Shown one piece after another: positions 1-64,000 of a stretch of 64,000 nt of DNA. Source of the stretch: Alkalispirochaeta americana. Its GTDB lineage: Bacteria > Spirochaetota > Spirochaetia > DSM-27196 > Alkalispirochaetaceae. The notes under the pieces are model-generated. The model worked only from the letters and a program-made list of their open reading frames with translations. It was not told where the DNA came from and searched no databases. Made by a program: the position numbers and the translations under genes. Numbering within the stretch: position 1 is the first letter of the stretch; each line of letters opens with the position of its first letter. The DNA lies in assembly GCF_900156105.1 (NCBI RefSeq), contig NZ_FTMS01000001.1:124001-188000 (forward strand), read 5' to 3'.

Positions 1-1
1 C

Positions 2-313
2 CGCTCCGAGACGATGGCCCCGGGCAGGGGAATGCTGGAGCTGATCGAAGACGCCAGCGAGTTTTCCCTGATTCTGAAGCATCGAGAAGAAATGCGTGAT
101 CACCTTCGGGAGGGAGACTGGAAAAAACTCTGGGAGATGGTACAGGCCTTCTCCCGGGCGGAACTGGAAGGACTCCCCCAGGCCCCTCCCTGGGTCACAG
201 GGCTTGCCCGGTCCATCGGCGAAGCCCACCCTCCGGACATCCTGGCGCCGGCGGGAACTCTGGCAGGATTGTATGTGTTTCATCATTGTCTCGACGCCAT
301 CGTCCAGTCCTGA
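2..313 (+). CDS. C-terminal part of a hypothetical protein, cut by the window edge
   Basis: The reading frame is open from the first bases of the window and ends at the TGA at 311-313, so this is probably the 3' end of a longer gene. About 103 residues are visible. The first in-frame ATG is at 14, but no ribosome binding site can be judged because the upstream sequence is missing. The visible part is mostly helical and amphipathic, has no membrane segment and no motif I recognise. I do not assign a function. Confidence 0.45.
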   Translation, partial: RSETMAPGRGMLELIEDASEFSLILKHREEMRDHLREGDWKKLWEMVQAFSRAELEGLPQAPPWVTGLARSIGEAHPPDILAPAGTLAGLYVFHHCLDAIVQS

Positions 314-386
314 GCCTGGCCGTTTTGGTGCGGTATGAATCCCGGGGTGCACAGGATCAGATGTTGCACCGGACTGACCTGCCCAT

Positions 387-395
387 GGGGGGGGG
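387..395. repeat. Poly-G tract (G9) upstream of the metal regulator gene
   Basis: Nine consecutive G residues lie about 65 bp before the start codon of the DtxR-type regulator. Homopolymeric G tracts of this size are prone to slipped-strand change, and in some spirochaetes such tracts in promoter regions alter expression. Whether this one is variable cannot be seen from a single sequence. Confidence 0.5.
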
Positions 396-460
396 TGGCT
401 TGCGCAGGGTGATCAGGATCGGTACCATGGCGAGTCCAGTTTTTTGGGAGGTTGCAGAGG

Positions 461-1126
461 GTGCCCACGAGCACGGTTGAGCAGTATATCAAGACAATCT
501 ACCAGCAGGAGGAGCAGCTTCCCGGAACGCTTGTCCCCATGAAGGACCTCTCGGCGGCCATGGAAGTAACTCCCGGCACGGCCACCACCATGGTTAAGCA
601 CCTGGCAGGGCTTTGCCTGGTCTTGTATGTCCCTCGCAAAGGTGTTTCTCTCACTCCCGAGGGGCGCAAGCTGGCGCTCACCATGGTACGTCGCCACCGG
701 CTGATCGAGACCTTTCTGGAGAAGGTCCTGGGGTACGATTGGGCCGAGGTCCATGACGATGCCGAAGATCTGGAACACGCCGTTTCGGACCGCTTTGTGG
801 AGCGCATAGACGCCTACTTGGGATACCCCGCAACGGATCCTCACGGGGCACCTATCCCCTCCGAAGAGGGGCTGGTGAAGAACTCCCGGGCGATCCCCCT
901 GGACCAGTGCGAAGAGGGGCAGCGGTTTCGCATCTCCCGGGTGGGGGACACCCAGGAGGAGTTTCTCTCTTTCCTGAAAGCCCACCGGCTTACGCCGGGG
1001 GAGGAGTTTATCCTGGAGACCCGAAGCGCTCTGGCCGGCACCATAACGGTTCGTCACGCCCTCTCGAAGGAGTGCCTTACCTTGGGGTCTGATCAGGGTG
1101 CGCGTATCGCAGTTGCGCCCCAGTAG
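461..1126 (+). CDS. DtxR/MntR-family metal-dependent transcriptional regulator
   Basis: Predicted cytoplasmic metalloregulator of 221 residues that binds DNA when loaded with Mn(II) or Fe(II). The N-terminal 60 residues form the winged helix typical of the family (TVEQYIKTIYQ, then a helix-turn-helix around VTPGTATTMVKHL). A dimerisation and metal-binding region with several His and Glu residues (MVRRHRLIETFL, the stretch around EVHDDAEDLEHAVSD) follows, and the last 75 residues resemble the SH3/FeoA-like domain. I chose GTG at 461 because GGGAGG lies 9 bp upstream; the TTG at 452 abuts that site. The neighbouring gene is a cation exporter, which favours a manganese or iron homeostasis role. 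MntR versus IdeR/TroR cannot be decided. Confidence 0.88.
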   Translation: MPTSTVEQYIKTIYQQEEQLPGTLVPMKDLSAAMEVTPGTATTMVKHLAGLCLVLYVPRKGVSLTPEGRKLALTMVRRHRLIETFLEKVLGYDWAEVHDDAEDLEHAVSDRFVERIDAYLGYPATDPHGAPIPSEEGLVKNSRAIPLDQCEEGQRFRISRVGDTQEEFLSFLKAHRLTPGEEFILETRSALAGTITVRHALSKECLTLGSDQGARIAVAPQ

Positions 1127-1223
1127 TCCCTTCCCGTATATTTTACATCAGTAATTTTGTGTCGGCCCTTTTGGTCAGTCCTTGGGGCAGAGGTTCAGCT
1201 CGTTGGACATTGCGCCTGGCGTG

Positions 1224-1260
1224 CATCAAGATGTAGCGGACATCTCGATGTGCAGACATC
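1224..1260. promoter_or_regulatory. Overlapping inverted repeats, candidate operator of the cation exporter gene
   Basis: Two palindromes of the same type stand in tandem: GATGT-N5-ACATC at 1230-1244 and GATGT-N4-ACATC at 1247-1260. The bases between them also form ACATC-TC-GATGT, and CATC-AA-GATG lies at 1224-1233. The array ends 21 bp before the exporter start codon. Its position between a DtxR-type regulator and a metal exporter suggests a regulator site, but it does not match a DtxR or MntR box that I know. Confidence 0.4.
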
Positions 1261-1281
1261 CAGATACAAAGAGGTGAGAAT

Positions 1282-2196
1282 ATGGCAGTGACCAGTCAAT
1301 TCAAATCCGAACGCCTGGCGTTGCGGATATCGCTGGTCGGTACGATGGTGATGGCGGGATCTGACCTGGTAGTGGGCAGTCTTGTCAATTCGAACGCGAT
1401 TCTTCTGGACGGAGTCTTCTCGCTCCTGAGTATGGGCATGACCGGCCTGAGCCTGTATACGGCCTTTCTGATTTCCAAGCCCGACGACGATTATTTCCAG
1501 TTCGGCTATGCCCACCTGGAACCCCTGATCAACGTGGTGAACGGGGTGTTTATCCTTTCGGCATGTCTTTTTGCCTTTGTTCAGGGCCTGCGAACGCTCT
1601 TTATGGGAGGCCGGGAGATCGCTCTGGAGTTCGCTCTGGCCTACACCGTTTTTACAACCCTCTTCTGTTTCGGCATTTTCTTCATCGAGCGTCATATCGC
1701 CCGGGTGGCAAACTCCGAGATCGTCCGGGTTGATACCCAGGAATGGCTTGTAGACGGGATCCTGAGCGGCACGATCCTGGTAGGGTTCTCGGTAGCTCTG
1801 ATCCTCTCGTTTCGGGGATACGCTCACCTGAGCCCCTATGTGGACCCCGTGCTGGTAACGGGGATGTCCCTGGCAGCGTCGATCCTTCCCTTCAAGGTGC
1901 TTCGACGAAACTTTGCCGAGGTTCTTCTGGTGGCTCCCGAGGACAAGTATCAGGAATCTGTGGAGCAGCTGATAAAAGAACTCTGCAAGAAATACAAGTT
2001 CCAGGATTACACCTGCCATCTGGCCAAGACGGGGCGCGAGTACGATCTGGAGATTAACTTTTTGATCCACGATGAGGAAAAATGGTCCACGCGCCGGCAG
2101 GACCGTGTCAGAAAGATCATTTGGGATAAAACCCGCAAGCTGGGCATGAAGACCTGGCTCACCGTCAGTTTCACCATGGACAAGCGCTGGCTCTAG
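1282..2196 (+). CDS. Cation diffusion facilitator family metal exporter
   Basis: Inner-membrane proton-coupled divalent metal efflux protein of 304 residues, a usual CDF length. About five to six membrane segments span residues 12-200. The metal-site acidic residues are visible in TM2 (NAILLDGVFSLL) and in the TM5 region (QEWLVDGILSG), and the last 90 residues form the cytoplasmic CDF C-terminal domain. The start has the site GAGGTGAG about 6 bp upstream. Lying downstream of a DtxR/MntR-type regulator, it is most likely a manganese or iron exporter. The exact metal is an inference. Inverted repeats at 1224-1260 may be its operator. Confidence 0.85.
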   Translation: MAVTSQFKSERLALRISLVGTMVMAGSDLVVGSLVNSNAILLDGVFSLLSMGMTGLSLYTAFLISKPDDDYFQFGYAHLEPLINVVNGVFILSACLFAFVQGLRTLFMGGREIALEFALAYTVFTTLFCFGIFFIERHIARVANSEIVRVDTQEWLVDGILSGTILVGFSVALILSFRGYAHLSPYVDPVLVTGMSLAASILPFKVLRRNFAEVLLVAPEDKYQESVEQLIKELCKKYKFQDYTCHLAKTGREYDLEINFLIHDEEKWSTRRQDRVRKIIWDKTRKLGMKTWLTVSFTMDKRWL

Positions 2197-2257
2197 CTGA
2201 CGCTTGCACCCCTGGTACGGCATGAATCTTTCGGACATAGCGGCTATGATAGGCGGC

Positions 2258-3247
2258 ATGAACATCCAGCTTTACGATCAGCGGGAGCAGGCGCTTCGGG
2301 ACAAACTCAAGGCCGCTCTCAGGACGATCGACCCCGCCATGTATGCCACCTGCCGGCTTATGGAGTCGGAGTTGGGAAATCTTTCCCGTGTTTTCTGCAG
2401 CTATCCCTCTATCCTGGATAACCAGCATTTCGGCGATGAAATCCACTCGGTGGATACGCTTATCGAGCGGCTCTTCCGGGACGGTTGCGATCATACGGTC
2501 CTGCTGCCCACCAAGGTCATGGTGGGGCGAACCTTCACAGTGGCCAAGTTCAATTTTTTCGGTTTTCTCAGGAAGGTCTGCGCCCGCTACGGAGCACTCG
2601 CTGAATACGAGGAAGAGATTCAGGCCCTTTGGGAACACCTGCTCTTCTCGTTGCTTATTGAGGATGTTTACCAGGTCATTATCGAACGAAACGGATTCTA
2701 CTCTCCGGAACTGCGCCGGGAAGCGGCCCTGGAGCTGATCCACCTCTGGGAATACCGCTTTGATCAGACCGTCACCGAGTATGCGCCTGCCGTGGTGGAA
2801 CTCTGGCGGGCGCGGCTTCAGATCGCCCCGGTCTTTGGCACCATGATGGGAACCATGGAACTCATGCGGCTCTCGTCGCTTCTTTCGGAACGGTGGTACC
2901 ATTTTCTGGACGAGTTGGGGGAGAACCGGGAGGTACAGCAATCTCTGGAAGAGTTCGTCTTCGGGATTGTTCACGAGGAGGTGTGCCTGGTCCGGGAAAC
3001 CATGGAGCGCCGGGGAATCACCACTGTGAATCGTGAGAGTCTGCAGGAGATGCTCTCCCAGGAGGTTCCCCTGGAGCCCATTCAGGGAGACGACCCCCGC
3101 GAGATGTACCGCTTTTATCACCGCCGCAGCCGCAGGATACTCCGGCGCCGGATCGCAGGGAACGAGGGGCCTCAACGAACACTGGAGGAGATTCTTCTGG
3201 TTTTTTTGGTACAGCACCGTCTTGCCAGCAGGAAAACCCGCTCGTGA
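2258..3247 (+). CDS. Hypothetical helical protein, unknown function
   Basis: The 329-residue product has no membrane segment, no signal peptide and no motif I recognise. It is rich in Glu, Arg and Leu and probably all-helical. Several starts are possible in frame (TTG 2204, ATG 2222, 2246, 2258); I use the last because it leaves a compact N-terminus (MNIQLYDQREQ), and none has a strong ribosome binding site. It follows the cation exporter gene by about 60 bp and may be co-transcribed with it. The 3' end runs into a degenerate 14-16 bp tandem repeat that contains the stop codon. No function is proposed. Confidence 0.7.
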   Translation: MNIQLYDQREQALRDKLKAALRTIDPAMYATCRLMESELGNLSRVFCSYPSILDNQHFGDEIHSVDTLIERLFRDGCDHTVLLPTKVMVGRTFTVAKFNFFGFLRKVCARYGALAEYEEEIQALWEHLLFSLLIEDVYQVIIERNGFYSPELRREAALELIHLWEYRFDQTVTEYAPAVVELWRARLQIAPVFGTMMGTMELMRLSSLLSERWYHFLDELGENREVQQSLEEFVFGIVHEEVCLVRETMERRGITTVNRESLQEMLSQEVPLEPIQGDDPREMYRFYHRRSRRILRRRIAGNEGPQRTLEEILLVFLVQHRLASRKTRS

Positions 3248-3299
3248 AAACCCTGTCGTGAGAAGGCCTCTCGTGGAGATCCCCCCTGTGAAGAACCCT
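3242..3299 (+). repeat. Degenerate 14-16 bp tandem repeat across a stop codon
   Basis: Four imperfect units can be read: TCGTGAAAACCCTG, TCGTGAGAAGGCCTC, TCGTGGAGATCCCCCC and TGTGAAGAACCCT. The stop codon of the preceding hypothetical gene (3245-3247) lies in the first unit. Similar short tandem arrays stand at other gene ends in this window. Confidence 0.5.
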
Positions 3300-3354
3300 T
3301 CGAAGAAAAGGCAATGACAATAATCATTTTTTAATCAAAAACGAAAGTGACAAA

Positions 3355-3391
3355 TGTAACTATGCTGTTCTGAAACGAGCCGTGGTATAAT
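3355..3391 (+). promoter_or_regulatory. PHO-box-like repeats and -10 element of the first phn operon
   Basis: Two adjacent 11-mers, TGTAACTATGC at 3355-3365 and TGTTCTGAAAC at 3366-3376, are followed nine bases later by a perfect TATAAT at 3386-3391. There is no good -35 hexamer. This is the arrangement of an activator-dependent PHO promoter, where the 11-bp direct repeats replace the -35 region. The same repeat pair stands before the two other import operons at 36.9 and 40.4 kb. Confidence 0.6.
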
Positions 3392-3406
3392 TCGGCACGT
3401 TGGTGT

Positions 3407-3493
3407 TGTTCCGGGATGATCTTGTCCCGGAGTATGTTGTTCCAGGAACAGCAGGCGCCGTGAACAGACTGTTCCGGAAGGCCTTCCTGTTCC
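3407..3493 (+). repeat. Repeated TGTTCC motifs in the leader of phnD
   Basis: The predicted 5' leader of the operon carries TGTTCC or TGTCCC at 3407, 3423, 3438, 3470 and 3488. The third copy is half of a perfect palindrome, TGTTCC-A-GGAACA, at 3438-3450. The spacing is irregular (15, 16, 18 and 32 bp). It could be an extra regulator-binding region, an RNA structure, or repeat debris like that upstream. Confidence 0.4.
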
Positions 3494-3511
3494 ACAAAAA
3501 AGGAGAACCCG

Positions 3512-4522
3512 ATGAAGAAACTGTTTGTTGTTGCAGTGATGGCCCTGGCCCTGACCGGTGCGGTCTTTGCTGGAGGTTCACGGGAGCGGGGCGCGGCCCT
3601 GGAACCGATCCCCTCCTCGGAGTGCCCGCCTGCGGCACGGGGGCACTTCGATGCCTTCTTTTGTGATAAAGACGGAGACCTCCTGGCTGACATGCCCGAG
3701 GACGAGCGGTTCTGGCTTGATCCCCAGACCCTGGTTTTTGCCTATACTCCCGTCGAGGACCCTGCAATCTACGAAGATATGTGGCAGCCCTTCCTGGACC
3801 ACCTGGCAAAGGTGACGGGACGAAACGTCCAGTTTTTTAGTGTCAGCTCCTACACTGCCCAGGTGGAGGCCATGCGAGCGGGCCGGTTGCACATAGCCGG
3901 TATCTCCACGGGGCCCACGCCCTTTGCCGTGAACCTGGCGGGATACGTTCCCATCGCTATTATGGGTGGTGCCGATGGCCAGTTCGGTTATACCCTGCAG
4001 ATGTACGTTCATGTCGACAGCGATCTCCATAGCCTGGAGGATCTGAAGGGCAAGCGGGTTGCCCACGTGACTCCCACGTCCAACTCCGGCCATCAGGCTC
4101 CCATGGCGCTCTTCCCCGAACACGGCTTGACCCCCGGGGTTGATTACGAACCGGTCTTTTCCGGCAGCCACGAGAACTCTGCTCTGGGTGTTGTTGCCCG
4201 TGACTACGATGCAGCTCCTGTGGCATCGGAGGTTGTGGACCGCATGGCAGAGCGGGGGCTTTTTGATCCCGCCGATGTGCGGATCATTTTCGAAACCGAT
4301 CCCTTCCCCACGACCTCCTACGGGATTGCTCACCGGCTCCATCCTGATCTGCAGGAGAAAATCCGCGAGGCCTTCTTCTCCTACAGTTTTGCAGGAACCC
4401 CTCTGGGTGACGAGTTTGAGGTGGACGGATTTATCCCGATCACCTACAAGGAGCACTGGAGAGCGGTACGCACGATCCAGGAGCACAACCAGGTTCGGTA
4501 TCGCCTTGAGGATATCGATTAA
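3512..4522 (+). CDS. phnD: Phosphonate/phosphite-type ABC transporter substrate-binding protein
   Basis: Periplasmic binding protein of 336 residues in the PhnD/PtxB/PhnD-like family. Residues 1-21 are a signal peptide ending in V-F-A before GGSRERG; there is no lipobox cysteine. The mature domain shows family features: a beta strand followed by a helix at FAYTPVEDPAIYEDMWQPF, the S-T-G-P-T-P ligand loop, the segment SLEDLKGKRVAHVTP, and NSALGVVARDYDAAPVASEVV. The start has AAAGGAGA 7 bp upstream. It heads an operon with phnC and two phnE genes. Upstream PHO-box-like repeats predict induction by phosphorus starvation. The ligand could be phosphonate, phosphite or another phosphorus oxyanion; the sequence does not tell which. 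Confidence 0.85.
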   Translation: MKKLFVVAVMALALTGAVFAGGSRERGAALEPIPSSECPPAARGHFDAFFCDKDGDLLADMPEDERFWLDPQTLVFAYTPVEDPAIYEDMWQPFLDHLAKVTGRNVQFFSVSSYTAQVEAMRAGRLHIAGISTGPTPFAVNLAGYVPIAIMGGADGQFGYTLQMYVHVDSDLHSLEDLKGKRVAHVTPTSNSGHQAPMALFPEHGLTPGVDYEPVFSGSHENSALGVVARDYDAAPVASEVVDRMAERGLFDPADVRIIFETDPFPTTSYGIAHRLHPDLQEKIREAFFSYSFAGTPLGDEFEVDGFIPITYKEHWRAVRTIQEHNQVRYRLEDID

Positions 4523-4539
4523 CCCTTTTCTCCCTTCTT

Positions 4540-4563
4540 GCGGAGCGGGATATCCCGCTCCGC
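4540..4563. other. Perfect 24-bp intercistronic palindrome after phnD
   Basis: GCGGAGCGGGAT is followed directly by its reverse complement. The stem-loop starts 17 bases after the phnD stop and ends 34 bases before phnC. It has no T-run, so it is more likely an mRNA-stabilising or partial-termination element that keeps binding-protein expression above that of the transporter core. Confidence 0.7.
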
Positions 4564-4597
4564 CCTTATCCCCCTACAGTATGGAGTGACACAAACA

Positions 4598-5389
4598 ATG
4601 CTGAAGATAACAAACCTGGAGAAGAGCTACACAAAGGGAGCCCCCGTACTGAAGGGGCTTAATCTGACAACGGATCACCGGCGGCTTACGGCGATTATCG
4701 GTTCTTCCGGAGCGGGAAAAAGCACGCTCCTGCGATGTATCAATCGTCTGGTAAAAGCCGATTCCGGGTCGATCGAGCTGAATGGGACAGAACTTCTGTC
4801 CCTCTCGGGCCGAGCGCTCCAGGATTCGCGGCGCCAGATCGGAATGATCTTCCAGGCCTACAATCTCGTGGATCGTCTGACGGTAATGGAGAACGTCCTC
4901 TCGGGGCGCCTGGGATACACCGGCTTCTTTCGCGGTGTCTTTCGCAAGTTTCCCCAGGAAGATGTTGACCGGGCCTACGCGCTCCTGAAACGGGTGGGGC
5001 TTTCCCAGTACGTGAACAAACGGTGCGATGCGCTCTCCGGTGGCGAGCGGCAGCGGGTTGGTTGCGCCAGAGCGCTGATGCAAAACCCGCAAATCCTCCT
5101 GGCCGACGAACCCACGGCATCGCTGGACCCAAAAACATCGGAGCGGATCATGGAGCTTATCGCCGGTATTACCGAAGAGCTGGATCTTCCCGTTCTGATC
5201 AATCTCCATAACGTTCCCCAGGCCACCACGTACGCCGACAGAATTCTGGGGCTGCGCCACGGTGTGATGATCTTTGACGGAAACCCCGATGAGCTCACCG
5301 AAGACTGGCTCGAGCAGATCTACGCGGGTCACGAGGATGATCTCAAGAAACAGATGAAAGTTGGGTCAGCGGAGCACGACGATGAGTGA
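4598..5389 (+). CDS. phnC: Phosphonate-type ABC transporter ATP-binding protein
   Basis: Cytoplasmic ATPase subunit of 263 residues that powers the PhnE permeases. Walker A is GSSGAGKST at about 35-43, the signature is LSGGERQRV, and Walker B is ILLADEP. The long form starting at 4538 would extend into the upstream hairpin; I use ATG 4598, where MLKITNLEKSY matches the family start and GGAG lies 12 bp upstream. Its stop overlaps the start of the next gene by 8 bp, implying translational coupling. Family membership is clear, the transported phosphorus compound is not. Confidence 0.9.
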   Translation: MLKITNLEKSYTKGAPVLKGLNLTTDHRRLTAIIGSSGAGKSTLLRCINRLVKADSGSIELNGTELLSLSGRALQDSRRQIGMIFQAYNLVDRLTVMENVLSGRLGYTGFFRGVFRKFPQEDVDRAYALLKRVGLSQYVNKRCDALSGGERQRVGCARALMQNPQILLADEPTASLDPKTSERIMELIAGITEELDLPVLINLHNVPQATTYADRILGLRHGVMIFDGNPDELTEDWLEQIYAGHEDDLKKQMKVGSAEHDDE

Positions 5390-6185
5390 GGCAACTACGC
5401 AGTATCGATGGCGGCGTCCCCACTTTATAGAAAATCCCTGGGTGCGTTACACCGTCCTGCTGGTGACGGTGCTGTACCTGATCTTTGCGCTTCAGATGGT
5501 GCAGGTCAGCTGGCAGCGTGTCCTGGACGGGATACCCCGGGCGTGGAACATGCTTCGCATGGCGTTCCCTCCCGATTACGGTTCGCGGGGCCGCCTGATC
5601 GTACGGGGATTCATAGAGAGTTTCCAAATGACCGTGATAGCCACGGCGGGCGGGGTGCTCTTGAGTATTCCTATCGGGTTTATGGCGGCCAAGAACATAG
5701 CACCCCTGCCGGTTTATGTGGTGGGGCGGCTCATTGTTGTGGTAAGCCGCAGTTTGCATCCTGTGGTCATGGGTGTTCTCTTTGTGGCGGCCGTGGGCTT
5801 TGGTGCGTTTGCGGGAATCCTTACGCTGATTATGTTCACCATCGGGTTTGTGGGAAAACTTCTGGCCGAGGCGATCGAGGAGATCAAGTTTGGCCAGGTT
5901 GAGGGGGTTCGATCCACCGGGGCAGGCTTTCTTTCCGTTCTGGTTTATGCAGTTTTTCCCCAGGTTCTCCCCCGGCTTGTGGGGCTTTCCATGTACCAGC
6001 TGGATATTAACTTGCGTGCCTCGGCCATCGTGGGGCTTGTTGGAGCAGGAGGAATCGGGGGAACGCTGAACACTGCCTTTGGCCGCTATGATTACGCTAC
6101 GGCTTTCGCGATTCTTCTTGTCATGGTGGCTCTCATCCTGGTCACGGAGGGAATCAGCGGTTATCTACGGAGGCTGACAAAATGA
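5382..6185 (+). CDS. phnE: Phosphonate-type ABC transporter permease (first)
   Basis: Inner-membrane permease of 267 residues with about six membrane segments. The EAA-type coupling motif is visible as EAIEEIKFGQVEGVRSTGAG, and the following P-Q-V-L-P stretch and GLVGAGGIGG are typical of PhnE. The start ATG 5382 lies in the end of phnC, with GGAG 8 bp upstream. It overlaps the second permease gene by 4 bp (ATGA). The two unlike PhnE proteins probably form a heterodimeric channel. Confidence 0.9.
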   Translation: MSEATTQYRWRRPHFIENPWVRYTVLLVTVLYLIFALQMVQVSWQRVLDGIPRAWNMLRMAFPPDYGSRGRLIVRGFIESFQMTVIATAGGVLLSIPIGFMAAKNIAPLPVYVVGRLIVVVSRSLHPVVMGVLFVAAVGFGAFAGILTLIMFTIGFVGKLLAEAIEEIKFGQVEGVRSTGAGFLSVLVYAVFPQVLPRLVGLSMYQLDINLRASAIVGLVGAGGIGGTLNTAFGRYDYATAFAILLVMVALILVTEGISGYLRRLTK

Positions 6186-7015
6186 GTACAGGCAACAACG
6201 GTTCCACGCTTTCACAGATGTCCCGGCCCGAATACTACCAGTGGTTTCGCTTTACCCGGTTGCAGAGAATTGTTCGAAGTATCAGCTACATCCTGGTGGT
6301 GGCGCTCATGTATTGGGCCCTCTCCACGGTGAACATCTTCTGGCCCTGGGTCTGGTCGGCGCCTGCCCAGATCGGCGATATGATGTTTCGAATGTTCCCG
6401 CCCTCGCTGGTGCAGCTCAACCCGATCCTGTACGCCCTGGTGGAGTCCATTAATATTGCGTTACTGGGCACGATCATCGCAATCATCCTTGCCCTCCCTG
6501 TGGCGTACTTTGGGGCCCAGACGGTGACCCCCAACAGGGTGACGCTCTGGCTTGCGCGGTTGATCATTGTGGGAACCCGCTCGGTCGATACCCTGGTCTG
6601 GGCACTGATCTTTGTGGCGGTCTTCGGTCCGGGTTCTTTTGCGGGAATCATGGCCGTGGCGTTTCACTCGGTCGGGTTCTTGAGCAAGCTCATCGCCGAG
6701 GCAATCGAGGAGATCGACTGGGGGCCCATCGAGGCACTTGAGTCGGTTGGGGCGTCCCGGGCTCACGTGATCGCCTACGGGATTGTTCCCCAGGTTATTC
6801 CCAGTTTTTGTGCGATCTCGATCCTGCGGTGGGATATTAATATCCGGGAATCCACCGTTCTTGGTCTGGTTGGGGCCGGAGGTATCGGGCTTATCTTTCA
6901 GGGTGCGATCGATCTCTTTCAGTGGAACACGGTCTCCATGGTGTTGATCGTGATCGTTATGGTGGTCTTTGCCGGTGAGGTGATTACCAGCATGGTTCGG
7001 CGCAAGCTGATCTAG
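6182..7015 (+). CDS. phnE: Phosphonate-type ABC transporter permease (second)
   Basis: Second permease subunit, 277 residues, with about six membrane segments and the coupling motif EAIEEIDWGPIEALESVG, followed by GLVGAGGIGL. It begins in an ATGA overlap with the first permease gene and has GGAGG 8 bp upstream. It is related to but clearly distinct from its neighbour, so the two likely act as a heterodimer. It is the last gene of the operon; a strong terminator lies about 90 bp downstream. Confidence 0.9.
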   Translation: MSTGNNGSTLSQMSRPEYYQWFRFTRLQRIVRSISYILVVALMYWALSTVNIFWPWVWSAPAQIGDMMFRMFPPSLVQLNPILYALVESINIALLGTIIAIILALPVAYFGAQTVTPNRVTLWLARLIIVGTRSVDTLVWALIFVAVFGPGSFAGIMAVAFHSVGFLSKLIAEAIEEIDWGPIEALESVGASRAHVIAYGIVPQVIPSFCAISILRWDINIRESTVLGLVGAGGIGLIFQGAIDLFQWNTVSMVLIVIVMVVFAGEVITSMVRRKLI

Positions 7016-7103
7016 GAAGGGTGATCAAGGCGGTGCAGGGGGTTTCCCGGAGCTGGGTCAGCTCTGGAGGAAATCCCTGGCTGTGATGATCAAGAGACCA
7101 AAT

Positions 7104-7138
7104 AAAAACCCCGGCGGGATATCCCGCCGGGGTTTTTT
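7104..7138. terminator. Bidirectional rho-independent terminator
   Basis: A perfect palindrome of 34 bp, built from AAAAACCCC-GGCGGGAT and its complement, ends in a run of T on both strands. It separates the convergent phn operon and PFOR gene and should stop transcription from both sides. Confidence 0.9.
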
Positions 7139-7199
7139 ATTGTTGCAGTGAGTATGGATCCGGGAGGATTGCCCTGGGGCAACCCGCCGGATCACACCA

Positions 7200-10100
7200 T
7201 CAGGCGTCGGAGAGTTTCTTCAGATCCTCAAAGCGACGCTTGTTGTCTTTCTTGGCCAGCTCGTGCAGGCGGGCAGCCTCTTCAGGCTGGGAAAGTTCCA
7301 GAGCCCGGTAGCGGATCTCCGCACCGGTGTAGACGTTGAAGTCCACCGTGGTCTCGGGAGTCTCCCACTGGAAAGGGGCCTTTCCGGCAAGCTCGTTGGC
7401 GGGGTTGAAGCGATAGATTGGCCAGTAACCCGACTCGGCAGCGTTTTTGGACTGCTTCACGGAGTTTTTCATGTCGTAGCCGTGGGCGATACAGGGGCTG
7501 TAGGCCAGGATAATGGACGGTCCGTCATAGGCTTCCGCCTCCAGGATCGTCTCAAGGACCTGGTCCCTGTTCATGCCCATGTTCACGCTGGCCACATAGA
7601 CGTGCCCGTAGGTGGTCATCATGAGCCCCAGGTTTTTCTTGCCCGTCTTTTTTCCGTCGGCAGCGAACTTGGCGATCGCTCCCCGGGGGGTGGACTTGGA
7701 AGCCTGGCCTCCGGTATTGGAGTAGACCTCGGTATCCATGACCAGAACGTTCACGTTTTTCTGCTGCGCCATGACGTGGTCCAGACCGCCGTAGCCGATA
7801 TCGTAGGCCCAGCCGTCACCGCCGAAGATCCAGACCGAGCGGTCCACAAAGTAGTCGCCCAGCTCGATGATCTTGGCCAGGACAGGCTTGGTCTCGGTGG
7901 TGGCGTTTTTCAGCGCTGCCGGGAGAAGCGACCTGGTCTGGTCTGCGGCATCTTTGGCCTCGCGGCTTACCGATGTCCAGAGGTCAAGGTTCTTCTTGAG
8001 CGACGCTGCCAGTTCTCCCGTGGTGCCCTTCTCGAGGAGTGCCTCCACGTTGTGCTTCAGCTGGTTCCGGTGAGCGTCAATGGCCAGGCGCATTCCAAAG
8101 CCGTACTCGGCGTTGTCCTCGAAGAGGCTGTTTGCCCAGACAGGACCGCGGCCCTTGCTGTCGGTGGTGTAGGGTACGGCCGGGAAGGTTCCTCCGTAGA
8201 TCGAGGAACAGCCCGTGGCGTTGGCGATCATCATCCGGTCTCCGTAGAGCTGGGTGATGAGACTCACGTAGGGGATTTCTCCACAACCCATGCAGCTTCC
8301 GGGATACTCGAAATAGGCTTCCTCGAACTGGGCGTCCAGGGCCTGAACCCGTTCGCTCTTGGCGGCCCACTTGGTGGTAACCGGTCCGGGGCGTCCGCCC
8401 ATTTCAAGCCGCTTGGTGCCCGTGGGGATCTGTCCGTCCAGGGGCATGGCGCTCACCGGGATATCGTCGCCCTTCATCTTCCAGATCGGCTCCAGAATCT
8501 TTCGGCCAAACTCGCTGCCCGATTCGGGAACCAGGACGGTTTCGGCGACGGACTTTTCGGCCTGTGCGGGAATGGGGACTTCCTTCACGGCGTCAATGGC
8601 CATGTCGATGGCCTTCCAGTTCTTCTCGACGATTTCCTGGCCCTTGCTGGTAAACTGCTTCTCCACGTACTTCTTCACCAGCTCGATCGCCTTGTCGGGA
8701 TCGATAACCTTGGCAAGCTTGAAGAAGGCCACCTGCATAACCGTGTTGATCCGGTTGCCCAGGCCCGCTTCCTTGGCCAGTTTGGAGGCATCCACGGCGT
8801 AGACCTTCACCTTGCGGTCCAGGATGGTCTGCTGCATGGAGGCGGTAAAGGTGGAAAAGACATCCTCCGGCGCAGCCGTGGTGTTGATCAGGAAGGTTCC
8901 TCCCTGGGAGATTCCCTCGAGGATGTCAAAGCGTCCGATATACTGGGGCCGATGGAGCGCGATGAAATCGCTGGTGGTGAGGAGGTATTCCGACTGGATC
9001 TTCTCTTTTCCGAAGCGCAGGTGGCTTACGGTGAAACCGCCGGACTTGTTGGAGTCGTAGCTGAAGTAGGCCTGAACAAAGAGGTCTGTCTCGGCTCCGA
9101 TGATCTTGATCGAGTTCTTGTTGGCACTCACGGTACCGTCGGAACCGTAGCCCCAGAACTTGCACCGCACGATACCTTCCTGCTCGGTGTCGATTACATC
9201 GCCCACGGGAAGGCTCTTGTTGGAGACATCGTCGTTGATACCTACGGTGAAATCGTGGGTTGCTGCGCCGTCGGCGTGATCGTAGACGGCCTTGACCATG
9301 GCGGGGGTGAACTCCTTGCTGGAGAGACCGTAGCGACCACCGATGATCTCAACGTCCCGGCCCCGCAGGGAGTGAACCACGTCCAGGTAGAGGGGTTCGC
9401 CCGGTGCGCCAGGCTCTTTGGTCCGGTCCAGGACCACGATTTTTTTTGCCGAGGCGGGAATTGCCTTGGCGAGATCCTCGGCAGACCAGGGGCGGTAGAG
9501 GCGGACCTTCAGGAGACCCACCTTTTCTCCCTGTTTTACCAGATGGTTTACCGTCTCCTCGATCGTCTCGACACCGCTTCCCATGGCGATGACCACTTTC
9601 TCGGGGTTGTCGGCACCGACGTACTGGAAGAGATCGTAGGTGCGGCCCGTTTTCTCGGCGAAGAGCTTCATGTACTTCCGGATGATCTCCGGGGTGGCGT
9701 CGTAGAGGTTGTTCACCGTCTCCCGACCCTGGAAGTAGACGTCAGGGTTCTGGGCGCCCACCTTCACCATGGGCTTCTCCGGGCGAAGCGCGTTGGCGCG
9801 GAACTGCTCCACGTGCTTCATGTCGAGCATGTCCCGGAGGGTGTCGTAGTCCAGCTCCTCGATCTTTTGCATGGAGTGGCTGGTCCGGAAGCCGTCAAAA
9901 AAGTGAACAAAGGGGATTCGTGATTCCAGGGATGCCAGGTGAGCGATGGCGGCCATGTCCTGGGCTTCCTGTACGTTGGCGCTGGAGAGCAATCCGAAGC
10001 CGGTCTGGCGCACGCCCATGACATCGGAGTGATCCCCGAAGATGGAGAGAGACTGAGCTGCGATGGAGCGAGCCGAGACGTGAAAGACCGTGGGAAGGAG

Positions 10101-10409
10101 CTCCCCCGCGATTTTGTACATGTTGGGGATCATCAGGAGCAGACCCTGGCTGGCCGTAAAGGTGGTGGTCATGGCCCCTGCTGTAAGGGATCCGTGAACT
10201 GCACCGGCGGCACCGGCCTCGCTCTGCATTTCGATGATTTCCAGGGGTTCCCCGAAGAGGTTTTTGCGACCCTCCGCGGCCCAGGCGTCAGCGAACTCCC
10301 CCATATTGGAGCTGGGTGTGATGGGGTAGATCGCCGCCACCTCGCTGAAGGCGTAGGCGATTCGTGCCGTCGCCTCGTTTCCGTCGAGTGTGATAAATTT
10401 TTTCGGCAT
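7200..10409 (-). CDS. nifJ: Pyruvate:ferredoxin (flavodoxin) oxidoreductase lacking the ferredoxin-like domain V
   Basis: Cytoplasmic enzyme that converts pyruvate and CoA to acetyl-CoA, CO2 and reduced ferredoxin. The 1069 residues carry in order domain I (YPITPSSNMGE), domain II, the gamma-like domain III (FWGYGSDGTVSANKNSIKI), and the TPP-binding domain VI (GDGWAYDIGYGG). Four cysteines for the proximal cluster are present at about 705, 708, 732 and 973. Single-chain PFORs are usually about 1170-1190 residues. Here the roughly 110-residue block with two CxxCxxCxxxCP motifs, expected at about residue 665, is absent and replaced by a short linker. The start ATG has AAAGGAAG 4 bp upstream. 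No ferredoxin gene is adjacent. Confidence 0.93.
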   Translation of the reverse strand: MPKKFITLDGNEATARIAYAFSEVAAIYPITPSSNMGEFADAWAAEGRKNLFGEPLEIIEMQSEAGAAGAVHGSLTAGAMTTTFTASQGLLLMIPNMYKIAGELLPTVFHVSARSIAAQSLSIFGDHSDVMGVRQTGFGLLSSANVQEAQDMAAIAHLASLESRIPFVHFFDGFRTSHSMQKIEELDYDTLRDMLDMKHVEQFRANALRPEKPMVKVGAQNPDVYFQGRETVNNLYDATPEIIRKYMKLFAEKTGRTYDLFQYVGADNPEKVVIAMGSGVETIEETVNHLVKQGEKVGLLKVRLYRPWSAEDLAKAIPASAKKIVVLDRTKEPGAPGEPLYLDVVHSLRGRDVEIIGGRYGLSSKEFTPAMVKAVYDHADGAATHDFTVGINDDVSNKSLPVGDVIDTEQEGIVRCKFWGYGSDGTVSANKNSIKIIGAETDLFVQAYFSYDSNKSGGFTVSHLRFGKEKIQSEYLLTTSDFIALHRPQYIGRFDILEGISQGGTFLINTTAAPEDVFSTFTASMQQTILDRKVKVYAVDASKLAKEAGLGNRINTVMQVAFFKLAKVIDPDKAIELVKKYVEKQFTSKGQEIVEKNWKAIDMAIDAVKEVPIPAQAEKSVAETVLVPESGSEFGRKILEPIWKMKGDDIPVSAMPLDGQIPTGTKRLEMGGRPGPVTTKWAAKSERVQALDAQFEEAYFEYPGSCMGCGEIPYVSLITQLYGDRMMIANATGCSSIYGGTFPAVPYTTDSKGRGPVWANSLFEDNAEYGFGMRLAIDAHRNQLKHNVEALLEKGTTGELAASLKKNLDLWTSVSREAKDAADQTRSLLPAALKNATTETKPVLAKIIELGDYFVDRSVWIFGGDGWAYDIGYGGLDHVMAQQKNVNVLVMDTEVYSNTGGQASKSTPRGAIAKFAADGKKTGKKNLGLMMTTYGHVYVASVNMGMNRDQVLETILEAEAYDGPSIILAYSPCIAHGYDMKNSVKQSKNAAESGYWPIYRFNPANELAGKAPFQWETPETTVDFNVYTGAEIRYRALELSQPEEAARLHELAKKDNKRRFEDLKKLSDA

Positions 10410-10447
10410 ATTTCTTCCTTTATCTCGTGATTGTCGCCTCAGGCCAT

Positions 10448-10462
10448 GCCGAGATACTCGGC
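10448..10462 (-). other. Small hairpin in the PFOR leader
   Basis: GCCGAG-TAT-CTCGGC forms a short perfect hairpin in the predicted untranslated leader, about 40 bp before the start codon. It may stabilise the messenger; no riboswitch class is recognised. Confidence 0.3.
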
Positions 10463-10497
10463 GCGGGAGCCGACGGTTCGGGAGATTTGATGGGATA

Positions 10498-10526
10498 ACT
10501 ATAGCTCTCTTTACCGTTCAATGCAA
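10498..10526 (-). promoter_or_regulatory. Promoter of the PFOR gene
   Basis: On the minus strand TTGCAT (10526-10521) and TATAGT (10503-10498) are separated by exactly 17 bp, a good housekeeping-type promoter. The predicted leader is about 80 nt. Confidence 0.6.
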
Positions 10527-10640
10527 GCGTGATGATGTTCTCCGGGATCGTTTGTTGTTCCCGATTTCACGATAACCGGCCTGGTGGCCTGGCCGCAATT
10601 TTCCCTTGCCGGGGGAGCTCCTATTCTCTATTCTGGGGGA

Positions 10641-11909
10641 ATGACGAGCACACTTGTTGATCTTGTACAGGAGTTGTACCCCGACGCTCCAGACCTAGTT
10701 GAGCGCATTCAGGGACTGATAGATCGGGTGCGGCCAGCCCTGGAAGAACATCGGAGTCATTTTTCTTCCCTGCCGGGGGAGTTCCCCCTGGAAAGCGGCG
10801 ATGCCCTGCTGGTATTGACCGGGAATGTCTCTGGCGGGACCGATCCGGAGCAGCTGCAGTACCTTCTGGAAGAGGTCTGGGAGAACACTTTCTCGGCCAT
10901 TCGCCTTCCTTCGGTGGCCGATTTCTCCGACGGGGCACCGGGAGAGCTGGCCAGGGACTATCGGCTCATGACAGATCTGACCCTGGATACCGAGGGAACG
11001 GCGGAGCAAGGTCTGGTTCTGCTGGAGCAGCTGCTGAAAGATCTTTCCCGGGGGGTGCAGATTCTCGGGCTTTCCCTGTCTCCCGAGGGTTCCCGGGAGG
11101 GGTGCTTTATCAGGAAGGTGTTAAAAGAGGCCGATCCGGGGCTTCTTCTGGCGGGTGATCATTCCCGGGGCGACGATCTGGCCTGGCCCGGGGGCGAACC
11201 CCGGGGAGGTCGAGAGCCCCTGGGGGAGGTTTTGCTCGAAGCGGTCCTGAAGGAGGACACCCGGGAACTGCAGGAGTGGATTCTGGCGCTGCCCCAGCCG
11301 GAAGGGAGCCGGACCTGGATCAACCAGGTGCCGCTTCTCTTCAGGGGTGGTGAAGAAGGCTTTCGGGTGGATGAAAACCTCCCTCTGGAGCAACAGGCCC
11401 AGAGCATTCTCTCCCTTCAGACTCTGCAGTGTTCCCTGGCAGGGGTTCCCGCTTTTGTTCAGGTCCCGGCCCTTCCGAATGCACCTGATGGTGCCGACGG
11501 AACGGCCAGTGACGATTTCCGGGAGCTGGCCGGGCTGGTACTTCCGCACCTGGGGCAACTCCTGCAGATACGCTTTGGGGAGCCTGCCTTCGCTCCCCTG
11601 AGCCCCCAGCGGGTGATTCCTGCTGATCCCCGGCTCATGGTACTGGAGCGGGGCGGTGGCGGGGACAGTTCGATACTCTGCCTGCAGAATCTCTCGCGGG
11701 ACTCCGTGGAGTTTCGCGATCGTCTGGACAAGTATCCCTGGCCCGAGAGCGGCGTGGTGGAAGATCTTCTCACGGGGGATCTTCTTTTTCCATCCCGGGA
11801 AGGGCCTCTCTTTTCCTTCGAGCTCCAGCCCCGGGAGGTGCTATGGCTCCGCTTCGGAGCGTCTTCCCCAGGAGAATCCGGCCCAGGAGAATCCGGGCTC
11901 TCGGGCTGA
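10641..11909 (+). CDS. Degenerate GH13 (sucrose-phosphorylase-like) protein, probably non-catalytic
   Basis: The 422-residue protein follows the skeleton of GH13_18 sucrose or glucosylglycerate phosphorylases. It has the N-terminal helix (LVDLVQELYPDAPDL), a strand and helix around FSAIRLPSVADFSDG, the region ending VLWLRFG, and a C-terminal beta domain (SPQRVIPADPRLMVLERG, then SILCLQNLSRDSVEF). The catalytic elements are missing: the nucleophile segment expected as RLDA reads ILGLSL, the acid/base segment expected as TETN reads AGDH, and the HDG motif reads QVPLL. It is also more than 100 residues shorter than family members. I infer a pseudoenzyme with a binding or structural role. ATG 10641 is preferred over GTG 10584. 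The tail contains PGESG twice, from a 15-bp tandem repeat. Confidence 0.6.
   Translation: MTSTLVDLVQELYPDAPDLVERIQGLIDRVRPALEEHRSHFSSLPGEFPLESGDALLVLTGNVSGGTDPEQLQYLLEEVWENTFSAIRLPSVADFSDGAPGELARDYRLMTDLTLDTEGTAEQGLVLLEQLLKDLSRGVQILGLSLSPEGSREGCFIRKVLKEADPGLLLAGDHSRGDDLAWPGGEPRGGREPLGEVLLEAVLKEDTRELQEWILALPQPEGSRTWINQVPLLFRGGEEGFRVDENLPLEQQAQSILSLQTLQCSLAGVPAFVQVPALPNAPDGADGTASDDFRELAGLVLPHLGQLLQIRFGEPAFAPLSPQRVIPADPRLMVLERGGGGDSSILCLQNLSRDSVEFRDRLDKYPWPESGVVEDLLTGDLLFPSREGPLFSFELQPREVLWLRFGASSPGESGPGESGLSG
11868..11897 (+). repeat. 15-bp tandem repeat at the 3' end of the GH13-like gene
   Basis: Two copies of CCAGGAGAATCCGG(C/G) stand in direct tandem, encoding PGESG-PGESG just before the stop. 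It is one of several 14-16 bp arrays located at gene ends in this window. Confidence 0.6.
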
Positions 11910-11951
11910 TCGGGCTCCCCGGCAATGGAACGGCACCCGGTCAAGGGGGAG

Positions 11952-12497
11952 TCAACGGATAAGCCGGGATATATCCTTGAACTCCGGGGCGGCACTGGAC
12001 CGGGTGAGCTCGAAGAGAATCGACTCCGTCGTGGTCAGGCGAGCTCCCTCCTGCTGAAGGCGGAGAAGGGCCGTCTCCCGGTCCCGGGGTGTCCGGCTGG
12101 AGACAGCATCGACGGGCACCACGGGGATGAATCCCCGTTCAAGCAGATCCAGCGCCGTCTGGAGCACGCAGACGTGGGTCTCTATCCCCGCAAGGATGAC
12201 AACCTTCCGGTTGAGACCTTCCAGATGAGCCATGCAGGGGTCGTCGTCGCAGCAGCTGAAGGAGGCCTTCACCAGGAGGGCCGCCTTCTCGCCGGCGGCA
12301 TCCCGTACCGAGGGAAGGGTGAAACCCAACCCCTGGGGGTATTGCTCTGTCACGGTCAGGGGAAGGTCCAGCAGGGTTAGCCCCTTGCAGAGGGTAACGA
12401 TCCGCGCTGCGGTTTGATCGGCCTGATCCATAACGGGAAGTATCCGTTCCTGAACATCGATAATTACTGCCATTGTATTGTCACGGGTAATGCGCAT
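11952..12497 (-). CDS. Isochorismatase-family cysteine hydrolase
   Basis: Cytoplasmic hydrolase of 181 residues in the isochorismatase/YcaC-like family; the substrate is unknown. The catalytic triad is visible: Asp in VIIDVQERI (about 13), Lys in LLVKASFSC, and Cys in GIETHVCVLQT, with the cis-peptide region before it. ATG at 12497 (MRITRDNTMAV) is preferred over the longer form from 12554, because the longer form would overlap the divergent mscS gene. The start codons of these divergent genes are only 17 bp apart, so at least one promoter must lie inside the other gene. Confidence 0.82.
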   Translation of the reverse strand: MRITRDNTMAVIIDVQERILPVMDQADQTAARIVTLCKGLTLLDLPLTVTEQYPQGLGFTLPSVRDAAGEKAALLVKASFSCCDDDPCMAHLEGLNRKVVILAGIETHVCVLQTALDLLERGFIPVVPVDAVSSRTPRDRETALLRLQQEGARLTTTESILFELTRSSAAPEFKDISRLIR

Positions 12498-12514
12498 TCT
12501 GCTATTATGAAGGA

Positions 12515-13741
12515 ATGAACGAACTTGTTGAACTCCCGCCGCTCCTCTCTCCATTCCTGCTGGAGCCCATGAGACTGGGGGTGCTGGATCTGCCTTTTTC
12601 GCCCCTCCAGCTGGTGCTCGAGTTCTTTTTGCCCCTGCTCCTGGTGGGAGCGCTCTTGCGAATAGTCTTTTTGATCCTGCGGGGCTTCATCCGGGAGCTG
12701 GCAATCGCCGATCCAATCAAGGAACGGGCGGAACGGTGGACCCACCGGGTAACGCGCCTGGCCTGGATCACGACGATCTTTCTTCTGGCCTCGCGTTTGC
12801 TGGGAACAGAGATGGTCCGGTGGATATCCTTCGCCGTGAAGACCCTGAATCAGCCGTTTTTCCAGTCCGGGGGGACATCTATCTCGGTGGTGACGTTGCT
12901 TCTGGTGATTCCTGTCTTCTACTTTGCCGGATGGTTTTCCAGGATCACCCGCCAGTCTGTGGAACAGGGGCTCATGCGCCATCTGAATCTCGATGCGGCC
13001 CGGGCTTTTTCGCTTTTGAGCGTTGTCCGGTTTGCTGCCATGGGCCTGGCTATCGTGGTGGGGCTCAGTGTTATTGGAATCAATCTCTCTTCTCTGGCGG
13101 TCCTCTTTGGTGTGCTGGGTATTGGTGTCGGCTTTGGCCTTCAGGATGTGGTGGCTAACAGCTTTGCCGGGATCATCATTATTCTTACCAGGCCTATCAA
13201 GGAGGGGGACCGGATTCTGGTGGGCTCTCTCGAGGGAACGGTGCAGCAGATCAAGTTCATTCACACCATCGTGAACACCGTGACCAACGAGACGCTGATC
13301 ATCCCCAACTCGGAGATAACCAGCACCGCCATGCATAATTATTCCTATAACGATCTCTCGATTCTGCTGCTGAACGCGGTCCAGGTGAGCTACTCCAGCG
13401 ATCTCGACCAGGTGGGGGAGGTGTTGCTGGAGGTGGGGCGACGCTGCCCCTTTGCCGTTCCCGGCAAGGAGCCGCTCTACCGGGTGGTCTCCTTCGACGA
13501 TTCGGGGATCACCCTGCGCCTGGGAACGTGGATACGCGATGCCCGGGAGCGCATGCCTGCTTCAAGCTGGTGCAATCTGGAGATCTGGAGAGCCTTTCGG
13601 AAGGAGGGGATCGAGATTCCCTTCCCCCAAATGGATGTGCATGTGCGCAGCGGAGTGGCTGGGCCGGTTAGTCCTGCAGACTCTTCTCCAGGAGAGCCTG
13701 AAGTTTCTCCTGATTCTCTTCAAGGATCGTTGCCAGAGTAA
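12515..13741 (+). CDS. MscS-family mechanosensitive ion channel
   Basis: Inner-membrane channel of 408 residues that opens on hypo-osmotic shock. Four to five membrane segments precede the pore helix, which shows the glycine/alanine pattern of MscS (SLAVLFGVLGIGVGFGLQ and VVANSFAGIIII). The beta domain follows (GDRILVGSLEGTVQQI, then TLIIPNSEI), and a Pro/Ser-rich tail ends the protein. AAGGA lies just upstream of the ATG. The last 74 bp overlap the convergent Rrf2 gene on the other strand. Confidence 0.9.
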   Translation: MNELVELPPLLSPFLLEPMRLGVLDLPFSPLQLVLEFFLPLLLVGALLRIVFLILRGFIRELAIADPIKERAERWTHRVTRLAWITTIFLLASRLLGTEMVRWISFAVKTLNQPFFQSGGTSISVVTLLLVIPVFYFAGWFSRITRQSVEQGLMRHLNLDAARAFSLLSVVRFAAMGLAIVVGLSVIGINLSSLAVLFGVLGIGVGFGLQDVVANSFAGIIIILTRPIKEGDRILVGSLEGTVQQIKFIHTIVNTVTNETLIIPNSEITSTAMHNYSYNDLSILLLNAVQVSYSSDLDQVGEVLLEVGRRCPFAVPGKEPLYRVVSFDDSGITLRLGTWIRDARERMPASSWCNLEIWRAFRKEGIEIPFPQMDVHVRSGVAGPVSPADSSPGEPEVSPDSLQGSLPE

Positions 13742-14147
13742 TGGTTTCAAGGTACTGCAGAATCTGGTCAGAGATGGTTTTCCAGACGCTGCGGGCGATG
13801 CATTGTTCGGTTTTGCTGCAGGGGTCTGAATCGTCTTGCGGATCCGCTGATTCAGGCAGGGTGCAGGGAGTGCAGGGGGTCAGGTCCAGCCCCTCTTCCA
13901 CGGCAAGAAAGATAGCTTTCACCGTGATCGTTGCCGGGTCCCGGTGAAGCATGAATCCGCCGCCTGGTCCGCGAACGGAGTTGATCAGGCCTGCTTTTTT
14001 CATCTTGAAAAAGATCTGCTCCAGGAACTCCGGGGATATCTTTTCTTCTCTGGCTATGGCTTTGATAGGCTTGGGTTTTCCCTGGGATGTTGCCGCCAGG
14101 TTGATCAAGGCCCGCAGGGCGTAACGGCCTTTTGTGGTTATTCTCAT
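13668..14147 (-). CDS. Rrf2-family transcriptional regulator (IscR-like)
   Basis: DNA-binding regulator of 159 residues. The N-terminal winged helix is typical (MRITTKGRYALRALINLA, then ISPEFLEQIFFKMKKAGLI, and RGPGGGF). A cysteine cluster follows (DLTPCTPC and DPCSKTEQC), resembling the IscR segment that holds a [2Fe-2S] cluster, so iron-sulfur or redox sensing is likely. ATG 14147 has GGAG 6-7 bp upstream; the longer frame starting at 14468 is not supported. No isc or suf genes are near. It is divergent from the aminotransferase gene. Confidence 0.88.
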   Translation of the reverse strand: MRITTKGRYALRALINLAATSQGKPKPIKAIAREEKISPEFLEQIFFKMKKAGLINSVRGPGGGFMLHRDPATITVKAIFLAVEEGLDLTPCTPCTLPESADPQDDSDPCSKTEQCIARSVWKTISDQILQYLETITLATILEENQEKLQALLEKSLQD

Positions 14148-14181
14148 GGTTTGCTCCGGGGATAGGAAAAATATTTTCTGC

Positions 14182-14210
14182 AGTATAATAAGTGCGAGGG
14201 AAATACTCAA
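14182..14210 (-). promoter_or_regulatory. Promoter of the Rrf2 gene
   Basis: On the minus strand TTGAGT (14210-14205) and TATACT (14187-14182) are 17 bp apart. The expected start of transcription lies about 25-30 bp before the ATG, close enough for autoregulation by the Rrf2 protein. Confidence 0.55.
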
Positions 14211-14245
14211 GTTTGTTCGGCCGTCTGTCGGCAGGAGGAGAGGGT

Positions 14246-15109
14246 GTGAAGGAGATACGTTTGGAACTGCGGCCGGAGGGCCTGCGGGAGGTATTGCAGG
14301 AAGCGCCAGAGCCCCTCTCTTCTCATGGAGTTTATCTGGTGGCTCGCACCTGGCAGGGCGACAAGGTTCTGGACCTGGACGGACACTTTCAGCGGCTTGA
14401 GGATTCCGCTCGTGCCCTGGGGCATGATCTGCACGTTCCCCGTGAGCAGATCCGCTCGATCCTGGCAAATCACCTTCCTGGAAGATATCAGGAGTCTCGG
14501 GAGTCTCGGAAGGCGGGAGATATCCGGTTTCGTGTGGCCGCTATGCTGGAAGACCCTCCGTGGTACGGGATTCATCTTGAGGAGGCGCGACCGGTTCCCC
14601 CGGAAATTCTCCGGGAAGGAGCCCGGTGCCGAATTCAGCGGGGAGCGGCGCGAAACCAACCCGAGGTGAAGGCTGTTTCCTGGATACACCGCCGCCAGGC
14701 CTTCTGTGCCGGAGGGGCTGAACAGGGGGGTTACGAGTACCTCCTTACCGATGATCAGGGGCGTATTCTCGAGGGGGCTACCTCAAACGTCTACGCCGTG
14801 ATGGATGGAGTCTTGCGGACCGCCGGGGAGGGAGTGCTCCAGGGGATCGCCCGAAAGATCGTCCTCCGTACGGCCCGGGACCTCCTGCCTCTGGAGCTTT
14901 CTCCCGTGAAGGAGAATGACCTGCCTCGGGTGAGGGAGCTTTTCATCTCTTCAGCAACGCGGGGAGTGGTCCCCGTGAGCCGGATCGACGATCATCTGCT
15001 GGGGCCTCCGGGAGAGATTACCCGGGAGATTTCGTCCCGTTACAACCGCTGGCTTGCGGATCATCTGGAACCGCTGGTTCTGCCCGGAAGCAGGACTGAC
15101 TCAGGGTAG
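14246..15109 (+). CDS. Class IV PLP-dependent aminotransferase / aminodeoxychorismate lyase-like
   Basis: Cytoplasmic enzyme of 287 residues in the BCAT/D-amino acid aminotransferase/PabC fold family. The PLP lysine is in PEVKAVSW, the phosphate-binding segments are EGATSNVYAV and LQGIARKIVL, and the C-terminal SSATRGVVPV matches the family. GTG 14246 is chosen because AGGAGGAG lies 5 bp upstream; longer in-frame starts would overlap the Rrf2 promoter. Length fits PabC or D-amino acid transaminases better than IlvE, but the substrate cannot be fixed. The 3' end overlaps the convergent Nudix gene by 92 bp. Confidence 0.8.
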   Translation: MKEIRLELRPEGLREVLQEAPEPLSSHGVYLVARTWQGDKVLDLDGHFQRLEDSARALGHDLHVPREQIRSILANHLPGRYQESRESRKAGDIRFRVAAMLEDPPWYGIHLEEARPVPPEILREGARCRIQRGAARNQPEVKAVSWIHRRQAFCAGGAEQGGYEYLLTDDQGRILEGATSNVYAVMDGVLRTAGEGVLQGIARKIVLRTARDLLPLELSPVKENDLPRVRELFISSATRGVVPVSRIDDHLLGPPGEITREISSRYNRWLADHLEPLVLPGSRTDSG

Positions 15110-15788
15110 AATACTCCCGGGATGTGCGGGGCCAGAGGGGCAGGAGGGCCAGAAGTTCTGCGAGGATCATCGCCGTGGCACCCCAGAGGGGCCGGGAATC
15201 CAGGATGTAGGCGGGGACGGTACGGGCAACTCCGTGAACCATCAGGCGTGCCGTGCCTGCCTTTTCGGTCAGGTGAGCCGGTGAGATGAGAAGTATCCTG
15301 GCTACCTCCCGGGGGTTGGGGGAGAACCGGATGGTTTCAAGGGGGCTCTCGGTAAAGGCGACCACGGGGGTTACCAGGTAGGAACTCACCGCAACGGTGA
15401 GGGGAGAGAGGCTCCCCATCACGGTGCACCGCCCGGTTTCCAGGCCTGTCTCTTCCAGGGTTTCCCGAAGTGCTGTCGCTGTGAGGTCTGTATCCTGCTC
15501 CTCCCGTCCCCCGCCGGGAAGAGCAAGCTGCCCCGAGTGGGGGCCTCCATCGCGGGAGCGCTCTATCAGGGGTATCAAAACCTCCAGGCCGTCGGGGCTG
15601 TAGCGGGGGATCAGCACAATAAGGACGGCGCCCTCCCGGCAGGATCCGGAGTGAGTCCGGTGTGGATGTGCTCCGCTAAAGGGGGCCATCTGCTTGTGGG
15701 CACGGTATCCCGGGAGGTTTGCTGCGGGACCGTGTAAAGGTGCCTGGAGGGCACCAAGCAGGCGATGAAACTGCTGCTCCTGGGTCAT
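15018..15788 (-). CDS. Nudix hydrolase, CoA pyrophosphatase-like
   Basis: Cytoplasmic pyrophosphohydrolase of 256 residues. The Nudix box is complete (GGGREEQDTDLTATALRE, then TLEETGL), and the preceding LIERSRDGGPHSGQLALPGG matches the CoA-diphosphatase (NudL/YeaB) subfamily motif. The last 35 residues lie in the 92-bp overlap with the convergent aminotransferase gene and look like an unstructured extension. The start is the ATG at 15788; no strong ribosome binding site is seen. Confidence 0.8.
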   Translation of the reverse strand: MTQEQQFHRLLGALQAPLHGPAANLPGYRAHKQMAPFSGAHPHRTHSGSCREGAVLIVLIPRYSPDGLEVLIPLIERSRDGGPHSGQLALPGGGREEQDTDLTATALRETLEETGLETGRCTVMGSLSPLTVAVSSYLVTPVVAFTESPLETIRFSPNPREVARILLISPAHLTEKAGTARLMVHGVARTVPAYILDSRPLWGATAMILAELLALLPLWPRTSREYSTLSQSCFRAEPAVPDDPQASGCNGTKSPG

Positions 15789-15888
15789 GGGTAGAAAGCT
15801 ACTGTCGGGGTGAGGGAAAGATCAAGACGCCGCTTCTGATTTGTCGTGCCGGTCTTTACAAAGGTCCCGGTTCTTTCCATCATAGCGT

Positions 15889-17331
15889 ATGCAAAGTGAG
15901 AATCGTTTTCGCAATCTGTCTCCCCTGGATCATCGGTATTATCTGGCAAACCAGGCTCTTTTTGACCGTCTGGCCGATATTCTCAGCGAAGAGGCCTCTG
16001 TGGCGCAGTGCGTTCAGGTAGAGGCGGTATTGTTGCGGCATCTGGTTTCCCATGTTCTTCGCGAAGATGCCCGCAAGGAGGAGTACCTTGAGAAGATCCG
16101 GGATCTGCCCCGCCGGGTCAGTGCCGGGGAGGTCTACCGGGAAGAGGAAACCACGCGCCATAATGTGCGGGCTATCGTAAATGTGATCCAGCGCCACCTT
16201 CCGCAGGAGATTCAGCACCTGGTCCACCTGGGAGCAACCTCGGTGGATATACTGGATACAGCAGCGGCGATCCGGTATCGCGAAGCGACGCAGCAGGTGG
16301 TGGTGCCGCTCCTGCTGGACCTCCAGGAATTGCTGATCAAACTGGCCGAGGATGAGGCTGAGACGGTTTCTATCGGGCGCACCCACGGTCAGTATGCGGT
16401 TCCGATTACCCTGGGCTTTGCCATGGCAGAGTATGTCTCCCGTCTGGGTGACAGCATTGCCAGAATCGCCGAAGCAGCGGGCGATCTTCGGGGAAAACTC
16501 GCCGGTGCCGTGGGGGCATACAACGCCACCAGTGTTCTGCATCCCGATCCTGAAGAGCTGGAGCGGCAGGTTCTGGCCGATCTGGGGCTTGCCCCGGGGG
16601 AACACGCCACGCAGATTGTGAGCCCCGAACCGCTCCTGCGGCTTCTTCTGGAGATGAACACCGCCTTTGGGGTGGTGGCAAACCTCGCCGACGATTTGCG
16701 GCACCTACAGCGTTCCGAGATCGGGGAGTTCTCCGAATATTTTGCCCAGGGTCAGGTGGGATCCTCCACAATGCCCCACAAACGCAATCCCTGGAACGCC
16801 GAGCATGTGAAAAGTCTCTGGAAAGCCTTCTCACCCCGGGCCATGACCTGGTTCATGGATCAGATTTCTGAACATCAGCGGGATCTTTCCAACTCTGCCT
16901 CGGGTCGTTTCGTGGTAGAATATGTAGCAGGTTTTGTGGCGGCTCTGGAGCGGATGCGTTCTATCATCGAGCGTCTCCGGGTCGATCGGGGCGGGATCGA
17001 GCGGAATCTTCGGGAGGGTGCCCGGCGGGTAATTGCTGAACCGCTATACATCCTTCTTGCTGCGGGCGGAGTTGCCGATGCTCACGAGCAGGTGCGGCGT
17101 CTCACCCTGGCGGCTGATGAGGGGCAGGGCGAACTCCTTGAACTGGTGCGGGCCGATGAGGCGGTGTGGTCCACCGTTTCTGCCACCTATCGGCGTCTGA
17201 CCGGGGGAGATCCGGAAGAGTTCTTTGCGGATCCTTCCCGCTACACCGGTCGAGCCGCTGCCCGAACGCGCCGGATTTGTGCAAATCATCGAGAACGGGT
17301 GGCTCAACTTCGCAAAGACAGTCCTTCCTGA
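15889..17331 (+). CDS. purB: Adenylosuccinate lyase
   Basis: Tetrameric cytoplasmic enzyme that cleaves SAICAR and adenylosuccinate in purine synthesis. The 480-residue protein has the fumarase/lyase signature GSSTMPHKRNP, the region HLGATSVDILDTAAAIRYRE, and TIGRTHGQ-like (SIGRTHGQYAVPI). The ATG 15889 has no clear ribosome binding site. The gene is followed after 37 bp by purD-hisI, so the pair forms a purine/histidine operon. Confidence 0.93.
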   Translation: MQSENRFRNLSPLDHRYYLANQALFDRLADILSEEASVAQCVQVEAVLLRHLVSHVLREDARKEEYLEKIRDLPRRVSAGEVYREEETTRHNVRAIVNVIQRHLPQEIQHLVHLGATSVDILDTAAAIRYREATQQVVVPLLLDLQELLIKLAEDEAETVSIGRTHGQYAVPITLGFAMAEYVSRLGDSIARIAEAAGDLRGKLAGAVGAYNATSVLHPDPEELERQVLADLGLAPGEHATQIVSPEPLLRLLLEMNTAFGVVANLADDLRHLQRSEIGEFSEYFAQGQVGSSTMPHKRNPWNAEHVKSLWKAFSPRAMTWFMDQISEHQRDLSNSASGRFVVEYVAGFVAALERMRSIIERLRVDRGGIERNLREGARRVIAEPLYILLAAGGVADAHEQVRRLTLAADEGQGELLELVRADEAVWSTVSATYRRLTGGDPEEFFADPSRYTGRAAARTRRICANHRERVAQLRKDSPS

Positions 17332-17368
17332 GGGAGGGCGGGCCGCTTGGTTCAGGGAGGAGGGTAAC

Positions 17369-19054
17369 GTGAAGATTCTCATTGTCGGTTCCAGCGCCCG
17401 GGAGCACGCCTTTGCCTGGCGCCTCTCTGCAGGTGACCCCTCGGTGGAGGTGACGGTGGTCCCGGGTAACCCCGGGATCGCCCGGGAGTACCGGTGCCTG
17501 CCGACAGAGGTCACACCTGATCTCCTGCGTCAGGAAGCCCCCGATCTGGTGGTGGTAGGCTCTGCAGCCCCTCTGGTAGCGGGGCTTGCCGACGAGGTTC
17601 GTCGCCTGGGTATCCCCGTCGTGGGGCCTCCTGGGGAGGCCGCACGCCTGGGAGACAGCAAAACGGCGGCCAAGGAGATGATGGTTCGTCACGGAATCCC
17701 CACGCCCTCCTTTCGCTCCTGCACCGATACTGAAGAAGCTCTTGCGGCGGTGGATGAACTGGGTATCCCCGTGGTTGTGAAGGCCGATGGCCTCACCCGG
17801 GGATCGGGCGTGACCGTCTGCACCTCCCGGGACGCCGCCGAGGTCGCCATCGACGGGGCTCTGCGGCAACGTCGCTTCGGGGCGGCCGGCGAGCGGGTCG
17901 TTATAGAAAAACATCTGCGGGGAGACGGAGTCTCGCTTACCGTCCTGGTTGATGAATCGGGCTACCTCCTCATGCCCGTTGCCCGCAGTTACGAACAAGC
18001 AGGAGAGGGCGGGCAGGGTCCAAATACCAGCGGAATGGGGGCGATTATTCCCAACCCCGCCGTCTCGCCGGAGATTATCCAGGTTATTGAGAGTCGGATC
18101 ATCAAACCCAGCGTAGAGGCAATTCACCAGGAAGCCGCCCCCGGGGCCGGCGCTTACCGGGGATTTCTCCACTTCGGTCTGATCCTCACCGGCGATGGCC
18201 CCCAGATGGTGGATTACAAGATCCGTTTTGGCGATCCCGAAGCGCAGGTGACACTTCCTCTCCTGGAGGGCAACTTTGCAACGTTGCTTCTGGGGCTGGC
18301 CCGGGGGAGGCTCATGGAGGCTGCCCGCGAAGCCTCTTTCGGGGTGCGCCCCGGTGCTGCCTGTTCGGTGGTGGCCGTTTCAGCGGGGTATCCAGGCCCG
18401 TCTGCCCAGGGAGAACTGCTTCGCGACGACGGGGGCGGGCCTGATGAAACCCGGGCGGTCTTTTACCACGAGGTCCGGGAAGAAAAACAGATCCTTTCCA
18501 CCGCCGGGGGACGGGTCTTTACGGTCTCTGCCGTGGGTGACGATCCAGACCAGGCACGACTCCGGGCGTATCAGAGGATGCTGCAGATATCCTTTCGGGG
18601 GATCTCTTTCCGGCGCGACATCGGCGGGGATGCGATTATCTCCCGGGTGATGGAAGAGGGAACGGTCTTTTTGCCCCAGTTCAGCAAACGGGGGGGGATA
18701 CTCCCGGTGGTGGTTCAGGAGGCTGACAGCGGCGACATTCTGATGGTGGCCTACGCGAATGCCCAGGCCCTGGAACACACCCTGGCCTCGGGGCGTGCCG
18801 CCTTCTGGAGCACCAGTCGAAACAAGCTCTGGATCAAGGGCGAAACCAGCGGCGACACCCTGACAGTGGAAGAGGTTCGGGTTGATTGCGATCAGGATGC
18901 CCTTCTTTATCGGGTCCGTCTGAACGGGCAGGGTGTCTGCCACACGCAGGATCTCCATGGAAACCACCGGAGGCGGTGCTTTTACCGATCCCTGCAGGAT
19001 GATGGACAGCTCTTCTTCGACGAAGGCCCCGGACCGAAGGGGTGCTGTTCTTGA
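17369..19054 (+). CDS. Fusion of GAR synthetase (PurD) and phosphoribosyl-AMP cyclohydrolase (HisI)
   Basis: A single 561-residue frame. Residues 1 to about 430 are an ATP-grasp PurD domain (KILIVGSSAREHA, VVVKADGL, GPNTSGMGA, IRFGDPEAQ). Residues about 450-545 are HisI (WSTSRNKLWIKGETSG, VDCDQDALLYRV, then a zinc-type CHT and a later RCFYR). HisI metal residues are all present. In PurD, two places differ from the norm: AGKGV reads RGSGV, and EFNxRFGDPE reads DYKIRFGDPE, which removes a usual Mg-ligand Asn. GTG 17369 has GGGAGG 8 bp upstream. A G8 tract at 18690-18697 sits in the linker between domains. Confidence 0.85.
   Translation: MKILIVGSSAREHAFAWRLSAGDPSVEVTVVPGNPGIAREYRCLPTEVTPDLLRQEAPDLVVVGSAAPLVAGLADEVRRLGIPVVGPPGEAARLGDSKTAAKEMMVRHGIPTPSFRSCTDTEEALAAVDELGIPVVVKADGLTRGSGVTVCTSRDAAEVAIDGALRQRRFGAAGERVVIEKHLRGDGVSLTVLVDESGYLLMPVARSYEQAGEGGQGPNTSGMGAIIPNPAVSPEIIQVIESRIIKPSVEAIHQEAAPGAGAYRGFLHFGLILTGDGPQMVDYKIRFGDPEAQVTLPLLEGNFATLLLGLARGRLMEAAREASFGVRPGAACSVVAVSAGYPGPSAQGELLRDDGGGPDETRAVFYHEVREEKQILSTAGGRVFTVSAVGDDPDQARLRAYQRMLQISFRGISFRRDIGGDAIISRVMEEGTVFLPQFSKRGGILPVVVQEADSGDILMVAYANAQALEHTLASGRAAFWSTSRNKLWIKGETSGDTLTVEEVRVDCDQDALLYRVRLNGQGVCHTQDLHGNHRRRCFYRSLQDDGQLFFDEGPGPKGCCS
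18690..18697 (+). repeat. G8 tract in the PurD-HisI linker
   Basis: Eight G residues in the coding strand encode the K-R-G-G segment just before the HisI domain. Slippage there would leave PurD intact and remove HisI. No sign of variation can be seen in one sequence. Confidence 0.5.
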
Positions 19055-19734
19055 ACCACACAAAGCCTCCCGGCGAGGAGACTCCTCTCCTGGATCGCCT
19101 GGACCCTCTCCTGGATCGCCTGGAACAGTTGGCGTGGCTGAAGGAGGTCCCGCGGACGGGCTGGGTTTTGCGGGGCGTGGAACGCCCCGAGTCCGTGGCT
19201 GATCACAGCTGGGGGACGGCACAACTCTGTTTGCTTCTTGCTCCGGCAGGCGTAGACCGCTTTCGTGCCGTGGCCATGGCTGTGGTCCATGACATCGCCG
19301 AGGTTGAGACCGGTGATATTCCCCGAAGGGCATCTGCCGATGCACAGCCTCTCTCGACGGTCAGAAAGGAGCAGCTCGAAGAGGCTGCCCTGGAACGACT
19401 TTGTCGGGATGGATTGGACGTGCCTGGAGGGATATCCCCCGATCTGGCGTCGGTGGGAGAGCTTTGGCGGGAGTACGCCCGGGGCGAGACGGAAACGGCT
19501 CGCTTCGTGAGAGACATGAATCTGATCGATATGTGCCTGCAGGCTGTTGTGTACGAGAGAGGCCGTCGCTATGACCCCGAAGAGAACCAGCAGGCCTTTC
19601 CCGACTATCCTCGTCTGGAAGAGTTCTTCGCTACCAGCAGGAGCCGGTTCTGTACAATTCTTGGCAAGCGTCTGTTTGGTGCCCTGGAGCTACGATACCA
19701 GAAGATCCTCGGCGAAGGCCACGGTGAAACCTAG
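19051..19734 (+). CDS. HD-domain phosphohydrolase, YfbR/HDDC2-like 5'-nucleotidase
   Basis: Metal-dependent phosphohydrolase of 227 residues, probably acting on (deoxy)nucleoside monophosphates. The HD fold residues are visible: RPESVADHSW (first His), VVHDIAEVETGDI (HD pair), and RDMNLIDMCLQA (last Asp). The N-terminal RTGWVLRGV matches this subfamily. The TTG at 19051 overlaps the preceding stop and has AAGGGG 8 bp upstream; GTG 19042 is an alternative. A 21-bp direct repeat near the start encodes LLDRLDP-LLDRLEQ. Context in a purine operon fits nucleotide turnover. The end overlaps the convergent kinase gene by 45 bp. Confidence 0.82.
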   Translation: MNHTKPPGEETPLLDRLDPLLDRLEQLAWLKEVPRTGWVLRGVERPESVADHSWGTAQLCLLLAPAGVDRFRAVAMAVVHDIAEVETGDIPRRASADAQPLSTVRKEQLEEAALERLCRDGLDVPGGISPDLASVGELWREYARGETETARFVRDMNLIDMCLQAVVYERGRRYDPEENQQAFPDYPRLEEFFATSRSRFCTILGKRLFGALELRYQKILGEGHGET

Positions 19735-21450
19735 CCCCTCGGGGAGAGTGTTCTCCTGGCAGGTGCCTCGCAGTTGACTTGCCAGGACCTCCAGCATATC
19801 GGGACAGCCCTCGTGCCAGGTCATACTGTTCGTGGAGCCCCCTGCCGGTGATGAGAGTTCATCGGCCGGACAGCTTCCGGTGATTGTGAGGACCAGCTGC
19901 TCCTCCCGGGCGACCAGAGAGACGGTGATGGCGATGCGTCTTGTTCGTTCCGGTATCAGGCGTTCCATGATTTCGGTAATGATCAGCGAAAGAGGAACGG
20001 CCGAGCGCATGGGCAAAAATTCTGCCTCCACGTGATAGGAAACATCGGCGGTTACCCGGTATTCCGGGGTGGTGAGACCCAGGCAGATGATCCGTTCAAG
20101 CAGGGGCCGGGCCTTGATTCGGGAAAATGATTGCTCCAGGTAGAGCTCGTCAAAGACCTCGCTCACCGCAGCGATCCTGGTGTCCACGTGAAGGGGGTGG
20201 CTGATGCGGACCAGGCTTGCCACCAGCTGGAGATTGTCCCGAACCCGATGCTGTACCTCGTGGAGCAGAGCCTGGCGTTCGTCTTCCAGGTGTCGCCGGG
20301 CTGTGATGTCTGTGAGGGCCAACTGGATTCCCATGATCCGGTTGGCCCTGTTCCGAAAAGGGCTGGCATGGACCTCCCCAATGATCTCGGTGCCGTTGGG
20401 TAACACCACGGGAACCTCCCAGAGATTTGTCTCGGGGGTTTCCCCCGCGAGGAACTCCGCCAGAATCTCCGAGAACTGTTCCCGGGCCTGATCCCGGTGG
20501 GAATCGGCAACGTAATCCCAGGGTTTGCGGCCGAGCATTTCCTGGGGGGATCGTCCTATCATGCGTCGGCAGGAGCGGCTCACGTAGTTGATAAACCCCT
20601 CCTGGTCGGTGGTGCAGATCAGGCTGCTCGTGCTCTCCACGATGTTCTCGTAGTATTCCTCTGACAGGAGCCGGTCCGTTACGTCCTGCCAGAGTAGAGT
20701 GGTGCAACAATCCCCCCGGGGAGGAGCGGATATTCTTCGGGCCCGCACAAGCCTGGTGCCTCCCGATGCAAGGGGAACCTCCACCTCTACAGCCAGGGTC
20801 TCCTGGTTCTCCAGGAGAGAGTCAAAATTTTGGCGGGTCTTGGGGTGGAGGAAGGTCTCCAGATCGCGCCCCAGGATGAGCTCTTCCGGTCTCTCCAGAA
20901 GATTGCTGAAGGCAACGTTCATCCATATCACCGTCCGGGATGTATCGACCCGGCAGATACCGTCAGTAATATGATCCAGAATCTTGTCTGTCTCAGCCTT
21001 GAAATCGATCAGTTCCCGGGTGATGTGGCGCGAATGGATCTCATCGGCTCCCACAACGCGACCCTTCTCGCAGATGGTTCGCATCTGCTCAAAATGGGTA
21101 ATGGAGTCCTGGAGGTATTTCAGGGTGCTGGCGATGGGCCCTTTGGCGATATAGATGTCGCAGGGCACGGCCTTGCGAAGTTCCGGAGCCTCCGCTGCCA
21201 CGCCGGAGATCACGATGGTCTTGAGATCGGCCCATTCCGGGACGGCGTGGATGATTTTCAGCAGTTTCTCGCCGCTGATGTTGGGCATGATCAGGTCCGT
21301 GATGAGGATATCGGGGATCTCTTCCTCAATCGCTCTGAGGGCGGCAAGACCGCTGTCGGCGGTTCGAACCTGGTATCCCAGTGATTCCAGGCCGATGCGC
21401 AAGAGATCAAGAATGTCCGGGTCGTTATCGACTACGAGAAGGCGTGCCAT
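19690..21450 (-). CDS. Hybrid sensor kinase: receiver, two PAS domains, HisKA_2 kinase
   Basis: Cytoplasmic signalling protein of 586 residues. The N-terminal receiver has its phospho-acceptor Asp at 52 (ILITDLIMPN). PAS domains span about 150-255 and 265-390 (DGICRVDTSRTVIWMN; LICTTDQEGFINYVS; ITARRHLEDE at the end). The phospho-accepting His is in HEVQHRVRDNLQLVASLV, the HisKA_2 form. The ATP-binding part is weakly conserved and its N-box is hard to see (LSLIITEIMERLIPE). There is no membrane segment. The start ATG has no ribosome binding site. Target unknown. Confidence 0.85.
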   Translation of the reverse strand: MARLLVVDNDPDILDLLRIGLESLGYQVRTADSGLAALRAIEEEIPDILITDLIMPNISGEKLLKIIHAVPEWADLKTIVISGVAAEAPELRKAVPCDIYIAKGPIASTLKYLQDSITHFEQMRTICEKGRVVGADEIHSRHITRELIDFKAETDKILDHITDGICRVDTSRTVIWMNVAFSNLLERPEELILGRDLETFLHPKTRQNFDSLLENQETLAVEVEVPLASGGTRLVRARRISAPPRGDCCTTLLWQDVTDRLLSEEYYENIVESTSSLICTTDQEGFINYVSRSCRRMIGRSPQEMLGRKPWDYVADSHRDQAREQFSEILAEFLAGETPETNLWEVPVVLPNGTEIIGEVHASPFRNRANRIMGIQLALTDITARRHLEDERQALLHEVQHRVRDNLQLVASLVRISHPLHVDTRIAAVSEVFDELYLEQSFSRIKARPLLERIICLGLTTPEYRVTADVSYHVEAEFLPMRSAVPLSLIITEIMERLIPERTRRIAITVSLVAREEQLVLTITGSCPADELSSPAGGSTNSMTWHEGCPDMLEVLASQLRGTCQENTLPEGLGFTVAFAEDLLVS

Positions 21451-21521
21451 ACAATTAGTGTGGTACCATACCCGCTTTTTTACATTCTGTCACCATACAT
21501 CCTTCATATATCCTTCATTTT

Positions 21522-21575
21522 AAAGTCCGGGACATAAAGTCCGGGACATAAAGCCCGGACCACAAAGCCGGACGG
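21522..21575. repeat. 14-bp tandem repeat with terminator-like hairpin
   Basis: AAAGTCCGGGACAT occurs twice exactly, then as AAAGCCCGGACCAC and as a shortened AAAGCCGGACGG. Units pair to give GTCCGGG-N8-CCCGGAC, which on the minus strand is followed by a short T-rich tract. The array begins directly after the stop codon of the chimeric gene at 21577 and may terminate that operon. Confidence 0.6.
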
Positions 21576-21576
21576 T

Positions 21577-22494
21577 TTATTTTCGGTAGGCCAGGGCCCG
21601 GGTCTTTTCGTAGCCAAAGAGCTCGTCCCGCTTCAGATCGCCCGGTTCCACGGTTTCGCCAAAGGACTCCTCCAGGCGTGCCGCAAAGGCATCGCGAAAC
21701 GACTCCAGGGAGGGCCGTTTTCCCGTGAGCTCCTCTACGCTGGTCAGGGGCTCCACCACTTTATCCTTGACCTCGGGTGTTACCCAAATGACCTTGAAAA
21801 AATCCTCTGTCTTCAAGGGGCCCAGGAAGCAGACTGTGTTGATTACGTAGAGATTTTCGATCTCCGAGACCAGGATGGTGGCCAGTTTTCTGCCCCGGGC
21901 ACGGATGCTGCCCCGGTGCTTGTACCAGGCCTCATGGGCGCCCAAGTCATGGAGGGTTTTCTCCAGCATCTCTCCCACCCTGCGAAACGCCTCGTCTCCG
22001 TCGGTGAAACGGCTTTTTTCCACCACGAACTGAACGTTTACCGTTGCCTCGGGGCTGACAAAGACCAGCGTCCGCTGGCCCGCCAGAATTACCTGTTCCA
22101 GGGCGGGAACCTCGTCACGGATCTCGTCGAGAAGACTGACAAAGTTGGCCAGAAGGATGATCGCTCTGGCACCGCAGTCGTTCAGGATATAGGCGATCTC
22201 CCGTCCTTTGTACATGGCATTAAAGGGAACGGCCGTGGCCCCCAGTTTCTGGATTCCGTAGAAGCAGTAGATGAACTCCGGAATATTGGGGAGCATCAGG
22301 GCCACCCGGTCTCCCGGCTTGATCCCCAGTTTTTTCAGGCCGTTCGCCACACGGTTGGCGCTCTTGTCGAGTTCGCCGTAGGAGATTCGCCGGTTTGCAA
22401 AGCGGATCGCTTCCTTGCGCTTCAGTTTTCTGGCAACTTCCTGGAGAATTTCTCCCAATGGTGCGGGTTCTGTTATGATTGGCTGGTTAGACAT
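21577..22494 (-). CDS. Chimera: N-terminal part of an acyl-CoA synthetase joined to the C-terminal half of a lipoate-ligase-like protein
   Basis: The 305-residue protein begins like a FadD-type adenylate-forming enzyme (RISYGELDKSANRVANGL, GDRVALMLPNIPEF, then LEQVILAGQ) but has no YTSGTTG motif. At about residue 139 it switches to a lipoate-protein-ligase-like C-terminal half (VNVQFVVEKSRF, ARGRKLATILVSE with the usual Lys, KDKVVEPLTSVEEL, RLEESFGETVEPG). The missing synthetase C-terminal part and lipoate-ligase N-terminal half are in the gene immediately upstream. GGGAGG lies about 8 bp before the ATG, and the start overlaps the upstream stop by 8 bp. I do not think it is a simple fragment, because the frame is intact and coupled. 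Confidence 0.75.
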   Translation of the reverse strand: MSNQPIITEPAPLGEILQEVARKLKRKEAIRFANRRISYGELDKSANRVANGLKKLGIKPGDRVALMLPNIPEFIYCFYGIQKLGATAVPFNAMYKGREIAYILNDCGARAIILLANFVSLLDEIRDEVPALEQVILAGQRTLVFVSPEATVNVQFVVEKSRFTDGDEAFRRVGEMLEKTLHDLGAHEAWYKHRGSIRARGRKLATILVSEIENLYVINTVCFLGPLKTEDFFKVIWVTPEVKDKVVEPLTSVEELTGKRPSLESFRDAFAARLEESFGETVEPGDLKRDELFGYEKTRALAYRK

Positions 22495-24001
22495 GGCTGG
22501 AATCCTCCCGATTGATGAGTCGATCGTCCTGGGCCTCTCCGCGCAGTTCCCGGCGCAGAACCTTTCCGGCAGCGCTCTTGGGCAAGGCCGGGACGAACTC
22601 GAAGAGTTTGGGTACCTTGTAGGGTGCCAGGTGGGCTGTGCAAAATTCAGAAAGCTCCGCCTGGGTCAGGTCCTCTTCTTCCTTGAGAACCACAAAGGCT
22701 TTCACCGCTTCGCGGCCCCGCTTGTCCTGGACCGCCACAACGGCCGATTCCTGCACCGCTCGATGGGTCGCGATCGTCTCCTCCACCTCCCGGGGCGATA
22801 TATTGAATCCTCCCCGGATGATCAGGTCCTTCTTCCGGTCTGTAATAAAATAGTAGCCGTCGCTATCGCGATGGCCCAGGTCCCCCGTATGAAACCAGCC
22901 GTCGAGGATCGCCTCTTCCGTGGCTTCGCGGTTGTTCCAGTACCCCCGGGTGACCACAGGCCCCCGGATCACGATCTCTCCCTCCTGGTTGTCAGGAAGC
23001 AGGGTTCCTTCTTCATCCATGATCGCCATCTCGATGCTCCCCGCAGGAGGACCGATGGACCCCTCCTTGTAGGCCTCGCCGCTGGGGTTGAGCGAGACCG
23101 CCGAGGTTGTCTCGGTGAGTCCGTATCCTTCGTTGATCCGGGTCTGGAAGAGTTCTTCAAACTCCTGAATCGTTGCCACAGCCAGGGGGGCTCCTCCGGA
23201 GATGCACCCTCGCAGAGATTTGGGGATGCTCTGTTTTCTCACGCGGGCGGATTGCAACAAATGCTGGTACATCGTGGGAATCGCTATCAGCAAGGTCGCT
23301 TCCTGTTCGGTTATGGTGGAGAGGAGGTTTGCCGGAGAGTAGTGGGACACCAGGGCCATGGAACAGCCGTTAAAGACCGATGCCACCAGTCCGTTGGAAA
23401 GTCCATAGACGTGAAAGAGAGGCAACACCAGAACGACCCGGTCTTCGGTGAGCATCTCCATCACCGAGGGAACCACCTGGGAACACTGAGAGTAAAAATT
23501 GGTGTGGCTCAGCATGACACCCTTGGGTTTTCCCGTGGTGCCCGACGTGTAGAGCAGGACCGCCGGTTGATCCATATCCACCGATTCGGCGGTGAAGGAA
23601 TCGGAAGCCCCGGTCATGAGTGCGTTCAGCGAGACCGTATCCACGGGCTGCGCCCCGGAGCGGCCGCTTCGGGGCTGGCGCGCCACGTCGATTCCCTCTT
23701 TTTTTGCCGTTTCCTGATCAACCGAAAGATCTGCCCCGGCGATGATTCCCTTGCGGGACACTCCCTGGATCACCACCGTATCGGGAAGCTGATCTTTGGA
23801 GAGCATGTATTTCCCGGCGATTCTTCCCTCGGCCAACCCTGTCGCGTAGGCCAGGATGTCGGCGGCGTCACCCGAGGGGTTAAAGATGAGTCGCATTCCC
23901 CGGGAGCCGGGAGTCCTGGACTCCTCCTGTCGGGACGCCTCTTGCCGGGAATCCCTCTGCCGGGGAGTCCTGGGGGTCTTCCTGAAAAAATTGAAAGCCA
24001 T
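22487..24001 (-). CDS. Chimera: N-terminal half of a lipoate-ligase-like protein joined to the C-terminal part of an acyl-CoA synthetase
   Basis: The 504-residue protein has a basic repetitive leader (about 1-35), then a lipoate-ligase-like N-terminal half (LAYATGLAEG, VVIQGVSRKGIIAGADLSV, KKEGIDVARQ) to about residue 117. It continues as an AMP-forming synthetase from DTVSLNALM, with YTSGTTGKPKGVMLSH, EGYGLTETTSA, TGDLGHRDSDGY, RKKDLIIRGGFNI and the catalytic Lys in SAAGKVLRREL. The first 130-140 residues of the synthetase are instead in the next gene. GGGAGGAGG lies 9 bp before ATG 24001. The lipoate half lacks the RRxxGGG motif (reads RQPRSGRSG). Confidence 0.78.
   Translation of the reverse strand: MAFNFFRKTPRTPRQRDSRQEASRQEESRTPGSRGMRLIFNPSGDAADILAYATGLAEGRIAGKYMLSKDQLPDTVVIQGVSRKGIIAGADLSVDQETAKKEGIDVARQPRSGRSGAQPVDTVSLNALMTGASDSFTAESVDMDQPAVLLYTSGTTGKPKGVMLSHTNFYSQCSQVVPSVMEMLTEDRVVLVLPLFHVYGLSNGLVASVFNGCSMALVSHYSPANLLSTITEQEATLLIAIPTMYQHLLQSARVRKQSIPKSLRGCISGGAPLAVATIQEFEELFQTRINEGYGLTETTSAVSLNPSGEAYKEGSIGPPAGSIEMAIMDEEGTLLPDNQEGEIVIRGPVVTRGYWNNREATEEAILDGWFHTGDLGHRDSDGYYFITDRKKDLIIRGGFNISPREVEETIATHRAVQESAVVAVQDKRGREAVKAFVVLKEEEDLTQAELSEFCTAHLAPYKVPKLFEFVPALPKSAAGKVLRRELRGEAQDDRLINREDSSHV
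23907..23973 (-). repeat. 15-bp tandem repeat encoding the basic leader of the chimera
   Basis: Units TGTCGGGACGCCTCT, TGCCGGGAATCCCTC and TGCCGGGGAGTCCTG follow each other on the plus strand. On the coding strand they give the period-five peptide RQRDS-RQEAS-RQEES, a probably unstructured tail at the N-terminus of the chimeric protein. Confidence 0.6.
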
Positions 24002-24036
24002 CGTCTTGATCCTCCTCCCGGAGTCTTCCTCCGGAA

Positions 24037-25566
24037 TCAGCGGGTACTCTCGGCGAGGAGAAACTCCTCGACCTCGTCGAAAAATATCGCCTCGGTCTGC
24101 TCGTCGATGGGGGGACTCAGGAGACTCACCACCACGTAGACCAGGGCGTTCACGGGAAGGGTAGGAATAACGGGGTGGAGATCAAAGAGCAGAACCCGGG
24201 CCCCCTGGGCATCTCGTACAATCAGACCCAGAATGAGATAGATCGTTCCCACCAGCGTGGCCGCTATGGCACCCTGTTTTGATCCTCGCTTCCAGAGAAG
24301 GCCTCCCACCAGAGCCGGCGCCCACTGGGCAAAGCCGGGCACGCTCACGTCGGTAAGATAGAGAGCCATCGCTTCCTGTCCCAGCCCCAGCTCAACAGCG
24401 GCGGTAACCAGAAGACTGGCCGCCACAATAGCTATTACGGCCCACCGGGCGATAGCTGTGATCTCCCGGTCTCCGGCATCGGGTTTGATCACCCCCTGCA
24501 CCAGATCCCGTGCCACGAGAATGCTGGACATCATGAGTTGGACCGCAGCGGTGGAAATGGCCGCTGCAACCACCCCCATGAGGACAAAAACACCGAACCA
24601 GGGGGGCAGATAGGTTTGAATGATGGTTTGTACAATCCTGTCAGCCTCGGCAGCATCGGTTATTCCCGGCGCCACGGCAGGAGCCACCAGGGAACCCCAG
24701 ATGAAAGGGATGATATAGAAGAAAAGTCCGCCCAGGGTGAAAATCAGCAAAGGGAACCACTTGAAGAGCTTTTTGTCGCGGGCCGTCATGGCACCAATGG
24801 TGATATGGGGCCACGAAAAGGCCAGAAGTCCCACAAGAAAGGTGCCAAAGATCAGCACCGGTGTGTAGGTCCCCTCCGGGCCGGGTGCTGCCAGTTTGGC
24901 TGGCTCTGCTTCAGCAATCCGGGCGGCCGCCTCGGCAAGGCCTCCCTGGGGAAAAAGCACCGCCACGATCCACAGGAGAGATCCCAGAAGCGCTGTCACG
25001 TAGACTGTTCCCAGGAAAATATTCACCCAGGCAACGATACGCATTCCCCCCAACAGCACCAGGACGATCAGCAGGACCGCCGTGTAGGCTGCGCCCACCC
25101 AGAGAGGGAGTCCGGTGAGCGCCTCAAACCCCCGTCCCACGCCCAGGGGCTGCACACCCACATAGGGAACAATGAAGGCCAGAATTGTCACCGAAAGGAT
25201 GAGTCGCAGTGCTTTGGACTGATACCGCTCAGCCAGGAGCTCCACGGGGGAGAGAAACTGGTTGAGTTTTGCCAGGGCCCACAAGCGTGGCCCCAGGAAC
25301 ATATACAGGCCGGCAAAACCGGCAACAGATCCCCAGATGAAGAAGACGTACCCCGGACCTTCCCGGTAGAGAACTCCCGGGAAGCCGTAAAAGGTCCAAC
25401 TTGAAGAGATGGCGAAGAGAACAAAGAAGAACATCACCACCACACCAATGGTTCGGCCGCCCAGCATGAAGTCCTCGGCCGTGCGGGCGGATATTTTGTA
25501 TCCGTAGGCCGCCATGGCGATGATAATCAGACCGAAGAGGCCCAGGGCAAAGAGATCGAATGTCAT
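24037..25566 (-). CDS. Sodium:solute symporter (SSS family)
   Basis: Inner-membrane Na+-coupled importer of 509 residues with about 13 membrane segments. The SSS features include LGGRTIGV and SSSWTFYGFPG near the N-terminus, and AAISTAAVQLMMSSILVARD in the middle. GGGAGGT lies 7 bp before the ATG. It follows a 77-residue membrane protein, a common pairing for SSS transporters, and precedes the two chimeric synthetase genes. The substrate is unknown; an organic acid such as acetate or another carboxylate is a guess from the neighbouring acyl-activating enzymes. Confidence 0.88.
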   Translation of the reverse strand: MTFDLFALGLFGLIIIAMAAYGYKISARTAEDFMLGGRTIGVVVMFFFVLFAISSSWTFYGFPGVLYREGPGYVFFIWGSVAGFAGLYMFLGPRLWALAKLNQFLSPVELLAERYQSKALRLILSVTILAFIVPYVGVQPLGVGRGFEALTGLPLWVGAAYTAVLLIVLVLLGGMRIVAWVNIFLGTVYVTALLGSLLWIVAVLFPQGGLAEAAARIAEAEPAKLAAPGPEGTYTPVLIFGTFLVGLLAFSWPHITIGAMTARDKKLFKWFPLLIFTLGGLFFYIIPFIWGSLVAPAVAPGITDAAEADRIVQTIIQTYLPPWFGVFVLMGVVAAAISTAAVQLMMSSILVARDLVQGVIKPDAGDREITAIARWAVIAIVAASLLVTAAVELGLGQEAMALYLTDVSVPGFAQWAPALVGGLLWKRGSKQGAIAATLVGTIYLILGLIVRDAQGARVLLFDLHPVIPTLPVNALVYVVVSLLSPPIDEQTEAIFFDEVEEFLLAESTR

Positions 25567-25584
25567 AACGGTACCTCCCGAAGA

Positions 25585-25818
25585 TCAGCGATAGGGCCAG
25601 AAAAAGAAAAAATAGACCACGTAGGCCACCAGCCAGGCCACCACAAAGGAGACGCCCGTAAAGAGGGGCATTGTCATCCATCCAAAAAACAGGATCGGTT
25701 CACCACCGGGGGGTAGTTCGAGCAATCCCGTGAACACTGTCGCTGCCAGGGCAACAATCGTTGCCAGAAGAAACAGGAGGTACACTCTCCCCGGGCCATG
25801 ACCCAGCATTTCGCGCAT
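25585..25818 (-). CDS. Small two-to-three-helix membrane protein paired with the symporter
   Basis: A 77-residue membrane protein with hydrophobic segments at about 12-32 and 45-70 and a basic end. It stands 18 bp upstream of the symporter gene and has AAAAGGAGG about 7 bp before its ATG. Small proteins of the DUF3311/DUF485 type often accompany SSS symporters and may be accessory subunits. I recognise the arrangement, not a definite family. Confidence 0.75.
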   Translation of the reverse strand: MREMLGHGPGRVYLLFLLATIVALAATVFTGLLELPPGGEPILFFGWMTMPLFTGVSFVVAWLVAYVVYFFFFWPYR

Positions 25819-25857
25819 GCCGCGCCTCCTTTTGAGATAAGGTGAATAGGTAAATTC

Positions 25858-25886
25858 AAACTACAGCGGACGGGGGGGCCTGTCAA
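25858..25886 (-). promoter_or_regulatory. Promoter of the symporter operon
   Basis: A consensus TTGACA (25886-25881) and TAGTTT (25863-25858) on the minus strand are 17 bp apart. The same pair of hexamers, with the same spacing, stands before the tRNA-Ala gene. Confidence 0.65.
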
Positions 25887-25918
25887 TAAAAAAGCGGTCA
25901 GTGACCGACAAAAATGCA

Positions 25919-25946
25919 GAAAAAAGCCCCCCTGAGCCCGGGGGGC
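25919..25946 (-). terminator. Rho-independent terminator after the PfkB-like gene
   Basis: On the minus strand GCCCCCC and GGGGGGC enclose a 7-base loop and are followed by a run of T. It lies about 30 bp after the PfkB-like stop codon. Confidence 0.8.
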
Positions 25947-25978
25947 GGTTGTATTCTTCCCCGGAAACCTCGAAATCC

Positions 25979-26965
25979 TCAGGAAATGGTCAGAAAAATC
26001 TCTCTGATCCGTTCCCGTTTGTCTCTGGGGCGGTGTTCGCTGGAGAGGGCCGATCCCTGGGTCCGGCAGTATTCGCTGGTGGCGATTCCCCAGCGCACCG
26101 CCTGGTGAAGGTCGCAGGCTTGTTCCCCCTGGTCCAGCTGCTCTGCCAGGGATGCTGCGAGAGCCCCCGTGAAGGGTTCCCAGTAGGCTGGCGCGGGCTG
26201 GGTGGTGAGGGTTGCTTCCAGGGGCAGAAAGGTCCCACCGGCGGTTCTGAAAAAGATGTCTCCTCCCGTGGCAACGATGATCACCGCCGACACCCCCAGG
26301 TGCAGGAAATTCTCCGCCGCTGCGGGTGCATCGGGCTGGCCCGTAAGGATCAGAGCCTGCTCTTCCGTGAGGAGTAGCAACTCCGTCGCGGCGCAGGTGA
26401 GGGGGAGATCCCCCAGGAGGGAGCCCTCCCGAGGCAGGAGCGTGTCCGATGCACTGTGGACAATCGTGAGGGCACCCGCCGAGCGGGCACGGTCCACCGC
26501 TTTGTGGAGGTCGGGCAGGAGCGGAGCCAGTGTGCCTGTTGCCTCAAAGGAGGTGATGGTGTGGTGATAAAAGGTCTCGGGGATATGGTTGAGGCAAAAC
26601 TTTTCTGTTACTCCGGGGGTGTAGGTTGCTTCAGGGATATCCCTGGTTTCCTGGAGACCGGTCTCCTCCCGGGGCGGCTGGTTGTTCCGGGCAAAGTGCA
26701 TCTGAGGCGTTTCCCCGGGGGTCTGAATAAAGTGATCCCAGTGGATCGATGTTCTGGAGAGGAGTTCCACCAGGCGGTTTCCGGCAGGGTCGTTCCCCCG
26801 AAGACCGTAGAGCGAAACGGGAAGGCCCCGGGGTCTCAGCAACTGCGCTGCGTGAAGAAGTGCCACTGCCACGGAGCCTCCCAGGATGCCCCGGGAGGGG
26901 TCCTGGCAGGCTTTCCGGGGGTATTCGAGATAGGGAGCCCCGATTCCCGCAATTGTCACATCCAT
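25979..26965 (-). CDS. PfkB/ribokinase-family protein with altered catalytic motif
   Basis: A 328-residue protein with the ribokinase fold pattern: GILGGSVAVALLHAAQLL near the N-terminus, SLYGLRGNDPAGNRLVELL, and TEEQALILTGQPD with a following strand VSAVIIVATGGD. The usual GAGDAFTGAL anion-hole and catalytic motif reads AYWEPFTGAL, so the glycines are gone and the catalytic Asp is replaced by Glu or lost. It may be inactive or bind sugar without phosphorylation. ATG 26965 (MDVTIAGIG) has GGTGAGG about 5 bp upstream. The upstream genes encode a sugar-type symporter and a DUF2721 protein. Confidence 0.7.
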   Translation of the reverse strand: MDVTIAGIGAPYLEYPRKACQDPSRGILGGSVAVALLHAAQLLRPRGLPVSLYGLRGNDPAGNRLVELLSRTSIHWDHFIQTPGETPQMHFARNNQPPREETGLQETRDIPEATYTPGVTEKFCLNHIPETFYHHTITSFEATGTLAPLLPDLHKAVDRARSAGALTIVHSASDTLLPREGSLLGDLPLTCAATELLLLTEEQALILTGQPDAPAAAENFLHLGVSAVIIVATGGDIFFRTAGGTFLPLEATLTTQPAPAYWEPFTGALAASLAEQLDQGEQACDLHQAVRWGIATSEYCRTQGSALSSEHRPRDKRERIREIFLTIS

Positions 26966-27006
26966 GGGCACCTCACCGAGGCAGGTTTCCTTTGTTCCAT
27001 GTTCAT
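26956..27006 (-). CDS. Possible 16-residue leader peptide overlapping the PfkB-like start
   Basis: A short frame MNMEQRKPASVRCPWM has a strong GGGAGGAG site 2-3 bp before its ATG, and its stop lies just inside the PfkB-like gene. Its translation could couple ribosomes to the main start. It may be chance; no family is known. Confidence 0.25.
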   Translation of the reverse strand: MNMEQRKPASVRCPWM

Positions 27007-27133
27007 GTCTCCTCCCGGGCAGGTTCCGTGCAGGTCCCTGTCAGAGTTATGCGGTTGCAACCGAGTGACAGCTTACCATGGTTCGTACCGATTTTGGAGA
27101 GGACTTTCTCCGGTGATTATCCTGTCCCGGGAA

Positions 27134-28489
27134 CTATCCTCTCCCGCCCGCCTCTTTTTCCCTGCGGGCGATCTTCTGCTGAATTTCTTCGTGGCGGGCC
27201 CGGGTAATGGGATAGAAATGAAGGATCACGATGCCTGCGATGAAACAAAGCGCCGGCAAGGGGCCTGCGATCAGGCGGATTCCCAGGAGTGCCGAAGCCG
27301 GCTGTTCAGGAACTATTCCTCCGAGGGTCTCGCGATATCCAAAAAGCGTGAGTACCCATCCGTTCAGGGCGATTCCCAGGGCCTGGCCGATCTTGGCCAT
27401 GAACGTCCACTGCCCGTAGAAGACTCCCTCCCGGCGGATGCCGTTCTCGGCATAATCGTAGTCCACCACATCGGGGAGGATCGCAAAGGGCATCACGTAC
27501 TGCGTTGCAAAGCCCGCCCCGGCCACGGCCATGATAAGGTAGGCCAGGCCGGGACCTGTTTTGTGTCCCAGCACATAAAAGATCAGCACCGCTGCGGCGA
27601 AGATTCCCATTCCCAGATTATAGCTGCTGCGTTTGCCGATATGCCCCGAAATCCGGACCCAGAGGGGAATCCAAACCATGGTTGAACCAAGAAGGATCGG
27701 CATGGCGATCTGAAAGGCCCCCTCGTCCTGGTATATGAAACGGAAATAATAGAGAAGCGCCCCCTGGAGAATATTTATCCCCGCGATATGCAACGACCAG
27801 GGAATCAGGGCCAACAGAAAGGGCTTGAGACGAAGAACCTCCAGGTGCGAGCGAAGAAGGTTTTTCTGTGGCACGTTTTTCCGGAGCGGTTCCTCCCGGA
27901 CTGCCACCACCACCACCAGGCTGGAGGCGGCGATCACTCCGCCGATAACAACACTCATGGCAACCCATCCCGGCGCCCCGCCTCCAAAGAGGTGTACCAG
28001 GGGAAGAATGGCCACAGCCCCGATGAAGGTCCCCACCACGGCAAAGGACATGCGGTAGCCGTTGAGAAGGGTTCTCTCGTGAAAGTCATCGGTCAGGTCC
28101 GGTGTAAGCGCTCCGTAGGGAATGTTTATGAAGGTATAGCCTGTGTTCACCAGGCAGTAGGCCAGGACAACCCACAGAAAGGGCCGTCCTGGGGCCGGCA
28201 GGAACATCATGATCAGACTTGCCCAAATCAGCCAGGATCCGGCGAATATCCAGGGACGGCGGCGTCCGAACCGTCCGGGAGTCCGGTCAGAGAGATAGCC
28301 CGTGACGGGATCGCTCAGGGCATCCCAGATCTTTCCTATCATCAGGGCTGTGCCGGCTGTCGCAGCCGCCATCCCTGCCACATCGGTCAAATAAAAGAGC
28401 AGATAGAACCCGCTCATGGTGAAGAAGAGGTTTCCGCCGAGATCTCCTGCGCCGAAACCGAGTTTGACCCTCCAGGTCAGTCGTCGCAT
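27134..28489 (-). CDS. GPH-family (MelB-like) cation:sugar symporter
   Basis: Inner-membrane transporter of 451 residues with about 12 membrane segments. Family markers are FGAGDLGGNLFF at the start, IWDALSDPVTGYLSDRTPGRFGRRRPW in loop 2-3 (cited here in parts: SDPVTGYLSD, FGRRRPW), and ILPDVVDYDY in the second half. It is likely a Na+- or H+-coupled glycoside, pentoside or hexuronide importer. The start overlaps the DUF2721 gene by 13 bp and has no strong ribosome binding site, so translation is probably coupled. Confidence 0.88.
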   Translation of the reverse strand: MRRLTWRVKLGFGAGDLGGNLFFTMSGFYLLFYLTDVAGMAAATAGTALMIGKIWDALSDPVTGYLSDRTPGRFGRRRPWIFAGSWLIWASLIMMFLPAPGRPFLWVVLAYCLVNTGYTFINIPYGALTPDLTDDFHERTLLNGYRMSFAVVGTFIGAVAILPLVHLFGGGAPGWVAMSVVIGGVIAASSLVVVVAVREEPLRKNVPQKNLLRSHLEVLRLKPFLLALIPWSLHIAGINILQGALLYYFRFIYQDEGAFQIAMPILLGSTMVWIPLWVRISGHIGKRSSYNLGMGIFAAAVLIFYVLGHKTGPGLAYLIMAVAGAGFATQYVMPFAILPDVVDYDYAENGIRREGVFYGQWTFMAKIGQALGIALNGWVLTLFGYRETLGGIVPEQPASALLGIRLIAGPLPALCFIAGIVILHFYPITRARHEEIQQKIARREKEAGGRG

Positions 28490-28878
28490 GGTTCGTCCAT
28501 GTCGGCAAGCTGGAGCTGGAGCGCCCCGATAGATATGTTTACCTCCCAGAGTGAGAGAGCCAGAGAAGCCAGCATTGCCGCCAGGGCAGCAATAAAGAGA
28601 AACTCTCCTGCCAGGATGCGCCCCATGAAGAGAAGCAGCATGGTAACCACACAGAGGAAAAAGGAGGTTACCCCCATGGCCTGCATCCAGACAATGATCT
28701 TCAGACGCAGTCGGAGATTTGTGATCTGGCCTGCCACGTGGGTTTTGGGGTCTTGCTGGTACTGCTGGTGCAACTGGCGCACGAGACCCGCCAGGGTGAT
28801 GAATCGGTTGGTGTAGGCGAGCAACAAGAGGGATATACCGGGAAAGAGTAACGCCGGAGTAGTGAGTGTAAAATCCAT
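28477..28878 (-). CDS. DUF2721-family membrane protein
   Basis: A 133-residue protein with three membrane segments at about 8-26, 66-90 and 93-113. The start TTPALLFPGISLLLLAYTNRF is typical of DUF2721, a family of unknown function. It overlaps the downstream symporter gene by 13 bp. No ribosome binding site is evident before the ATG. It is transcribed divergently from the glycosyltransferase gene. Confidence 0.8.
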   Translation of the reverse strand: MDFTLTTPALLFPGISLLLLAYTNRFITLAGLVRQLHQQYQQDPKTHVAGQITNLRLRLKIIVWMQAMGVTSFFLCVVTMLLLFMGRILAGEFLFIAALAAMLASLALSLWEVNISIGALQLQLADMDEPCDD

Positions 28879-28966
28879 GGAAAGAATGTACTATATCGCG
28901 GGGCCTGGAGGCATCTCCTTTCCCCTCTGAAAAAGAGTGTTTATACTGTCACGGGGGGTGAAATGT

Positions 28967-30280
28967 ATGAAAATTGTGATTTTTACGGACACGTACTTGC
29001 CCAAAATCGATGGCGTCGGAATATCGACCGATCAATTTTGCCGGCTCCTGGTGGCGAGAGGTCATGAGTTTATTATCTGCGCACCCCAGTACGGTGGTGA
29101 CCACAATCAGCCCGACCAGAGTGAGGGTGAAGGCGAGGGTATCAGGATTATTCGCTTTCCCAACAGGGCCCTTCCTTCCTATCCCGAGGTCAAGCTGGCA
29201 CGGCTCTCGCTCCGGAGGATCCGCGAAGCCATGGCAGATAAACCGGACCTGGTTCATATCCAGACTCCGGGGCTCCTTGGTCAATACGGCATCGCCGCCG
29301 CCCGGCTCTATTCCGTGCCCGTGGTGGGCACCTATCACACCATGGTGAACGAGGTGGGGATGTATCTCTCACCCTATCGGTTGTTCAAGCTGGACAAACT
29401 GGTGGAGAAGGTCAAGGATACCCTCTCGCTGGACCTCAGAACCGAGCTCACCCGGGCAGAGCACTCCAACCGGCGTTCTCTGGCAAATAAAATCATCCTG
29501 CGTCTTACCAACGAACTCTATAACCGCTGCGAGGTGGTTATTTCTCCCACGGAGCTGATCGCCTCAGAACTGCGCGCCGCCGGGGTCCGTCGGCCCCTGA
29601 AGATCGTCTCCAACGGTCTCGACCTCGAAACCTTCCACGGGGAGCCCCGCCAGCTCGAGGGAGGGGAAATCCGCTATCTCCACGCAGGGAGAATCTCTTT
29701 TGAAAAAAACGTGGACATTCTGCTCTGGGCATTTTCCAGAATTCTCCAGGACCAGCCCCGGGCCACGCTGGACATCGTGGGCGACGGCCCGGCGCTTCCA
29801 ACATTGCGGACCGAGGCGGAGCGGCTGGGAATAGCCTCTTCTGTGTCATTCAAGGGCTTTGTCCCCCGAAGCGAGCTGGCGCAACTGTACCCCCGGTATG
29901 ATTGCTTCCTGACGGCCTCCACCATGGAGACCCAGGGCCTGGTTGTCCTGGAGGCTCTTGCCAGCGGGCTTCCCGCCGTGGGCGTCGATTCTTACGCCTT
30001 GCCGGAGCTGATCCACTCCGGGGAAAACGGCTACCTGGCACGACCCTTCGACGACGAGGAGATCGCTGTGAAGGCGATTCAGGTTACCTCCGATGCCGAG
30101 CGCTACGCCCGGTTCTCCCGGCGGAGTATCGAGATCGCCCAGGGTCACGACGTGAACCGGAGCGCGGACCTGCTGGAGGAGATATACGCGGCCGCTGTGG
30201 GGGGGAGTTTCCGGACGGGCCGCCGGAAGCCCGGCCCGGATCACCCCTCGGAAACGCCGCCCCAGTTTCCCGATTTGTGA
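28967..30280 (+). CDS. Family 4 glycosyltransferase, possibly a diacylglycerol glucosyltransferase
   Basis: GT-B enzyme of 437 residues. The N-terminal half has KIVIFTDTYLPKIDGVGIS and LVHIQTPGLLGQYGIAAAR; the C-terminal half has the donor-site motif (SNGLDLETFHG, GRISFEKNVDILLWAF, DIVGDGPALP) and the E-x7-E region ASTMETQGLVVLEALASGLP. These resemble membrane-surface enzymes that glucosylate diacylglycerol, but sugar and acceptor are not fixed. ATG 28967 has a G-rich site upstream; -10-like TTATACT lies just before. A Pro-rich tail of about 25 residues ends the protein. Confidence 0.85.
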   Translation: MKIVIFTDTYLPKIDGVGISTDQFCRLLVARGHEFIICAPQYGGDHNQPDQSEGEGEGIRIIRFPNRALPSYPEVKLARLSLRRIREAMADKPDLVHIQTPGLLGQYGIAAARLYSVPVVGTYHTMVNEVGMYLSPYRLFKLDKLVEKVKDTLSLDLRTELTRAEHSNRRSLANKIILRLTNELYNRCEVVISPTELIASELRAAGVRRPLKIVSNGLDLETFHGEPRQLEGGEIRYLHAGRISFEKNVDILLWAFSRILQDQPRATLDIVGDGPALPTLRTEAERLGIASSVSFKGFVPRSELAQLYPRYDCFLTASTMETQGLVVLEALASGLPAVGVDSYALPELIHSGENGYLARPFDDEEIAVKAIQVTSDAERYARFSRRSIEIAQGHDVNRSADLLEEIYAAAVGGSFRTGRRKPGPDHPSETPPQFPDL

Positions 30281-30322
30281 CCGGCCCTGCCGGACTGCCC
30301 GGCGGGGAGCCCCGCCTGGGGT

Positions 30323-30811
30323 CTAGTGGTCTACGCTGCCGGGGCCCTGGTGGACGTGGCCGTGGTCCAGTTCATCCTGGGTTGCGGCCCGGATATCGGC
30401 GATCTCCACGTCAAAAATCAGGGTTTCACCCGCCAGGGGGTGGTTTCCGTCGAGGGTTACCTGCTCTTCACCCACATCAATGAGAGTTACCACCAGATCC
30501 TGTCCTTCGGCAGCTTGAGCCCGAAACTGCATCCCCGGGGTGAGTGCTTCTTCCGAAGGAAGGTTGTCGCGGGGAACGGTGAAGACCAGCTCTTCCTGGC
30601 GCTCGCCGTAGGCATCGCCCGGGGCTATGGTGGTGTTTACTTTGTCTCCCACGGCTTTTCCCTCCAGAGCCGATTCCAGCCCGGGAATGATGTTCTGGTG
30701 GCCGTGGAGGTACGCCAGCCCTCCTGTCTCGTCGGAAGAGTCGAGGACTGAGCCCTCGCCGTTGCGGAGCGTGTACTGAATTGTTACTACCGAATCGTTT
30801 GCAATGGTCAT
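30323..30811 (-). CDS. slyD: SlyD-type FKBP peptidyl-prolyl isomerase
   Basis: Cytoplasmic folding helper of 162 residues. FKBP core segments are VTIQYTLRNGEGSVLDSS and HGHQNIIPGLESALEGKAVGD (cited as HGHQNIIPGLESAL), and the inserted chaperone flap lies around 65-130, ending with NHPLAGETLIFDVEI. The C-terminal tail has several His residues (DELDHGHVHQGPGSVDH), suggesting metal binding. AAGGAGG lies 7-8 bp before the ATG. A promoter and a terminator-like hairpin precede it and may define a separate small RNA or an attenuated leader. Confidence 0.9.
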   Translation of the reverse strand: MTIANDSVVTIQYTLRNGEGSVLDSSDETGGLAYLHGHQNIIPGLESALEGKAVGDKVNTTIAPGDAYGERQEELVFTVPRDNLPSEEALTPGMQFRAQAAEGQDLVVTLIDVGEEQVTLDGNHPLAGETLIFDVEIADIRAATQDELDHGHVHQGPGSVDH

Positions 30812-30872
30812 GATGGAAGCCTCCTTGCGGCTTGTGTCCGTTCTGAGTGTTCCGCAGATGTAAGTGCCCCGC

Positions 30873-30907
30873 AGAAAAACAAAAAGCCGGGGCTACGTGT
30901 CCGGCTT
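30873..30907 (-). terminator. Terminator or attenuator hairpin before slyD
   Basis: AAGCCGG (30907-30901) pairs with CCGGCTT (30890-30884) on the minus strand, followed by a T-rich stretch. It lies 60 bp before the slyD start codon, with a promoter upstream and no gene between. Confidence 0.6.
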
Positions 30908-30957
30908 GGAGCTTCCCCAATCTGATGCGGGCGAGACACCTCTCTTCTGCCCGTTTC
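30873..30957 (-). ncRNA. Candidate small RNA or attenuator leader upstream of slyD
   Basis: On the minus strand a good promoter (30991-30962) is followed by an about 85-nt segment with two helices, CGGGC-N16-GCCCG and TTGG-N7-CCAA, and then a terminator AAGCCGG-N10-CCGGCTT with a T-rich tail. No reading frame is present. I do not recognise SRP, tmRNA, 6S or a known riboswitch class. It is either an independent small RNA or a regulated leader of slyD. Confidence 0.45.
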
Positions 30958-30961
30958 CTCC

Positions 30962-30991
30962 ATTGTAGGGACCGCCCGGCCAGGGTGTCAA
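30962..30991 (-). promoter_or_regulatory. Promoter upstream of the slyD leader
   Basis: TTGACA at 30991-30986 and TACAAT at 30967-30962 are separated by 18 bp on the minus strand. Confidence 0.6.
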
Positions 30992-31076
30992 CAGCACCTT
31001 CCCGGATGCAGCAAGATGCAGCAAGACGAAAAAGCATCCTTTCCAACAGGCCCTGGTAAGGTGTAGACTGGTACCA

Positions 31077-32828
31077 ATGGCACACACAGCAACAAAAGGA
31101 CGATCCCTTCCCTGGGATTTCCTGGATGAGTATCGAGGCGAACTTTTTTCCGGCACATGGCCAACCCTTCCTCAGTTGTTTGAGGTTTCCCTTCGCCGCT
31201 TCCCGGACCGTCCCTGTTTTACCGTGTACGAACCCGACCGGGTATCGCTCACATACCGGGAAGCTCACGACCGAATCACCGCCGTGGCGCGGCATCTGCG
31301 TTCCCTGGGAGTTCGTGAGGGCGACCGCGTCGCCGTAACAGGCAAGAACAGCCCCGAGTGGGCCGTGGCCTATCTGGCGGTGCTCTATGCGGGAGCTGTG
31401 GTAGTTCCCATCGATTACCAGCTCCACGACCAGGAGATTGCAAACCTGATCAAGGCAGGTGGGGCCGAGGTCCTCTTTGTCGACGAGGAACGGTTCGATT
31501 TCTTTCAGGCCGGAACGGTTCCCCTGAAGGCGGTCCTCAGCCTGGCCCGATCGAAAGAGCCCTATCTGTACAGCCTTCAGGATGACCTTCAGAGTCAGCA
31601 GGAGGCACTTCCTTCGGTCTCTGCCGATACCACGGCGGCCATCCTCTTTACCTCGGGCACAACGGGGCGGCCCAAGGGGGTCGTCCTCTCTCACGAGAAC
31701 CTGGTGGCCGACTGCTTTCTGGCTCAGGCGAACCTGACGCTCTATCATACCGATGTGTTCTACGCGCTCTTGCCCCTGCACCACAGTTATTGCATGTTGG
31801 CGGTCTTTATCGAGAGCCTCTCCGTGGGGGCCGAGACGGTTTTTGGAAAGCGTGTGGTTATCTCCCAGGTTTTACACGATCTGCGGGCTGCCGAGGTGAC
31901 GATGTTCCTGGGTGTTCCCCTGCTCTTCAACAAACTCCTGGCGGGAATAATGAGGGGTGTTCGCGAAAAAGGTCCTGTGGTGTACGGAGTTATCCGCATC
32001 CTCATGTGGAAAAGCGGTGTCGTCAAGAAACTCACCGGGATTAACCTCGGGAAAAAGCTCTTCAGCACCGTCCTGGAGAAGGCCTCGCTCTCCACAATCC
32101 GTATCTGTATCTCCGGAGGGGGGCCTCTGGCTCCCAGGGTGTTCCGCGCCTACAACCAGTTGGGGATCGATTTCATCCAGGGCTACGGTCTCACCGAGAC
32201 ATCGCCCATCCTCACGCTGAACCCCGTGGAACGCTACAAGGAGACCAGCGTAGGGAAAGTCCTTCCCGAGACGGATATCCGCATCATCAATGCCGATGAA
32301 CGCGGCGTGGGCGAGATCGTGGTAAAGGGACCCATGGTGATGCAGGGCTATTACGAGATGCCCCAGGAGACAGCCCGGGTCTTCACCGACGACGGCTACT
32401 TCCAGACCGGGGATATGGGATACCTGGACAATGAGCAGTATCTCTATCTCACGGGGCGGGCCAAGAACCTCATCGTCAGTGAGGGAGGGAAGAACGTTTA
32501 TCCTGAGGAGATCGAAAACTCCTTCCAGCTCTACGACGAGATCGCCCAGATTCTGGTGCGGGGGTACCAGTCCGAGCGGACCCCGGGGGCAGAGCTGATC
32601 GAAGCCCTGGTATACCCCAACAAGGATTTCTTCGCTGCCGGTGCTCCCGGTGGGGCAGGCCCTGAACAGGCGGCGTCACCGGAAGCGGTGGAGGCCCGCA
32701 TCAAGGCAATCATCGATGAGGTGAACAAGCGTCTTCAGCCCTATCAGCGCATATCCCGGACGCAGCTGGTGGAGCAGGAGATGGCAACCACCTCCACGAA
32801 AAAAATCAAGCGTGATACGGTAGATTAG
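31077..32828 (+). CDS. AMP-forming long-chain acyl-CoA synthetase
   Basis: Adenylate-forming enzyme of 583 residues, complete and unsplit. Motifs are FTSGTTGRPKGVVLSH (about 190-205), QGYGLTETSPI, the aspartate loop TGDMGYLDNEQY, GRAKNLIVSEGGKNVYPEE, and a C-terminal Lys in ATTSTKKIKRD. It activates a fatty or other carboxylic acid with ATP and CoA. The ATG 31077 has only a weak upstream site. It is a useful intact comparison for the chimeric pair at 21.6-24.0 kb. Confidence 0.88.
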   Translation: MAHTATKGRSLPWDFLDEYRGELFSGTWPTLPQLFEVSLRRFPDRPCFTVYEPDRVSLTYREAHDRITAVARHLRSLGVREGDRVAVTGKNSPEWAVAYLAVLYAGAVVVPIDYQLHDQEIANLIKAGGAEVLFVDEERFDFFQAGTVPLKAVLSLARSKEPYLYSLQDDLQSQQEALPSVSADTTAAILFTSGTTGRPKGVVLSHENLVADCFLAQANLTLYHTDVFYALLPLHHSYCMLAVFIESLSVGAETVFGKRVVISQVLHDLRAAEVTMFLGVPLLFNKLLAGIMRGVREKGPVVYGVIRILMWKSGVVKKLTGINLGKKLFSTVLEKASLSTIRICISGGGPLAPRVFRAYNQLGIDFIQGYGLTETSPILTLNPVERYKETSVGKVLPETDIRIINADERGVGEIVVKGPMVMQGYYEMPQETARVFTDDGYFQTGDMGYLDNEQYLYLTGRAKNLIVSEGGKNVYPEEIENSFQLYDEIAQILVRGYQSERTPGAELIEALVYPNKDFFAAGAPGGAGPEQAASPEAVEARIKAIIDEVNKRLQPYQRISRTQLVEQEMATTSTKKIKRDTVD

Positions 32829-32933
32829 AGAGCCCCCTCCCGTTTATACTGTTCCCGCCGGGGTGCTTCTGCGCCCCGGTGGATAACCTCTGTTGTATCC
32901 TCACACCGCAACCCAACTCACAAGGATAGATAT

Positions 32934-34568
32934 ATGATTAGTGCATCAAACATAACCCTCTCGTTTGGCCAGAGAGCTCTTTTTAAAGATGTGAACATCA
33001 AGTTCACTCCCGGAAACTGTTACGGCATTATTGGTGCAAACGGAGCCGGAAAATCGACCTTTCTCAAGATTTTGTCGGGCGAGATCACCCCCGACAGCGG
33101 AACCATAGCGATCACGCCCGGAGAACGCCTGGCTGTGCTCCAGCAGGACCAGTTCCAGTTCGATCAGCACCCGGTGCTCCACACGGTCATTATGGGCTAC
33201 CGGAAGCTCTACGATGTGATGGTAGAAAAGGATGCGATCTATCAGAAGGAAGATTTTACCGAAGAGGATGGACTTCGGGCGGCGGAACTGGAAGGCGAGT
33301 TTGCCGAGATGGGGGGCTGGGAGGCCGAATCCGAAGCGGCCCGCATGCTCTCCGGTCTGGGGATAGAAGAAAAGTACCACCACAAGCTCATGGCCGATCT
33401 CGAGGGAGGTCAGAAAGTGCGGGTGCTTCTGGCCCAGGCTCTCTTTGGTGAGCCCGATATTCTCCTCCTCGACGAGCCCACAAACAACCTGGACCTGGAA
33501 TCGGTGTCGTGGCTCGAGGACTTTCTCTATGCCTTCCCCAACACCGTGATCGTTGTAAGTCACGACCGGCACTTTTTGAACACCGTCTGTACCCACATCG
33601 CCGATATCGATTTCGGGAAGGTCCAGCTCTACGTGGGAAACTACGATTTCTGGTACCATTCCAGTCAGCTCGTGCAGAAGCAGATGCGGGACGAGAAAAA
33701 ACGCCGCGAGGATAAGGTTGCAGAACTGCGCGAGTTCATCCAGCGCTTTTCCTCAAACGCCGCCCGTTCCCGTCAGGCCACGAGCCGGCAAAAGCTGATC
33801 GACAAGCTCTCAATAGATGATATCCAGCCCTCAAGCCGGAAGCGTCCCTACGTCAACTTCGATCCCGAACGTGATCCCGGCAAAAAAGCCCTGGAGATAC
33901 GGGGGCTCTCCCTCTCTGTCGAGGGGGAAGATGTGTTGAAAGATCTGACTCTCACGGTCCACCCGGGGGACAAGATCGCCTTTGTGGGGCCGTATCACCA
34001 GGCAAAGACGGCGCTCTTCTCGGTTCTTGCGGGAGTTGCGGAGGCAGAGGCGGGTGAGTACGAGTGGGGAACCACCATGACCACGGGATATTTCCCCAAG
34101 GACAACGCCTCCCACTTCGAGGCCGATCTTTCTGTCATCGAGTGGCTTCGCCAGTACACCAAAATTGAGGAAGAGGCCTACGTTCGGGGCTTTCTGGGCC
34201 GGATGCTCTTCTCGGGGGATGAGTCGCTCAAGAGTGTGAAGGTTCTCTCGGGGGGGGAGCGTGTTCGATGCATGCTCTCGATGCTCATGCTTTCCCGTCC
34301 CAACGCGCTGATCCTGGATGAGCCCACCAACCACCTGGACCTGGAATCGATCACTGCCCTGAATGATGGTCTTATCGATTTCTCCGGTAACGTCCTCTTT
34401 TCCAGTCACGACCACGAGTTTGTGAACACCGTGGCCAACAGGATTGTGGAACTCACTCCGGGAGGAATCATCGACAAGACCATGCCTCTTGACGAGTACC
34501 TGAAGAGCGACGATGTCCGGGAGTTGCGGGATTCGCTCTATCACGGTCACCATACCCTGGAGATCTGA
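32934..34568 (+). CDS. ABC-F family ATPase (YbiT-like) with degenerate second Walker A
   Basis: Soluble protein of 544 residues with two ABC domains and no membrane part, likely acting on the ribosome. The first domain has GANGAGKST, the variant signature LEGGQKVRV and LLLDEPTNNLD. A helical linker rich in Lys and Arg follows (QMRDEKKRREDKVAELREF). The second domain keeps LSGGERVRC and LILDEPTNHLD, but its Walker A reads GPYHQAKTA instead of GxxGxGKST, so the second site may not bind ATP normally. AAGGA lies about 10 bp before the ATG. Confidence 0.88.
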   Translation: MISASNITLSFGQRALFKDVNIKFTPGNCYGIIGANGAGKSTFLKILSGEITPDSGTIAITPGERLAVLQQDQFQFDQHPVLHTVIMGYRKLYDVMVEKDAIYQKEDFTEEDGLRAAELEGEFAEMGGWEAESEAARMLSGLGIEEKYHHKLMADLEGGQKVRVLLAQALFGEPDILLLDEPTNNLDLESVSWLEDFLYAFPNTVIVVSHDRHFLNTVCTHIADIDFGKVQLYVGNYDFWYHSSQLVQKQMRDEKKRREDKVAELREFIQRFSSNAARSRQATSRQKLIDKLSIDDIQPSSRKRPYVNFDPERDPGKKALEIRGLSLSVEGEDVLKDLTLTVHPGDKIAFVGPYHQAKTALFSVLAGVAEAEAGEYEWGTTMTTGYFPKDNASHFEADLSVIEWLRQYTKIEEEAYVRGFLGRMLFSGDESLKSVKVLSGGERVRCMLSMLMLSRPNALILDEPTNHLDLESITALNDGLIDFSGNVLFSSHDHEFVNTVANRIVELTPGGIIDKTMPLDEYLKSDDVRELRDSLYHGHHTLEI

Positions 34569-34589
34569 GACCGCAGAAGAGACGATACA

Positions 34590-34618
34590 GAAAAGAGCCG
34601 CCCCAGGGCGGCTCTTTC
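34590..34618. terminator. Bidirectional terminator between the ABC-F gene and tRNA-Ala
   Basis: AAAGAGCCGCC and GGCGGCTCTTT enclose a 4-base loop, with T-rich ends in both directions. It serves the ABC-F gene on the plus strand and the tRNA on the minus strand. Confidence 0.85.
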
Positions 34619-34692
34619 TGGAGAATACCGGATTCGAACCGGTGACCTGTTGATTGCGAACCAACCGCTCTAGCCAACTGAGCTAATTCCCC
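34619..34692 (-). tRNA. tRNA-Ala (anticodon CGC)
   Basis: A full cloverleaf is present on the minus strand: acceptor GGGGAAT pairs with ATTCTCC, the D arm is GCTC-AGTTGGCTA-GAGC, the anticodon arm is GTTGG-TTCGCAA-TCAAC, and the T arm is ACCGG-TTCGAAT-CCGGT. The loop gives anticodon CGC, reading GCG. The G3-U70 pair, the alanine identity element, is present. The discriminator base is A and CCA is not encoded. Confidence 0.93.
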
Positions 34693-34790
34693 GGTTTGTT
34701 CATCCTGTGAAACCACCCCGTGAGCCACTGTGCCGGAAGAGGCCGACCGCGCCATGACAGGGGGCCTTCCACCAAGGGTGGCCATGTGAA

Positions 34791-34819
34791 AAACTACCGG
34801 CCCCCCGGGCTTTTGTCAA
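34791..34819 (-). promoter_or_regulatory. Promoter of tRNA-Ala
   Basis: TTGACA (34819-34814) and TAGTTT (34796-34791) are 17 bp apart on the minus strand, about 90 bp before the mature tRNA 5' end. Confidence 0.6.
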
Positions 34820-34859
34820 GAAGAATCTTCGGGCTGCCGGAGCTCGGGGCCAGGGTGGT

Positions 34860-35216
34860 TCAGTTATCACCGGTGTCACGGGCATCACCGGCGAACTTCC
34901 CGGCAGAAGGTTCCGGGACCAGGTAATCCACAACCTGGCGGGACTCCACCAGCTCGCCGATGAAGGCCACAACGGCCTGGTGTTCAGGATGAATCTGGTA
35001 GGCCTCAAGGGCCGCCTGGTCGGAAAATTCCGAGTAGAGGGCAAGATCGGCCGATGCTCCGGTGCGACTTGTATCGACCCCTGCCTCGATCCGGAGCAGG
35101 CCGGGAATGCGTCCCTGGAGAGCCTCGATCCGTTTTTGTATCTCCCTGGCGTTTTCTGCAGCCCGGCGACCCGCCGCCCGGGGTTTCAGCTTCCAGAATA
35201 CAAGGTGTTTGACCAT
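34860..35216 (-). CDS. Stress-responsive A/B barrel (Dabb) domain protein
   Basis: A 118-residue single-domain protein of the dimeric alpha/beta-barrel Dabb family. The start MVKHLVFWKLKP, the middle GVDTSRTGASADLALYSEF and AYQIHPEHQAVVAFI are typical. ATG 35216 has GGGAGG 6 bp upstream; the ORF from 35243 is longer without support. The biochemical role of bacterial Dabb proteins is mostly unknown. Confidence 0.85.
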   Translation of the reverse strand: MVKHLVFWKLKPRAAGRRAAENAREIQKRIEALQGRIPGLLRIEAGVDTSRTGASADLALYSEFSDQAALEAYQIHPEHQAVVAFIGELVESRQVVDYLVPEPSAGKFAGDARDTGDN

Positions 35217-35363
35217 AGTGAACCTCCCGGAGATTTTTTGCATCCTACCATATCCGGAACGAGGCCGGGGAGGGGGCAGGTCTTCCGATTATTTCCCCTC
35301 CGATCCTTTGAGACTCGCCTTCCCATGGTGCCCTAAACCTGATTAATTGGTTATCCTTGCTCC

Positions 35364-36140
35364 ATGGCCTTGTCCTGGATAGCCCGGTTTTTCCCGGCGC
35401 GCCGGAGAGATCAGGAGCTCGACGAGCTGCGGCGCACTCTGGAGGAAAAAAACCGTATCCTCTCTACTCTGGCTCACGAGCTCAGAACACCCCTCACGGT
35501 GATGCAGACCACCACGGCCGTGCTTCTTGAGGAGCGCCCTGGCCCACTTTCTCCCCGGCAACGGCATTTCCTCGAATCGATGCACGAGAACACCTGCCGG
35601 ATGGTGCAGTTTTCCGAGACAATTCTGGCCGACATCAAGGTTGGCCGTGACTGGATTCCCCTGGATGCGCAGCACCTGAACCTGCGGCGTATCATCCAGC
35701 GGGTAAAGACCTCCATGCAGCCCGTTCTGGAGGAGCGAAACCAGTCCCTGCGCATCACCTTTCCCTCGCTCCTCTCCCGTCCCCGGGGCAATGAAACCTG
35801 GATATACCACGTTCTGACCAATCTTATTCACAATGCGGCAAAGCACGCCGGCGAGGGAGGGGTCGTCATGATTTCCGTAAATCAGCACGACCATTGCGTC
35901 TCCGTTACCGTGAGCGATAACGGCCATGGCCTGCTCCGGGCGGGCCGGGAGAAGATCTTCGAGGAGTTTTATCAGGAGGAACCCCAGGCGGATTCCTCCC
36001 TCCAGGGCTCCGGTCTGGGGCTTGCGATCGTGAGGAACGTGATCGAGCGCCACGGGGGAAAGGTTTATGTCACCACGGCGGCCGGGTTGGGAACGATGGT
36101 CTCCTTTACCCTTCCTCTGGAGCCCGAAAAGAAAGGATGA
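35364..36140 (+). CDS. Soluble PhoR-like sensor histidine kinase
   Basis: A 258-residue kinase with no membrane segment. After a short basic N-terminus and a coiled coil, the HisKA motif has the phospho-accepting His at 38 (LSTLAHELRTPL). The ATPase part has NLIHNAAKHA, SDNGHGLL, FEEFYQE and GSGLGLAIV. Without a sensor domain it must get its signal through a partner, as PhoR-type kinases can through PhoU and the Pst transporter. The response regulator gene starts 4 bp after its stop. Adjacent PHO-box-like promoters suggest a phosphate-starvation role, which is an inference. Confidence 0.85.
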   Translation: MALSWIARFFPARRRDQELDELRRTLEEKNRILSTLAHELRTPLTVMQTTTAVLLEERPGPLSPRQRHFLESMHENTCRMVQFSETILADIKVGRDWIPLDAQHLNLRRIIQRVKTSMQPVLEERNQSLRITFPSLLSRPRGNETWIYHVLTNLIHNAAKHAGEGGVVMISVNQHDHCVSVTVSDNGHGLLRAGREKIFEEFYQEEPQADSSLQGSGLGLAIVRNVIERHGGKVYVTTAAGLGTMVSFTLPLEPEKKG

Positions 36141-36144
36141 CAAC

Positions 36145-36864
36145 GTGTCCCGGATTCTGGTAGTTGATGACGAACCGGCGATTGTGAACCTTCTTGTCTT
36201 CATTCTGGAAGACCAGGGCTATCGGGTGAAGTCTGCAGACCGGGGCGATACGGCCCTGGAGATCGTTCGGGAGTGGATTCCCGATCTGGTGATCCTTGAT
36301 ATTGGCCTGCCCGGGATTGGCGGGCTTGAGGTGTGTCGAGTCCTCCACGACAAGGGCCTTCCTGTGCTGGTCTTGAGTTCCCACGATAAAGATGATCAGG
36401 TTGTGGAAGGCCTTGAAGAGGGTGCCGACGATTACGTGACCAAGCCCTTTAACCACCGGGAGCTGCTCTTGCGGGTGGACAAGCTGCTGGTGCGAACCCG
36501 GAATCAGGGTGATCCCGAGGTGGGCCCCGGGGGCGGGGTGAAAGGATCTTTTCTTCAGCAGCCCCTGGTTCTCGGGGAACTCCGGATCGATCCCTTGCGG
36601 GGCGAAGTGTTTCGGGGAGAGGCGGCGCTGCAACTCACGCCCACGGAGTTCCGCTTGCTCTCATTGCTGGCTCTGGCGCCGGGTCATCCCGTGGCGGTGG
36701 AGACGATCCTGGAACGGATATGGAACAGCACCGACTGGGAGGGCGGCGCCGAGATGGTGAAGGTGAACATCCGGCGTCTTCGGCAGAAGATCGAGCCCGA
36801 TCCTTCGCGGCCTGTGTACATTCTGAATCGTCGGGGCATGGGGTATTTTCTGGCGGAGGAGTAA
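36145..36864 (+). CDS. PhoB/OmpR-family response regulator
   Basis: A 239-residue two-domain regulator. The receiver has Asp-Asp at 8-9, the phospho-acceptor Asp at 52 (LVILDIGLPG), Ser 79 and Lys 100 (YVTKPF). The C-terminal winged helix includes LTPTEFRLLSLLALAPG and VKVNIRRLRQKIE, then RRGMGYFL. GTG 36145 has AAAGGA 8 bp upstream and follows the kinase gene by 4 bp, so the pair is one unit. Proteins of this class bind 11-bp direct repeats; such repeats stand 57 bp after this gene and before two other operons in the window. Confidence 0.9.
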   Translation: MSRILVVDDEPAIVNLLVFILEDQGYRVKSADRGDTALEIVREWIPDLVILDIGLPGIGGLEVCRVLHDKGLPVLVLSSHDKDDQVVEGLEEGADDYVTKPFNHRELLLRVDKLLVRTRNQGDPEVGPGGGVKGSFLQQPLVLGELRIDPLRGEVFRGEAALQLTPTEFRLLSLLALAPGHPVAVETILERIWNSTDWEGGAEMVKVNIRRLRQKIEPDPSRPVYILNRRGMGYFLAEE

Positions 36865-36920
36865 TTGTAGAAGGCCCCGGGCAAGGGGTTTTCCGCTTTT
36901 GCGAGGGAGTCCTCTCTGGG

Positions 36921-36964
36921 TGTAACCAGAAATAAACCAGATTGTAACCATATTGTTCCTTGCG
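36921..36964 (+). promoter_or_regulatory. Four tandem 11-bp repeats, PHO-box-like, before the second phn operon
   Basis: The units are TGTAACCAGAA, ATAAACCAGAT, TGTAACCATAT and TGTTCCTTGCG, placed head to tail without gaps. Such 11-bp direct repeats are what PhoB-class regulators bind. The array ends 51 bp before the phnD start codon. A clear -10 element is not obvious; the T/A-rich TTATTC at 36972 is a possibility. Confidence 0.65.
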
Positions 36965-37015
36965 GGAAGGATTATTCCCCCTGAGAATGAGACCATATTC
37001 TGTAGGAGGAAATGA

Positions 37016-37924
37016 ATGAGACGAGTTTTATGGATGGCCCTGGCTGCATCGGTTTTGCTGACTGCCGTTGCTGTTGCCGGAGGACGAAGTGAAGAGAAAA
37101 GTTTTGTTGACGACGGCCGTTACGACCGTAGCGATTGGCCTGAAGTGGTTCGGATCGGGGTTCTTCCCGAAGAGGACCAGGCCGTTATGATGGAGCGCTA
37201 CCAGCCTTTTCTGGAGCATGTTGAGGGAGTTCTGGGAGTAAAAACCGAGCTCTTCTTCGGAAATGATTTCACCGCCATGGTGGAAGCAATGCGGTTCGAG
37301 CATATCGAGGTGTCCAAGTTTGGCCCCTCTGCCTACGTGATGGCTGCCGAGCGGGCCGGTGCTGAAGCCTTTGTGCAGGGTGTCCGCGACGCCAGTGCCC
37401 CCACGTACAAGAGTTATATCATCGCGCGGGACGACAGTGGTATTGATACCATCGAGGATGTGCTGGGTCGAAACTTTGCCTGGGTTGACCCCGCTTCCGG
37501 CTCGGGCTACCTCTTTCCCCGTGCGATGATGCTGGGAGCTCTGGATACCACCGACGAGAAGATGGACGCGCTCTTCGAGAACGTCATTTTCAGCGGTGGC
37601 CACGATGCCTCCGTCCGGTTTGTTATTAACGGTGATGTGGACGCTGCCGCTGTATCGGACAGTCAGATTCAGCGAATGCGGGCTGCCGAGTTCCCGGGGA
37701 TGGAAAATATTGTGGTTGTTGCCGAGACAGACCCCATTCCCCGCTCTCCCGAGGCGTACCGAAGCAACCTCCCCGACAGTCTGAAGCAGGCACTTTTTGA
37801 CGCCTACACAACCTTTGATGATCGGGACTTCCTGGAAGCCCACAACTATCATGACGGGTTTGTGCCGGTCACCGATGCCGCCTACGACGTGGTTCGGGAT
37901 ACGCAACAGCGTCTCGGCCTCTAA
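37016..37924 (+). CDS. phnD: Phosphonate/phosphite-type ABC transporter substrate-binding protein (second system)
   Basis: Periplasmic protein of 302 residues in the PhnD family. The signal peptide covers 1-21, ending A-V-A before GGRSEE; there is no lipobox. Family segments are RIGVLPEEDQAVMMERYQPF, VSKFGPSAYVMAAERAGA, SYIIARDDSGIDTIEDVLG and DPASGSGYLFPRAM. TAGGAGG lies 6 bp before the ATG. This protein is shorter than the first copy and keeps the F-G-P-S-A-Y binding loop, closer to classical PhnD/PtxB, so the two systems probably differ in ligand. Confidence 0.88.
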   Translation: MRRVLWMALAASVLLTAVAVAGGRSEEKSFVDDGRYDRSDWPEVVRIGVLPEEDQAVMMERYQPFLEHVEGVLGVKTELFFGNDFTAMVEAMRFEHIEVSKFGPSAYVMAAERAGAEAFVQGVRDASAPTYKSYIIARDDSGIDTIEDVLGRNFAWVDPASGSGYLFPRAMMLGALDTTDEKMDALFENVIFSGGHDASVRFVINGDVDAAAVSDSQIQRMRAAEFPGMENIVVVAETDPIPRSPEAYRSNLPDSLKQALFDAYTTFDDRDFLEAHNYHDGFVPVTDAAYDVVRDTQQRLGL

Positions 37925-37954
37925 CGGGACGACCCTGAACATTCCCTTGTGCGG

Positions 37955-37983
37955 ACCGGCGGGAAAACCCCGGCGGTCCGTTT
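37955..37983 (+). other. Intercistronic stem-loop after the second phnD
   Basis: CGGACCG and CGGTCCG form the outer stem, and CGGG-AAAA-CCCCG extends it inward. Like the palindrome after the first phnD, it lacks a T-run and probably sets the ratio of binding protein to transporter core. Confidence 0.6.
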
Positions 37984-38039
37984 CTGTCTTTCACAACACG
38001 CTTGTTACATTATAATTATTATATGGAGAATATACTCAA

Positions 38040-38810
38040 ATGTCCTCAACCCCCATTCTGTCGGTTTCAGACCTGAAAAAAACCTTTCCCGATGGCACCC
38101 GCGCCCTGAAAGGTGTCAGTATCGATGTGATGCCCGGCGAGTTTCTGGTGATGATTGGCTCAAGCGGGGCGGGAAAATCGACGTTTTTGCGCTGTACGAA
38201 TCATCTTTTCAAACCAACCTCGGGCAAGATTGTTTTTGAAGGAAAAGACATATCCGCTGTAAAAGGTCGGGCCCTGCGGGATGCACGCAAACATCTGGGT
38301 ATGATCTTCCAGGGATACAACCTGGTAAAACGCCTGACAACGCTGGAGAACGTTCTTCTGGGTCGTCTGGGGTATATGTCCAGCATAACCGGAGCCCTTG
38401 GTATCTATAGTCGGGAGGATCGTCTTCGGGCCGTGGACTTGCTTGAACGGGTCGGTCTGGGAGAACAGCGCTTCAAGCGGGCCGACCAGTTATCGGGAGG
38501 CCAGCAGCAGCGGGTGGGAATTGCCCGGGCTATCGCGCAGCAGGCACGACTCATTCTGGCCGATGAACCCATCGCGAGTCTTGATCCCAAAGCATCGGAT
38601 ACGGTGATGAGTTATCTTCACCAGGTCTCCCGGGAAGAGGGAATCGCCTGTATTGTAAACCTCCATCAGGTGGATTACGCAAAAAAATACGCCGACCGGA
38701 TTGTCGGTCTCAAAGATGGCGAGATTGCATTTTTGGGATCTCCCGAGGACGTTACCGACGAGGTCATCAAGAATCTCTATGGCGAAAAGGGAGACAAGAT
38801 CGATGACTGA
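38040..38810 (+). CDS. phnC: Phosphonate-type ABC transporter ATP-binding protein (second system)
   Basis: ATPase subunit of 256 residues. Walker A is GSSGAGKST at 40-48, the signature is LSGGQQQRVGIARA, and Walker B is LILADEPIASLD. A GGAG lies about 12 bp before the ATG, and TATAAT-like sequence at about 38014 could be an internal promoter. Its end overlaps the next gene by 8 bp. Confidence 0.9.
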   Translation: MSSTPILSVSDLKKTFPDGTRALKGVSIDVMPGEFLVMIGSSGAGKSTFLRCTNHLFKPTSGKIVFEGKDISAVKGRALRDARKHLGMIFQGYNLVKRLTTLENVLLGRLGYMSSITGALGIYSREDRLRAVDLLERVGLGEQRFKRADQLSGGQQQRVGIARAIAQQARLILADEPIASLDPKASDTVMSYLHQVSREEGIACIVNLHQVDYAKKYADRIVGLKDGEIAFLGSPEDVTDEVIKNLYGEKGDKIDD

Positions 38811-39603
38811 GGGAGTGCTTGAGTATACACGGCGCAGGCTCGTCCGGCGGCGATGGATATCGGGGGGGATCGTTGCCGGTTTCGTGGTGGCGATCATAGC
38901 CTCTGCCCTGGGCACCGGGTTCCAGGTGCGGGATCTCTACCGGGGAATGCCAAATATCATAACCTTCCTGGTGGAGGACCTTCTTCCGCCGCGCTTTTCC
39001 GTGTGGCGTCGTTTCTGGAAACCCACGGTAGAGACCGTTGCCATGAGTTATGCCGGAACGTTCTTTGCGGTGATCTTTGCTGCTCCCCTGGGGTTTCTGG
39101 CGGCACGGAACGTGAGCCCCAATCCGGTGGTGATGCAAATTGCCAGAGCCTTCGCGGTGTTTATGCGAACCATTCCTCCTCTGGTATGGGCCCTTTTGCT
39201 GGTGGCCATCGTGGGAATAGGGCCCTTTGCGGGTGCGCTTGCGCTGGGGCTCTCGGGAGCGGGGATGCTTATTAAATCCTACGCTGACAGTATCGAGGAT
39301 ATCGACCCCGGTCAGGTGGAGGCCGTTGTGGCTACGGGGGCCTCTCGCTTTCAGGTGCTCATGAAAGGGGTTGTTCCCCAGTTTTTACCCTCCTTCGTTT
39401 CCTGGTCGCTCTATCGCTTTGATCTGAATATCCGGTCAGCGGCGGTGGTCGGTCTTGTCGGTGCAGGAGGGCTCGGCTTTGCCCTCTCCACATCGGTGCG
39501 GCTCTTTCGCTATAACGAGGCAGCCGTGGCTATTCTGTGGATACTGGGACTCATTCTGGTTATCGAATATGTAACAGCTTTTGTCAGGGGGAAACTGCTA
39601 TGA
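38803..39603 (+). CDS. phnE: Phosphonate-type ABC transporter permease (second system, first subunit)
   Basis: Membrane permease of 266 residues with about six segments. The coupling motif is DSIEDIDPGQVEAVVATGAS, followed by VVGLVGAGGLGFAL. ATG 38803 lies in the end of phnC and has GGGAG 9 bp upstream; the longer frame from 38701 is not supported. It overlaps the following permease gene by 4 bp. Confidence 0.9.
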   Translation: MTEGVLEYTRRRLVRRRWISGGIVAGFVVAIIASALGTGFQVRDLYRGMPNIITFLVEDLLPPRFSVWRRFWKPTVETVAMSYAGTFFAVIFAAPLGFLAARNVSPNPVVMQIARAFAVFMRTIPPLVWALLLVAIVGIGPFAGALALGLSGAGMLIKSYADSIEDIDPGQVEAVVATGASRFQVLMKGVVPQFLPSFVSWSLYRFDLNIRSAAVVGLVGAGGLGFALSTSVRLFRYNEAAVAILWILGLILVIEYVTAFVRGKLL

Positions 39604-40397
39604 TCGAGACGAGTAGCCCCGATCTCTATGGACGGTCGATCGTTCGCCGTTTGACGCCTCTCTGGTGTTTTCTTGCCTTGACGGTACTCTTTCTGCTGAG
39701 TATCGCCGGGATGAATCTGAACTTTGCGCGCATTGTAGCCGGTGTGGACCGTCTTGGAATTATGCTGGGACAGATGTTTCCACCGGATTTCTCCATTCTC
39801 GGGCGCATTATGGATCCGGCGATCGAGACCCTCTTTGTTGCCATTCTTGGAACCTTTATCGGAATCATTCTCTCGCTTCTCATCGGAGTTCTGGCGGCTC
39901 ACAACATAACGCCCCATCCTGCGGTGGAGGTCCTGCTCAAGGGGTTCTCCGCTTTTGCGCGAGCGGTGCCAGCGCTCATTTGGGCGCTTCTCTTCATCGT
40001 TGCTGTGGGGTTGGGTCCGCTCCCGGGCATACTCGCTTTGGCGGTGAACAGCATCGGGATGCTTGGCAAGGTCTTCGCTGAATCCATCGAGGAGATAGAC
40101 CAGGGACAGATTGAGGCGGTGGCCGCCACGGGGGCCACGCCGGTACAGATCGTTTTCAAGTCTGTTATCCCTTCGGTAACACCTGCCCTGGTGGCGTGGT
40201 CTCTGTTCCGATTGGATATCAACATCCGCTACTCCGCCGTCCTGGGTGTTGTTGGAGCGGGAGGAATCGGTCTCGAACTGGTGCGTTCTACCCGGATGCT
40301 GGCATTTAACGAAACCCTTACAATTACACTGGTAATATTTCTCATGGTTTGGGCTGTTGAATTTGTCAATAACCAAATAAGAAACTTCGTCCGGTAA
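39600..40397 (+). CDS. phnE: Phosphonate-type ABC transporter permease (second system, second subunit)
   Basis: Membrane permease of 265 residues with the coupling motif ESIEEIDQGQIEAVAATGAT and VLGVVGAGGIGLEL. It starts in an ATGA overlap with the first permease gene. As in the operon at 3.5 kb, two unlike PhnE proteins probably pair. The next promoter region begins about 20 bp after its stop. Confidence 0.9.
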   Translation: MIETSSPDLYGRSIVRRLTPLWCFLALTVLFLLSIAGMNLNFARIVAGVDRLGIMLGQMFPPDFSILGRIMDPAIETLFVAILGTFIGIILSLLIGVLAAHNITPHPAVEVLLKGFSAFARAVPALIWALLFIVAVGLGPLPGILALAVNSIGMLGKVFAESIEEIDQGQIEAVAATGATPVQIVFKSVIPSVTPALVAWSLFRLDINIRYSAVLGVVGAGGIGLELVRSTRMLAFNETLTITLVIFLMVWAVEFVNNQIRNFVR

Positions 40398-40419
40398 TGA
40401 CTCAGGACCAGAAGGTCAT

Positions 40420-40466
40420 TGTAACCTGATTGTTCCTTGTTGATTTTCCGGAGGGGTGGCTACAAT
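40420..40466 (+). promoter_or_regulatory. PHO-box-like repeats and -10 element before the third import operon
   Basis: TGTAACCTGAT (40420-40430) and TGTTCCTTGTT (40431-40441) stand head to tail, and a third weaker 11-mer follows to 40452. TACAAT at 40461-40466 is a likely -10. The core ATTGTAACC-N2-ATTGTTCCTTG is shared with the array at 36.9 kb, which differs only at the two spacer bases and the first base. Confidence 0.62.
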
Positions 40467-40514
40467 AGTGCATCCGTGAACGAATGAAGCGGAATTATTT
40501 GAAGGAGGATTTTC

Positions 40515-41528
40515 ATGAAAAGAGCACTGATGCTTGGTGTGGTCGCTTTGATGAGCGCCACGGTGTTGTTTGCAGGAGGCCGCCAGGAGGCAGGCCAGCG
40601 GATTACCGCATATACAACCCTGGACGAAGAGCTGGCGCGGAACGTCTTTGCCGCCTTCACCCAGGAGACAGGTATCCAGGTTGACTGGGTGCGGCTCTCC
40701 ACGGGGGAAGCTGTGGCCCGGATCGAGGCCGAGCGGGCAAATCCCCAGGCCAGCATCTGGTACGGAGGAGTTGGTCTTGGACATATCGAAGCGAAGAACA
40801 AGGGGCTCACAACACCCTATAACTCTCCCGCCGCGACCATGCCCGATCAGTTCCGCGATGCCGATGGGTACTGGTCGGGAATCTACGCAGGGCCCCTGGC
40901 CTTCGCGAGCAACAATAACGTCATGGCCCGTCTCGGAATTGATCCCCCTGATTCCTGGGAGGCCCTTCTGAACCCCAAACTGCGTAACCAGGTCCAGATG
41001 GCAAACCCCGGCTCCTCGGGAACCTCCTACAACGTTCTTGCCACGATGGTGCAGGTCCACGGTGAAGAGGGCGGATTCGAGTACATGGACCGTCTGGACC
41101 GCAACATAACCCAGTACACCCGTTCGGGCTCTGCCCCGGGACGCAACGTGGCCATTGGTGAGGTGGGAGTTGCTATCGGATACGCCCACGATATCGTGCG
41201 GCTTATTGCCGAGGGATATCCCATGACCATGACCGTGCCCGACGGTACGGGCTTTGAGGTTGCCGCCGTTTCCCTGATCGCGAATGGTCCCGAGGATCAG
41301 CAGGAAGCCGCCCGGAAGCTCTTTGATTGGGCCCTGGGAGAGACCGCTGCCAAGCTCTACGCTGAACAGTTTGTGGTTCCCTTTGTGGACGTTCCTCTTG
41401 CACCGGGTGCAGTTCCCATTCGGGAGGTAAACGTGATCGACCAGGACGACGAGTGGGCTGCTCAGGAGCGGGCTCGCCTGGTGGACAAGTGGAACGATAC
41501 AATCGGTGCCTCTTCGCGGACCGAATAG
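40515..41528 (+). CDS. ABC transporter substrate-binding protein, AfuA/FbpA-like, possibly for an organophosphate
   Basis: Periplasmic protein of 337 residues with a signal peptide of about 20 residues ending F-A before GGRQEAG. It belongs to the family 1 binding proteins near AfuA, FbpA and 2-aminoethylphosphonate-type proteins (ITAYTTLDEELARNVFAAF, PQASIWYGGVGLGHIEAK, GSSGTSYNVLATMV, IAIGYAHDIV-like). The tyrosine pairs that bind iron in FbpA are not obvious near the C-terminus. AAGGAGG lies about 7 bp upstream. The PHO-box-like promoter points to a phosphorylated organic ligand rather than iron. AfuA itself is known to bind sugar phosphates. Confidence 0.78.
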   Translation: MKRALMLGVVALMSATVLFAGGRQEAGQRITAYTTLDEELARNVFAAFTQETGIQVDWVRLSTGEAVARIEAERANPQASIWYGGVGLGHIEAKNKGLTTPYNSPAATMPDQFRDADGYWSGIYAGPLAFASNNNVMARLGIDPPDSWEALLNPKLRNQVQMANPGSSGTSYNVLATMVQVHGEEGGFEYMDRLDRNITQYTRSGSAPGRNVAIGEVGVAIGYAHDIVRLIAEGYPMTMTVPDGTGFEVAAVSLIANGPEDQQEAARKLFDWALGETAAKLYAEQFVVPFVDVPLAPGAVPIREVNVIDQDDEWAAQERARLVDKWNDTIGASSRTE

Positions 41529-41549
41529 ACCCGATTTCGATTCATACCC

Positions 41550-41576
41550 TGTCCGGGGGCGGTTCGCTCCCGGACA
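41550..41576 (+). other. Intercistronic stem-loop after the third binding-protein gene
   Basis: TGTCCGGG and CCCGGACA enclose an 11-base loop shortly after the stop codon. Further downstream CCTGTA occurs three times at 13-bp spacing (41603, 41616, 41629). Confidence 0.6.
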
Positions 41577-41602
41577 CATCTGCCGTGCCGTACAATGGAC
41601 GG

Positions 41603-41634
41603 CCTGTATATCCGGCCTGTAAAACCAACCTGTA
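41603..41634 (+). repeat. CCTGTA repeated three times at 13-bp period
   Basis: CCTGTA at 41603-41608, 41616-41621 and 41629-41634, just before the permease gene and its AAAGGAG site. It may be a remnant of the short tandem repeats seen elsewhere in this window. Confidence 0.4.
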
Positions 41635-41647
41635 AAAAGGAGAACCG

Positions 41648-43336
41648 ATGTCGTCACAAGCAATAGCCCGGGCTCGCCGGCGTGCTGATTTTGCGCAAGT
41701 TCTTCGCGAGCCTGTGGTCGTAATAACGATTTTGGCGATATTCGCAATGCTTGCGCTCTTTATTATTTATCCGATCTACGCGGTCTTTCGCCTGAGTCTT
41801 ACCCAGGACGGAGCCTTCTCCACTGCCGTATATCAGGATCTTTTTTCCCGCGTGCGTTACGTGCGGTCCATAACTAACAGTATTCTTCTGGGTACTGTCG
41901 TTGCCACCCTGGCGACGATTGTGGGATTTGTCTTTGCCTTCGCCATCTATCGGGGGGGGATTCGCTTTCGGGGATTTTTCCAGACCATGGCGATTCTCCC
42001 GATCATATCGCCGCCTTTCATGTTCGCTCTCTCGGTTATCTTGCTCTTTGGACGCAACGGGCTCATCACAGCCCGTCTTCTGGGGCTTGATACAAGCGGA
42101 ATCTACGGCCTGCCGGGGCTGGTCCTGGTCCAGACGATCAACCTCTTTCCCATCGCCTATCTCACCTTAAGCGGGATTCTTCAGGGAATTGACCCCGATG
42201 TGGAAACCTGCGCCATGAATCTGGGGGCGTCACGGTTCACCGTGTTCCGCACCATCACCCTTCCCCTGGCAAAACCGGGTATCCTTGCGGCCTGGCTTGT
42301 TGTGTTTGTCAGCTCCATGACCGATTTTGGGAACCCCATCATGATCGGGGGGAGTTTTGATGTTCTCTCGGTTCAGGCCTACCTGGAGTTTACCGGAATG
42401 GGTAACCTGCCTCGAGGTGCTGCCCTGGCGGTGCTGCTGCTGATCCCCACGGTGATGGTTTACTTTCTTCAGAAGTACATTATGGGCCGGGGTTCCTACG
42501 CTACCATTACGGGCAAGTCCTCAAAACGGGGAAAACCCAATTCCAGTCCCGGCTTGCGGGCGCTGCTGACAGTTTTTTGCCTGGGCATTACCGTCATCGT
42601 GGTGCTTTTCTACGGAACAATCATTGTTGGAAGTTTTGTCCGACTCTGGGGCGTGGATTGGAGCTTCACCCTGAGGCATTTCAACTACAGCTGGGATGTG
42701 GGGCTCTCCACCCTGAGAAACACGATCTTCCTGGCCCTGATTGCTACGCCGATTACGGCGCTTATGGGAACAGCTATCTCCTTTCTGGTGATGCGCAAGC
42801 GCTTCCCCGGCCGAAACGCCATGAGCCTTCTGGCGATGCTGAGCTATGCCATTCCCGGTACCGCCATCGGTATCGGCTATGTTCTGGCCTTTAACGTGGC
42901 TCCCTTCCGCTGGTCCGGTACGGCTTTCATCCTGGTGACAGCCTATGTTTTCCGCCATGTGCCTATTGCCGTGGAAAGTGGTATTGCAGCGCTGAAGCAG
43001 ATATCACCCGAGATAGAAGAATCTTCCACGAACCTGGGCGCCAGCAGCGCCAGAACATTCCAGAATGTTACTCTGCCGCTTATAAAGCCGGCCTTTTTTG
43101 CGGGGGCAACCTTCTGCTTTGTGCGGAGCATGACCGCCATCAGTGCGATCATCTTCCTCGTATCGGCCCGTTGGAACCATGTGACGGTCCTCATCCTGGC
43201 GCAGACAGAGATCATGCGTCTTGGTGTTGCCTCGGTCATGTCGTTTATTCTTATTCTTATTATCATGGCCGTTATCGGAATCATGATGAAGCTTACCGGT
43301 CTCAAACGGGATCAGGTCTTTTCGTCGGGCCAGTAG
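41648..43336 (+). CDS. ABC transporter permease with two fused permease domains (FbpB/AfuB-like)
   Basis: Inner-membrane protein of 562 residues with about 12 membrane segments in two homologous halves. Each half has a coupling loop: DVETCAMNLGASRFTVFRTI in the first and EIEESSTNLGASSARTFQNV in the second. The two-domain form is usual for Fe(III)- and hexose-phosphate-type systems. AAAGGAGAA lies 5 bp before the ATG. It lies between the binding-protein and ATPase genes of the same operon. Confidence 0.88.
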   Translation: MSSQAIARARRRADFAQVLREPVVVITILAIFAMLALFIIYPIYAVFRLSLTQDGAFSTAVYQDLFSRVRYVRSITNSILLGTVVATLATIVGFVFAFAIYRGGIRFRGFFQTMAILPIISPPFMFALSVILLFGRNGLITARLLGLDTSGIYGLPGLVLVQTINLFPIAYLTLSGILQGIDPDVETCAMNLGASRFTVFRTITLPLAKPGILAAWLVVFVSSMTDFGNPIMIGGSFDVLSVQAYLEFTGMGNLPRGAALAVLLLIPTVMVYFLQKYIMGRGSYATITGKSSKRGKPNSSPGLRALLTVFCLGITVIVVLFYGTIIVGSFVRLWGVDWSFTLRHFNYSWDVGLSTLRNTIFLALIATPITALMGTAISFLVMRKRFPGRNAMSLLAMLSYAIPGTAIGIGYVLAFNVAPFRWSGTAFILVTAYVFRHVPIAVESGIAALKQISPEIEESSTNLGASSARTFQNVTLPLIKPAFFAGATFCFVRSMTAISAIIFLVSARWNHVTVLILAQTEIMRLGVASVMSFILILIIMAVIGIMMKLTGLKRDQVFSSGQ

Positions 43337-43357
43337 GGTCCGGGAGGGAGAAATATA

Positions 43358-44518
43358 ATGGAACAACAGATGATCGATCGGTCTGCCGCTGCGGAGTTTG
43401 CAGCAGACCCCGGGGACTCAAAAAAGCCCGATTATCTCGTCCTGAAGGATATTGTAAAGGATTTTGTCGATGGTTCCGGAGGAATTGTCCGAGCTGTCAA
43501 CTCCGTTTCCCTGAGCGTGAGCAAGGGAGAGTTTGTGACGCTTCTGGGCCCTTCGGGGTGCGGAAAAACCACGACCTTGCGGATGATCGCCGGGTTCGAG
43601 AGTCCCAACGGGGGAACCATCCAGCTCGACGGAAAGGATATCACCCAGGTTCCTCCGTTCCAGCGAAATATGCCCATGGTTTTTCAGAGCTATGCGCTTT
43701 TTCCGCACCTGACGATCTTTGACAACATCGCCTACGGTCTCAAATTGCGCGGAGTGAGCCGCGAGGAAATGCGCCACGATGTGGCTGTGGCCAGCCAGAT
43801 GGTAAATCTCGTGGGTCTGGAAAAACGCTATCCCGGGGAGTTGTCGGGAGGACAGCAGCAACGGGTTGCTCTTGCCCGGGCCCTGGTGTTGAAGCCCGAT
43901 ATCATTCTCTTCGATGAGCCGCTCTCGAATCTGGATGCAAAATTGCGGATCCAGACCCGCACCGAGATCAAGCGTGTTCAGCAGCTCCTGGGTATTACCG
44001 CGCTCTACGTGACGCATGATCAGTCCGAGGCCTTGAGTCTCTCCGATCAGATCGTGATCATGAACAAGGGCGAGATCGTCCAGCAGGGACCGCCCGAGGC
44101 GATCTACAATGAACCCAACAGCCCCTTTGTCTCGGATTTTATCGGGAACGCCAACTTTCTTGACGGCGAGGTGGTGGATGTTCAGAACGATCAGGTCACC
44201 CTCTCGGTGGGGCCGGCCCGGTTTACGCTTCCTGGTTCTCGCTGTCCTGGTGATATTCGGTCCGGTGAGGCGATTCTTCTTTCGGTAAAACCCGAGGCGA
44301 TCAGGGTGACCGGATCTGCGGGAACGGGAGCAGAGCTTTCGGGGAAGATCGATGTCTCGGCCTTTGTTGGGCCCATCACGGAGTACAAGATCATCTTTGG
44401 TGACGGGATTATCACCGCCCTGCAACCCAACAGACCGGGCAAGACCCATGTGTATCGTTCCGGCGAAGAAGTGGCCCTTGAGTTTGAGGTGGAGTCTCTC
44501 CGGGCGTATCGCGCCTGA
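43358..44518 (+). CDS. ABC transporter ATP-binding protein of the FbpC/PotA type
   Basis: ATPase of 386 residues. Walker A is GPSGCGKTT, the signature LSGGQQQRVALARAL, and Walker B IILFDEPLSNLD. A C-terminal TOBE domain follows from about residue 290 (ILLSVKPEAIRVTG). The first 30 residues are an extension not usual in the family. GGGAGG lies about 10 bp before the ATG. It completes the third import operon and is followed by a strong terminator. Confidence 0.88.
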   Translation: MEQQMIDRSAAAEFAADPGDSKKPDYLVLKDIVKDFVDGSGGIVRAVNSVSLSVSKGEFVTLLGPSGCGKTTTLRMIAGFESPNGGTIQLDGKDITQVPPFQRNMPMVFQSYALFPHLTIFDNIAYGLKLRGVSREEMRHDVAVASQMVNLVGLEKRYPGELSGGQQQRVALARALVLKPDIILFDEPLSNLDAKLRIQTRTEIKRVQQLLGITALYVTHDQSEALSLSDQIVIMNKGEIVQQGPPEAIYNEPNSPFVSDFIGNANFLDGEVVDVQNDQVTLSVGPARFTLPGSRCPGDIRSGEAILLSVKPEAIRVTGSAGTGAELSGKIDVSAFVGPITEYKIIFGDGIITALQPNRPGKTHVYRSGEEVALEFEVESLRAYRA

Positions 44519-44540
44519 TCACTGCGCCGGGATCAACCCG

Positions 44541-44580
44541 GAAAAGCCCCTGCCCGATTTCTCGTGCAGGGGCTTTTTTT
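44541..44580 (+). terminator. Rho-independent terminator of the third import operon
   Basis: AAAAGCCCCTGC pairs with GCAGGGGCTTTT across a 12-base loop, followed by a run of T. Confidence 0.9.
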
Positions 44581-44611
44581 GTGCGCCTCCCGGGGCTCTT
44601 CTCTCCAGATT

Positions 44612-45715
44612 TCAGGGGAAGCTGCGGTCGGGGCCGCCCGACGAGGCCTGGCGGAGGCTGCTCACGATGGCTTCGCCGGTTTCCCTGATCCGGGGACCCG
44701 TTACGGGGTCGTCCACATTATGGCAGGCCACGGTGTGTTCGGGGCCGAGCTGTCGCGGTTGAGGGACCTCCCGGGAGCATCGCTCTGTTGCAAAGGGACA
44801 GCGTGTGGAGAAGACACATCCCGGAGGAGGGGATGCAGGGCTTGGCACATCTCCTTTCAGCAACAGGCGGGTTCGGGATTTCTCGATCTCCGGATCCGGG
44901 ATCGGTACTGCCGACATCAGGGACTGGGTGTAGGGATGGAGGGGGTTCTGAAAAAGCTCATCGTAGCGAGCCAGTTCCATGATTTTTCCCAGATACATCA
45001 CCGCGATACGGTGAGATATGTGACGCACCATACTCAGGTCGTGGGCAATAAAGAGGTAGGTCAGCCCCAGCTCTCGTTGCAGGCGAGCCAGAAGGTTTAC
45101 CACCTGGGCCTGGATCGCCACGTCCAGGGCCGATATGGGTTCATCGCAGACCACAAACTCCGGGTTCAGCGCAAGAGCCCGGGCAATACCCACGCGTTGC
45201 CGCTGACCTCCCGAGAATTCGTGGGGAAAGCGTTTCCCGTGGTCGGGATCAAGCCCGACCATATCCAGCAGGTCCGCTACCCGCTTGCGGATTGTCTCTG
45301 GTGTCTCCCTGTTCTGGATCACCAGGGGTTCCGCGATGATCTTTGCCACGGAGTGGCGCGGGTTCAGCGACGAGTAGGAGTCCTGGAAGATCATTTGCAT
45401 CTTGGGGCGGGTGTTGCGCAGGTCCTGCCGCGATAGTTCGGTAATGGATATCCCGTCGATCGTTACACTTCCCGCTGTGGGTTCATAGAGGCGCAGCATG
45501 CTTCTTCCGGTGGTGGATTTTCCGCACCCGCTCTCGCCCACCAGTCCCAGGGTCTCGCCTCGGGGGATCTCGAAGGAGATATCGTCCACGGCGCGGACGG
45601 CACCCACGGGACGGCTGAAAATGATCCCCCTGGTGATGGGAAAATGCTGTTTGAGATTTTCTACGCGGACAAAGGCGTCTGCGGCTGTATCCTTTGCTGT
45701 ATCGTTGTGTCTCAT
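44612..45715 (-). CDS. Dipeptide/oligopeptide ABC transporter ATP-binding protein (OppF/DppF)
   Basis: ATPase of 367 residues. Walker A is GESGCGKST, signature FSGGQRQRVGIARAL, Walker B FVVCDEPISALD. The C-terminal oligopeptide-ABC extension has the cysteine pattern GCVFSTRCPFATERC and a later C-H. AAGGAAGG lies 3-5 bp before the ATG, which overlaps the preceding stop (ATGA). It is the last gene of the operon; the end is about 30 bp from the terminator of the convergent operon. Confidence 0.9.
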   Translation of the reverse strand: MRHNDTAKDTAADAFVRVENLKQHFPITRGIIFSRPVGAVRAVDDISFEIPRGETLGLVGESGCGKSTTGRSMLRLYEPTAGSVTIDGISITELSRQDLRNTRPKMQMIFQDSYSSLNPRHSVAKIIAEPLVIQNRETPETIRKRVADLLDMVGLDPDHGKRFPHEFSGGQRQRVGIARALALNPEFVVCDEPISALDVAIQAQVVNLLARLQRELGLTYLFIAHDLSMVRHISHRIAVMYLGKIMELARYDELFQNPLHPYTQSLMSAVPIPDPEIEKSRTRLLLKGDVPSPASPPPGCVFSTRCPFATERCSREVPQPRQLGPEHTVACHNVDDPVTGPRIRETGEAIVSSLRQASSGGPDRSFP

Positions 45716-46782
45716 GACCTTCCTTTCGAGGGGACGTGGTTCTTGTTCCCGGGGGGGAGTTTTCGAGGTTCCCGGGTTTCCAGATCATACCAGCAGGCGC
45801 TCTCGTGAGATATCTCCTGGTTCTGGCCCGCAGAAACGGACCCCACGGGAAAGAGGCGGGGTCTCCAGGATGTGCAGCGCTGGAAGGCCCAGGGGCAACG
45901 CGGGGCAAAGGGGCACTGTTGGGGCGGGGCATAGAGATCGGGCGGGGTGCCCGTAATGTCCACCAGTTCGGGGGTGTTCTCGTGAAGTTTCGGAAGCGCT
46001 CCCAGAAGCCCCACCGTGTAGGGGTGCCGGGGATGAGAGTAGACGGGATCGGCGGGCCCCTGCTCCACCACGGTTCCTCCGTACATCACCATAACCCGGT
46101 CAGCGATGCCCGCCACAACACCCAGGTCGTGGGAGATCCAGATCACGGCGATACCCCGCTCCTTGCCCAGGCGGTTCATGAGATCCACAATTTGGGCCTG
46201 GACCGTTACATCCAGGGCTGTAGTGGGTTCATCGGCGATAATGATGTCGGGATCACAGGCGATCGCGATGGCGATCATGACCCGCTGGCGCATGCCGCCC
46301 GAGAACTGGTGGGGGTAGTTGCGGTATCGGGCTTCGGGATCGGGAATCCCTACCTGTTCCAGGAGCGAGATCACCCGTTTCCGTGCCGCCTCGCCCCGCA
46401 GATCGGTATGCTGCTCCAGGGTTTCCTCGATCTGCCTGCCGATCGTCATGAGGGGATTCAGGGAACTCAAAGGGTCCTGAAAGACAAAGCCGATCCGGTC
46501 TCCCCGGATCGCGGCCATCTCCTTCCGGTTCAACTTGAGCAGATCCATGTCGGTCTTGTCCGTGCGGAACCGGGCAGTGCCGGAAACAATTTTCCCCGGG
46601 GGTTCCGGGATGAGCCGCAAGAGGGACATCATGGATACACTTTTCCCGCTGCCGCTCTCGCCGACGATTCCAAGGGTTTCGCCGGGAAAAAGATTGAACG
46701 AGACGCCGTTCACGGCGTGAACCGTCCCGTCTACCGTGTCAAAATGGACCTGAAGGTCCTGGACTTGCAAGATTGGTTTCAT
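45712..46782 (-). CDS. Dipeptide/oligopeptide ABC transporter ATP-binding protein (OppD/DppD)
   Basis: ATPase of 356 residues. Walker A is GESGSGKS, signature FSGGMRQRVMIAIAI, Walker B IIIADEPTTALDVT. The C-terminal cysteine motif (QQCPFAPRCPWAFQRC) fits the oligopeptide family. The start lies next to the stop of the permease gene (1 bp apart), so translation is probably coupled. It forms a heterodimer with the following OppF-like protein. Confidence 0.9.
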   Translation of the reverse strand: MKPILQVQDLQVHFDTVDGTVHAVNGVSFNLFPGETLGIVGESGSGKSVSMMSLLRLIPEPPGKIVSGTARFRTDKTDMDLLKLNRKEMAAIRGDRIGFVFQDPLSSLNPLMTIGRQIEETLEQHTDLRGEAARKRVISLLEQVGIPDPEARYRNYPHQFSGGMRQRVMIAIAIACDPDIIIADEPTTALDVTVQAQIVDLMNRLGKERGIAVIWISHDLGVVAGIADRVMVMYGGTVVEQGPADPVYSHPRHPYTVGLLGALPKLHENTPELVDITGTPPDLYAPPQQCPFAPRCPWAFQRCTSWRPRLFPVGSVSAGQNQEISHESACWYDLETREPRKLPPGNKNHVPSKGRS

Positions 46783-46783
46783 A

Positions 46784-47683
46784 TCAGGAGGCGCTCCGTC
46801 GCATTTTGGGGTCCAGAATGTCCCTCAGCCAGTCTCCCAGGAGGTTCATGCTGAGAGATGTTACAACGATGGCCAGCCCCGGGAAGGCCGCTATCCAGGG
46901 GGAAAACTGGATGTACTGGCGCCCTGCGGCGAGCATGTTGCCCCAGCTGGGAATGCTGGGGGGCACGCTGAGGCCCAGAAATCCCAGACCCGCCTCGTAG
47001 AAGATCATTCCCGACATCTCGAAGGTGGCCACCGTGAGAAGGGGGCCCACCAGGTTCGGCAGGATGTGATCTACCAGAATGCGGCTGCGCGTGGCCCCCA
47101 GGCTGATCGCCGACTCCACGTAGCCGGACTTGCGTATTCGCAATACCTCTCCCCGTGTGATCCGGACAAAGAGGGGCGCGTTGGTAAAGCCGAAAATAAG
47201 AATCACATTCAAAAGACTTCGCCCCAGAACAGAGGCCACCACTACCACCAGCAGGAGATAGGGAATCGCCAGAAAGAGGTTGGTTATGCCCATGATGATA
47301 TTGTCTGTGAGCCCTCCCGTGTACCCGGCGATCATTCCCAGGACCATTCCGATGGTGGCGGCGATGAGGACCCCCAGGAATCCCACCGTCAGGGACACCC
47401 GGGTGCCCACCAGAATGCGGCTGAGCATGTCCCTGCCCAGGTTGTCCGTTCCCAGGGGGTATTCCCAGGTCCCCCCCTCCTGCCAGGCCGGTGGCAAACG
47501 GCTTGCCCGGAGATTTTGCTGGAGCGGATCGTGGGGAACGATCCGTGGCGCCAGAGCGGCCGTGGTGAGGATCAGTGCGAAAAGGATGACCCCCGCCAGC
47601 CCCGCCTTGTCCCGGCAGATCAGTCTGAAAAAACGTGCGGCCGGTGATCGCAGGCCGGCATCGTCAAGAGTATTAATCTTCAT
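46784..47683 (-). CDS. Dipeptide/oligopeptide ABC transporter permease (DppC/OppC)
   Basis: Membrane permease of 299 residues with about six segments. Family markers are GTDNLGRDMLSRIL and VESAISLGATRSRILVDHIL, and the end GNMLAAGRQYI then LAIVVTSLSMNLLGDWLRD. It overlaps the DppB gene by 11 bp. Confidence 0.9.
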   Translation of the reverse strand: MKINTLDDAGLRSPAARFFRLICRDKAGLAGVILFALILTTAALAPRIVPHDPLQQNLRASRLPPAWQEGGTWEYPLGTDNLGRDMLSRILVGTRVSLTVGFLGVLIAATIGMVLGMIAGYTGGLTDNIIMGITNLFLAIPYLLLVVVVASVLGRSLLNVILIFGFTNAPLFVRITRGEVLRIRKSGYVESAISLGATRSRILVDHILPNLVGPLLTVATFEMSGMIFYEAGLGFLGLSVPPSIPSWGNMLAAGRQYIQFSPWIAAFPGLAIVVTSLSMNLLGDWLRDILDPKMRRSAS

Positions 47684-48593
47684 AGCGAATCCTTGGGTCG
47701 ATCAGCGCGTAGGCTACATCGGTGAGAAGGTTCAGAAGCACGACAAAGCCGGCGCTGAAGACGGCGATAGCCTGGACCAGGGGGAAATCCCTCGCCTGGA
47801 CCGCTTCGTTTATCATCCGGCCGATTCCCGGCCAGGCAAAGATCGATTCGATATAAATGGAGCCGCCCAGCATATAGCCGAACTGAACGCCCACGATACT
47901 TACCAGGGTGATCGCCACGTTCCGGAAAATGTGGCGGAAGAGAATGTTTCGTTCCAGCAACCCCTTGCTGTAGGCTGTTCGGATATAGTCTTCACTTCGA
48001 ACTTCCAGGACCGCCGATCTTACCAGGCGGGTGAACTTCCCCAGGGGGAAGAATCCCAGGGCTATGGCGGGCAATACCAGTGAGCGAAAGCCCGATCTGC
48101 CGAAGGTAGGAAACCACTGAAGTTGCACCGAGAAATAGACGATGAGCATCAGGGCAAGCCAGAAATTGGGCACCGTTTGGCCCACCAGGCCGATTGCCCG
48201 GCAGAGGGTATCCCAGATGCTTCCCGGACGGGACCCTCCGATGATTCCCAGGGGGATCGCGATGAGCAAGGCAAAGGCGAGAGCTGCCAGAGCAAGCTCG
48301 AGGGTCGCCGGAAGGCGGGCAATAACCAGGGGCATCGCCTGGGATCGATAATGGAGGGATCGCCCGAAGTCACCTACCATGGCGCCGCGCATATAGGAAC
48401 TGAATTGGCGGTGCAGGGGTTCGTTAAACCCCATGGCTTCGCGAAAGACCTCCACCTCTTGGGGCGATGCGTCCCGGGGCATCATGAGCCGTGCCGGATC
48501 ACCTGTGAGGCGGACAATGAAAAAGACCAGAATTAATACGCCAATCATAAGAAGAATCGACTGGATCAATCTGGAAAAAAGATACCGTTGCAT
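47673..48593 (-). CDS. Dipeptide/oligopeptide ABC transporter permease (DppB/OppB)
   Basis: Membrane permease of 306 residues with about six segments. The N-terminal MQRYLFSRLIQSILLMIGV, the coupling loop RTAYSKGLLERNILFRHI, and the ending DVAYALIDPRIRYED are typical. GGAGAACC lies just upstream of the ATG. It follows the binding-protein gene after a 76-bp gap that holds a stem-loop. Confidence 0.9.
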   Translation of the reverse strand: MQRYLFSRLIQSILLMIGVLILVFFIVRLTGDPARLMMPRDASPQEVEVFREAMGFNEPLHRQFSSYMRGAMVGDFGRSLHYRSQAMPLVIARLPATLELALAALAFALLIAIPLGIIGGSRPGSIWDTLCRAIGLVGQTVPNFWLALMLIVYFSVQLQWFPTFGRSGFRSLVLPAIALGFFPLGKFTRLVRSAVLEVRSEDYIRTAYSKGLLERNILFRHIFRNVAITLVSIVGVQFGYMLGGSIYIESIFAWPGIGRMINEAVQARDFPLVQAIAVFSAGFVVLLNLLTDVAYALIDPRIRYED

Positions 48594-48617
48594 AGGTTCT
48601 CCTGAAATGGGGATAAG

Positions 48618-48645
48618 AAGGCCGACCCCTGGTGAGGCCGGCCTT
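48618..48645 (-). other. Intercistronic stem-loop after the peptide-binding protein gene
   Basis: AAGGCCG and CGGCCTT pair across a 14-base loop between the binding-protein and DppB genes. It is the fourth binding-protein gene in this window followed by such a structure. Confidence 0.55.
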
Positions 48646-48669
48646 TCCGGATCGTATTATACTATGACC

Positions 48670-50217
48670 CTAGCGGAGCGTGGTGAACATCAAGAAGTAA
48701 TCCTCCGCTGCCCGGGGCCGGTAATCGACCACGTTGTCCCGGGTTGCCTCAAAGGTCTCCGGCACGTAGAGATAGATGAAGGGAGGATCCTGGTACATAT
48801 AGTTGTGGAGTTCCTGGTATAGTTTCGCCCGCTCGTTCTGATCGATCGTCACGGAGATCTGCGCCAGGTAGCGATCGATCTCGGGATCGCTCCAGGCCGA
48901 GAAACTGGCGTCCCAGCCGTCGAGGGCGCCCTTCAGGCGGGGAAGAGACTCTCCGGACCGTTCGGACCAGCTGTCACCGAAGAGGGGGGGGAGCTGCTTG
49001 TCCCCTTCCAGGTCCCAGAAACGTCCCGATTCCATGATGTCCAGGTCAGCCCGGATTCCCACATCGGCCAGGTATCCCTGGACCGCCTCGGCCACCTGTT
49101 CAAAGTTGGTGTAGGCTCCGCTGGGAGCGGCAAAGCCGATGCTGAACCCCTCGGGGTAGCCCGCCTCTGCCAGAAGCTGCCGGGCCTTGTCGGGATCGTA
49201 GGGGTAGGGTTCTATTGAGTGGTCGTAACCCAGGTTCGATTCGGTCATGAGCCCTGTGGAGAGCCGGGCTCGTCCGCCAAAGAGGCTGTCGATGATCGCC
49301 TGACGGTCCACGGCGTAATTCATGGCGCGCCGCACCCGGGCATCCTCGGTGGGTTCGCCCACGCCTGAGGTGAGGTTGTTGAAGGCGATGTAGAAGACCC
49401 GGTCGATCGGGTACGTTACGACGTTCACGCCCGAGACGGACTCCAGCGCTTCGGCCTGCTCGTAGGTCAGGCGGTTCACAATGTCAATCTCTCCGGTCTG
49501 GATCGCCGCCATGCGGGTTGAGGCCTCGGGAATGGGGCGGTAGATTACGCGGTCTGCCTTGGGCAGGCCCATGCGCCAGTAGTCGGGGTTCCGTTCCAGG
49601 ATGATCCTGTCCTCCCGAACCCATTCCACAAACTGGAATGGCCCGGTTCCAACGGGAGCCTCGCCGAAGGCATCGTCACCCACCTCCTCGGTGTAGACCG
49701 GGGGTACAATATTCCAGTGTTGTGCCATGACGCTCAGAAAGAGAGGGTCCGGCTCCTCGGTGGTTATGCGCAGGGTGTATTCATCAAGAGCCTCTACCTC
49801 TTTTGCCCGGGCCCAGCGGTCACTCCACTCCATGACGGGCCGTTGCCCTCTTTCCCAGGAGTAGACCACGGCCTGGGCGTTGAAGGGTTCGCCGTTGTGG
49901 AAGGATACGCCCTCCCTCAGGTGAAAGGTGTACTCCGTGCCATCGTCAGAGACCTCCCAGGATTCGGCCAGGGCTGGCTCGATGATGTTCTCATCGTTGG
50001 CCCAGACCAGGCTGTCGAACATTTGCCATGAAACATTCTGGGCGTTTCGCTCGGCGGCGATCGATGCATCCAGGGAGTTGGGAAAGTTGGGAACCGCCAC
50101 TCTGAGGGTGACGAGTTGATCATCCTCCTCCTGTTGGGCCTGGCAGCCTGCGATGATCAGGGCAGCCGCAAGGGTTGCCATAATCGCTGTGGAGGCCAAT
50201 CGTGTTTTCTTTTTCAT
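48670..50217 (-). CDS. Peptide-type ABC transporter substrate-binding lipoprotein (family 5)
   Basis: Lipid-anchored binding protein of 515 residues. The signal peptide ends in the lipobox L-I-I-A-G-C at about 25. Family 5 markers are AVPNFPNSLDASIAAERN, PALAESWEVSDDGTEYTFHLREG (cited as PALAESWEVSDDG) and AMNYAVDRQAIIDSLFGG. ATG 50217 has AAAGGAGT 6 bp upstream, better than the longer form from 50256. It heads the operon with dppB, dppC, dppD and dppF type genes. Substrate may be di- or oligopeptides or a related solute. Confidence 0.9.
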   Translation of the reverse strand: MKKKTRLASTAIMATLAAALIIAGCQAQQEEDDQLVTLRVAVPNFPNSLDASIAAERNAQNVSWQMFDSLVWANDENIIEPALAESWEVSDDGTEYTFHLREGVSFHNGEPFNAQAVVYSWERGQRPVMEWSDRWARAKEVEALDEYTLRITTEEPDPLFLSVMAQHWNIVPPVYTEEVGDDAFGEAPVGTGPFQFVEWVREDRIILERNPDYWRMGLPKADRVIYRPIPEASTRMAAIQTGEIDIVNRLTYEQAEALESVSGVNVVTYPIDRVFYIAFNNLTSGVGEPTEDARVRRAMNYAVDRQAIIDSLFGGRARLSTGLMTESNLGYDHSIEPYPYDPDKARQLLAEAGYPEGFSIGFAAPSGAYTNFEQVAEAVQGYLADVGIRADLDIMESGRFWDLEGDKQLPPLFGDSWSERSGESLPRLKGALDGWDASFSAWSDPEIDRYLAQISVTIDQNERAKLYQELHNYMYQDPPFIYLYVPETFEATRDNVVDYRPRAAEDYFLMFTTLR

Positions 50218-50296
50218 GCAATCACTCCTTTTGTGAACACAGGTTTGTGAAATCAAGATAGGGACAAAGGCAAAGATTCATCTTCTCCTTGCTGGA

Positions 50297-50324
50297 ATTA
50301 TGCCCTATAATGCATTGAGTTCAA
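50297..50324 (-). promoter_or_regulatory. Possible promoter of the peptide ABC operon
   Basis: On the minus strand TTGAAC (50324-50319) and CATAAT (50302-50297) are 16 bp apart. A TATAAT also occurs on the plus strand at 50306-50311 but without a matching -35, so assignment is tentative. Confidence 0.35.
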
Positions 50325-50414
50325 AGCATACCAGATTGGGCCGGGCGTGTTTAGTCCCCCCTGTTTCAGGTACATTATGAGTCGGAATGTGTGAAAAATC
50401 CATGAGGAAAGAGT

Positions 50415-51167
50415 ATGAAAATGAGAGACGTTCGGGCAATTCTTTTCGATAAAGACGGGACCCTCTTTGACTTTCGGAAGACCTGGATTCCGGTGATGCG
50501 AAAGGTCTCCCTGGAGGCCGCCGGAGGTAACCGGGGCCTTTCAGACGAGCTGTTGCGAGCTGCCGGGTACGATCCCGGGACGGATACGTTTCTTCCCGAC
50601 GGGCCGATCGCGGCGGGGAACTCCGGGGATATCGCCCGGGCCTGGGGTCCCCTGGTTACAGGCTACTCCCTGGAGGATCTTCAGGCGATGATCGATAGCG
50701 CCAGCTCCCTGATGGGGCCCGGGGCGTCCGTGGCGGTGTGCGACCTTTCCGGGCTTTTTGGAGAGCTTCGCCGTGCGGGCTACCCCCTGGGGCTGGCTAC
50801 GAGCGATTCCGAGGCAGCGGCTCGCGCCACCCTGGAGCGGTTTGATCTGGCAGGGTTCTTTTCCTGGATCGCTGGATACGACAGCGGGGATGCGAAAAAA
50901 CCCGATCCGGCAGTGGTAGAGGCCTTTGCCCGGGCTGTGGGGGTTGATCCCCGGTCCGTGGCGGTGGTGGGTGATACCTGGCACGATCTGGCCATGGGGC
51001 GAAACGCCAAAGCGGCGCTGGTGGTGGGGGTCCTCACGGGAGCGCTGGGGCGGGACAAGCTTGAGGGGGGCTGTGATGCGGTCCTGGAGAGCATCGCAGA
51101 TATTCCCTCGCTCCTGAACTCCCGTTCCGGCCGGGACACAGATGCGATAACAGCACGAGATAAATAG
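50415..51167 (+). CDS. HAD-family phosphatase, phosphoglycolate phosphatase-like
   Basis: Cytoplasmic hydrolase of 250 residues. Motif I is ILFDKDGTLFDF, motif II is the Ser in LATSDSEAA, motif III the Lys in DAKKPDPAVV, and motif IV AVVGDTWHDLAMG. The cap is of the small helical type. GGAAAGAG lies about 5 bp before the ATG. The substrate is open. A weak A/T hairpin at 51184 may end the transcript. Confidence 0.85.
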   Translation: MKMRDVRAILFDKDGTLFDFRKTWIPVMRKVSLEAAGGNRGLSDELLRAAGYDPGTDTFLPDGPIAAGNSGDIARAWGPLVTGYSLEDLQAMIDSASSLMGPGASVAVCDLSGLFGELRRAGYPLGLATSDSEAAARATLERFDLAGFFSWIAGYDSGDAKKPDPAVVEAFARAVGVDPRSVAVVGDTWHDLAMGRNAKAALVVGVLTGALGRDKLEGGCDAVLESIADIPSLLNSRSGRDTDAITARDK

Positions 51168-51183
51168 TAAGAGCAATAAATAT

Positions 51184-51204
51184 TTGAATATCGATTCAAT
51201 TTTT
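51184..51204 (+). terminator. A/T-rich hairpin with T-run after the HAD gene
   Basis: TTGAAT-ATCG-ATTCAA is followed by five T residues. The stem is short and weak, so termination may be partial. Confidence 0.4.
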
Positions 51205-51273
51205 CATTCTGCCCCGGTCGGACCGGTTTTCGGGTGTAGCCCATAGCCCGTTTCCTGTGGTACGATCAGGGAC

Positions 51274-52101
51274 ATGATGGAACAATCCGATAATCCTCAG
51301 GATATCATGCTTGCCCGGCGCCTGGAACGGATACGATTCCGGGTTGCCGTTATGAGCGGCAAGGGGGGTGTGGGAAAATCGACGATCAGCGCGAATCTTG
51401 CCTGGCTCCTGGCCCAGGGAGAACGCGAGACGGGACTCCTGGATACCGATTTGCATGGCCCCAATCTGCCGTTGATGCTGGGAGTGGAGAAGGCCTGTTT
51501 TACGCCCCTGGGCGAAGACGAGATAGAGCCCGTTCCGGTGGCTCCTCACCTTCGGCTGGCAAGCGTGGGAAATATCGGTCATGATCCCCGAAAAGCTTTC
51601 ATCTGGCGCGGACCCATGAAACTGGGTGTGATTCGCCAGTTTCTGGCCTGTGTGGTCTGGTCTGATCTGGATTATCTGGTGATTGATACGCCTCCCGGAA
51701 CGGGGGACGAGGTGCTTACTATTGGCCAGTATGCTGCTCCTGTAACAGGGGCTGTTATTGTCACGACACCCCAGGATGTGGCGGTGCTGGATGCCCGCAA
51801 AAGCGTTGATTTTGCACTCCAAATGAATATCCCCGTTATTGGAATTGTGGAAAACATGTCCGATGGCGAGGGGATGGCGCTCTTCGGTCACGGTGGCGGA
51901 GAGCGGGCCGCCAGGGAGCTCTCGGTGCCCTTTTTGGGACGGGTCTCGCTGGATCCGCGCCTGGTGCGCTCCGGCGATACGGGGCGTCCCTTTGTGGCCG
52001 ACCATCCCGAGACCGCCACGGGGCGTGAGCTTGCGGGGATTCTCGATCGCGTTATGGCCTGGTGCGAGGAGTCACCAGAAGACCCTTCCGGAAAGGATTA
52101 A
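51274..52101 (+). CDS. Mrp/NBP35-family P-loop ATPase, Fe-S carrier-like
   Basis: Cytoplasmic ATPase of 275 residues. The deviant Walker A is SGKGGVGKSTISANL, followed by LLDTDLHGPNLPLMLG and the switch DYLVIDTPPGTGDEVLTI (cited as VIDTPPGTGDE). Most Mrp proteins have a CxxC pair after IVENMS that holds a bridging cluster; here the segment reads VENMSDGEGMALFGHGGG with no cysteine. The role as an Fe-S carrier is therefore uncertain. The next gene starts 8 bp after its stop. Confidence 0.85.
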   Translation: MMEQSDNPQDIMLARRLERIRFRVAVMSGKGGVGKSTISANLAWLLAQGERETGLLDTDLHGPNLPLMLGVEKACFTPLGEDEIEPVPVAPHLRLASVGNIGHDPRKAFIWRGPMKLGVIRQFLACVVWSDLDYLVIDTPPGTGDEVLTIGQYAAPVTGAVIVTTPQDVAVLDARKSVDFALQMNIPVIGIVENMSDGEGMALFGHGGGERAARELSVPFLGRVSLDPRLVRSGDTGRPFVADHPETATGRELAGILDRVMAWCEESPEDPSGKD

Positions 52102-52108
52102 GCAAACG

Positions 52109-53287
52109 GTGCGAAAACGTTACTCCCGGTCTCATGAAGGGCGGATTGTTCAAAGTGCTCTTGTTTATACCGCAGCCGATCATGGTATAAAGCCTGAACA
52201 GATCGATCACGATGCGGTCAAGGTGGTGCGGCGGTTGCAGCAGCACGGCTACGAGGCGTATATCGTTGGCGGTGCGGTGCGAGATCTTCTCCTGGGGAAG
52301 AGCCCCAAGGATTTTGATGTCTCCTGTTCGGCCACGCCGGCCCAGATCCGGAAGATCTTCCGCAACAGTCGGGTTATCGGCAAGCGCTTCCGCCTGGTGC
52401 ATATTCTTTTTCGTGATAAAATCATTGAGGTCTCCACCTTTCGCAGTTGCGAGGCCGAAGGGTTCAAGAACGTCTACGGTTCCATAGAAGAGGATGTGCA
52501 ACGCCGGGACTTCACCGCCAACGCGCTCTTTCTGGATCCCCTGGACAACCGGGTGATCGATTACGTGGGTGGCGTGGAGCATATCCGCAAGAGAGTGCTG
52601 CAACCGGTTATTCCTCTTTCGAGAATTTTCTGTGAAGATCCGGTGCGGATCATCCGGGCCGTGAAGTACGCCCAGGCAGGGTCGTTGCGCCTCCCCTGGC
52701 GCGTGACGCGGCGTATCAAGCAGGACCGGGCCCTTCTGGCCGAGGTTCCCTCGAGCCGCATGACCGAAGAGCTCTTCAAGATCCTCTCCACGGGGTCTGC
52801 TGGCGCGATCATCGACCAGCTCCTGCGGCTCGATGCGTTTCGCTATATCCTTCCTGTGCCGGCAGAGTTGGCTCTTTCGAACAAGCACTATCGGCAAAAA
52901 TTGCTTGATCGCCTGGAAGCTCTTGACCGGAAGAGGGCTTCTTCCTCGGAAGGGCTGGATCGAAAGGACCTGCTGTGTTTCTTCTGTGCCGACTATCTGC
53001 TGGATTTTGGCCCCTTTGCGGACCAGCAACGAATTCCCTTCCGGGAGGGGTACTACGCCATGAAGGAGTTTCTTCAGCCGGTCACTCCTGCCAACAAGGA
53101 AGTCGAAGCCGCCCTGCGGGAAATCTTCCGGAACAAGGGGCGCCTTCTGCGTGAGGAGCCTGCCGAGTACCGCGATGATCATCGCGCCGGCAGGCACCGT
53201 CGTCGGCGGCCCAGAAAGAGGTCTGGCGGTGGCAACGAAGGCGGGCGCGCTCCCTCAGGAGCGGCCCCGTCGACGCCGAAGGCGTGA
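52109..53287 (+). CDS. pcnB: Poly(A) polymerase / CCA-adding enzyme family nucleotidyltransferase
   Basis: RNA-modifying enzyme of 392 residues, class II nucleotidyltransferase. The head domain has YIVGGAVRDLLLGKSPKDFDV with the catalytic D-x-D, RLVHILFRDKIIEVSTFR, and RRDFTANALFLDP. The RNA-binding part has EDPVRIIRAVKYA. The arrangement with a basic C-terminal tail (HRRRRPRKR) is more like PcnB than a CCA enzyme. GTG 52109 has AAAGGA about 10 bp upstream; the longer frame from 51839 would overlap mrp. The 3' end overlaps the convergent TPR gene by 33 bp. Confidence 0.82.
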   Translation: MRKRYSRSHEGRIVQSALVYTAADHGIKPEQIDHDAVKVVRRLQQHGYEAYIVGGAVRDLLLGKSPKDFDVSCSATPAQIRKIFRNSRVIGKRFRLVHILFRDKIIEVSTFRSCEAEGFKNVYGSIEEDVQRRDFTANALFLDPLDNRVIDYVGGVEHIRKRVLQPVIPLSRIFCEDPVRIIRAVKYAQAGSLRLPWRVTRRIKQDRALLAEVPSSRMTEELFKILSTGSAGAIIDQLLRLDAFRYILPVPAELALSNKHYRQKLLDRLEALDRKRASSSEGLDRKDLLCFFCADYLLDFGPFADQQRIPFREGYYAMKEFLQPVTPANKEVEAALREIFRNKGRLLREEPAEYRDDHRAGRHRRRRPRKRSGGGNEGGRAPSGAAPSTPKA

Positions 53288-54550
53288 CAATAGTTCTTCT
53301 GCCCGGTCCTGGTATTCAGGCTCCAGAAGAATCGCCTCTTTCAGGTATTCCTCGGCCTCCGTCAGGCGGTCCGAGGCAAAGGCGGTAACGGCCAGCGCGT
53401 AGAGTGTGGTGGCTCTGTCGGCACCGCGATCGAGTGCGCGCTGATAGAACTGGTCGGCCCGGTCGTGGTCGCCTCGCTGGTAATGAATCAGACCCAGAAA
53501 ATACGGCGGCACGTAGTGATCTTCCTCAATGAAAGCTGCTTGAGTAAAGCTCTCCTCGGCTTCCTCCAGTTCCTGGCGGTGAAAGGCTGAAACTCCCTTC
53601 TCGACCCATCCCCGGAAGGTGTTCCGGGAACTGATGTAGGACAGAAAGGCTTCCTCCAGGCGCTCCTGCTCGATCCACCGGAAGGCGCTGCGGTAGACCC
53701 GGCGGACATTCTCTTCCAGACTTGCTTCCTCCGAAAGGGCGCTGATGCTGTCCCAGAGAACCCGGTTTATCTCGGGATCCTCGGCGTTCAGGAGAAAGGA
53801 GATCATCCCCCAGGCTTGAGGATAGAAGACAGAGCTGCTCTCGAGGACTTCCCGGGGGGTGACCGCCAGAATCTCCTCCAATGCCATGGGTGTGGCTTCG
53901 GAGCGCCCTGACAGGATATCCTGCAAGGGATCCAGCCAGTTCAGGTTCTCCCGAAAGCTGATGGTCCGGTACTCCGGATCGTACTGGACTGCCTCAAAAT
54001 GCAGGGCGAAGCCTTCCCGTATCCACAGGGGCGGGTTTGGCACGAAGGCACGAAAGAACTGGACAAAGCTCTGGTGGACCAGGGCAGGAGGGAGCTGCAT
54101 CCGCCCCGGGTGGTCATTTCCCTCCCGGCCATGGGCTGCATTTCGGGAGAAATCGAGACCGGCCAGGGTGTTTTTTGCGGGGTCGTCGTAGTGGAGATAG
54201 ACGAAGTGATGATCTCCCCTCTCCAGGGATTCCGGAAGAAACTGATCGAACTCCCGGGGGCTTCCAAAGAGCTCCACCCGGAAGGGTGTTTCCAGTGTTT
54301 CCAGGGGGAAGCGAAACTTCCGGTTGTAGAGGCTCAGCAGTGCTTCCATGGTGTCTGCCACGTCTTCGGCCTCGGCCTGGCTTGTCCGGGAAATAACAAG
54401 ATAGTGCTCGCTGCGGACCTGATGGGGCCTGCTGTTCCCGTGGGCCGGTTCCGGAAGGGCACCGATTATCATGAGCAGGGAAAAGGCCAGCACCAGCGGG
54501 ATCGTTGCAGAAACTGATCCTGCCTGTCTTTGCAAGGGTCGGTCGGTCAT
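53255..54550 (-). CDS. Exported TPR protein with a peptidase-MA-like region
   Basis: A 431-residue protein with an N-terminal signal or anchor at about 15-35. Residues 60-250 resemble peptidase-MA-like proteins (YYLVISRTSQAEAEDV-like, FRVELFGSPREFDQFLP, PPLWIREGFALHFE), but the zinc HExxH motif reads LVHQSF, so catalysis is doubtful. The C-terminal part has two to three TPR-like repeats (SFTQAAFIEEDHYVPPYFLG; FYQRALDRGADRATTLYALA; YLKEAILLEPEYQDRAEELL). ATG 54550 has GGAGG 5 bp upstream. Function unknown. Confidence 0.7.
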   Translation of the reverse strand: MTDRPLQRQAGSVSATIPLVLAFSLLMIIGALPEPAHGNSRPHQVRSEHYLVISRTSQAEAEDVADTMEALLSLYNRKFRFPLETLETPFRVELFGSPREFDQFLPESLERGDHHFVYLHYDDPAKNTLAGLDFSRNAAHGREGNDHPGRMQLPPALVHQSFVQFFRAFVPNPPLWIREGFALHFEAVQYDPEYRTISFRENLNWLDPLQDILSGRSEATPMALEEILAVTPREVLESSSVFYPQAWGMISFLLNAEDPEINRVLWDSISALSEEASLEENVRRVYRSAFRWIEQERLEEAFLSYISSRNTFRGWVEKGVSAFHRQELEEAEESFTQAAFIEEDHYVPPYFLGLIHYQRGDHDRADQFYQRALDRGADRATTLYALAVTAFASDRLTEAEEYLKEAILLEPEYQDRAEELLSRLRRRRGRS

Positions 54551-54639
54551 GGGTTCCTCCATATTGGTAAAACTATCGGCGTCTTTGCAGTACCTGTGTA
54601 GTTTTCCGGTCTGTTCGCTCTTCGGCCGGGCTTTTCAAT

Positions 54640-54681
54640 CCTTCAGTCTGGTGCCTTCAGTCCAGTGCCTTCAGTCTAGTG
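54640..54681. repeat. 14-bp tandem repeat, three copies, across a stop codon
   Basis: CCTTCAGTCTGGTG, CCTTCAGTCCAGTG and CCTTCAGTCTAGTG follow each other. The third copy contains the stop codon of the minus-strand gene that ends at 54676. Confidence 0.75.
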
Positions 54682-55542
54682 GGTGTCTGTCACGTTATCA
54701 ATGATAATGTTGAGGGCGTCGATGATGATGCCGGTAAAACGCTCGACGTGATCCACCACGTACTGCTGCAAGCCGTAGATGCTTCCCTTGAGCTCTAGTC
54801 GGTAGGGGACGCGCAGATGCACGTCTATCCGGTAGCCCCGGTGGTCGGTGCTGATGCTCACCCTGCTGACGTTGAGACCGGGTGTTTTCTCGGCCACGCA
54901 GTGCATGATCATTTGGGTAAGGGCCGCCTCGCTGATAGTGACCGTTCCCTTGCTGCTGAAGGATGGTCTGACTACCGTTTTCTCGTAGGCCTTGTCCCGC
55001 TGTACCAGCCCCATGCCGCGTTTCCAGATTACCCGGATCGAGTCTCCCATGATTTTGGGATAGTTTCGTCGAACCTCAATTGAAGGAACGGGTATGACGT
55101 GCCGCCCCGAGGTAGTTCGATGGGTGATGGCTGTGCGGATTTCCTCGGCTGTGGCGATCTCTTCTATTCGAATAATCCGTTTTGGTTCCGGCAGTTTCAG
55201 GGCGCTGCATATTTTGAGGATCATCCGGTCCGACGTTCCCAGGACAAGAATCTTCTTGAACTTTGATTTCTCGACGGCGTGCCGCACGGTTCGCCGGTGA
55301 GACCGTTCGGTGAACAGGGCCGTTCGGACCGCCGCCATGTAGGCCTCCTCCCGCTTCGCCGATTTGCCGGCCACGATCCGCTGGTCTTCGATCAGGAGGC
55401 CGTCATCTATCAGGAGGCTGATGCCGTATTTTTCCATGACCAATCGCGCCCGGAAGCTTTTACCGGTGCCGCTTTTGCCGACCAGGGCGTAGACCTGAAC
55501 CCCCCGGAAAAACCAGAAGAGGTTGGAGAAGAAGTGGCTCAT
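54676..55542 (-). CDS. P-loop NTPase fused to an Asp23-like domain
   Basis: A 288-residue protein. The first part has a Walker A motif (VYALVGKSGTGKSF) at about 14-27 and a following region with KKILVLGTSDRMI. The C-terminal 95 residues match the Asp23/YqhY pattern: VTISEAALTQMI, GYRIDVHLRVPY, and YVVDHVERFTGIII with a last strand LNIIIDNV. ATG 55542 overlaps the RluA stop by 4 bp (ATGA); the track start TTG at 55578 has no ribosome site. Asp23-type proteins are linked to cell-envelope stress in other bacteria; the role of the fusion is unknown. Confidence 0.72.
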   Translation of the reverse strand: MSHFFSNLFWFFRGVQVYALVGKSGTGKSFRARLVMEKYGISLLIDDGLLIEDQRIVAGKSAKREEAYMAAVRTALFTERSHRRTVRHAVEKSKFKKILVLGTSDRMILKICSALKLPEPKRIIRIEEIATAEEIRTAITHRTTSGRHVIPVPSIEVRRNYPKIMGDSIRVIWKRGMGLVQRDKAYEKTVVRPSFSSKGTVTISEAALTQMIMHCVAEKTPGLNVSRVSISTDHRGYRIDVHLRVPYRLELKGSIYGLQQYVVDHVERFTGIIIDALNIIIDNVTDTH

Positions 55543-56627
55543 GGGTTTATTGTAGCGCTCCGGGACGAGGGTGGACAAGCTTTTGCGGCCAGCCCATCGG
55601 CCCGGACCAGTATTTCTGCAAGATTCCCGAAGGCCGCCGCCAGGTTTCTGGCTCCCTCAGGAGGAAGGGGAGCTGTCCAGCTTGCGGAGAGGCCGGGAAT
55701 TATCAGGGCTCGTGCGTGAAGAAGGTAATGAGAACCAAACCTGCCGACAGGCCGGGAGGCGGTTCCAGCGGGCTTTCGGGGCTGGTACTTTCTGTCTCCC
55801 TCCAGGGGATAGCCGGCGGCGGCGCAGTGACACCGGATCTGGTGGGTTCGTCCGGTGTGAGGGATCACTGCTGCCAGGGTGGATTTCCTGTCTCCGACCA
55901 GGGGGATTATCTCGGTTCGGGCCGGAGCGTAGCGCGGGGGTTCTTTGGGGGAAAAGTCCTGGAGCGAACCCCGGGGATAGGCCTTTCGTTTCTCGTTGAG
56001 GTAACACAGGGGCAGATCCACCGAGAGGGGGTCCGTGAGGCGGCCCTGCAGGACCGCCAGGTATAATTTTACCGTCCCGCCTTCGGTCTGGAAGGCCTGG
56101 CTGAGGTCCTGGGCACCCCGGGTTGAAAGGGCAAAGAGTTGTACCCCCGTGGTGTTGCGATCCAGCCTGTGGACCGGCCCGGGCCGGAAACTGAGACTCT
56201 CCTTCCACCACCCCCGGGCCCGGGCGATGTCCCGAAGGATTCCTTCGAGGGAAGCCGGACCCTGGGAGGATAGCCCCTGGGGTTTGGAAAGGGCGATCCA
56301 GTGGGGTGTCCGTTCCAGGATGGGAATAGTCCAGGAGCCGGCGATGATCTGGTCGTTCTGCAGGCGGGGCTCGTGGGCCGTTTCCCGGGTTTTTTCGGGT
56401 GACCCCGACGGAGAGGGCTCTTCCTGTGAGCTCTCCCAGGAGGGGGCTGTTATGATATCGCCTTCCTGGAGGCGGCTATTGTGGTGGCAGCGTCTGCCGT
56501 TTACCCGCACTGCACCGCGTCGGACTGCCCGGGCCAGGGCTCCCGGGGGAATCTGGGGGAAAGCTTTTCTCAGGACCCGATCCAGCCGGCGCTGGTGATC
56601 GTCGTTTTTGACCGCAAGAGATATCAT
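55539..56627 (-). CDS. RluA-family pseudouridine synthase (RluC/RluD-like)
   Basis: RNA modification enzyme of 362 residues. The N-terminal S4 domain (RRLDRVLRKAFPQIPPGALARA, cited as RRLDRVLRKAFPQ) is followed by the catalytic motif VHRLDRNTTGVQLFA with the Asp nucleophile, and HTGRTHQIRCHCAAAGYPL. A Ser/Pro/Glu linker of about 30 residues separates S4 and catalytic domains. It is transcribed divergently from the DUF212 gene, with about 60 bp between start codons. Confidence 0.88.
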   Translation of the reverse strand: MISLAVKNDDHQRRLDRVLRKAFPQIPPGALARAVRRGAVRVNGRRCHHNSRLQEGDIITAPSWESSQEEPSPSGSPEKTRETAHEPRLQNDQIIAGSWTIPILERTPHWIALSKPQGLSSQGPASLEGILRDIARARGWWKESLSFRPGPVHRLDRNTTGVQLFALSTRGAQDLSQAFQTEGGTVKLYLAVLQGRLTDPLSVDLPLCYLNEKRKAYPRGSLQDFSPKEPPRYAPARTEIIPLVGDRKSTLAAVIPHTGRTHQIRCHCAAAGYPLEGDRKYQPRKPAGTASRPVGRFGSHYLLHARALIIPGLSASWTAPLPPEGARNLAAAFGNLAEILVRADGLAAKACPPSSRSATINP

Positions 56628-56691
56628 GCCGTGATTGTAGCTGCTTCAGGCAGACTTGACAAAGGGCAGATACAGCGGTGAAACTCTCCCG

Positions 56692-57171
56692 GTGCGCAAT
56701 CCGTCTTTCCACTATGTATATGATCTCGTTTCGAGCCGAATTTTTCTGGCGGGTTTTTTTAGCTGGTTTCTCGCGCAGTTCCTGAAGATGGTAATCGATT
56801 ACGGGCGGGGAAAAACCCGAGGGTCCCGGGATATGGTGGCTGTCTTTATCTGGAAAACCGGGGGCATGCCCTCGAGCCATTCAGCCCTGGTAACGGGTCT
56901 GGCCACGGCGATCGGCTTCTCCCAGGGGGGGAGTTCTCCCCTGTTTGTGCTTTCGCTTTTTTACGGGGGGCTGATCATTCGGGATGCCCTGGGTGTGCGC
57001 CGTGCTTCGGGCCTCCAGGCGCAGGCTCTGAACCGCCTGGGACGGGAGCTTTCCCAAAAGATGGATATCCCCTTTTTGCCGGTGAAAGAGGTGAGCGGCC
57101 ACACCCTTTCCGAGGTCTGTGTGGGGGCGCTCCTCGGGTTTGTCATCGCCACCGGATTTATTCTCCTTTGA
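56692..57171 (+). CDS. DUF212/YuiD-family membrane protein (divergent PAP2)
   Basis: A 159-residue membrane protein. The conserved region FLAQFLKMVIDYG, TGGMPSSHSALVTGLATAIG and RDALGVRRASGLQAQALN is typical of the DUF212 (divergent PAP2 phosphatase-like) family; the final stretch GHTLSEVCVGALLG contains the last conserved His. It is likely a lipid-phosphate-related membrane protein, but no activity is established. GTG 56692 is preferred; TTG 56656 is an alternative. It leads a tight operon with the large membrane protein and the rnf-like genes. Confidence 0.78.
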   Translation: MRNPSFHYVYDLVSSRIFLAGFFSWFLAQFLKMVIDYGRGKTRGSRDMVAVFIWKTGGMPSSHSALVTGLATAIGFSQGGSSPLFVLSLFYGGLIIRDALGVRRASGLQAQALNRLGRELSQKMDIPFLPVKEVSGHTLSEVCVGALLGFVIATGFILL

Positions 57172-57172
57172 T

Positions 57173-58810
57173 ATGGCTCGTCAGAACGATCGCCACACCC
57201 ATCTGGTCCGGATTTTTCTGGTGGTACTCCTGATCCTGGCCTCGTCAATAGCGATGATGAGGGCTGCTCCCGGTGATACCAAGGCCATGGCTGCTCCCTG
57301 GAGTTCCTTCGAGGTGATTCTGGTCCCCGAGGAGGAGTCTCTCCAGGAGGTGAGGCAGCGCCTGGTGGATGCAGGAAAGGCGCCTTTGGACCGGTATACC
57401 GCCACGGTGGAGGTGGAAGATTTTTTCCAGAAAAGTCATATCCCCGTGGCTGAACTGGCTTCCCGCTTTGATCAGGGAGATCCCCGGCTTGATCCGTTCC
57501 TGCGAGCTCTGCCGGAACTCTTCCGGGGGCGCCTGGATACGCAGGAGATGGAGTTGATTTTTCTCCCCACCCAGCGCTCCCTCCAGGGGTTGGTCGAGGG
57601 AGAGGGCGTCGCCGGGGAGCGGGCCCGTATCAGGGGGAGAGAGGAGCTCCTCCTCCTTCTTGAGGGGCTGTCTGTAGAGATCGCCGGTTCCGGCAGATCG
57701 CCCTCCCCCTTTGCCGGTGCTTCTGCGGCGGTGGCAGCCCTGGCGTCGCTGGTGTTTGTACGCCGCCGGTGGTGGCCGGTGGTACTGGCGGGGGTGGTGA
57801 CGGTCCTTTATGGCGTCGGCTCCGGCCCTGTGGAAGAGGCCGGGGCAGTGCTGCTCTTTCTTGCCTGGGCGATATGGCAGGATCACTCCGCCCGGAGGGA
57901 GGTGGAGTGGCTTTCCTACAGAGTCCCTCCAGGAAAGGACAGGGAGTTTCTGCGTGTCTCCGTCTCTGCGGCGGTGGCGGCGGGTATCACCGTGGCGGTG
58001 ATCGTTGGAAGCCACAGAGCTGCCGGCTCCCGAGGGGTTCTGTCGTTTCTTCTTTTTTTCCTTGTTCTGGGGTTTCTCTGGCTTCTCTCTTTTTTCGTCG
58101 GAGTCTGGAGGGAAGATCGACGGGAGCACCGGCTTTTTATCTCCCGGCAGATTCTTGCCGGACGGCCTCCTGCCCGTCCGGTGGTGTTCCGGATAGCTGC
58201 CGGTGGTGCTCTTCTTGCTGTTCTGGCTGTGCCGCTTCTTCTTTCCCTGGCTGAAGGTCCCCGAGCTGTTTCTTCTGCCCCTGCTTCCGGAACGGGCGGG
58301 CTGGTTATTCCCGTTCCCTGGCAGGTGCCGAAGGGCGATCAGGACATGTCCTGGGATGAGCAGGTTCTCTCGGTGGGGTTGAAACGCCCCCCCGGAGAAT
58401 ATCCTCTCTCCATAGCGGGCTATCTGGCTCACCGCAGGTACCAGCAATCACTGCTCTACGGAGGAGATTTCTCTGTGCCCGACCTGGGAGAACGGATCGA
58501 ACTGACTCGCTTTACCCGGGAGGAAGGGCGAATCATGGATTTCCCCGAAACCAGGCTGGTCTTTGACCTGGCCTGGCTGGAGGCCCAGTTTGAACCTTCG
58601 CCCCAGTCGGTTTATCGGCTTTTCACCTCCGAGGGAACGCGGACGATGATCGCTCATCGGGAGCTGAAGTTGCGCCCGGTCCTGGAGGCCCGGGCGGGGT
58701 GGGCCTTTCTTGCCTTTCTTGCAGGCGGATTGGCTCTTGTCGGTGGTATGCGCTTGCCCTACCGGAGTCGGCTTGGTACGGTTGGGCTTGCCTCGAGAAA
58801 AGTGGAGTAG
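57173..58810 (+). CDS. Large membrane protein of unknown function leading the Rnf-like genes
   Basis: A 545-residue protein. An N-terminal membrane anchor at about 12-30 precedes an extracytoplasmic region (about 40-170) with many acidic residues. A cluster of about six hydrophobic segments lies at 185-390, and the C-terminal part has another soluble region (about 395-500) and a last membrane segment at 510-530. I do not recognise the family. It begins 1 bp after the DUF212 stop and ends 5 bp before rnfC, so it is part of the Rnf-like operon and may be an accessory or assembly factor. Confidence 0.7.
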   Translation: MARQNDRHTHLVRIFLVVLLILASSIAMMRAAPGDTKAMAAPWSSFEVILVPEEESLQEVRQRLVDAGKAPLDRYTATVEVEDFFQKSHIPVAELASRFDQGDPRLDPFLRALPELFRGRLDTQEMELIFLPTQRSLQGLVEGEGVAGERARIRGREELLLLLEGLSVEIAGSGRSPSPFAGASAAVAALASLVFVRRRWWPVVLAGVVTVLYGVGSGPVEEAGAVLLFLAWAIWQDHSARREVEWLSYRVPPGKDREFLRVSVSAAVAAGITVAVIVGSHRAAGSRGVLSFLLFFLVLGFLWLLSFFVGVWREDRREHRLFISRQILAGRPPARPVVFRIAAGGALLAVLAVPLLLSLAEGPRAVSSAPASGTGGLVIPVPWQVPKGDQDMSWDEQVLSVGLKRPPGEYPLSIAGYLAHRRYQQSLLYGGDFSVPDLGERIELTRFTREEGRIMDFPETRLVFDLAWLEAQFEPSPQSVYRLFTSEGTRTMIAHRELKLRPVLEARAGWAFLAFLAGGLALVGGMRLPYRSRLGTVGLASRKVE

Positions 58811-58815
58811 CAACT

Positions 58816-60192
58816 ATGGGTTCTATTAATATTGGGATGCGTGGTATCAGAGGAAAGGCTGTCAGGGAGCGTTCTGTCAGCAGAGTTGGCGTTGGTGGAA
58901 TCCGCCCGCTGCGGGAAGAACGGCAACTTGAGGGGGGCTTCTGGAATGCCGCGGTGCCTGCGGTGTGTGTCGTGCCGTTGCAACAGCACGCGGGAAGTCT
59001 GGTGTCGCCGCTGGTGCGTCGGGGAGACCAGGTGCGAGAGGAGATGCCGATTGCCGATGGGTCGGGGCGGTTTGCGCTTCCCGTGCATGCACCGGTTCCC
59101 GGTCGCGTTGCCACGGTGGGGATGACAGAGCTCCTGGATGGCACCCGAAGTCTCGCTGTAAAGATCGAGCTTTCGGGTGAGTTCGATCGCCTGGGGCGGC
59201 AGCGGGAAGAAAATGAATGGGAGGGGCTGGAGCCGGAAGAACTGCGAGGTCTGGTTCGGAACGCCGGCATTATTTTGAGCGGCCGTTCCCCCGTGCCCCT
59301 TCATCTGTACCTTCGACGGGGGTGGGATGTGGTCCCCCCCGTGGTGGTTCTTGATATGGCCGAGACCGAGCCGTACATGACGGCAAACAGGGAAATAGCC
59401 ATCCATTATGCCCGGGAAGTCCTTACGGGTTTTCAGATCGCCGCCAGGATTGCCCGGGCCGAAAGATGGCACATTGTGGCCGTCCGGGGCGATCGCGGGG
59501 CGTGCCGGGCGGTGCGCCAGGCCAGCGCGGGAACTGCCTGGAGAAAAACCCTTCGAATCCATCGGGTTGCCCGGCGTTACCCGGCAAATCTGGAGGAACA
59601 GATACGCCGGAAGGTCTTGTCGTACAGGGCTCTCCGCGAGGAGAGCGGGACCGTTCTGGTGATCGACCCCGCTGCTGCTCTGGCCGTCTACGAGGCGGTG
59701 GTCCTGGGAAAGCCCCAGACAGATCAGGTGGTAGCCGTGGGAGGGGGGGCTGTGAAGCGGCCGGCCCACGTGCGGGTGAAGGTAGGAACGCCTGTGGCCG
59801 ATATATTTGCTGAATGCGGAGCGCTGCGGTCTGCGCCGGCCCGGATTATTGCTGGAGGACCGCTTACGGGAAGGGCTATTCACAACATTGAAGCACCTCT
59901 CCCCAAGGGGGTTTCGGCCCTTCTTGCCCTTACCCACGAAGATGTGCGGGCCGGTGCAGAAATGGCCTGCCTCTCCTGCGGGGCCTGCCTGCGAGCCTGC
60001 CCGGCTGGAATCTTCCCCGTCCAGGTTTGCAACGTCCTGGCCGAGGGGCCTGGCGGGGAGGCTGCGTCGGACTTGATGCGGTGTGTTGAGTGCGGTCTGT
60101 GCGCTCACGTCTGTCCTTCCCGCATCCCTCTGGTGGAGCGGTTGCGGCGAGGCAAGAGAATGCAGAGAAAACATGCAGAGGGGTGGTTATGA
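58816..60192 (+). CDS. rnfC: Rnf-like electron transport complex subunit C
   Basis: Peripheral membrane subunit of 458 residues that connects NAD(H) to the Rnf complex. Two complete [4Fe-4S] motifs are at about 385-397 (CLSCGACLRACP) and 421-433 (CVECGLCAHVCP). The FMN/NADH region is divergent but visible (VLDMAETEPYMTANREIAI, IIAGGPLTGRAI). ATG 58816 has GGAG 9 bp upstream; the track start at 58699 is inside the upstream gene. It is followed with 4-bp overlap by rnfD. Confidence 0.85.
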   Translation: MGSINIGMRGIRGKAVRERSVSRVGVGGIRPLREERQLEGGFWNAAVPAVCVVPLQQHAGSLVSPLVRRGDQVREEMPIADGSGRFALPVHAPVPGRVATVGMTELLDGTRSLAVKIELSGEFDRLGRQREENEWEGLEPEELRGLVRNAGIILSGRSPVPLHLYLRRGWDVVPPVVVLDMAETEPYMTANREIAIHYAREVLTGFQIAARIARAERWHIVAVRGDRGACRAVRQASAGTAWRKTLRIHRVARRYPANLEEQIRRKVLSYRALREESGTVLVIDPAAALAVYEAVVLGKPQTDQVVAVGGGAVKRPAHVRVKVGTPVADIFAECGALRSAPARIIAGGPLTGRAIHNIEAPLPKGVSALLALTHEDVRAGAEMACLSCGACLRACPAGIFPVQVCNVLAEGPGGEAASDLMRCVECGLCAHVCPSRIPLVERLRRGKRMQRKHAEGWL

Positions 60193-61190
60193 ACGATAGA
60201 GTTGCTGCAGGAGCTGTAGAGCTCCCGCAGTTTCCTCATTCCTTTCGGTATCTCACCGTCCACGGGATCTACTGGAGGCTTGTCGTGGCCGCAGCAATCC
60301 CGGTAATAGCGGGGGTGCTGCGGGGCGGTGTTCCGGCTCTGATCCTGGTGGTAGCCTCCGTAACGGGAGCGGTCCTGGCCGATCTGCTTGCCGCTGCGTT
60401 GCTTTCGGGACAATCGGCCCTTCCCTCGGAGGGGCGGGCGGTCTATCTCGGCCTGGTGGTGGCCGCCCTGTTGCCGGTATCGGTGGATCCGGTCATCGCC
60501 ACGGCGGCCTCGCTGCTGACGGTCTTTGCCGGAGTCTGGCTTTTTGGCGGACCGGGGCGGTACTGGATTCATCCTTCTCTGGTGGGAATCGCCCTGGCGG
60601 GAGCCCTGGTTCCTTCGGCGGGAACGGTCCTTGAGGGAGGAGGGGCGACGCTCTTCTCCTTTCTTCCGGAATTGCTTTCTCAGGCTGTGCCTTCCCTTGA
60701 GCATTTTCTTCTGGAGCCCTTGGGCGTCCGGGTTCCCCGGGAGGCCTGGAGTCTCATTCTGGGAGAGACGGGGCTTTCGGGATCTGCCATGACGGCGGGG
60801 CTGGTTTGGCCGTCGCTTCTGGGGGCGATGATTGTTTTCGGTGAGGATCTTGCGCCAGCGGTAACGTCCCTTCTCTTTCTTCTCTCCTATCTGGGGCTGG
60901 TGTGGCTCCTGGGGGGGCTTCCCCTGGGGGAGGGGCTTGCCGGGGGAGATCCGCTTCAGGCGATGTTTATGACCAACGCGGTCTTTGTTCTTGTCTTTGT
61001 CCTGGCTGATCCCGGTAGTCGACCTTCCTCCCGGGGGGGGATGGCTGCCTTCGGTATTCTGGCGGGATCCCTGGCTGCCCTCTTCTGGGTTTCCCGGGAG
61101 GTGGTGATCCCTGCAACAGCAGCGGTTTTTATCGCCGGCTTTTTTATTCCTCTTCTGGATATTCTGGTATGCAAGGTGAGGCGGTGGTGA
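60189..61190 (+). CDS. rnfD: Rnf-like complex subunit D
   Basis: Membrane subunit of 333 residues in the RnfD/NqrB family, with about ten membrane segments. The start overlaps rnfC by 4 bp. The region that normally holds the FMN-bound Thr (SGAT) reads GLSGSAMTAGL, so a covalent flavin cannot be assumed. Length is as expected. The family is clear from the order in the operon and the hydrophobic pattern, less from motifs. Confidence 0.75.
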   Translation: MNDRVAAGAVELPQFPHSFRYLTVHGIYWRLVVAAAIPVIAGVLRGGVPALILVVASVTGAVLADLLAAALLSGQSALPSEGRAVYLGLVVAALLPVSVDPVIATAASLLTVFAGVWLFGGPGRYWIHPSLVGIALAGALVPSAGTVLEGGGATLFSFLPELLSQAVPSLEHFLLEPLGVRVPREAWSLILGETGLSGSAMTAGLVWPSLLGAMIVFGEDLAPAVTSLLFLLSYLGLVWLLGGLPLGEGLAGGDPLQAMFMTNAVFVLVFVLADPGSRPSSRGGMAAFGILAGSLAALFWVSREVVIPATAAVFIAGFFIPLLDILVCKVRRW

Positions 61191-61654
61191 AGGAATCCTT
61201 GCAACGAACAGGAAAAACCCTGGGGCTGGTTCTGGGCGTGCTCCTGGTGGTTCTGACGGCTCATCTGGTCTTTGGCCCCGGAGCGGAACGAATTCAGGCC
61301 AGGGAATTGGCCCGGGCGCTCCGGGAGGTATCCCATGGTGCGGAGATGGCCCCGCAGGGGGTGACTCTGGAGGGCCGGGACTACTGGGAGGTCCCCTCCA
61401 CAGGGGGAGTAGTGATCCGGACCAGCGCCCGGGGGTATCAGTCCCGGCTGGATTTGCTCTTGTATCTCCGGGAGAATCTTTCCCTTGACCGGTTTCTTGT
61501 CGTCCAGGGCTACGAAGGGCCCTATCTGGAGCAACTCCTCTCCCGGGGAACGCTCGATGGGCTCAGCGGGGCCACCTGGACGAGAGGTGCCATTGAACAG
61601 GCTCTGGTGAGCGCCCGGCAGGACCTCATCAGGACAAGAGAGGCTGTGGAATGA
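61187..61654 (+). CDS. rnfG: Rnf-like complex subunit G
   Basis: Membrane-anchored flavin subunit of 155 residues, shorter than typical RnfG. An anchor lies at about 9-30 (LGLVLGVLLVVLTAHLVFG). The FMN motif SGATWT (in DGLSGATWTRGAI) is intact near the C-terminus. GTG 61187 overlaps the rnfD stop and has AAGGTGAGG about 6 bp upstream; ATG 61169 is an alternative. The end overlaps rnfE by 4 bp. Confidence 0.78.
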   Translation: MKESLQRTGKTLGLVLGVLLVVLTAHLVFGPGAERIQARELARALREVSHGAEMAPQGVTLEGRDYWEVPSTGGVVIRTSARGYQSRLDLLLYLRENLSLDRFLVVQGYEGPYLEQLLSRGTLDGLSGATWTRGAIEQALVSARQDLIRTREAVE

Positions 61655-62223
61655 ACCGAGACATAATAAAGGGTGTAGCCGAGGGGAATCCTCTGTGGGT
61701 GACCCCCCTGGCTTTGCCCCTTGCCCTCTTCGCGAGTCAATCCTGGTATATGACAGCGATCTTCGCTCTGGCTGTTCCTCTGTTGCTGGTGCTCACTCAT
61801 GCCATCGCGGCACTTCTGGAGCGCTGGTTTCCGCCAGATTATTCGTTGCTGGTGGTGTTGCTCGTGGGGGGAGCGCTCATTTCGTTAACAGAGTTGGGCC
61901 TTGCCTTTGCCGGAATCATCCTGCCCACCCGGGCGCTTTATCTTTTTCGATCCATCGCTGTCTCGGGGGTGATGCTCTGGCCGGTGAGAGAGGGCTGTCG
62001 CCGGGGTGAATCCTATGCGGATCGGATCTGCCGAATAACAGGGTTGGCCTTGGGTTTTCTTGTGGGTCTTGTGATATTATCGGTTATACGCATTCCCATT
62101 ATCCAGGGGGGCTTCAAGCCGGCCAACTCTGTTGCGTTCGGTCTTTTTCTGCTCGCCCTGGGGCGTATTGTGGTAAATAAAGTGTCCGTCCGGGGAGATT
62201 CCCCGCACAAGGAGAATCATTAG
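61651..62223 (+). CDS. rnfE: Rnf-like complex subunit E
   Basis: Integral membrane subunit of 190 residues, six membrane segments, RnfE/NqrD family. The family normally has one Cys in the first segment (LGLCPLLAV) and one in a middle segment (VNCAIL) that hold an intramembrane iron-sulfur centre. Here the aligned positions read LALPLALFA and VSGVML, without Cys. The only two Cys lie in a loop at 113 and 124. It starts in an ATGA overlap with rnfG. Confidence 0.75.
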   Translation: MNRDIIKGVAEGNPLWVTPLALPLALFASQSWYMTAIFALAVPLLLVLTHAIAALLERWFPPDYSLLVVLLVGGALISLTELGLAFAGIILPTRALYLFRSIAVSGVMLWPVREGCRRGESYADRICRITGLALGFLVGLVILSVIRIPIIQGGFKPANSVAFGLFLLALGRIVVNKVSVRGDSPHKENH

Positions 62224-62225
62224 AC

Positions 62226-62822
62226 ATGCAACTTGGAGCCTTGCTGCTGACCGCGGCGGTGGCACAGAATGTTGTGCTGGTCCATTTTCTGGCGCCCTGG
62301 CCCCTGCCTGATCTGGTTCGATCGGTTCGGCGGAGTGTTCTTTTTTCTCTCGGTATAACGCTTGCACTGGTATGGGTCTCCCTGCTCTATGGAGCTCTTT
62401 TCCGGTTTGTTCTGCTTCCGCTTTCTCTGGAGTATCTGGCAACGGTTTCCCTTCTGGGGGTGCTGGCCTTCTCCTCTGCCGGAGGAATCGCGCTGGTTTC
62501 GTTTTTTTCCCCTTTCTCCCGGGAGCACTGCGCCCGGGTTCTCCCGGTGGTCTTCTTTAACAGCACCCTCTTTGTGGTGCCCATGGCGATCGCCGCCGAG
62601 GTGGATTCCCTCCGCCTCATGCCTGCCGTGGCTGCGGCGGCAGGGCTGGGGCTTTTTTGTGCGCTGGTTCCTGTCGCGGCTGTCATACGACACCTCCAGG
62701 GGGTTCGCTTGCCCCGGGTCCTTCGGGGTGAGGTGATCGTGCTTCTGGCTGCTGCAGTTTTTGCCCTGGCGCTTCAGCAGATCGATGGCCTGCTTGCTTC
62801 ATTTATTTATCCGCTGTGGTAA
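62226..62822 (+). CDS. rnfA: Rnf-like complex subunit A
   Basis: Integral membrane subunit of 198 residues, six membrane segments, RnfA/NqrE family. Conserved Cys positions are altered: LGxCPFLG reads LAPWPLPD near residue 23, and NCAVLG reads NSTLFV in the later segment. It begins 3 bp after the rnfE stop. rnfB, which normally follows rnfA or starts the operon, is absent: the next gene is GH57-like. Confidence 0.75.
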   Translation: MQLGALLLTAAVAQNVVLVHFLAPWPLPDLVRSVRRSVLFSLGITLALVWVSLLYGALFRFVLLPLSLEYLATVSLLGVLAFSSAGGIALVSFFSPFSREHCARVLPVVFFNSTLFVVPMAIAAEVDSLRLMPAVAAAAGLGLFCALVPVAAVIRHLQGVRLPRVLRGEVIVLLAAAVFALALQQIDGLLASFIYPLW

Positions 62823-62914
62823 CTACAGGATGTGGCGATGCCTTCCAGATACAGATGGATCATCCCGGCCGGGTTGCACGGCAAAGGAGGAGAGAGTAAA
62901 CTTCGCTCGGTGTT

Positions 62915-64000
62915 ATGAGTTCGATTAACCTCATTCTTGGTTCCCACAATAGCCAAATTCTCGATCTCTCCGAAGCTGATCAAAAAGCTCAGTATGAGTA
63001 TAGTATCAAGCCGTTTCTAAAGCTTCTCTACAATCGGAGGGATCTGAACTTTACGCTCTACTATTCTGGACTTCTTCTGGAGTGGCTGGAGAAACACCAT
63101 TCCGAGTTTGTCGATGTTCTCCTGGAGATGGTTCGGCGAAAGCAGGTAGAGCTTCTGGGGGGAGCCTTTTTTGAGCCTCTCTTGCCTCTGATTCCCAAGA
63201 CGGACAGAATTGGTCAAATCGAGCGCATGACCACCCATCTGCGCAAGTGCTTTGGTCGACGCCCTCGGGGCGCGTGGGTTCCTGAAAGCGTCTGGGATCA
63301 GCGGATCGCGGCGAGCATGAATACCGGCGGGCTGGATTACGTCCTCTTGCGGGAGTCCGTATTTGGCGGAGGGCTCCCTCTGGAGAACCAGTTCTGGCCC
63401 GTCCTGACCGAGGATCAGGGGAAAACCCTTCTTGTTCTTCCCGTGGCGCATCATCTGAGTGAGACGCTCTTTCAGCAGACCCCTGAGGATGTGATGGCCT
63501 TCCTGAGGCGTGTGAACGAAGAGAATCCCCCACGGCAGGGAGGGGACAATTCAGCCCTGCGGCCCGTGGTGGCCCTGATGTTTAACGGAGCTCAAATTGG
63601 CTACAGCCCCGAGCAATCCGCTGCGGCCATGGTGTGGTACGAGCGGTTTCTGGATCTGGTGACGGCAAACCGGGACTGGATTCATGTGGATGTGCCCGGC
63701 AGAATGCTTCAGCAGGGACGGCCCGTGGATCGTGTCTATGCACCGGCCAGCACGGTATCGGCCCTCCTGGGGCGGTTGTCGCCGAAGGGAGCCTCCGAGG
63801 AAGATCGGGAACCACCGGGAAGTGGCGAGGCACTCCGGATGGAGAAGAGCAGTTTCCGCTCGATCATGGAGATGTATCCCGAGAGTGCACGTCTCTACGC
63901 CCGAATGCAGCATACCCATGTGCTGGTAAACCAGATTCGCGGGGACAAGTACCGGAAAATGACGGCCCGCGAGGAGCTGTGGCGGGGGCAAAGCCATTTT
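62915..64000 (+). CDS. GH57-family protein (4-alpha-glucanotransferase-like), cut by the window end
   Basis: At least 362 residues are visible; the frame runs off the window. GH57 markers are INLILGSHNSQ at the start, LLGGAFFEPLLPLIPKTDRIGQIERM (cited as LGGAFFEPLLPLIPK), and GAWVPESVWD, where the Glu aligns with the catalytic nucleophile. The usual acid/base stretch DDYHF reads RESVF, and the later HDDGEKFG reads NGAQIG, so the second catalytic residue appears to be lost. ATG 62915 is the only start before an in-frame stop; the AGGAGG at 62886 is too far upstream to serve it. Catalytic activity is doubtful. Confidence 0.72.
   Translation, partial: MSSINLILGSHNSQILDLSEADQKAQYEYSIKPFLKLLYNRRDLNFTLYYSGLLLEWLEKHHSEFVDVLLEMVRRKQVELLGGAFFEPLLPLIPKTDRIGQIERMTTHLRKCFGRRPRGAWVPESVWDQRIAASMNTGGLDYVLLRESVFGGGLPLENQFWPVLTEDQGKTLLVLPVAHHLSETLFQQTPEDVMAFLRRVNEENPPRQGGDNSALRPVVALMFNGAQIGYSPEQSAAAMVWYERFLDLVTANRDWIHVDVPGRMLQQGRPVDRVYAPASTVSALLGRLSPKGASEEDREPPGSGEALRMEKSSFRSIMEMYPESARLYARMQHTHVLVNQIRGDKYRKMTAREELWRGQSHF

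Follow-up and report, generated by a model that had tools for sequence, protein, structure and literature searches.

Two overlapping genes of Alkalispirochaeta americana encode reciprocal halves of two unrelated enzymes, an AMP-forming acyl-CoA synthetase and a ligase-like protein of the LplA type, each chain carrying one part of either enzyme. This arrangement, its conservation, the intact state of the synthetase motifs and the operon are established here by sequence analysis of the window (the whole 64,000-nucleotide stretch of DNA under analysis) and of related genomes. The reading that we favor, by a modest margin over its alternatives taken together, is that of a heterodimeric acyl-CoA synthetase acting on an imported carboxylate, with a repurposed ligase fold as a coupling module; the heterodimer, its activity, the class of substrate and the role of the ligase fold are all inferred.

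Locus layout and the two rejoined modules

Transcription of the locus runs on the minus strand from a symporter gene through gene A to gene B, and both reading frames of the pair are open on the same strand. The segments of gene A are named L1-S2 and those of gene B S1-L2 (S, synthetase; L, ligase), with the following features:

24037..25566, minus strand: SSF sodium:solute symporter gene, first of a conserved three-gene block (PF00474, 103.9 bits)
24011..24019, minus strand: likely ribosome-binding site of gene A, GGGAGGAGG (sequence inspection)
22487..24001, minus strand: gene A, L1-S2, 504 aa (ORF, Pfam domains, alignments)
23897..24001, minus strand: 35-aa genus-specific extension at the N terminus of gene A, under weak constraint (dN/dS 0.49)
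23651..23896, minus strand: L1, N-terminal half of an LplA-like fold with an RxGRxG loop at its end (alignment A4, rejoined L scores)
22490..23647, minus strand: S2, synthetase from before the P-loop through the C-terminal domain (PF00501 151-384 and PF13193)
23519..23551, minus strand: P-loop YTSGTTGKPKG in S2 (invariant or nearly so, alignment A2)
22562..22564, minus strand: catalytic Lys of the synthetase, K480 of gene A (invariant in alignment A2)
22503..22509, minus strand: GGGAGGA, likely ribosome-binding site of gene B within the end of gene A (sequence inspection)
22487..22494, minus strand: 8-bp overlap of the gene A stop and the gene B start (ORF coordinates)
21577..22494, minus strand: gene B, S1-L2, 305 aa (ORF, Pfam domains, alignments)
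22078..22494, minus strand: S1, first synthetase subdomain (PF00501 2-126; FadD5 fold match of the L039 homolog)
21580..22074, minus strand: L2, C-terminal half of an LplA/BPL-type catalytic fold (PF21948; hhalign; BPL fold match of the L039 homolog)
21886..21888, minus strand: K203 of gene B at the position of the LplA substrate-binding Lys (GRK-IxG; invariant, aligned with LplA GRKISG)

By Pfam, gene A begins with about 117 residues without a match, followed by PF00501 (151-384) and the AMP-binding C-terminal domain PF13193, and gene B consists of PF00501 positions 2-126 followed by PF21948 (LplA-B_cat) positions 74-199. The 35-residue extension of gene A has a good Shine-Dalgarno sequence; it is present in only a part of the genus and absent from most relatives outside it. 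Elsewhere in the window (17225-19054, plus strand), a 609-aa ORF encodes a complete PurD (GARS N, A and C) fused to the HisI phosphoribosyl-AMP cyclohydrolase.

Rejoining S1 to S2 yields a PF00501 score of 336.6 bits vs. 216 and 112 bits for the separate halves, and a score of 524.4 bits for NCBIfam model PRK06187 (curated cut-off, 476 bits), whereas the halves (401 and 113 bits) both remain under that cut-off. Intact synthetases (40-43% identity) can be aligned over residues 13-516, continuously across the S join, and the P-loop, EGYGLTE, TGDLG, DRKKDLI and C-terminal PKSxxGK motifs are invariant or nearly so in a 19-row alignment. In the homolog from a relative (locus L039), S1 matches the N-terminal subdomain of FadD5 (Z 16.3, 2.0 Å, 135 residues). 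By its domain set, curated score and intact motifs the rejoined S is an AMP-forming acyl-CoA synthetase, the formation of acyl-CoA as such being inferred. The one-chain criterion for synthetases failed, the adenylation domain being split over two genes in all relatives.

The ligase-like module is more diverged. Nothing useful was returned for L1 alone by Pfam, PDB-sequence or hhalign searches, and its assignment as a ligase half rests mainly on rejoined comparisons, since on its own it is too short and too diverged; its alignment (A4) contains 19 invariant columns. L2 alone has no PDB match by sequence search and scores 26.1 bits with PF21948 (cut-off, 27 bits), and the rejoined L1+L2 reaches 30.6 bits in the window and 38.1-42.5 bits in three relatives. 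A rejoined-L profile matches intact LplA-like ORFs of ~370 aa from the phylum of genome G427 (Desulfobacterota-type) with 79-88 bits (E 1e-22 to 1e-25); these ORFs cover profile positions 34-242, spanning the join at 84, and in the two ORFs scanned PF21948 was matched clearly (98 and 92 bits). L2 also matches a set of 16 canonical LplA sequences (hhalign, E 5e-6), and residues 155-295 of the L039 homolog match the biotin protein ligase structure 3efs (Z 14.8, 2.2 Å, 126 aligned residues), biotin ligases being the best fold matches of the predicted L2 among the rows listed.

The GGG motif is absent from its expected place in all 36 rejoined ligases analyzed. The LplA loop RRxSGGGA, retained by canonical LplA proteins of the same genomes, is replaced by R-x-G-R-x-x/R-T-L, where the slash marks the join between L1 on chain A and L2 on chain B; this loop is similar, although not identical, to the GRGRxGRxW loop of biotin ligases. 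K203 of gene B, which hhalign places on the Lys of LplA GRKISG, is invariant in both a 20-row and a 42-row alignment. The rejoined L (247 aa) ends with the catalytic domain and does not have the C-terminal domain of LplA, which is needed for lipoyl-AMP synthesis (PMC7253636). Given the replaced loop and the missing domain, we consider L a member of the superfamily rather than a normal lipoate ligase.

Structure prediction was performed for L039, where genes A and B share one frame with a TGA between them, and reading this codon as Gly gives a single 797-residue chain. The AlphaFold2 model of this chain has a mean pLDDT of 87.1 and a pTM of 0.84, with pLDDT <50 only at the linker (458-494) and at three residues (122-124). 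In the model of gene B alone (pLDDT 79.8, pTM 0.57), blocks fall to 57-78 at the join strand and to 58-75 where L2 ends, vs. >=87 in most blocks of the two-chain model. These predictions fit a pair in which either chain completes the folds begun by its partner; that S1 docks on S2, and L1 on L2, is inferred from pTM. A fold search with the whole two-chain model returned synthetases only, S2 filling the list. Mutual information over 36 sequences (Neff 32, too few for this purpose) showed an approximately two-fold enrichment of L1-L2 pairs in the top 100 and no enrichment of S1-S2 pairs.

The first-pass annotation of this locus had claimed exchanged halves of an acyl-CoA synthetase and a lipoate ligase, two intact frames overlapping by 8 bp, continuous proteins upon rejoining, and a lipoate half lacking GGG. 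All of these claims held: the first by Pfam domains, profile scores and conservation, the third for both families by curated scores and alignments across the joins, and the last in the entire set of rejoined ligases. Its identification of the lipoate-ligase N-half has to be qualified, L1 alone being under Pfam detection and tied to LplA mainly via the rejoined profile. The view of a selected pair with folds completed between chains is supported by conservation, profile scores and AlphaFold2, the physical heterodimer remaining an inference, and a role of the ligase half as an assembly part only has not been shown. The gene at 31077, proposed as a reference, is an intact synthetase of another subfamily (with a weak PF23562-type C domain) and a poor reference, closer intact homologs (40-43% identity) being found elsewhere. 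Neither observation named as a possible refutation is borne out: instead of unrearranged genes, single-contig genomes carry the pair, and instead of lacking significant ligase similarity, the halves show it by rejoined profile, hhalign and fold match.

Conservation, age of the joins and genomic neighborhood

Gene B is full-length in about 28 of 41 relatives from eight families of the order (54-92% identity), two single-contig genomes being among the carriers, and gene A is distributed likewise. Among named organisms, Alkalispirochaeta alkalica DSM 8900 is the nearest. In GTDB genomes, 48 L2 loci were identified by scanning. Genes A and B are adjacent and constant in order, with variable spacing, in 65 locus records; all complete sequences have L1-S2 ahead of S1-L2 with both genes in the same direction, and the exceptions are contig ends or N runs, frameshifts and decay. 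The search for the same pair in related genomes, as suggested in the first-pass annotation, recovered it in the same order. Among individual records, one pair is decayed (L094 in G021, with gene A fragmented and gene B devoid of a start). In a MAG (G428; L091, L148), the pair is separated within one chromosome, gene A and its symporter gene being located at 894 kb and gene B, together with a broken 3' fragment of gene A, at 164 kb; this separation is likely a mis-join.

The pair occurs throughout the order and elsewhere in the Spirochaetota, as well as in MAGs of Desulfobacterota type and of Fibrobacterota. Its non-spirochaete carriers are MAGs labelled Syntrophobacterales, Deltaproteobacteria, Proteobacteria and Chitinivibrionales, most of which fall in one deep clade of the tree. 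Two delta-type MAGs (L095, L097) and a Latescibacterota MAG are placed among spirochaetes, which is suggestive of transfer or misbinning. The distribution is patchy: in a draw of 393 genomes from the phylum, only 10 carry the pair. Between the window and A. alkalica, dN/dS values of 0.039 (L1), 0.069 (S2), 0.033 (S1) and 0.070 (L2) place both modules under strong purifying selection (0.03-0.07 in all four segments); the value of 0.49 for the 35-residue extension of gene A indicates loose constraint.

The sequence CAGC is indeed present at both joins of the window (23647-23650 and 22074-22077), but its earlier interpretation as a shared breakpoint failed, as relatives do not retain it. Over 65 locus records, the longest run shared between the joins averages 3.5 nt, vs. 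3.6 nt for randomly paired joins. A recent rearrangement at CAGC is rejected: the joins are ancient, and these four bases, not being shared in relatives, are uninformative on origin. A putative origin is an insertion into the substrate loop of L, the inserted DNA being either one unit of a head-to-tail S-S array or a circular molecule with a single S gene. The order L1-S2-stop-start-S1-L2 is the outcome expected of such an insertion, in which a single event would yield both joins.

In 41 loci, the SSF symporter gene immediately precedes gene A. The closest named models for this symporter are PanF (141.5 bits) and PutP (128.3 bits), both under cut-off. At L095 (2039-3973), a different, ActP-like SSF member replaces the usual symporter upstream, and no symporter is present at the decayed pair (G021/L094) or at L093. 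The nearest intact relative of the L module, a ~370 aa LplA-like gene with an RRVGGGGC loop (L142, L143, L144), comes from Desulfobacterota-type genomes, where a TRAP DctM permease gene and a DXS-like gene lie next to it or convergent to it. Taken as a whole, the SSF and TRAP carboxylate-type permease contexts point, by inference, to an imported acid.

Proposed two-chain enzyme and alternative explanations

In the proposed model, A and B would be two partner chains of one enzyme. S1 of chain B would dock on S2 of chain A, completing an AMP-forming acyl-CoA synthetase, and L1 of chain A would dock on L2 of chain B, forming beside it a complete but altered LplA/BPL-type fold. Each chain would cross between the modules once, at the same point, and we propose that neither module forms without both chains. 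The enzyme would adenylate a carboxylic acid imported by the upstream sodium symporter and then transfer it to CoA; the ligase-fold module, its ATP/lipoate loop lost, would now mainly couple the chains and perhaps bind the acyl group or the CoA arm. A purely structural ligase module would leave the constancy of K203 and of the RxGRxx/RTL loop unexplained.

Of the alternatives, the first is two-step protein acylation, in which S would make an acyl-AMP and L would use it to acylate a lysine on an acceptor protein. In its favor, L belongs to the LplA superfamily and has the substrate-binding Lys in every row; LIPT1 is known as a half-ligase whose lipoyl-AMP is supplied from another source (PMC7253636); and in two small MAGs with GcvH-like proteins (G429, G599) the pair is the sole PF21948 match. 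Against it, the lipoyl-binding GGG loop is lost, PF21948 proteins of LplA/LipB type are already present in all 41 relatives, no acceptor gene adjoins the pair, and the two MAGs may be incomplete. We consider this alternative unlikely, and the same applies to its bolder form, an obligate interlocked heterodimer whose ligase module would move the acyl-adenylate of the synthetase onto an acceptor lysine or carrier; if true, bacteria would possess a machine that both activates an imported acid and transfers it. Housekeeping lipoylation, likewise, is improbable given LplA/LipB-type proteins in 41/41 relatives, although it is not excluded for some small MAGs. As a separate observation, a further small MAG (G690) has GcvH-like proteins and no PF21948 match reaching threshold.

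A second alternative, also doubtful, presents the L module as a regulator through which a lipoyl, biotinyl or acyl ligand would allosterically control the threaded synthetase. Because the join falls within the ligase-fold ligand loop, a ligand bound there would contact both crossings, and the loop, divided between the chains, is constant; however, no ligand is known. Fusion of both ORFs into one polypeptide by frameshifting or stop read-through is rejected as very unlikely: short overlap and coupling are seen in many loci, and A and B share one frame in 14 locus records, but frames and spacing differ widely (at one extreme S1 overlaps the 3' end of A, at the other the gap is +160 nt) and the stop between A and B is always retained. 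A sequencing or assembly artefact, or a recent single-strain rearrangement, suggested by the four identical bases at the window joins, is refuted by ancient joins without conserved CAGC and by the occurrence of the pair in dozens of genomes, two of them single-contig.

Comparison with known systems

No description of such a crossed pair was found in the open-licence literature searched, and, to our knowledge, there is no precedent for two unrelated enzymes with exchanged halves cut inside domains. Within these limits the architecture is new; the component families are known, and the chemistry is probably conventional. Gene fusion, gene fission and circular permutation all have ample precedent, whereas that literature does not describe two unrelated enzyme domains that have swapped internal halves with each other and kept this state across phyla. 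The pair provides a natural test of how a fold is rebuilt between chains, how such an arrangement may arise without loss of function, and why the inter-chain stop is always retained. It also provides a warning for annotation, as either gene alone resembles a truncated acyl-CoA synthetase.

Like AMP-forming acyl-CoA synthetases (PF00501/PF13193), the rejoined S has the complete domain set and catalytic motifs; its solved relatives include oxalate-CoA ligase (5ie0), FadD13 and MenE, and its subfamily is PRK06187 (long-chain fatty-acid-CoA ligase). Unlike these normally one-chain enzymes, S is cut before the P-loop and distributed over two chains fused to ligase halves. The L module shares with LplA (PF21948), most of all with the intact genes of L142-L144, the fold, the order of elements and the substrate Lys, its EPxTSVxExTG segment resembling YVTSIEKVTG; it differs in being split in the substrate loop, in having neither GGG nor the C-terminal domain, and in the fusion of its halves to another enzyme. 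Biotin protein ligase (BirA/BPL) is similar in the fold of L2 (3efs) and in a GRxG..R-like loop at the join, but sequence profiles favor LplA, the loop is not identical, and L has no DNA-binding or SH3-like domain.

The bovine lipoate-activating enzyme is an activator of acyl-CoA-synthetase type that is paired with the LplA-fold lipoyltransferase LIPT1. The window pair similarly combines a synthetase-type activator with an LplA-fold protein, although the bovine proteins are separate, intact and act in sequence, whereas here reciprocal halves are found. Two-subunit lipoate ligases (LplA large/small) and domain-shuffled ADP-forming acyl-CoA synthetases also exist, and the pair resembles them as an enzyme of such a class encoded by two genes. 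Those systems, however, are cut between domains, whereas in the window the cuts fall inside domains of two different enzymes, whose pieces have been exchanged.
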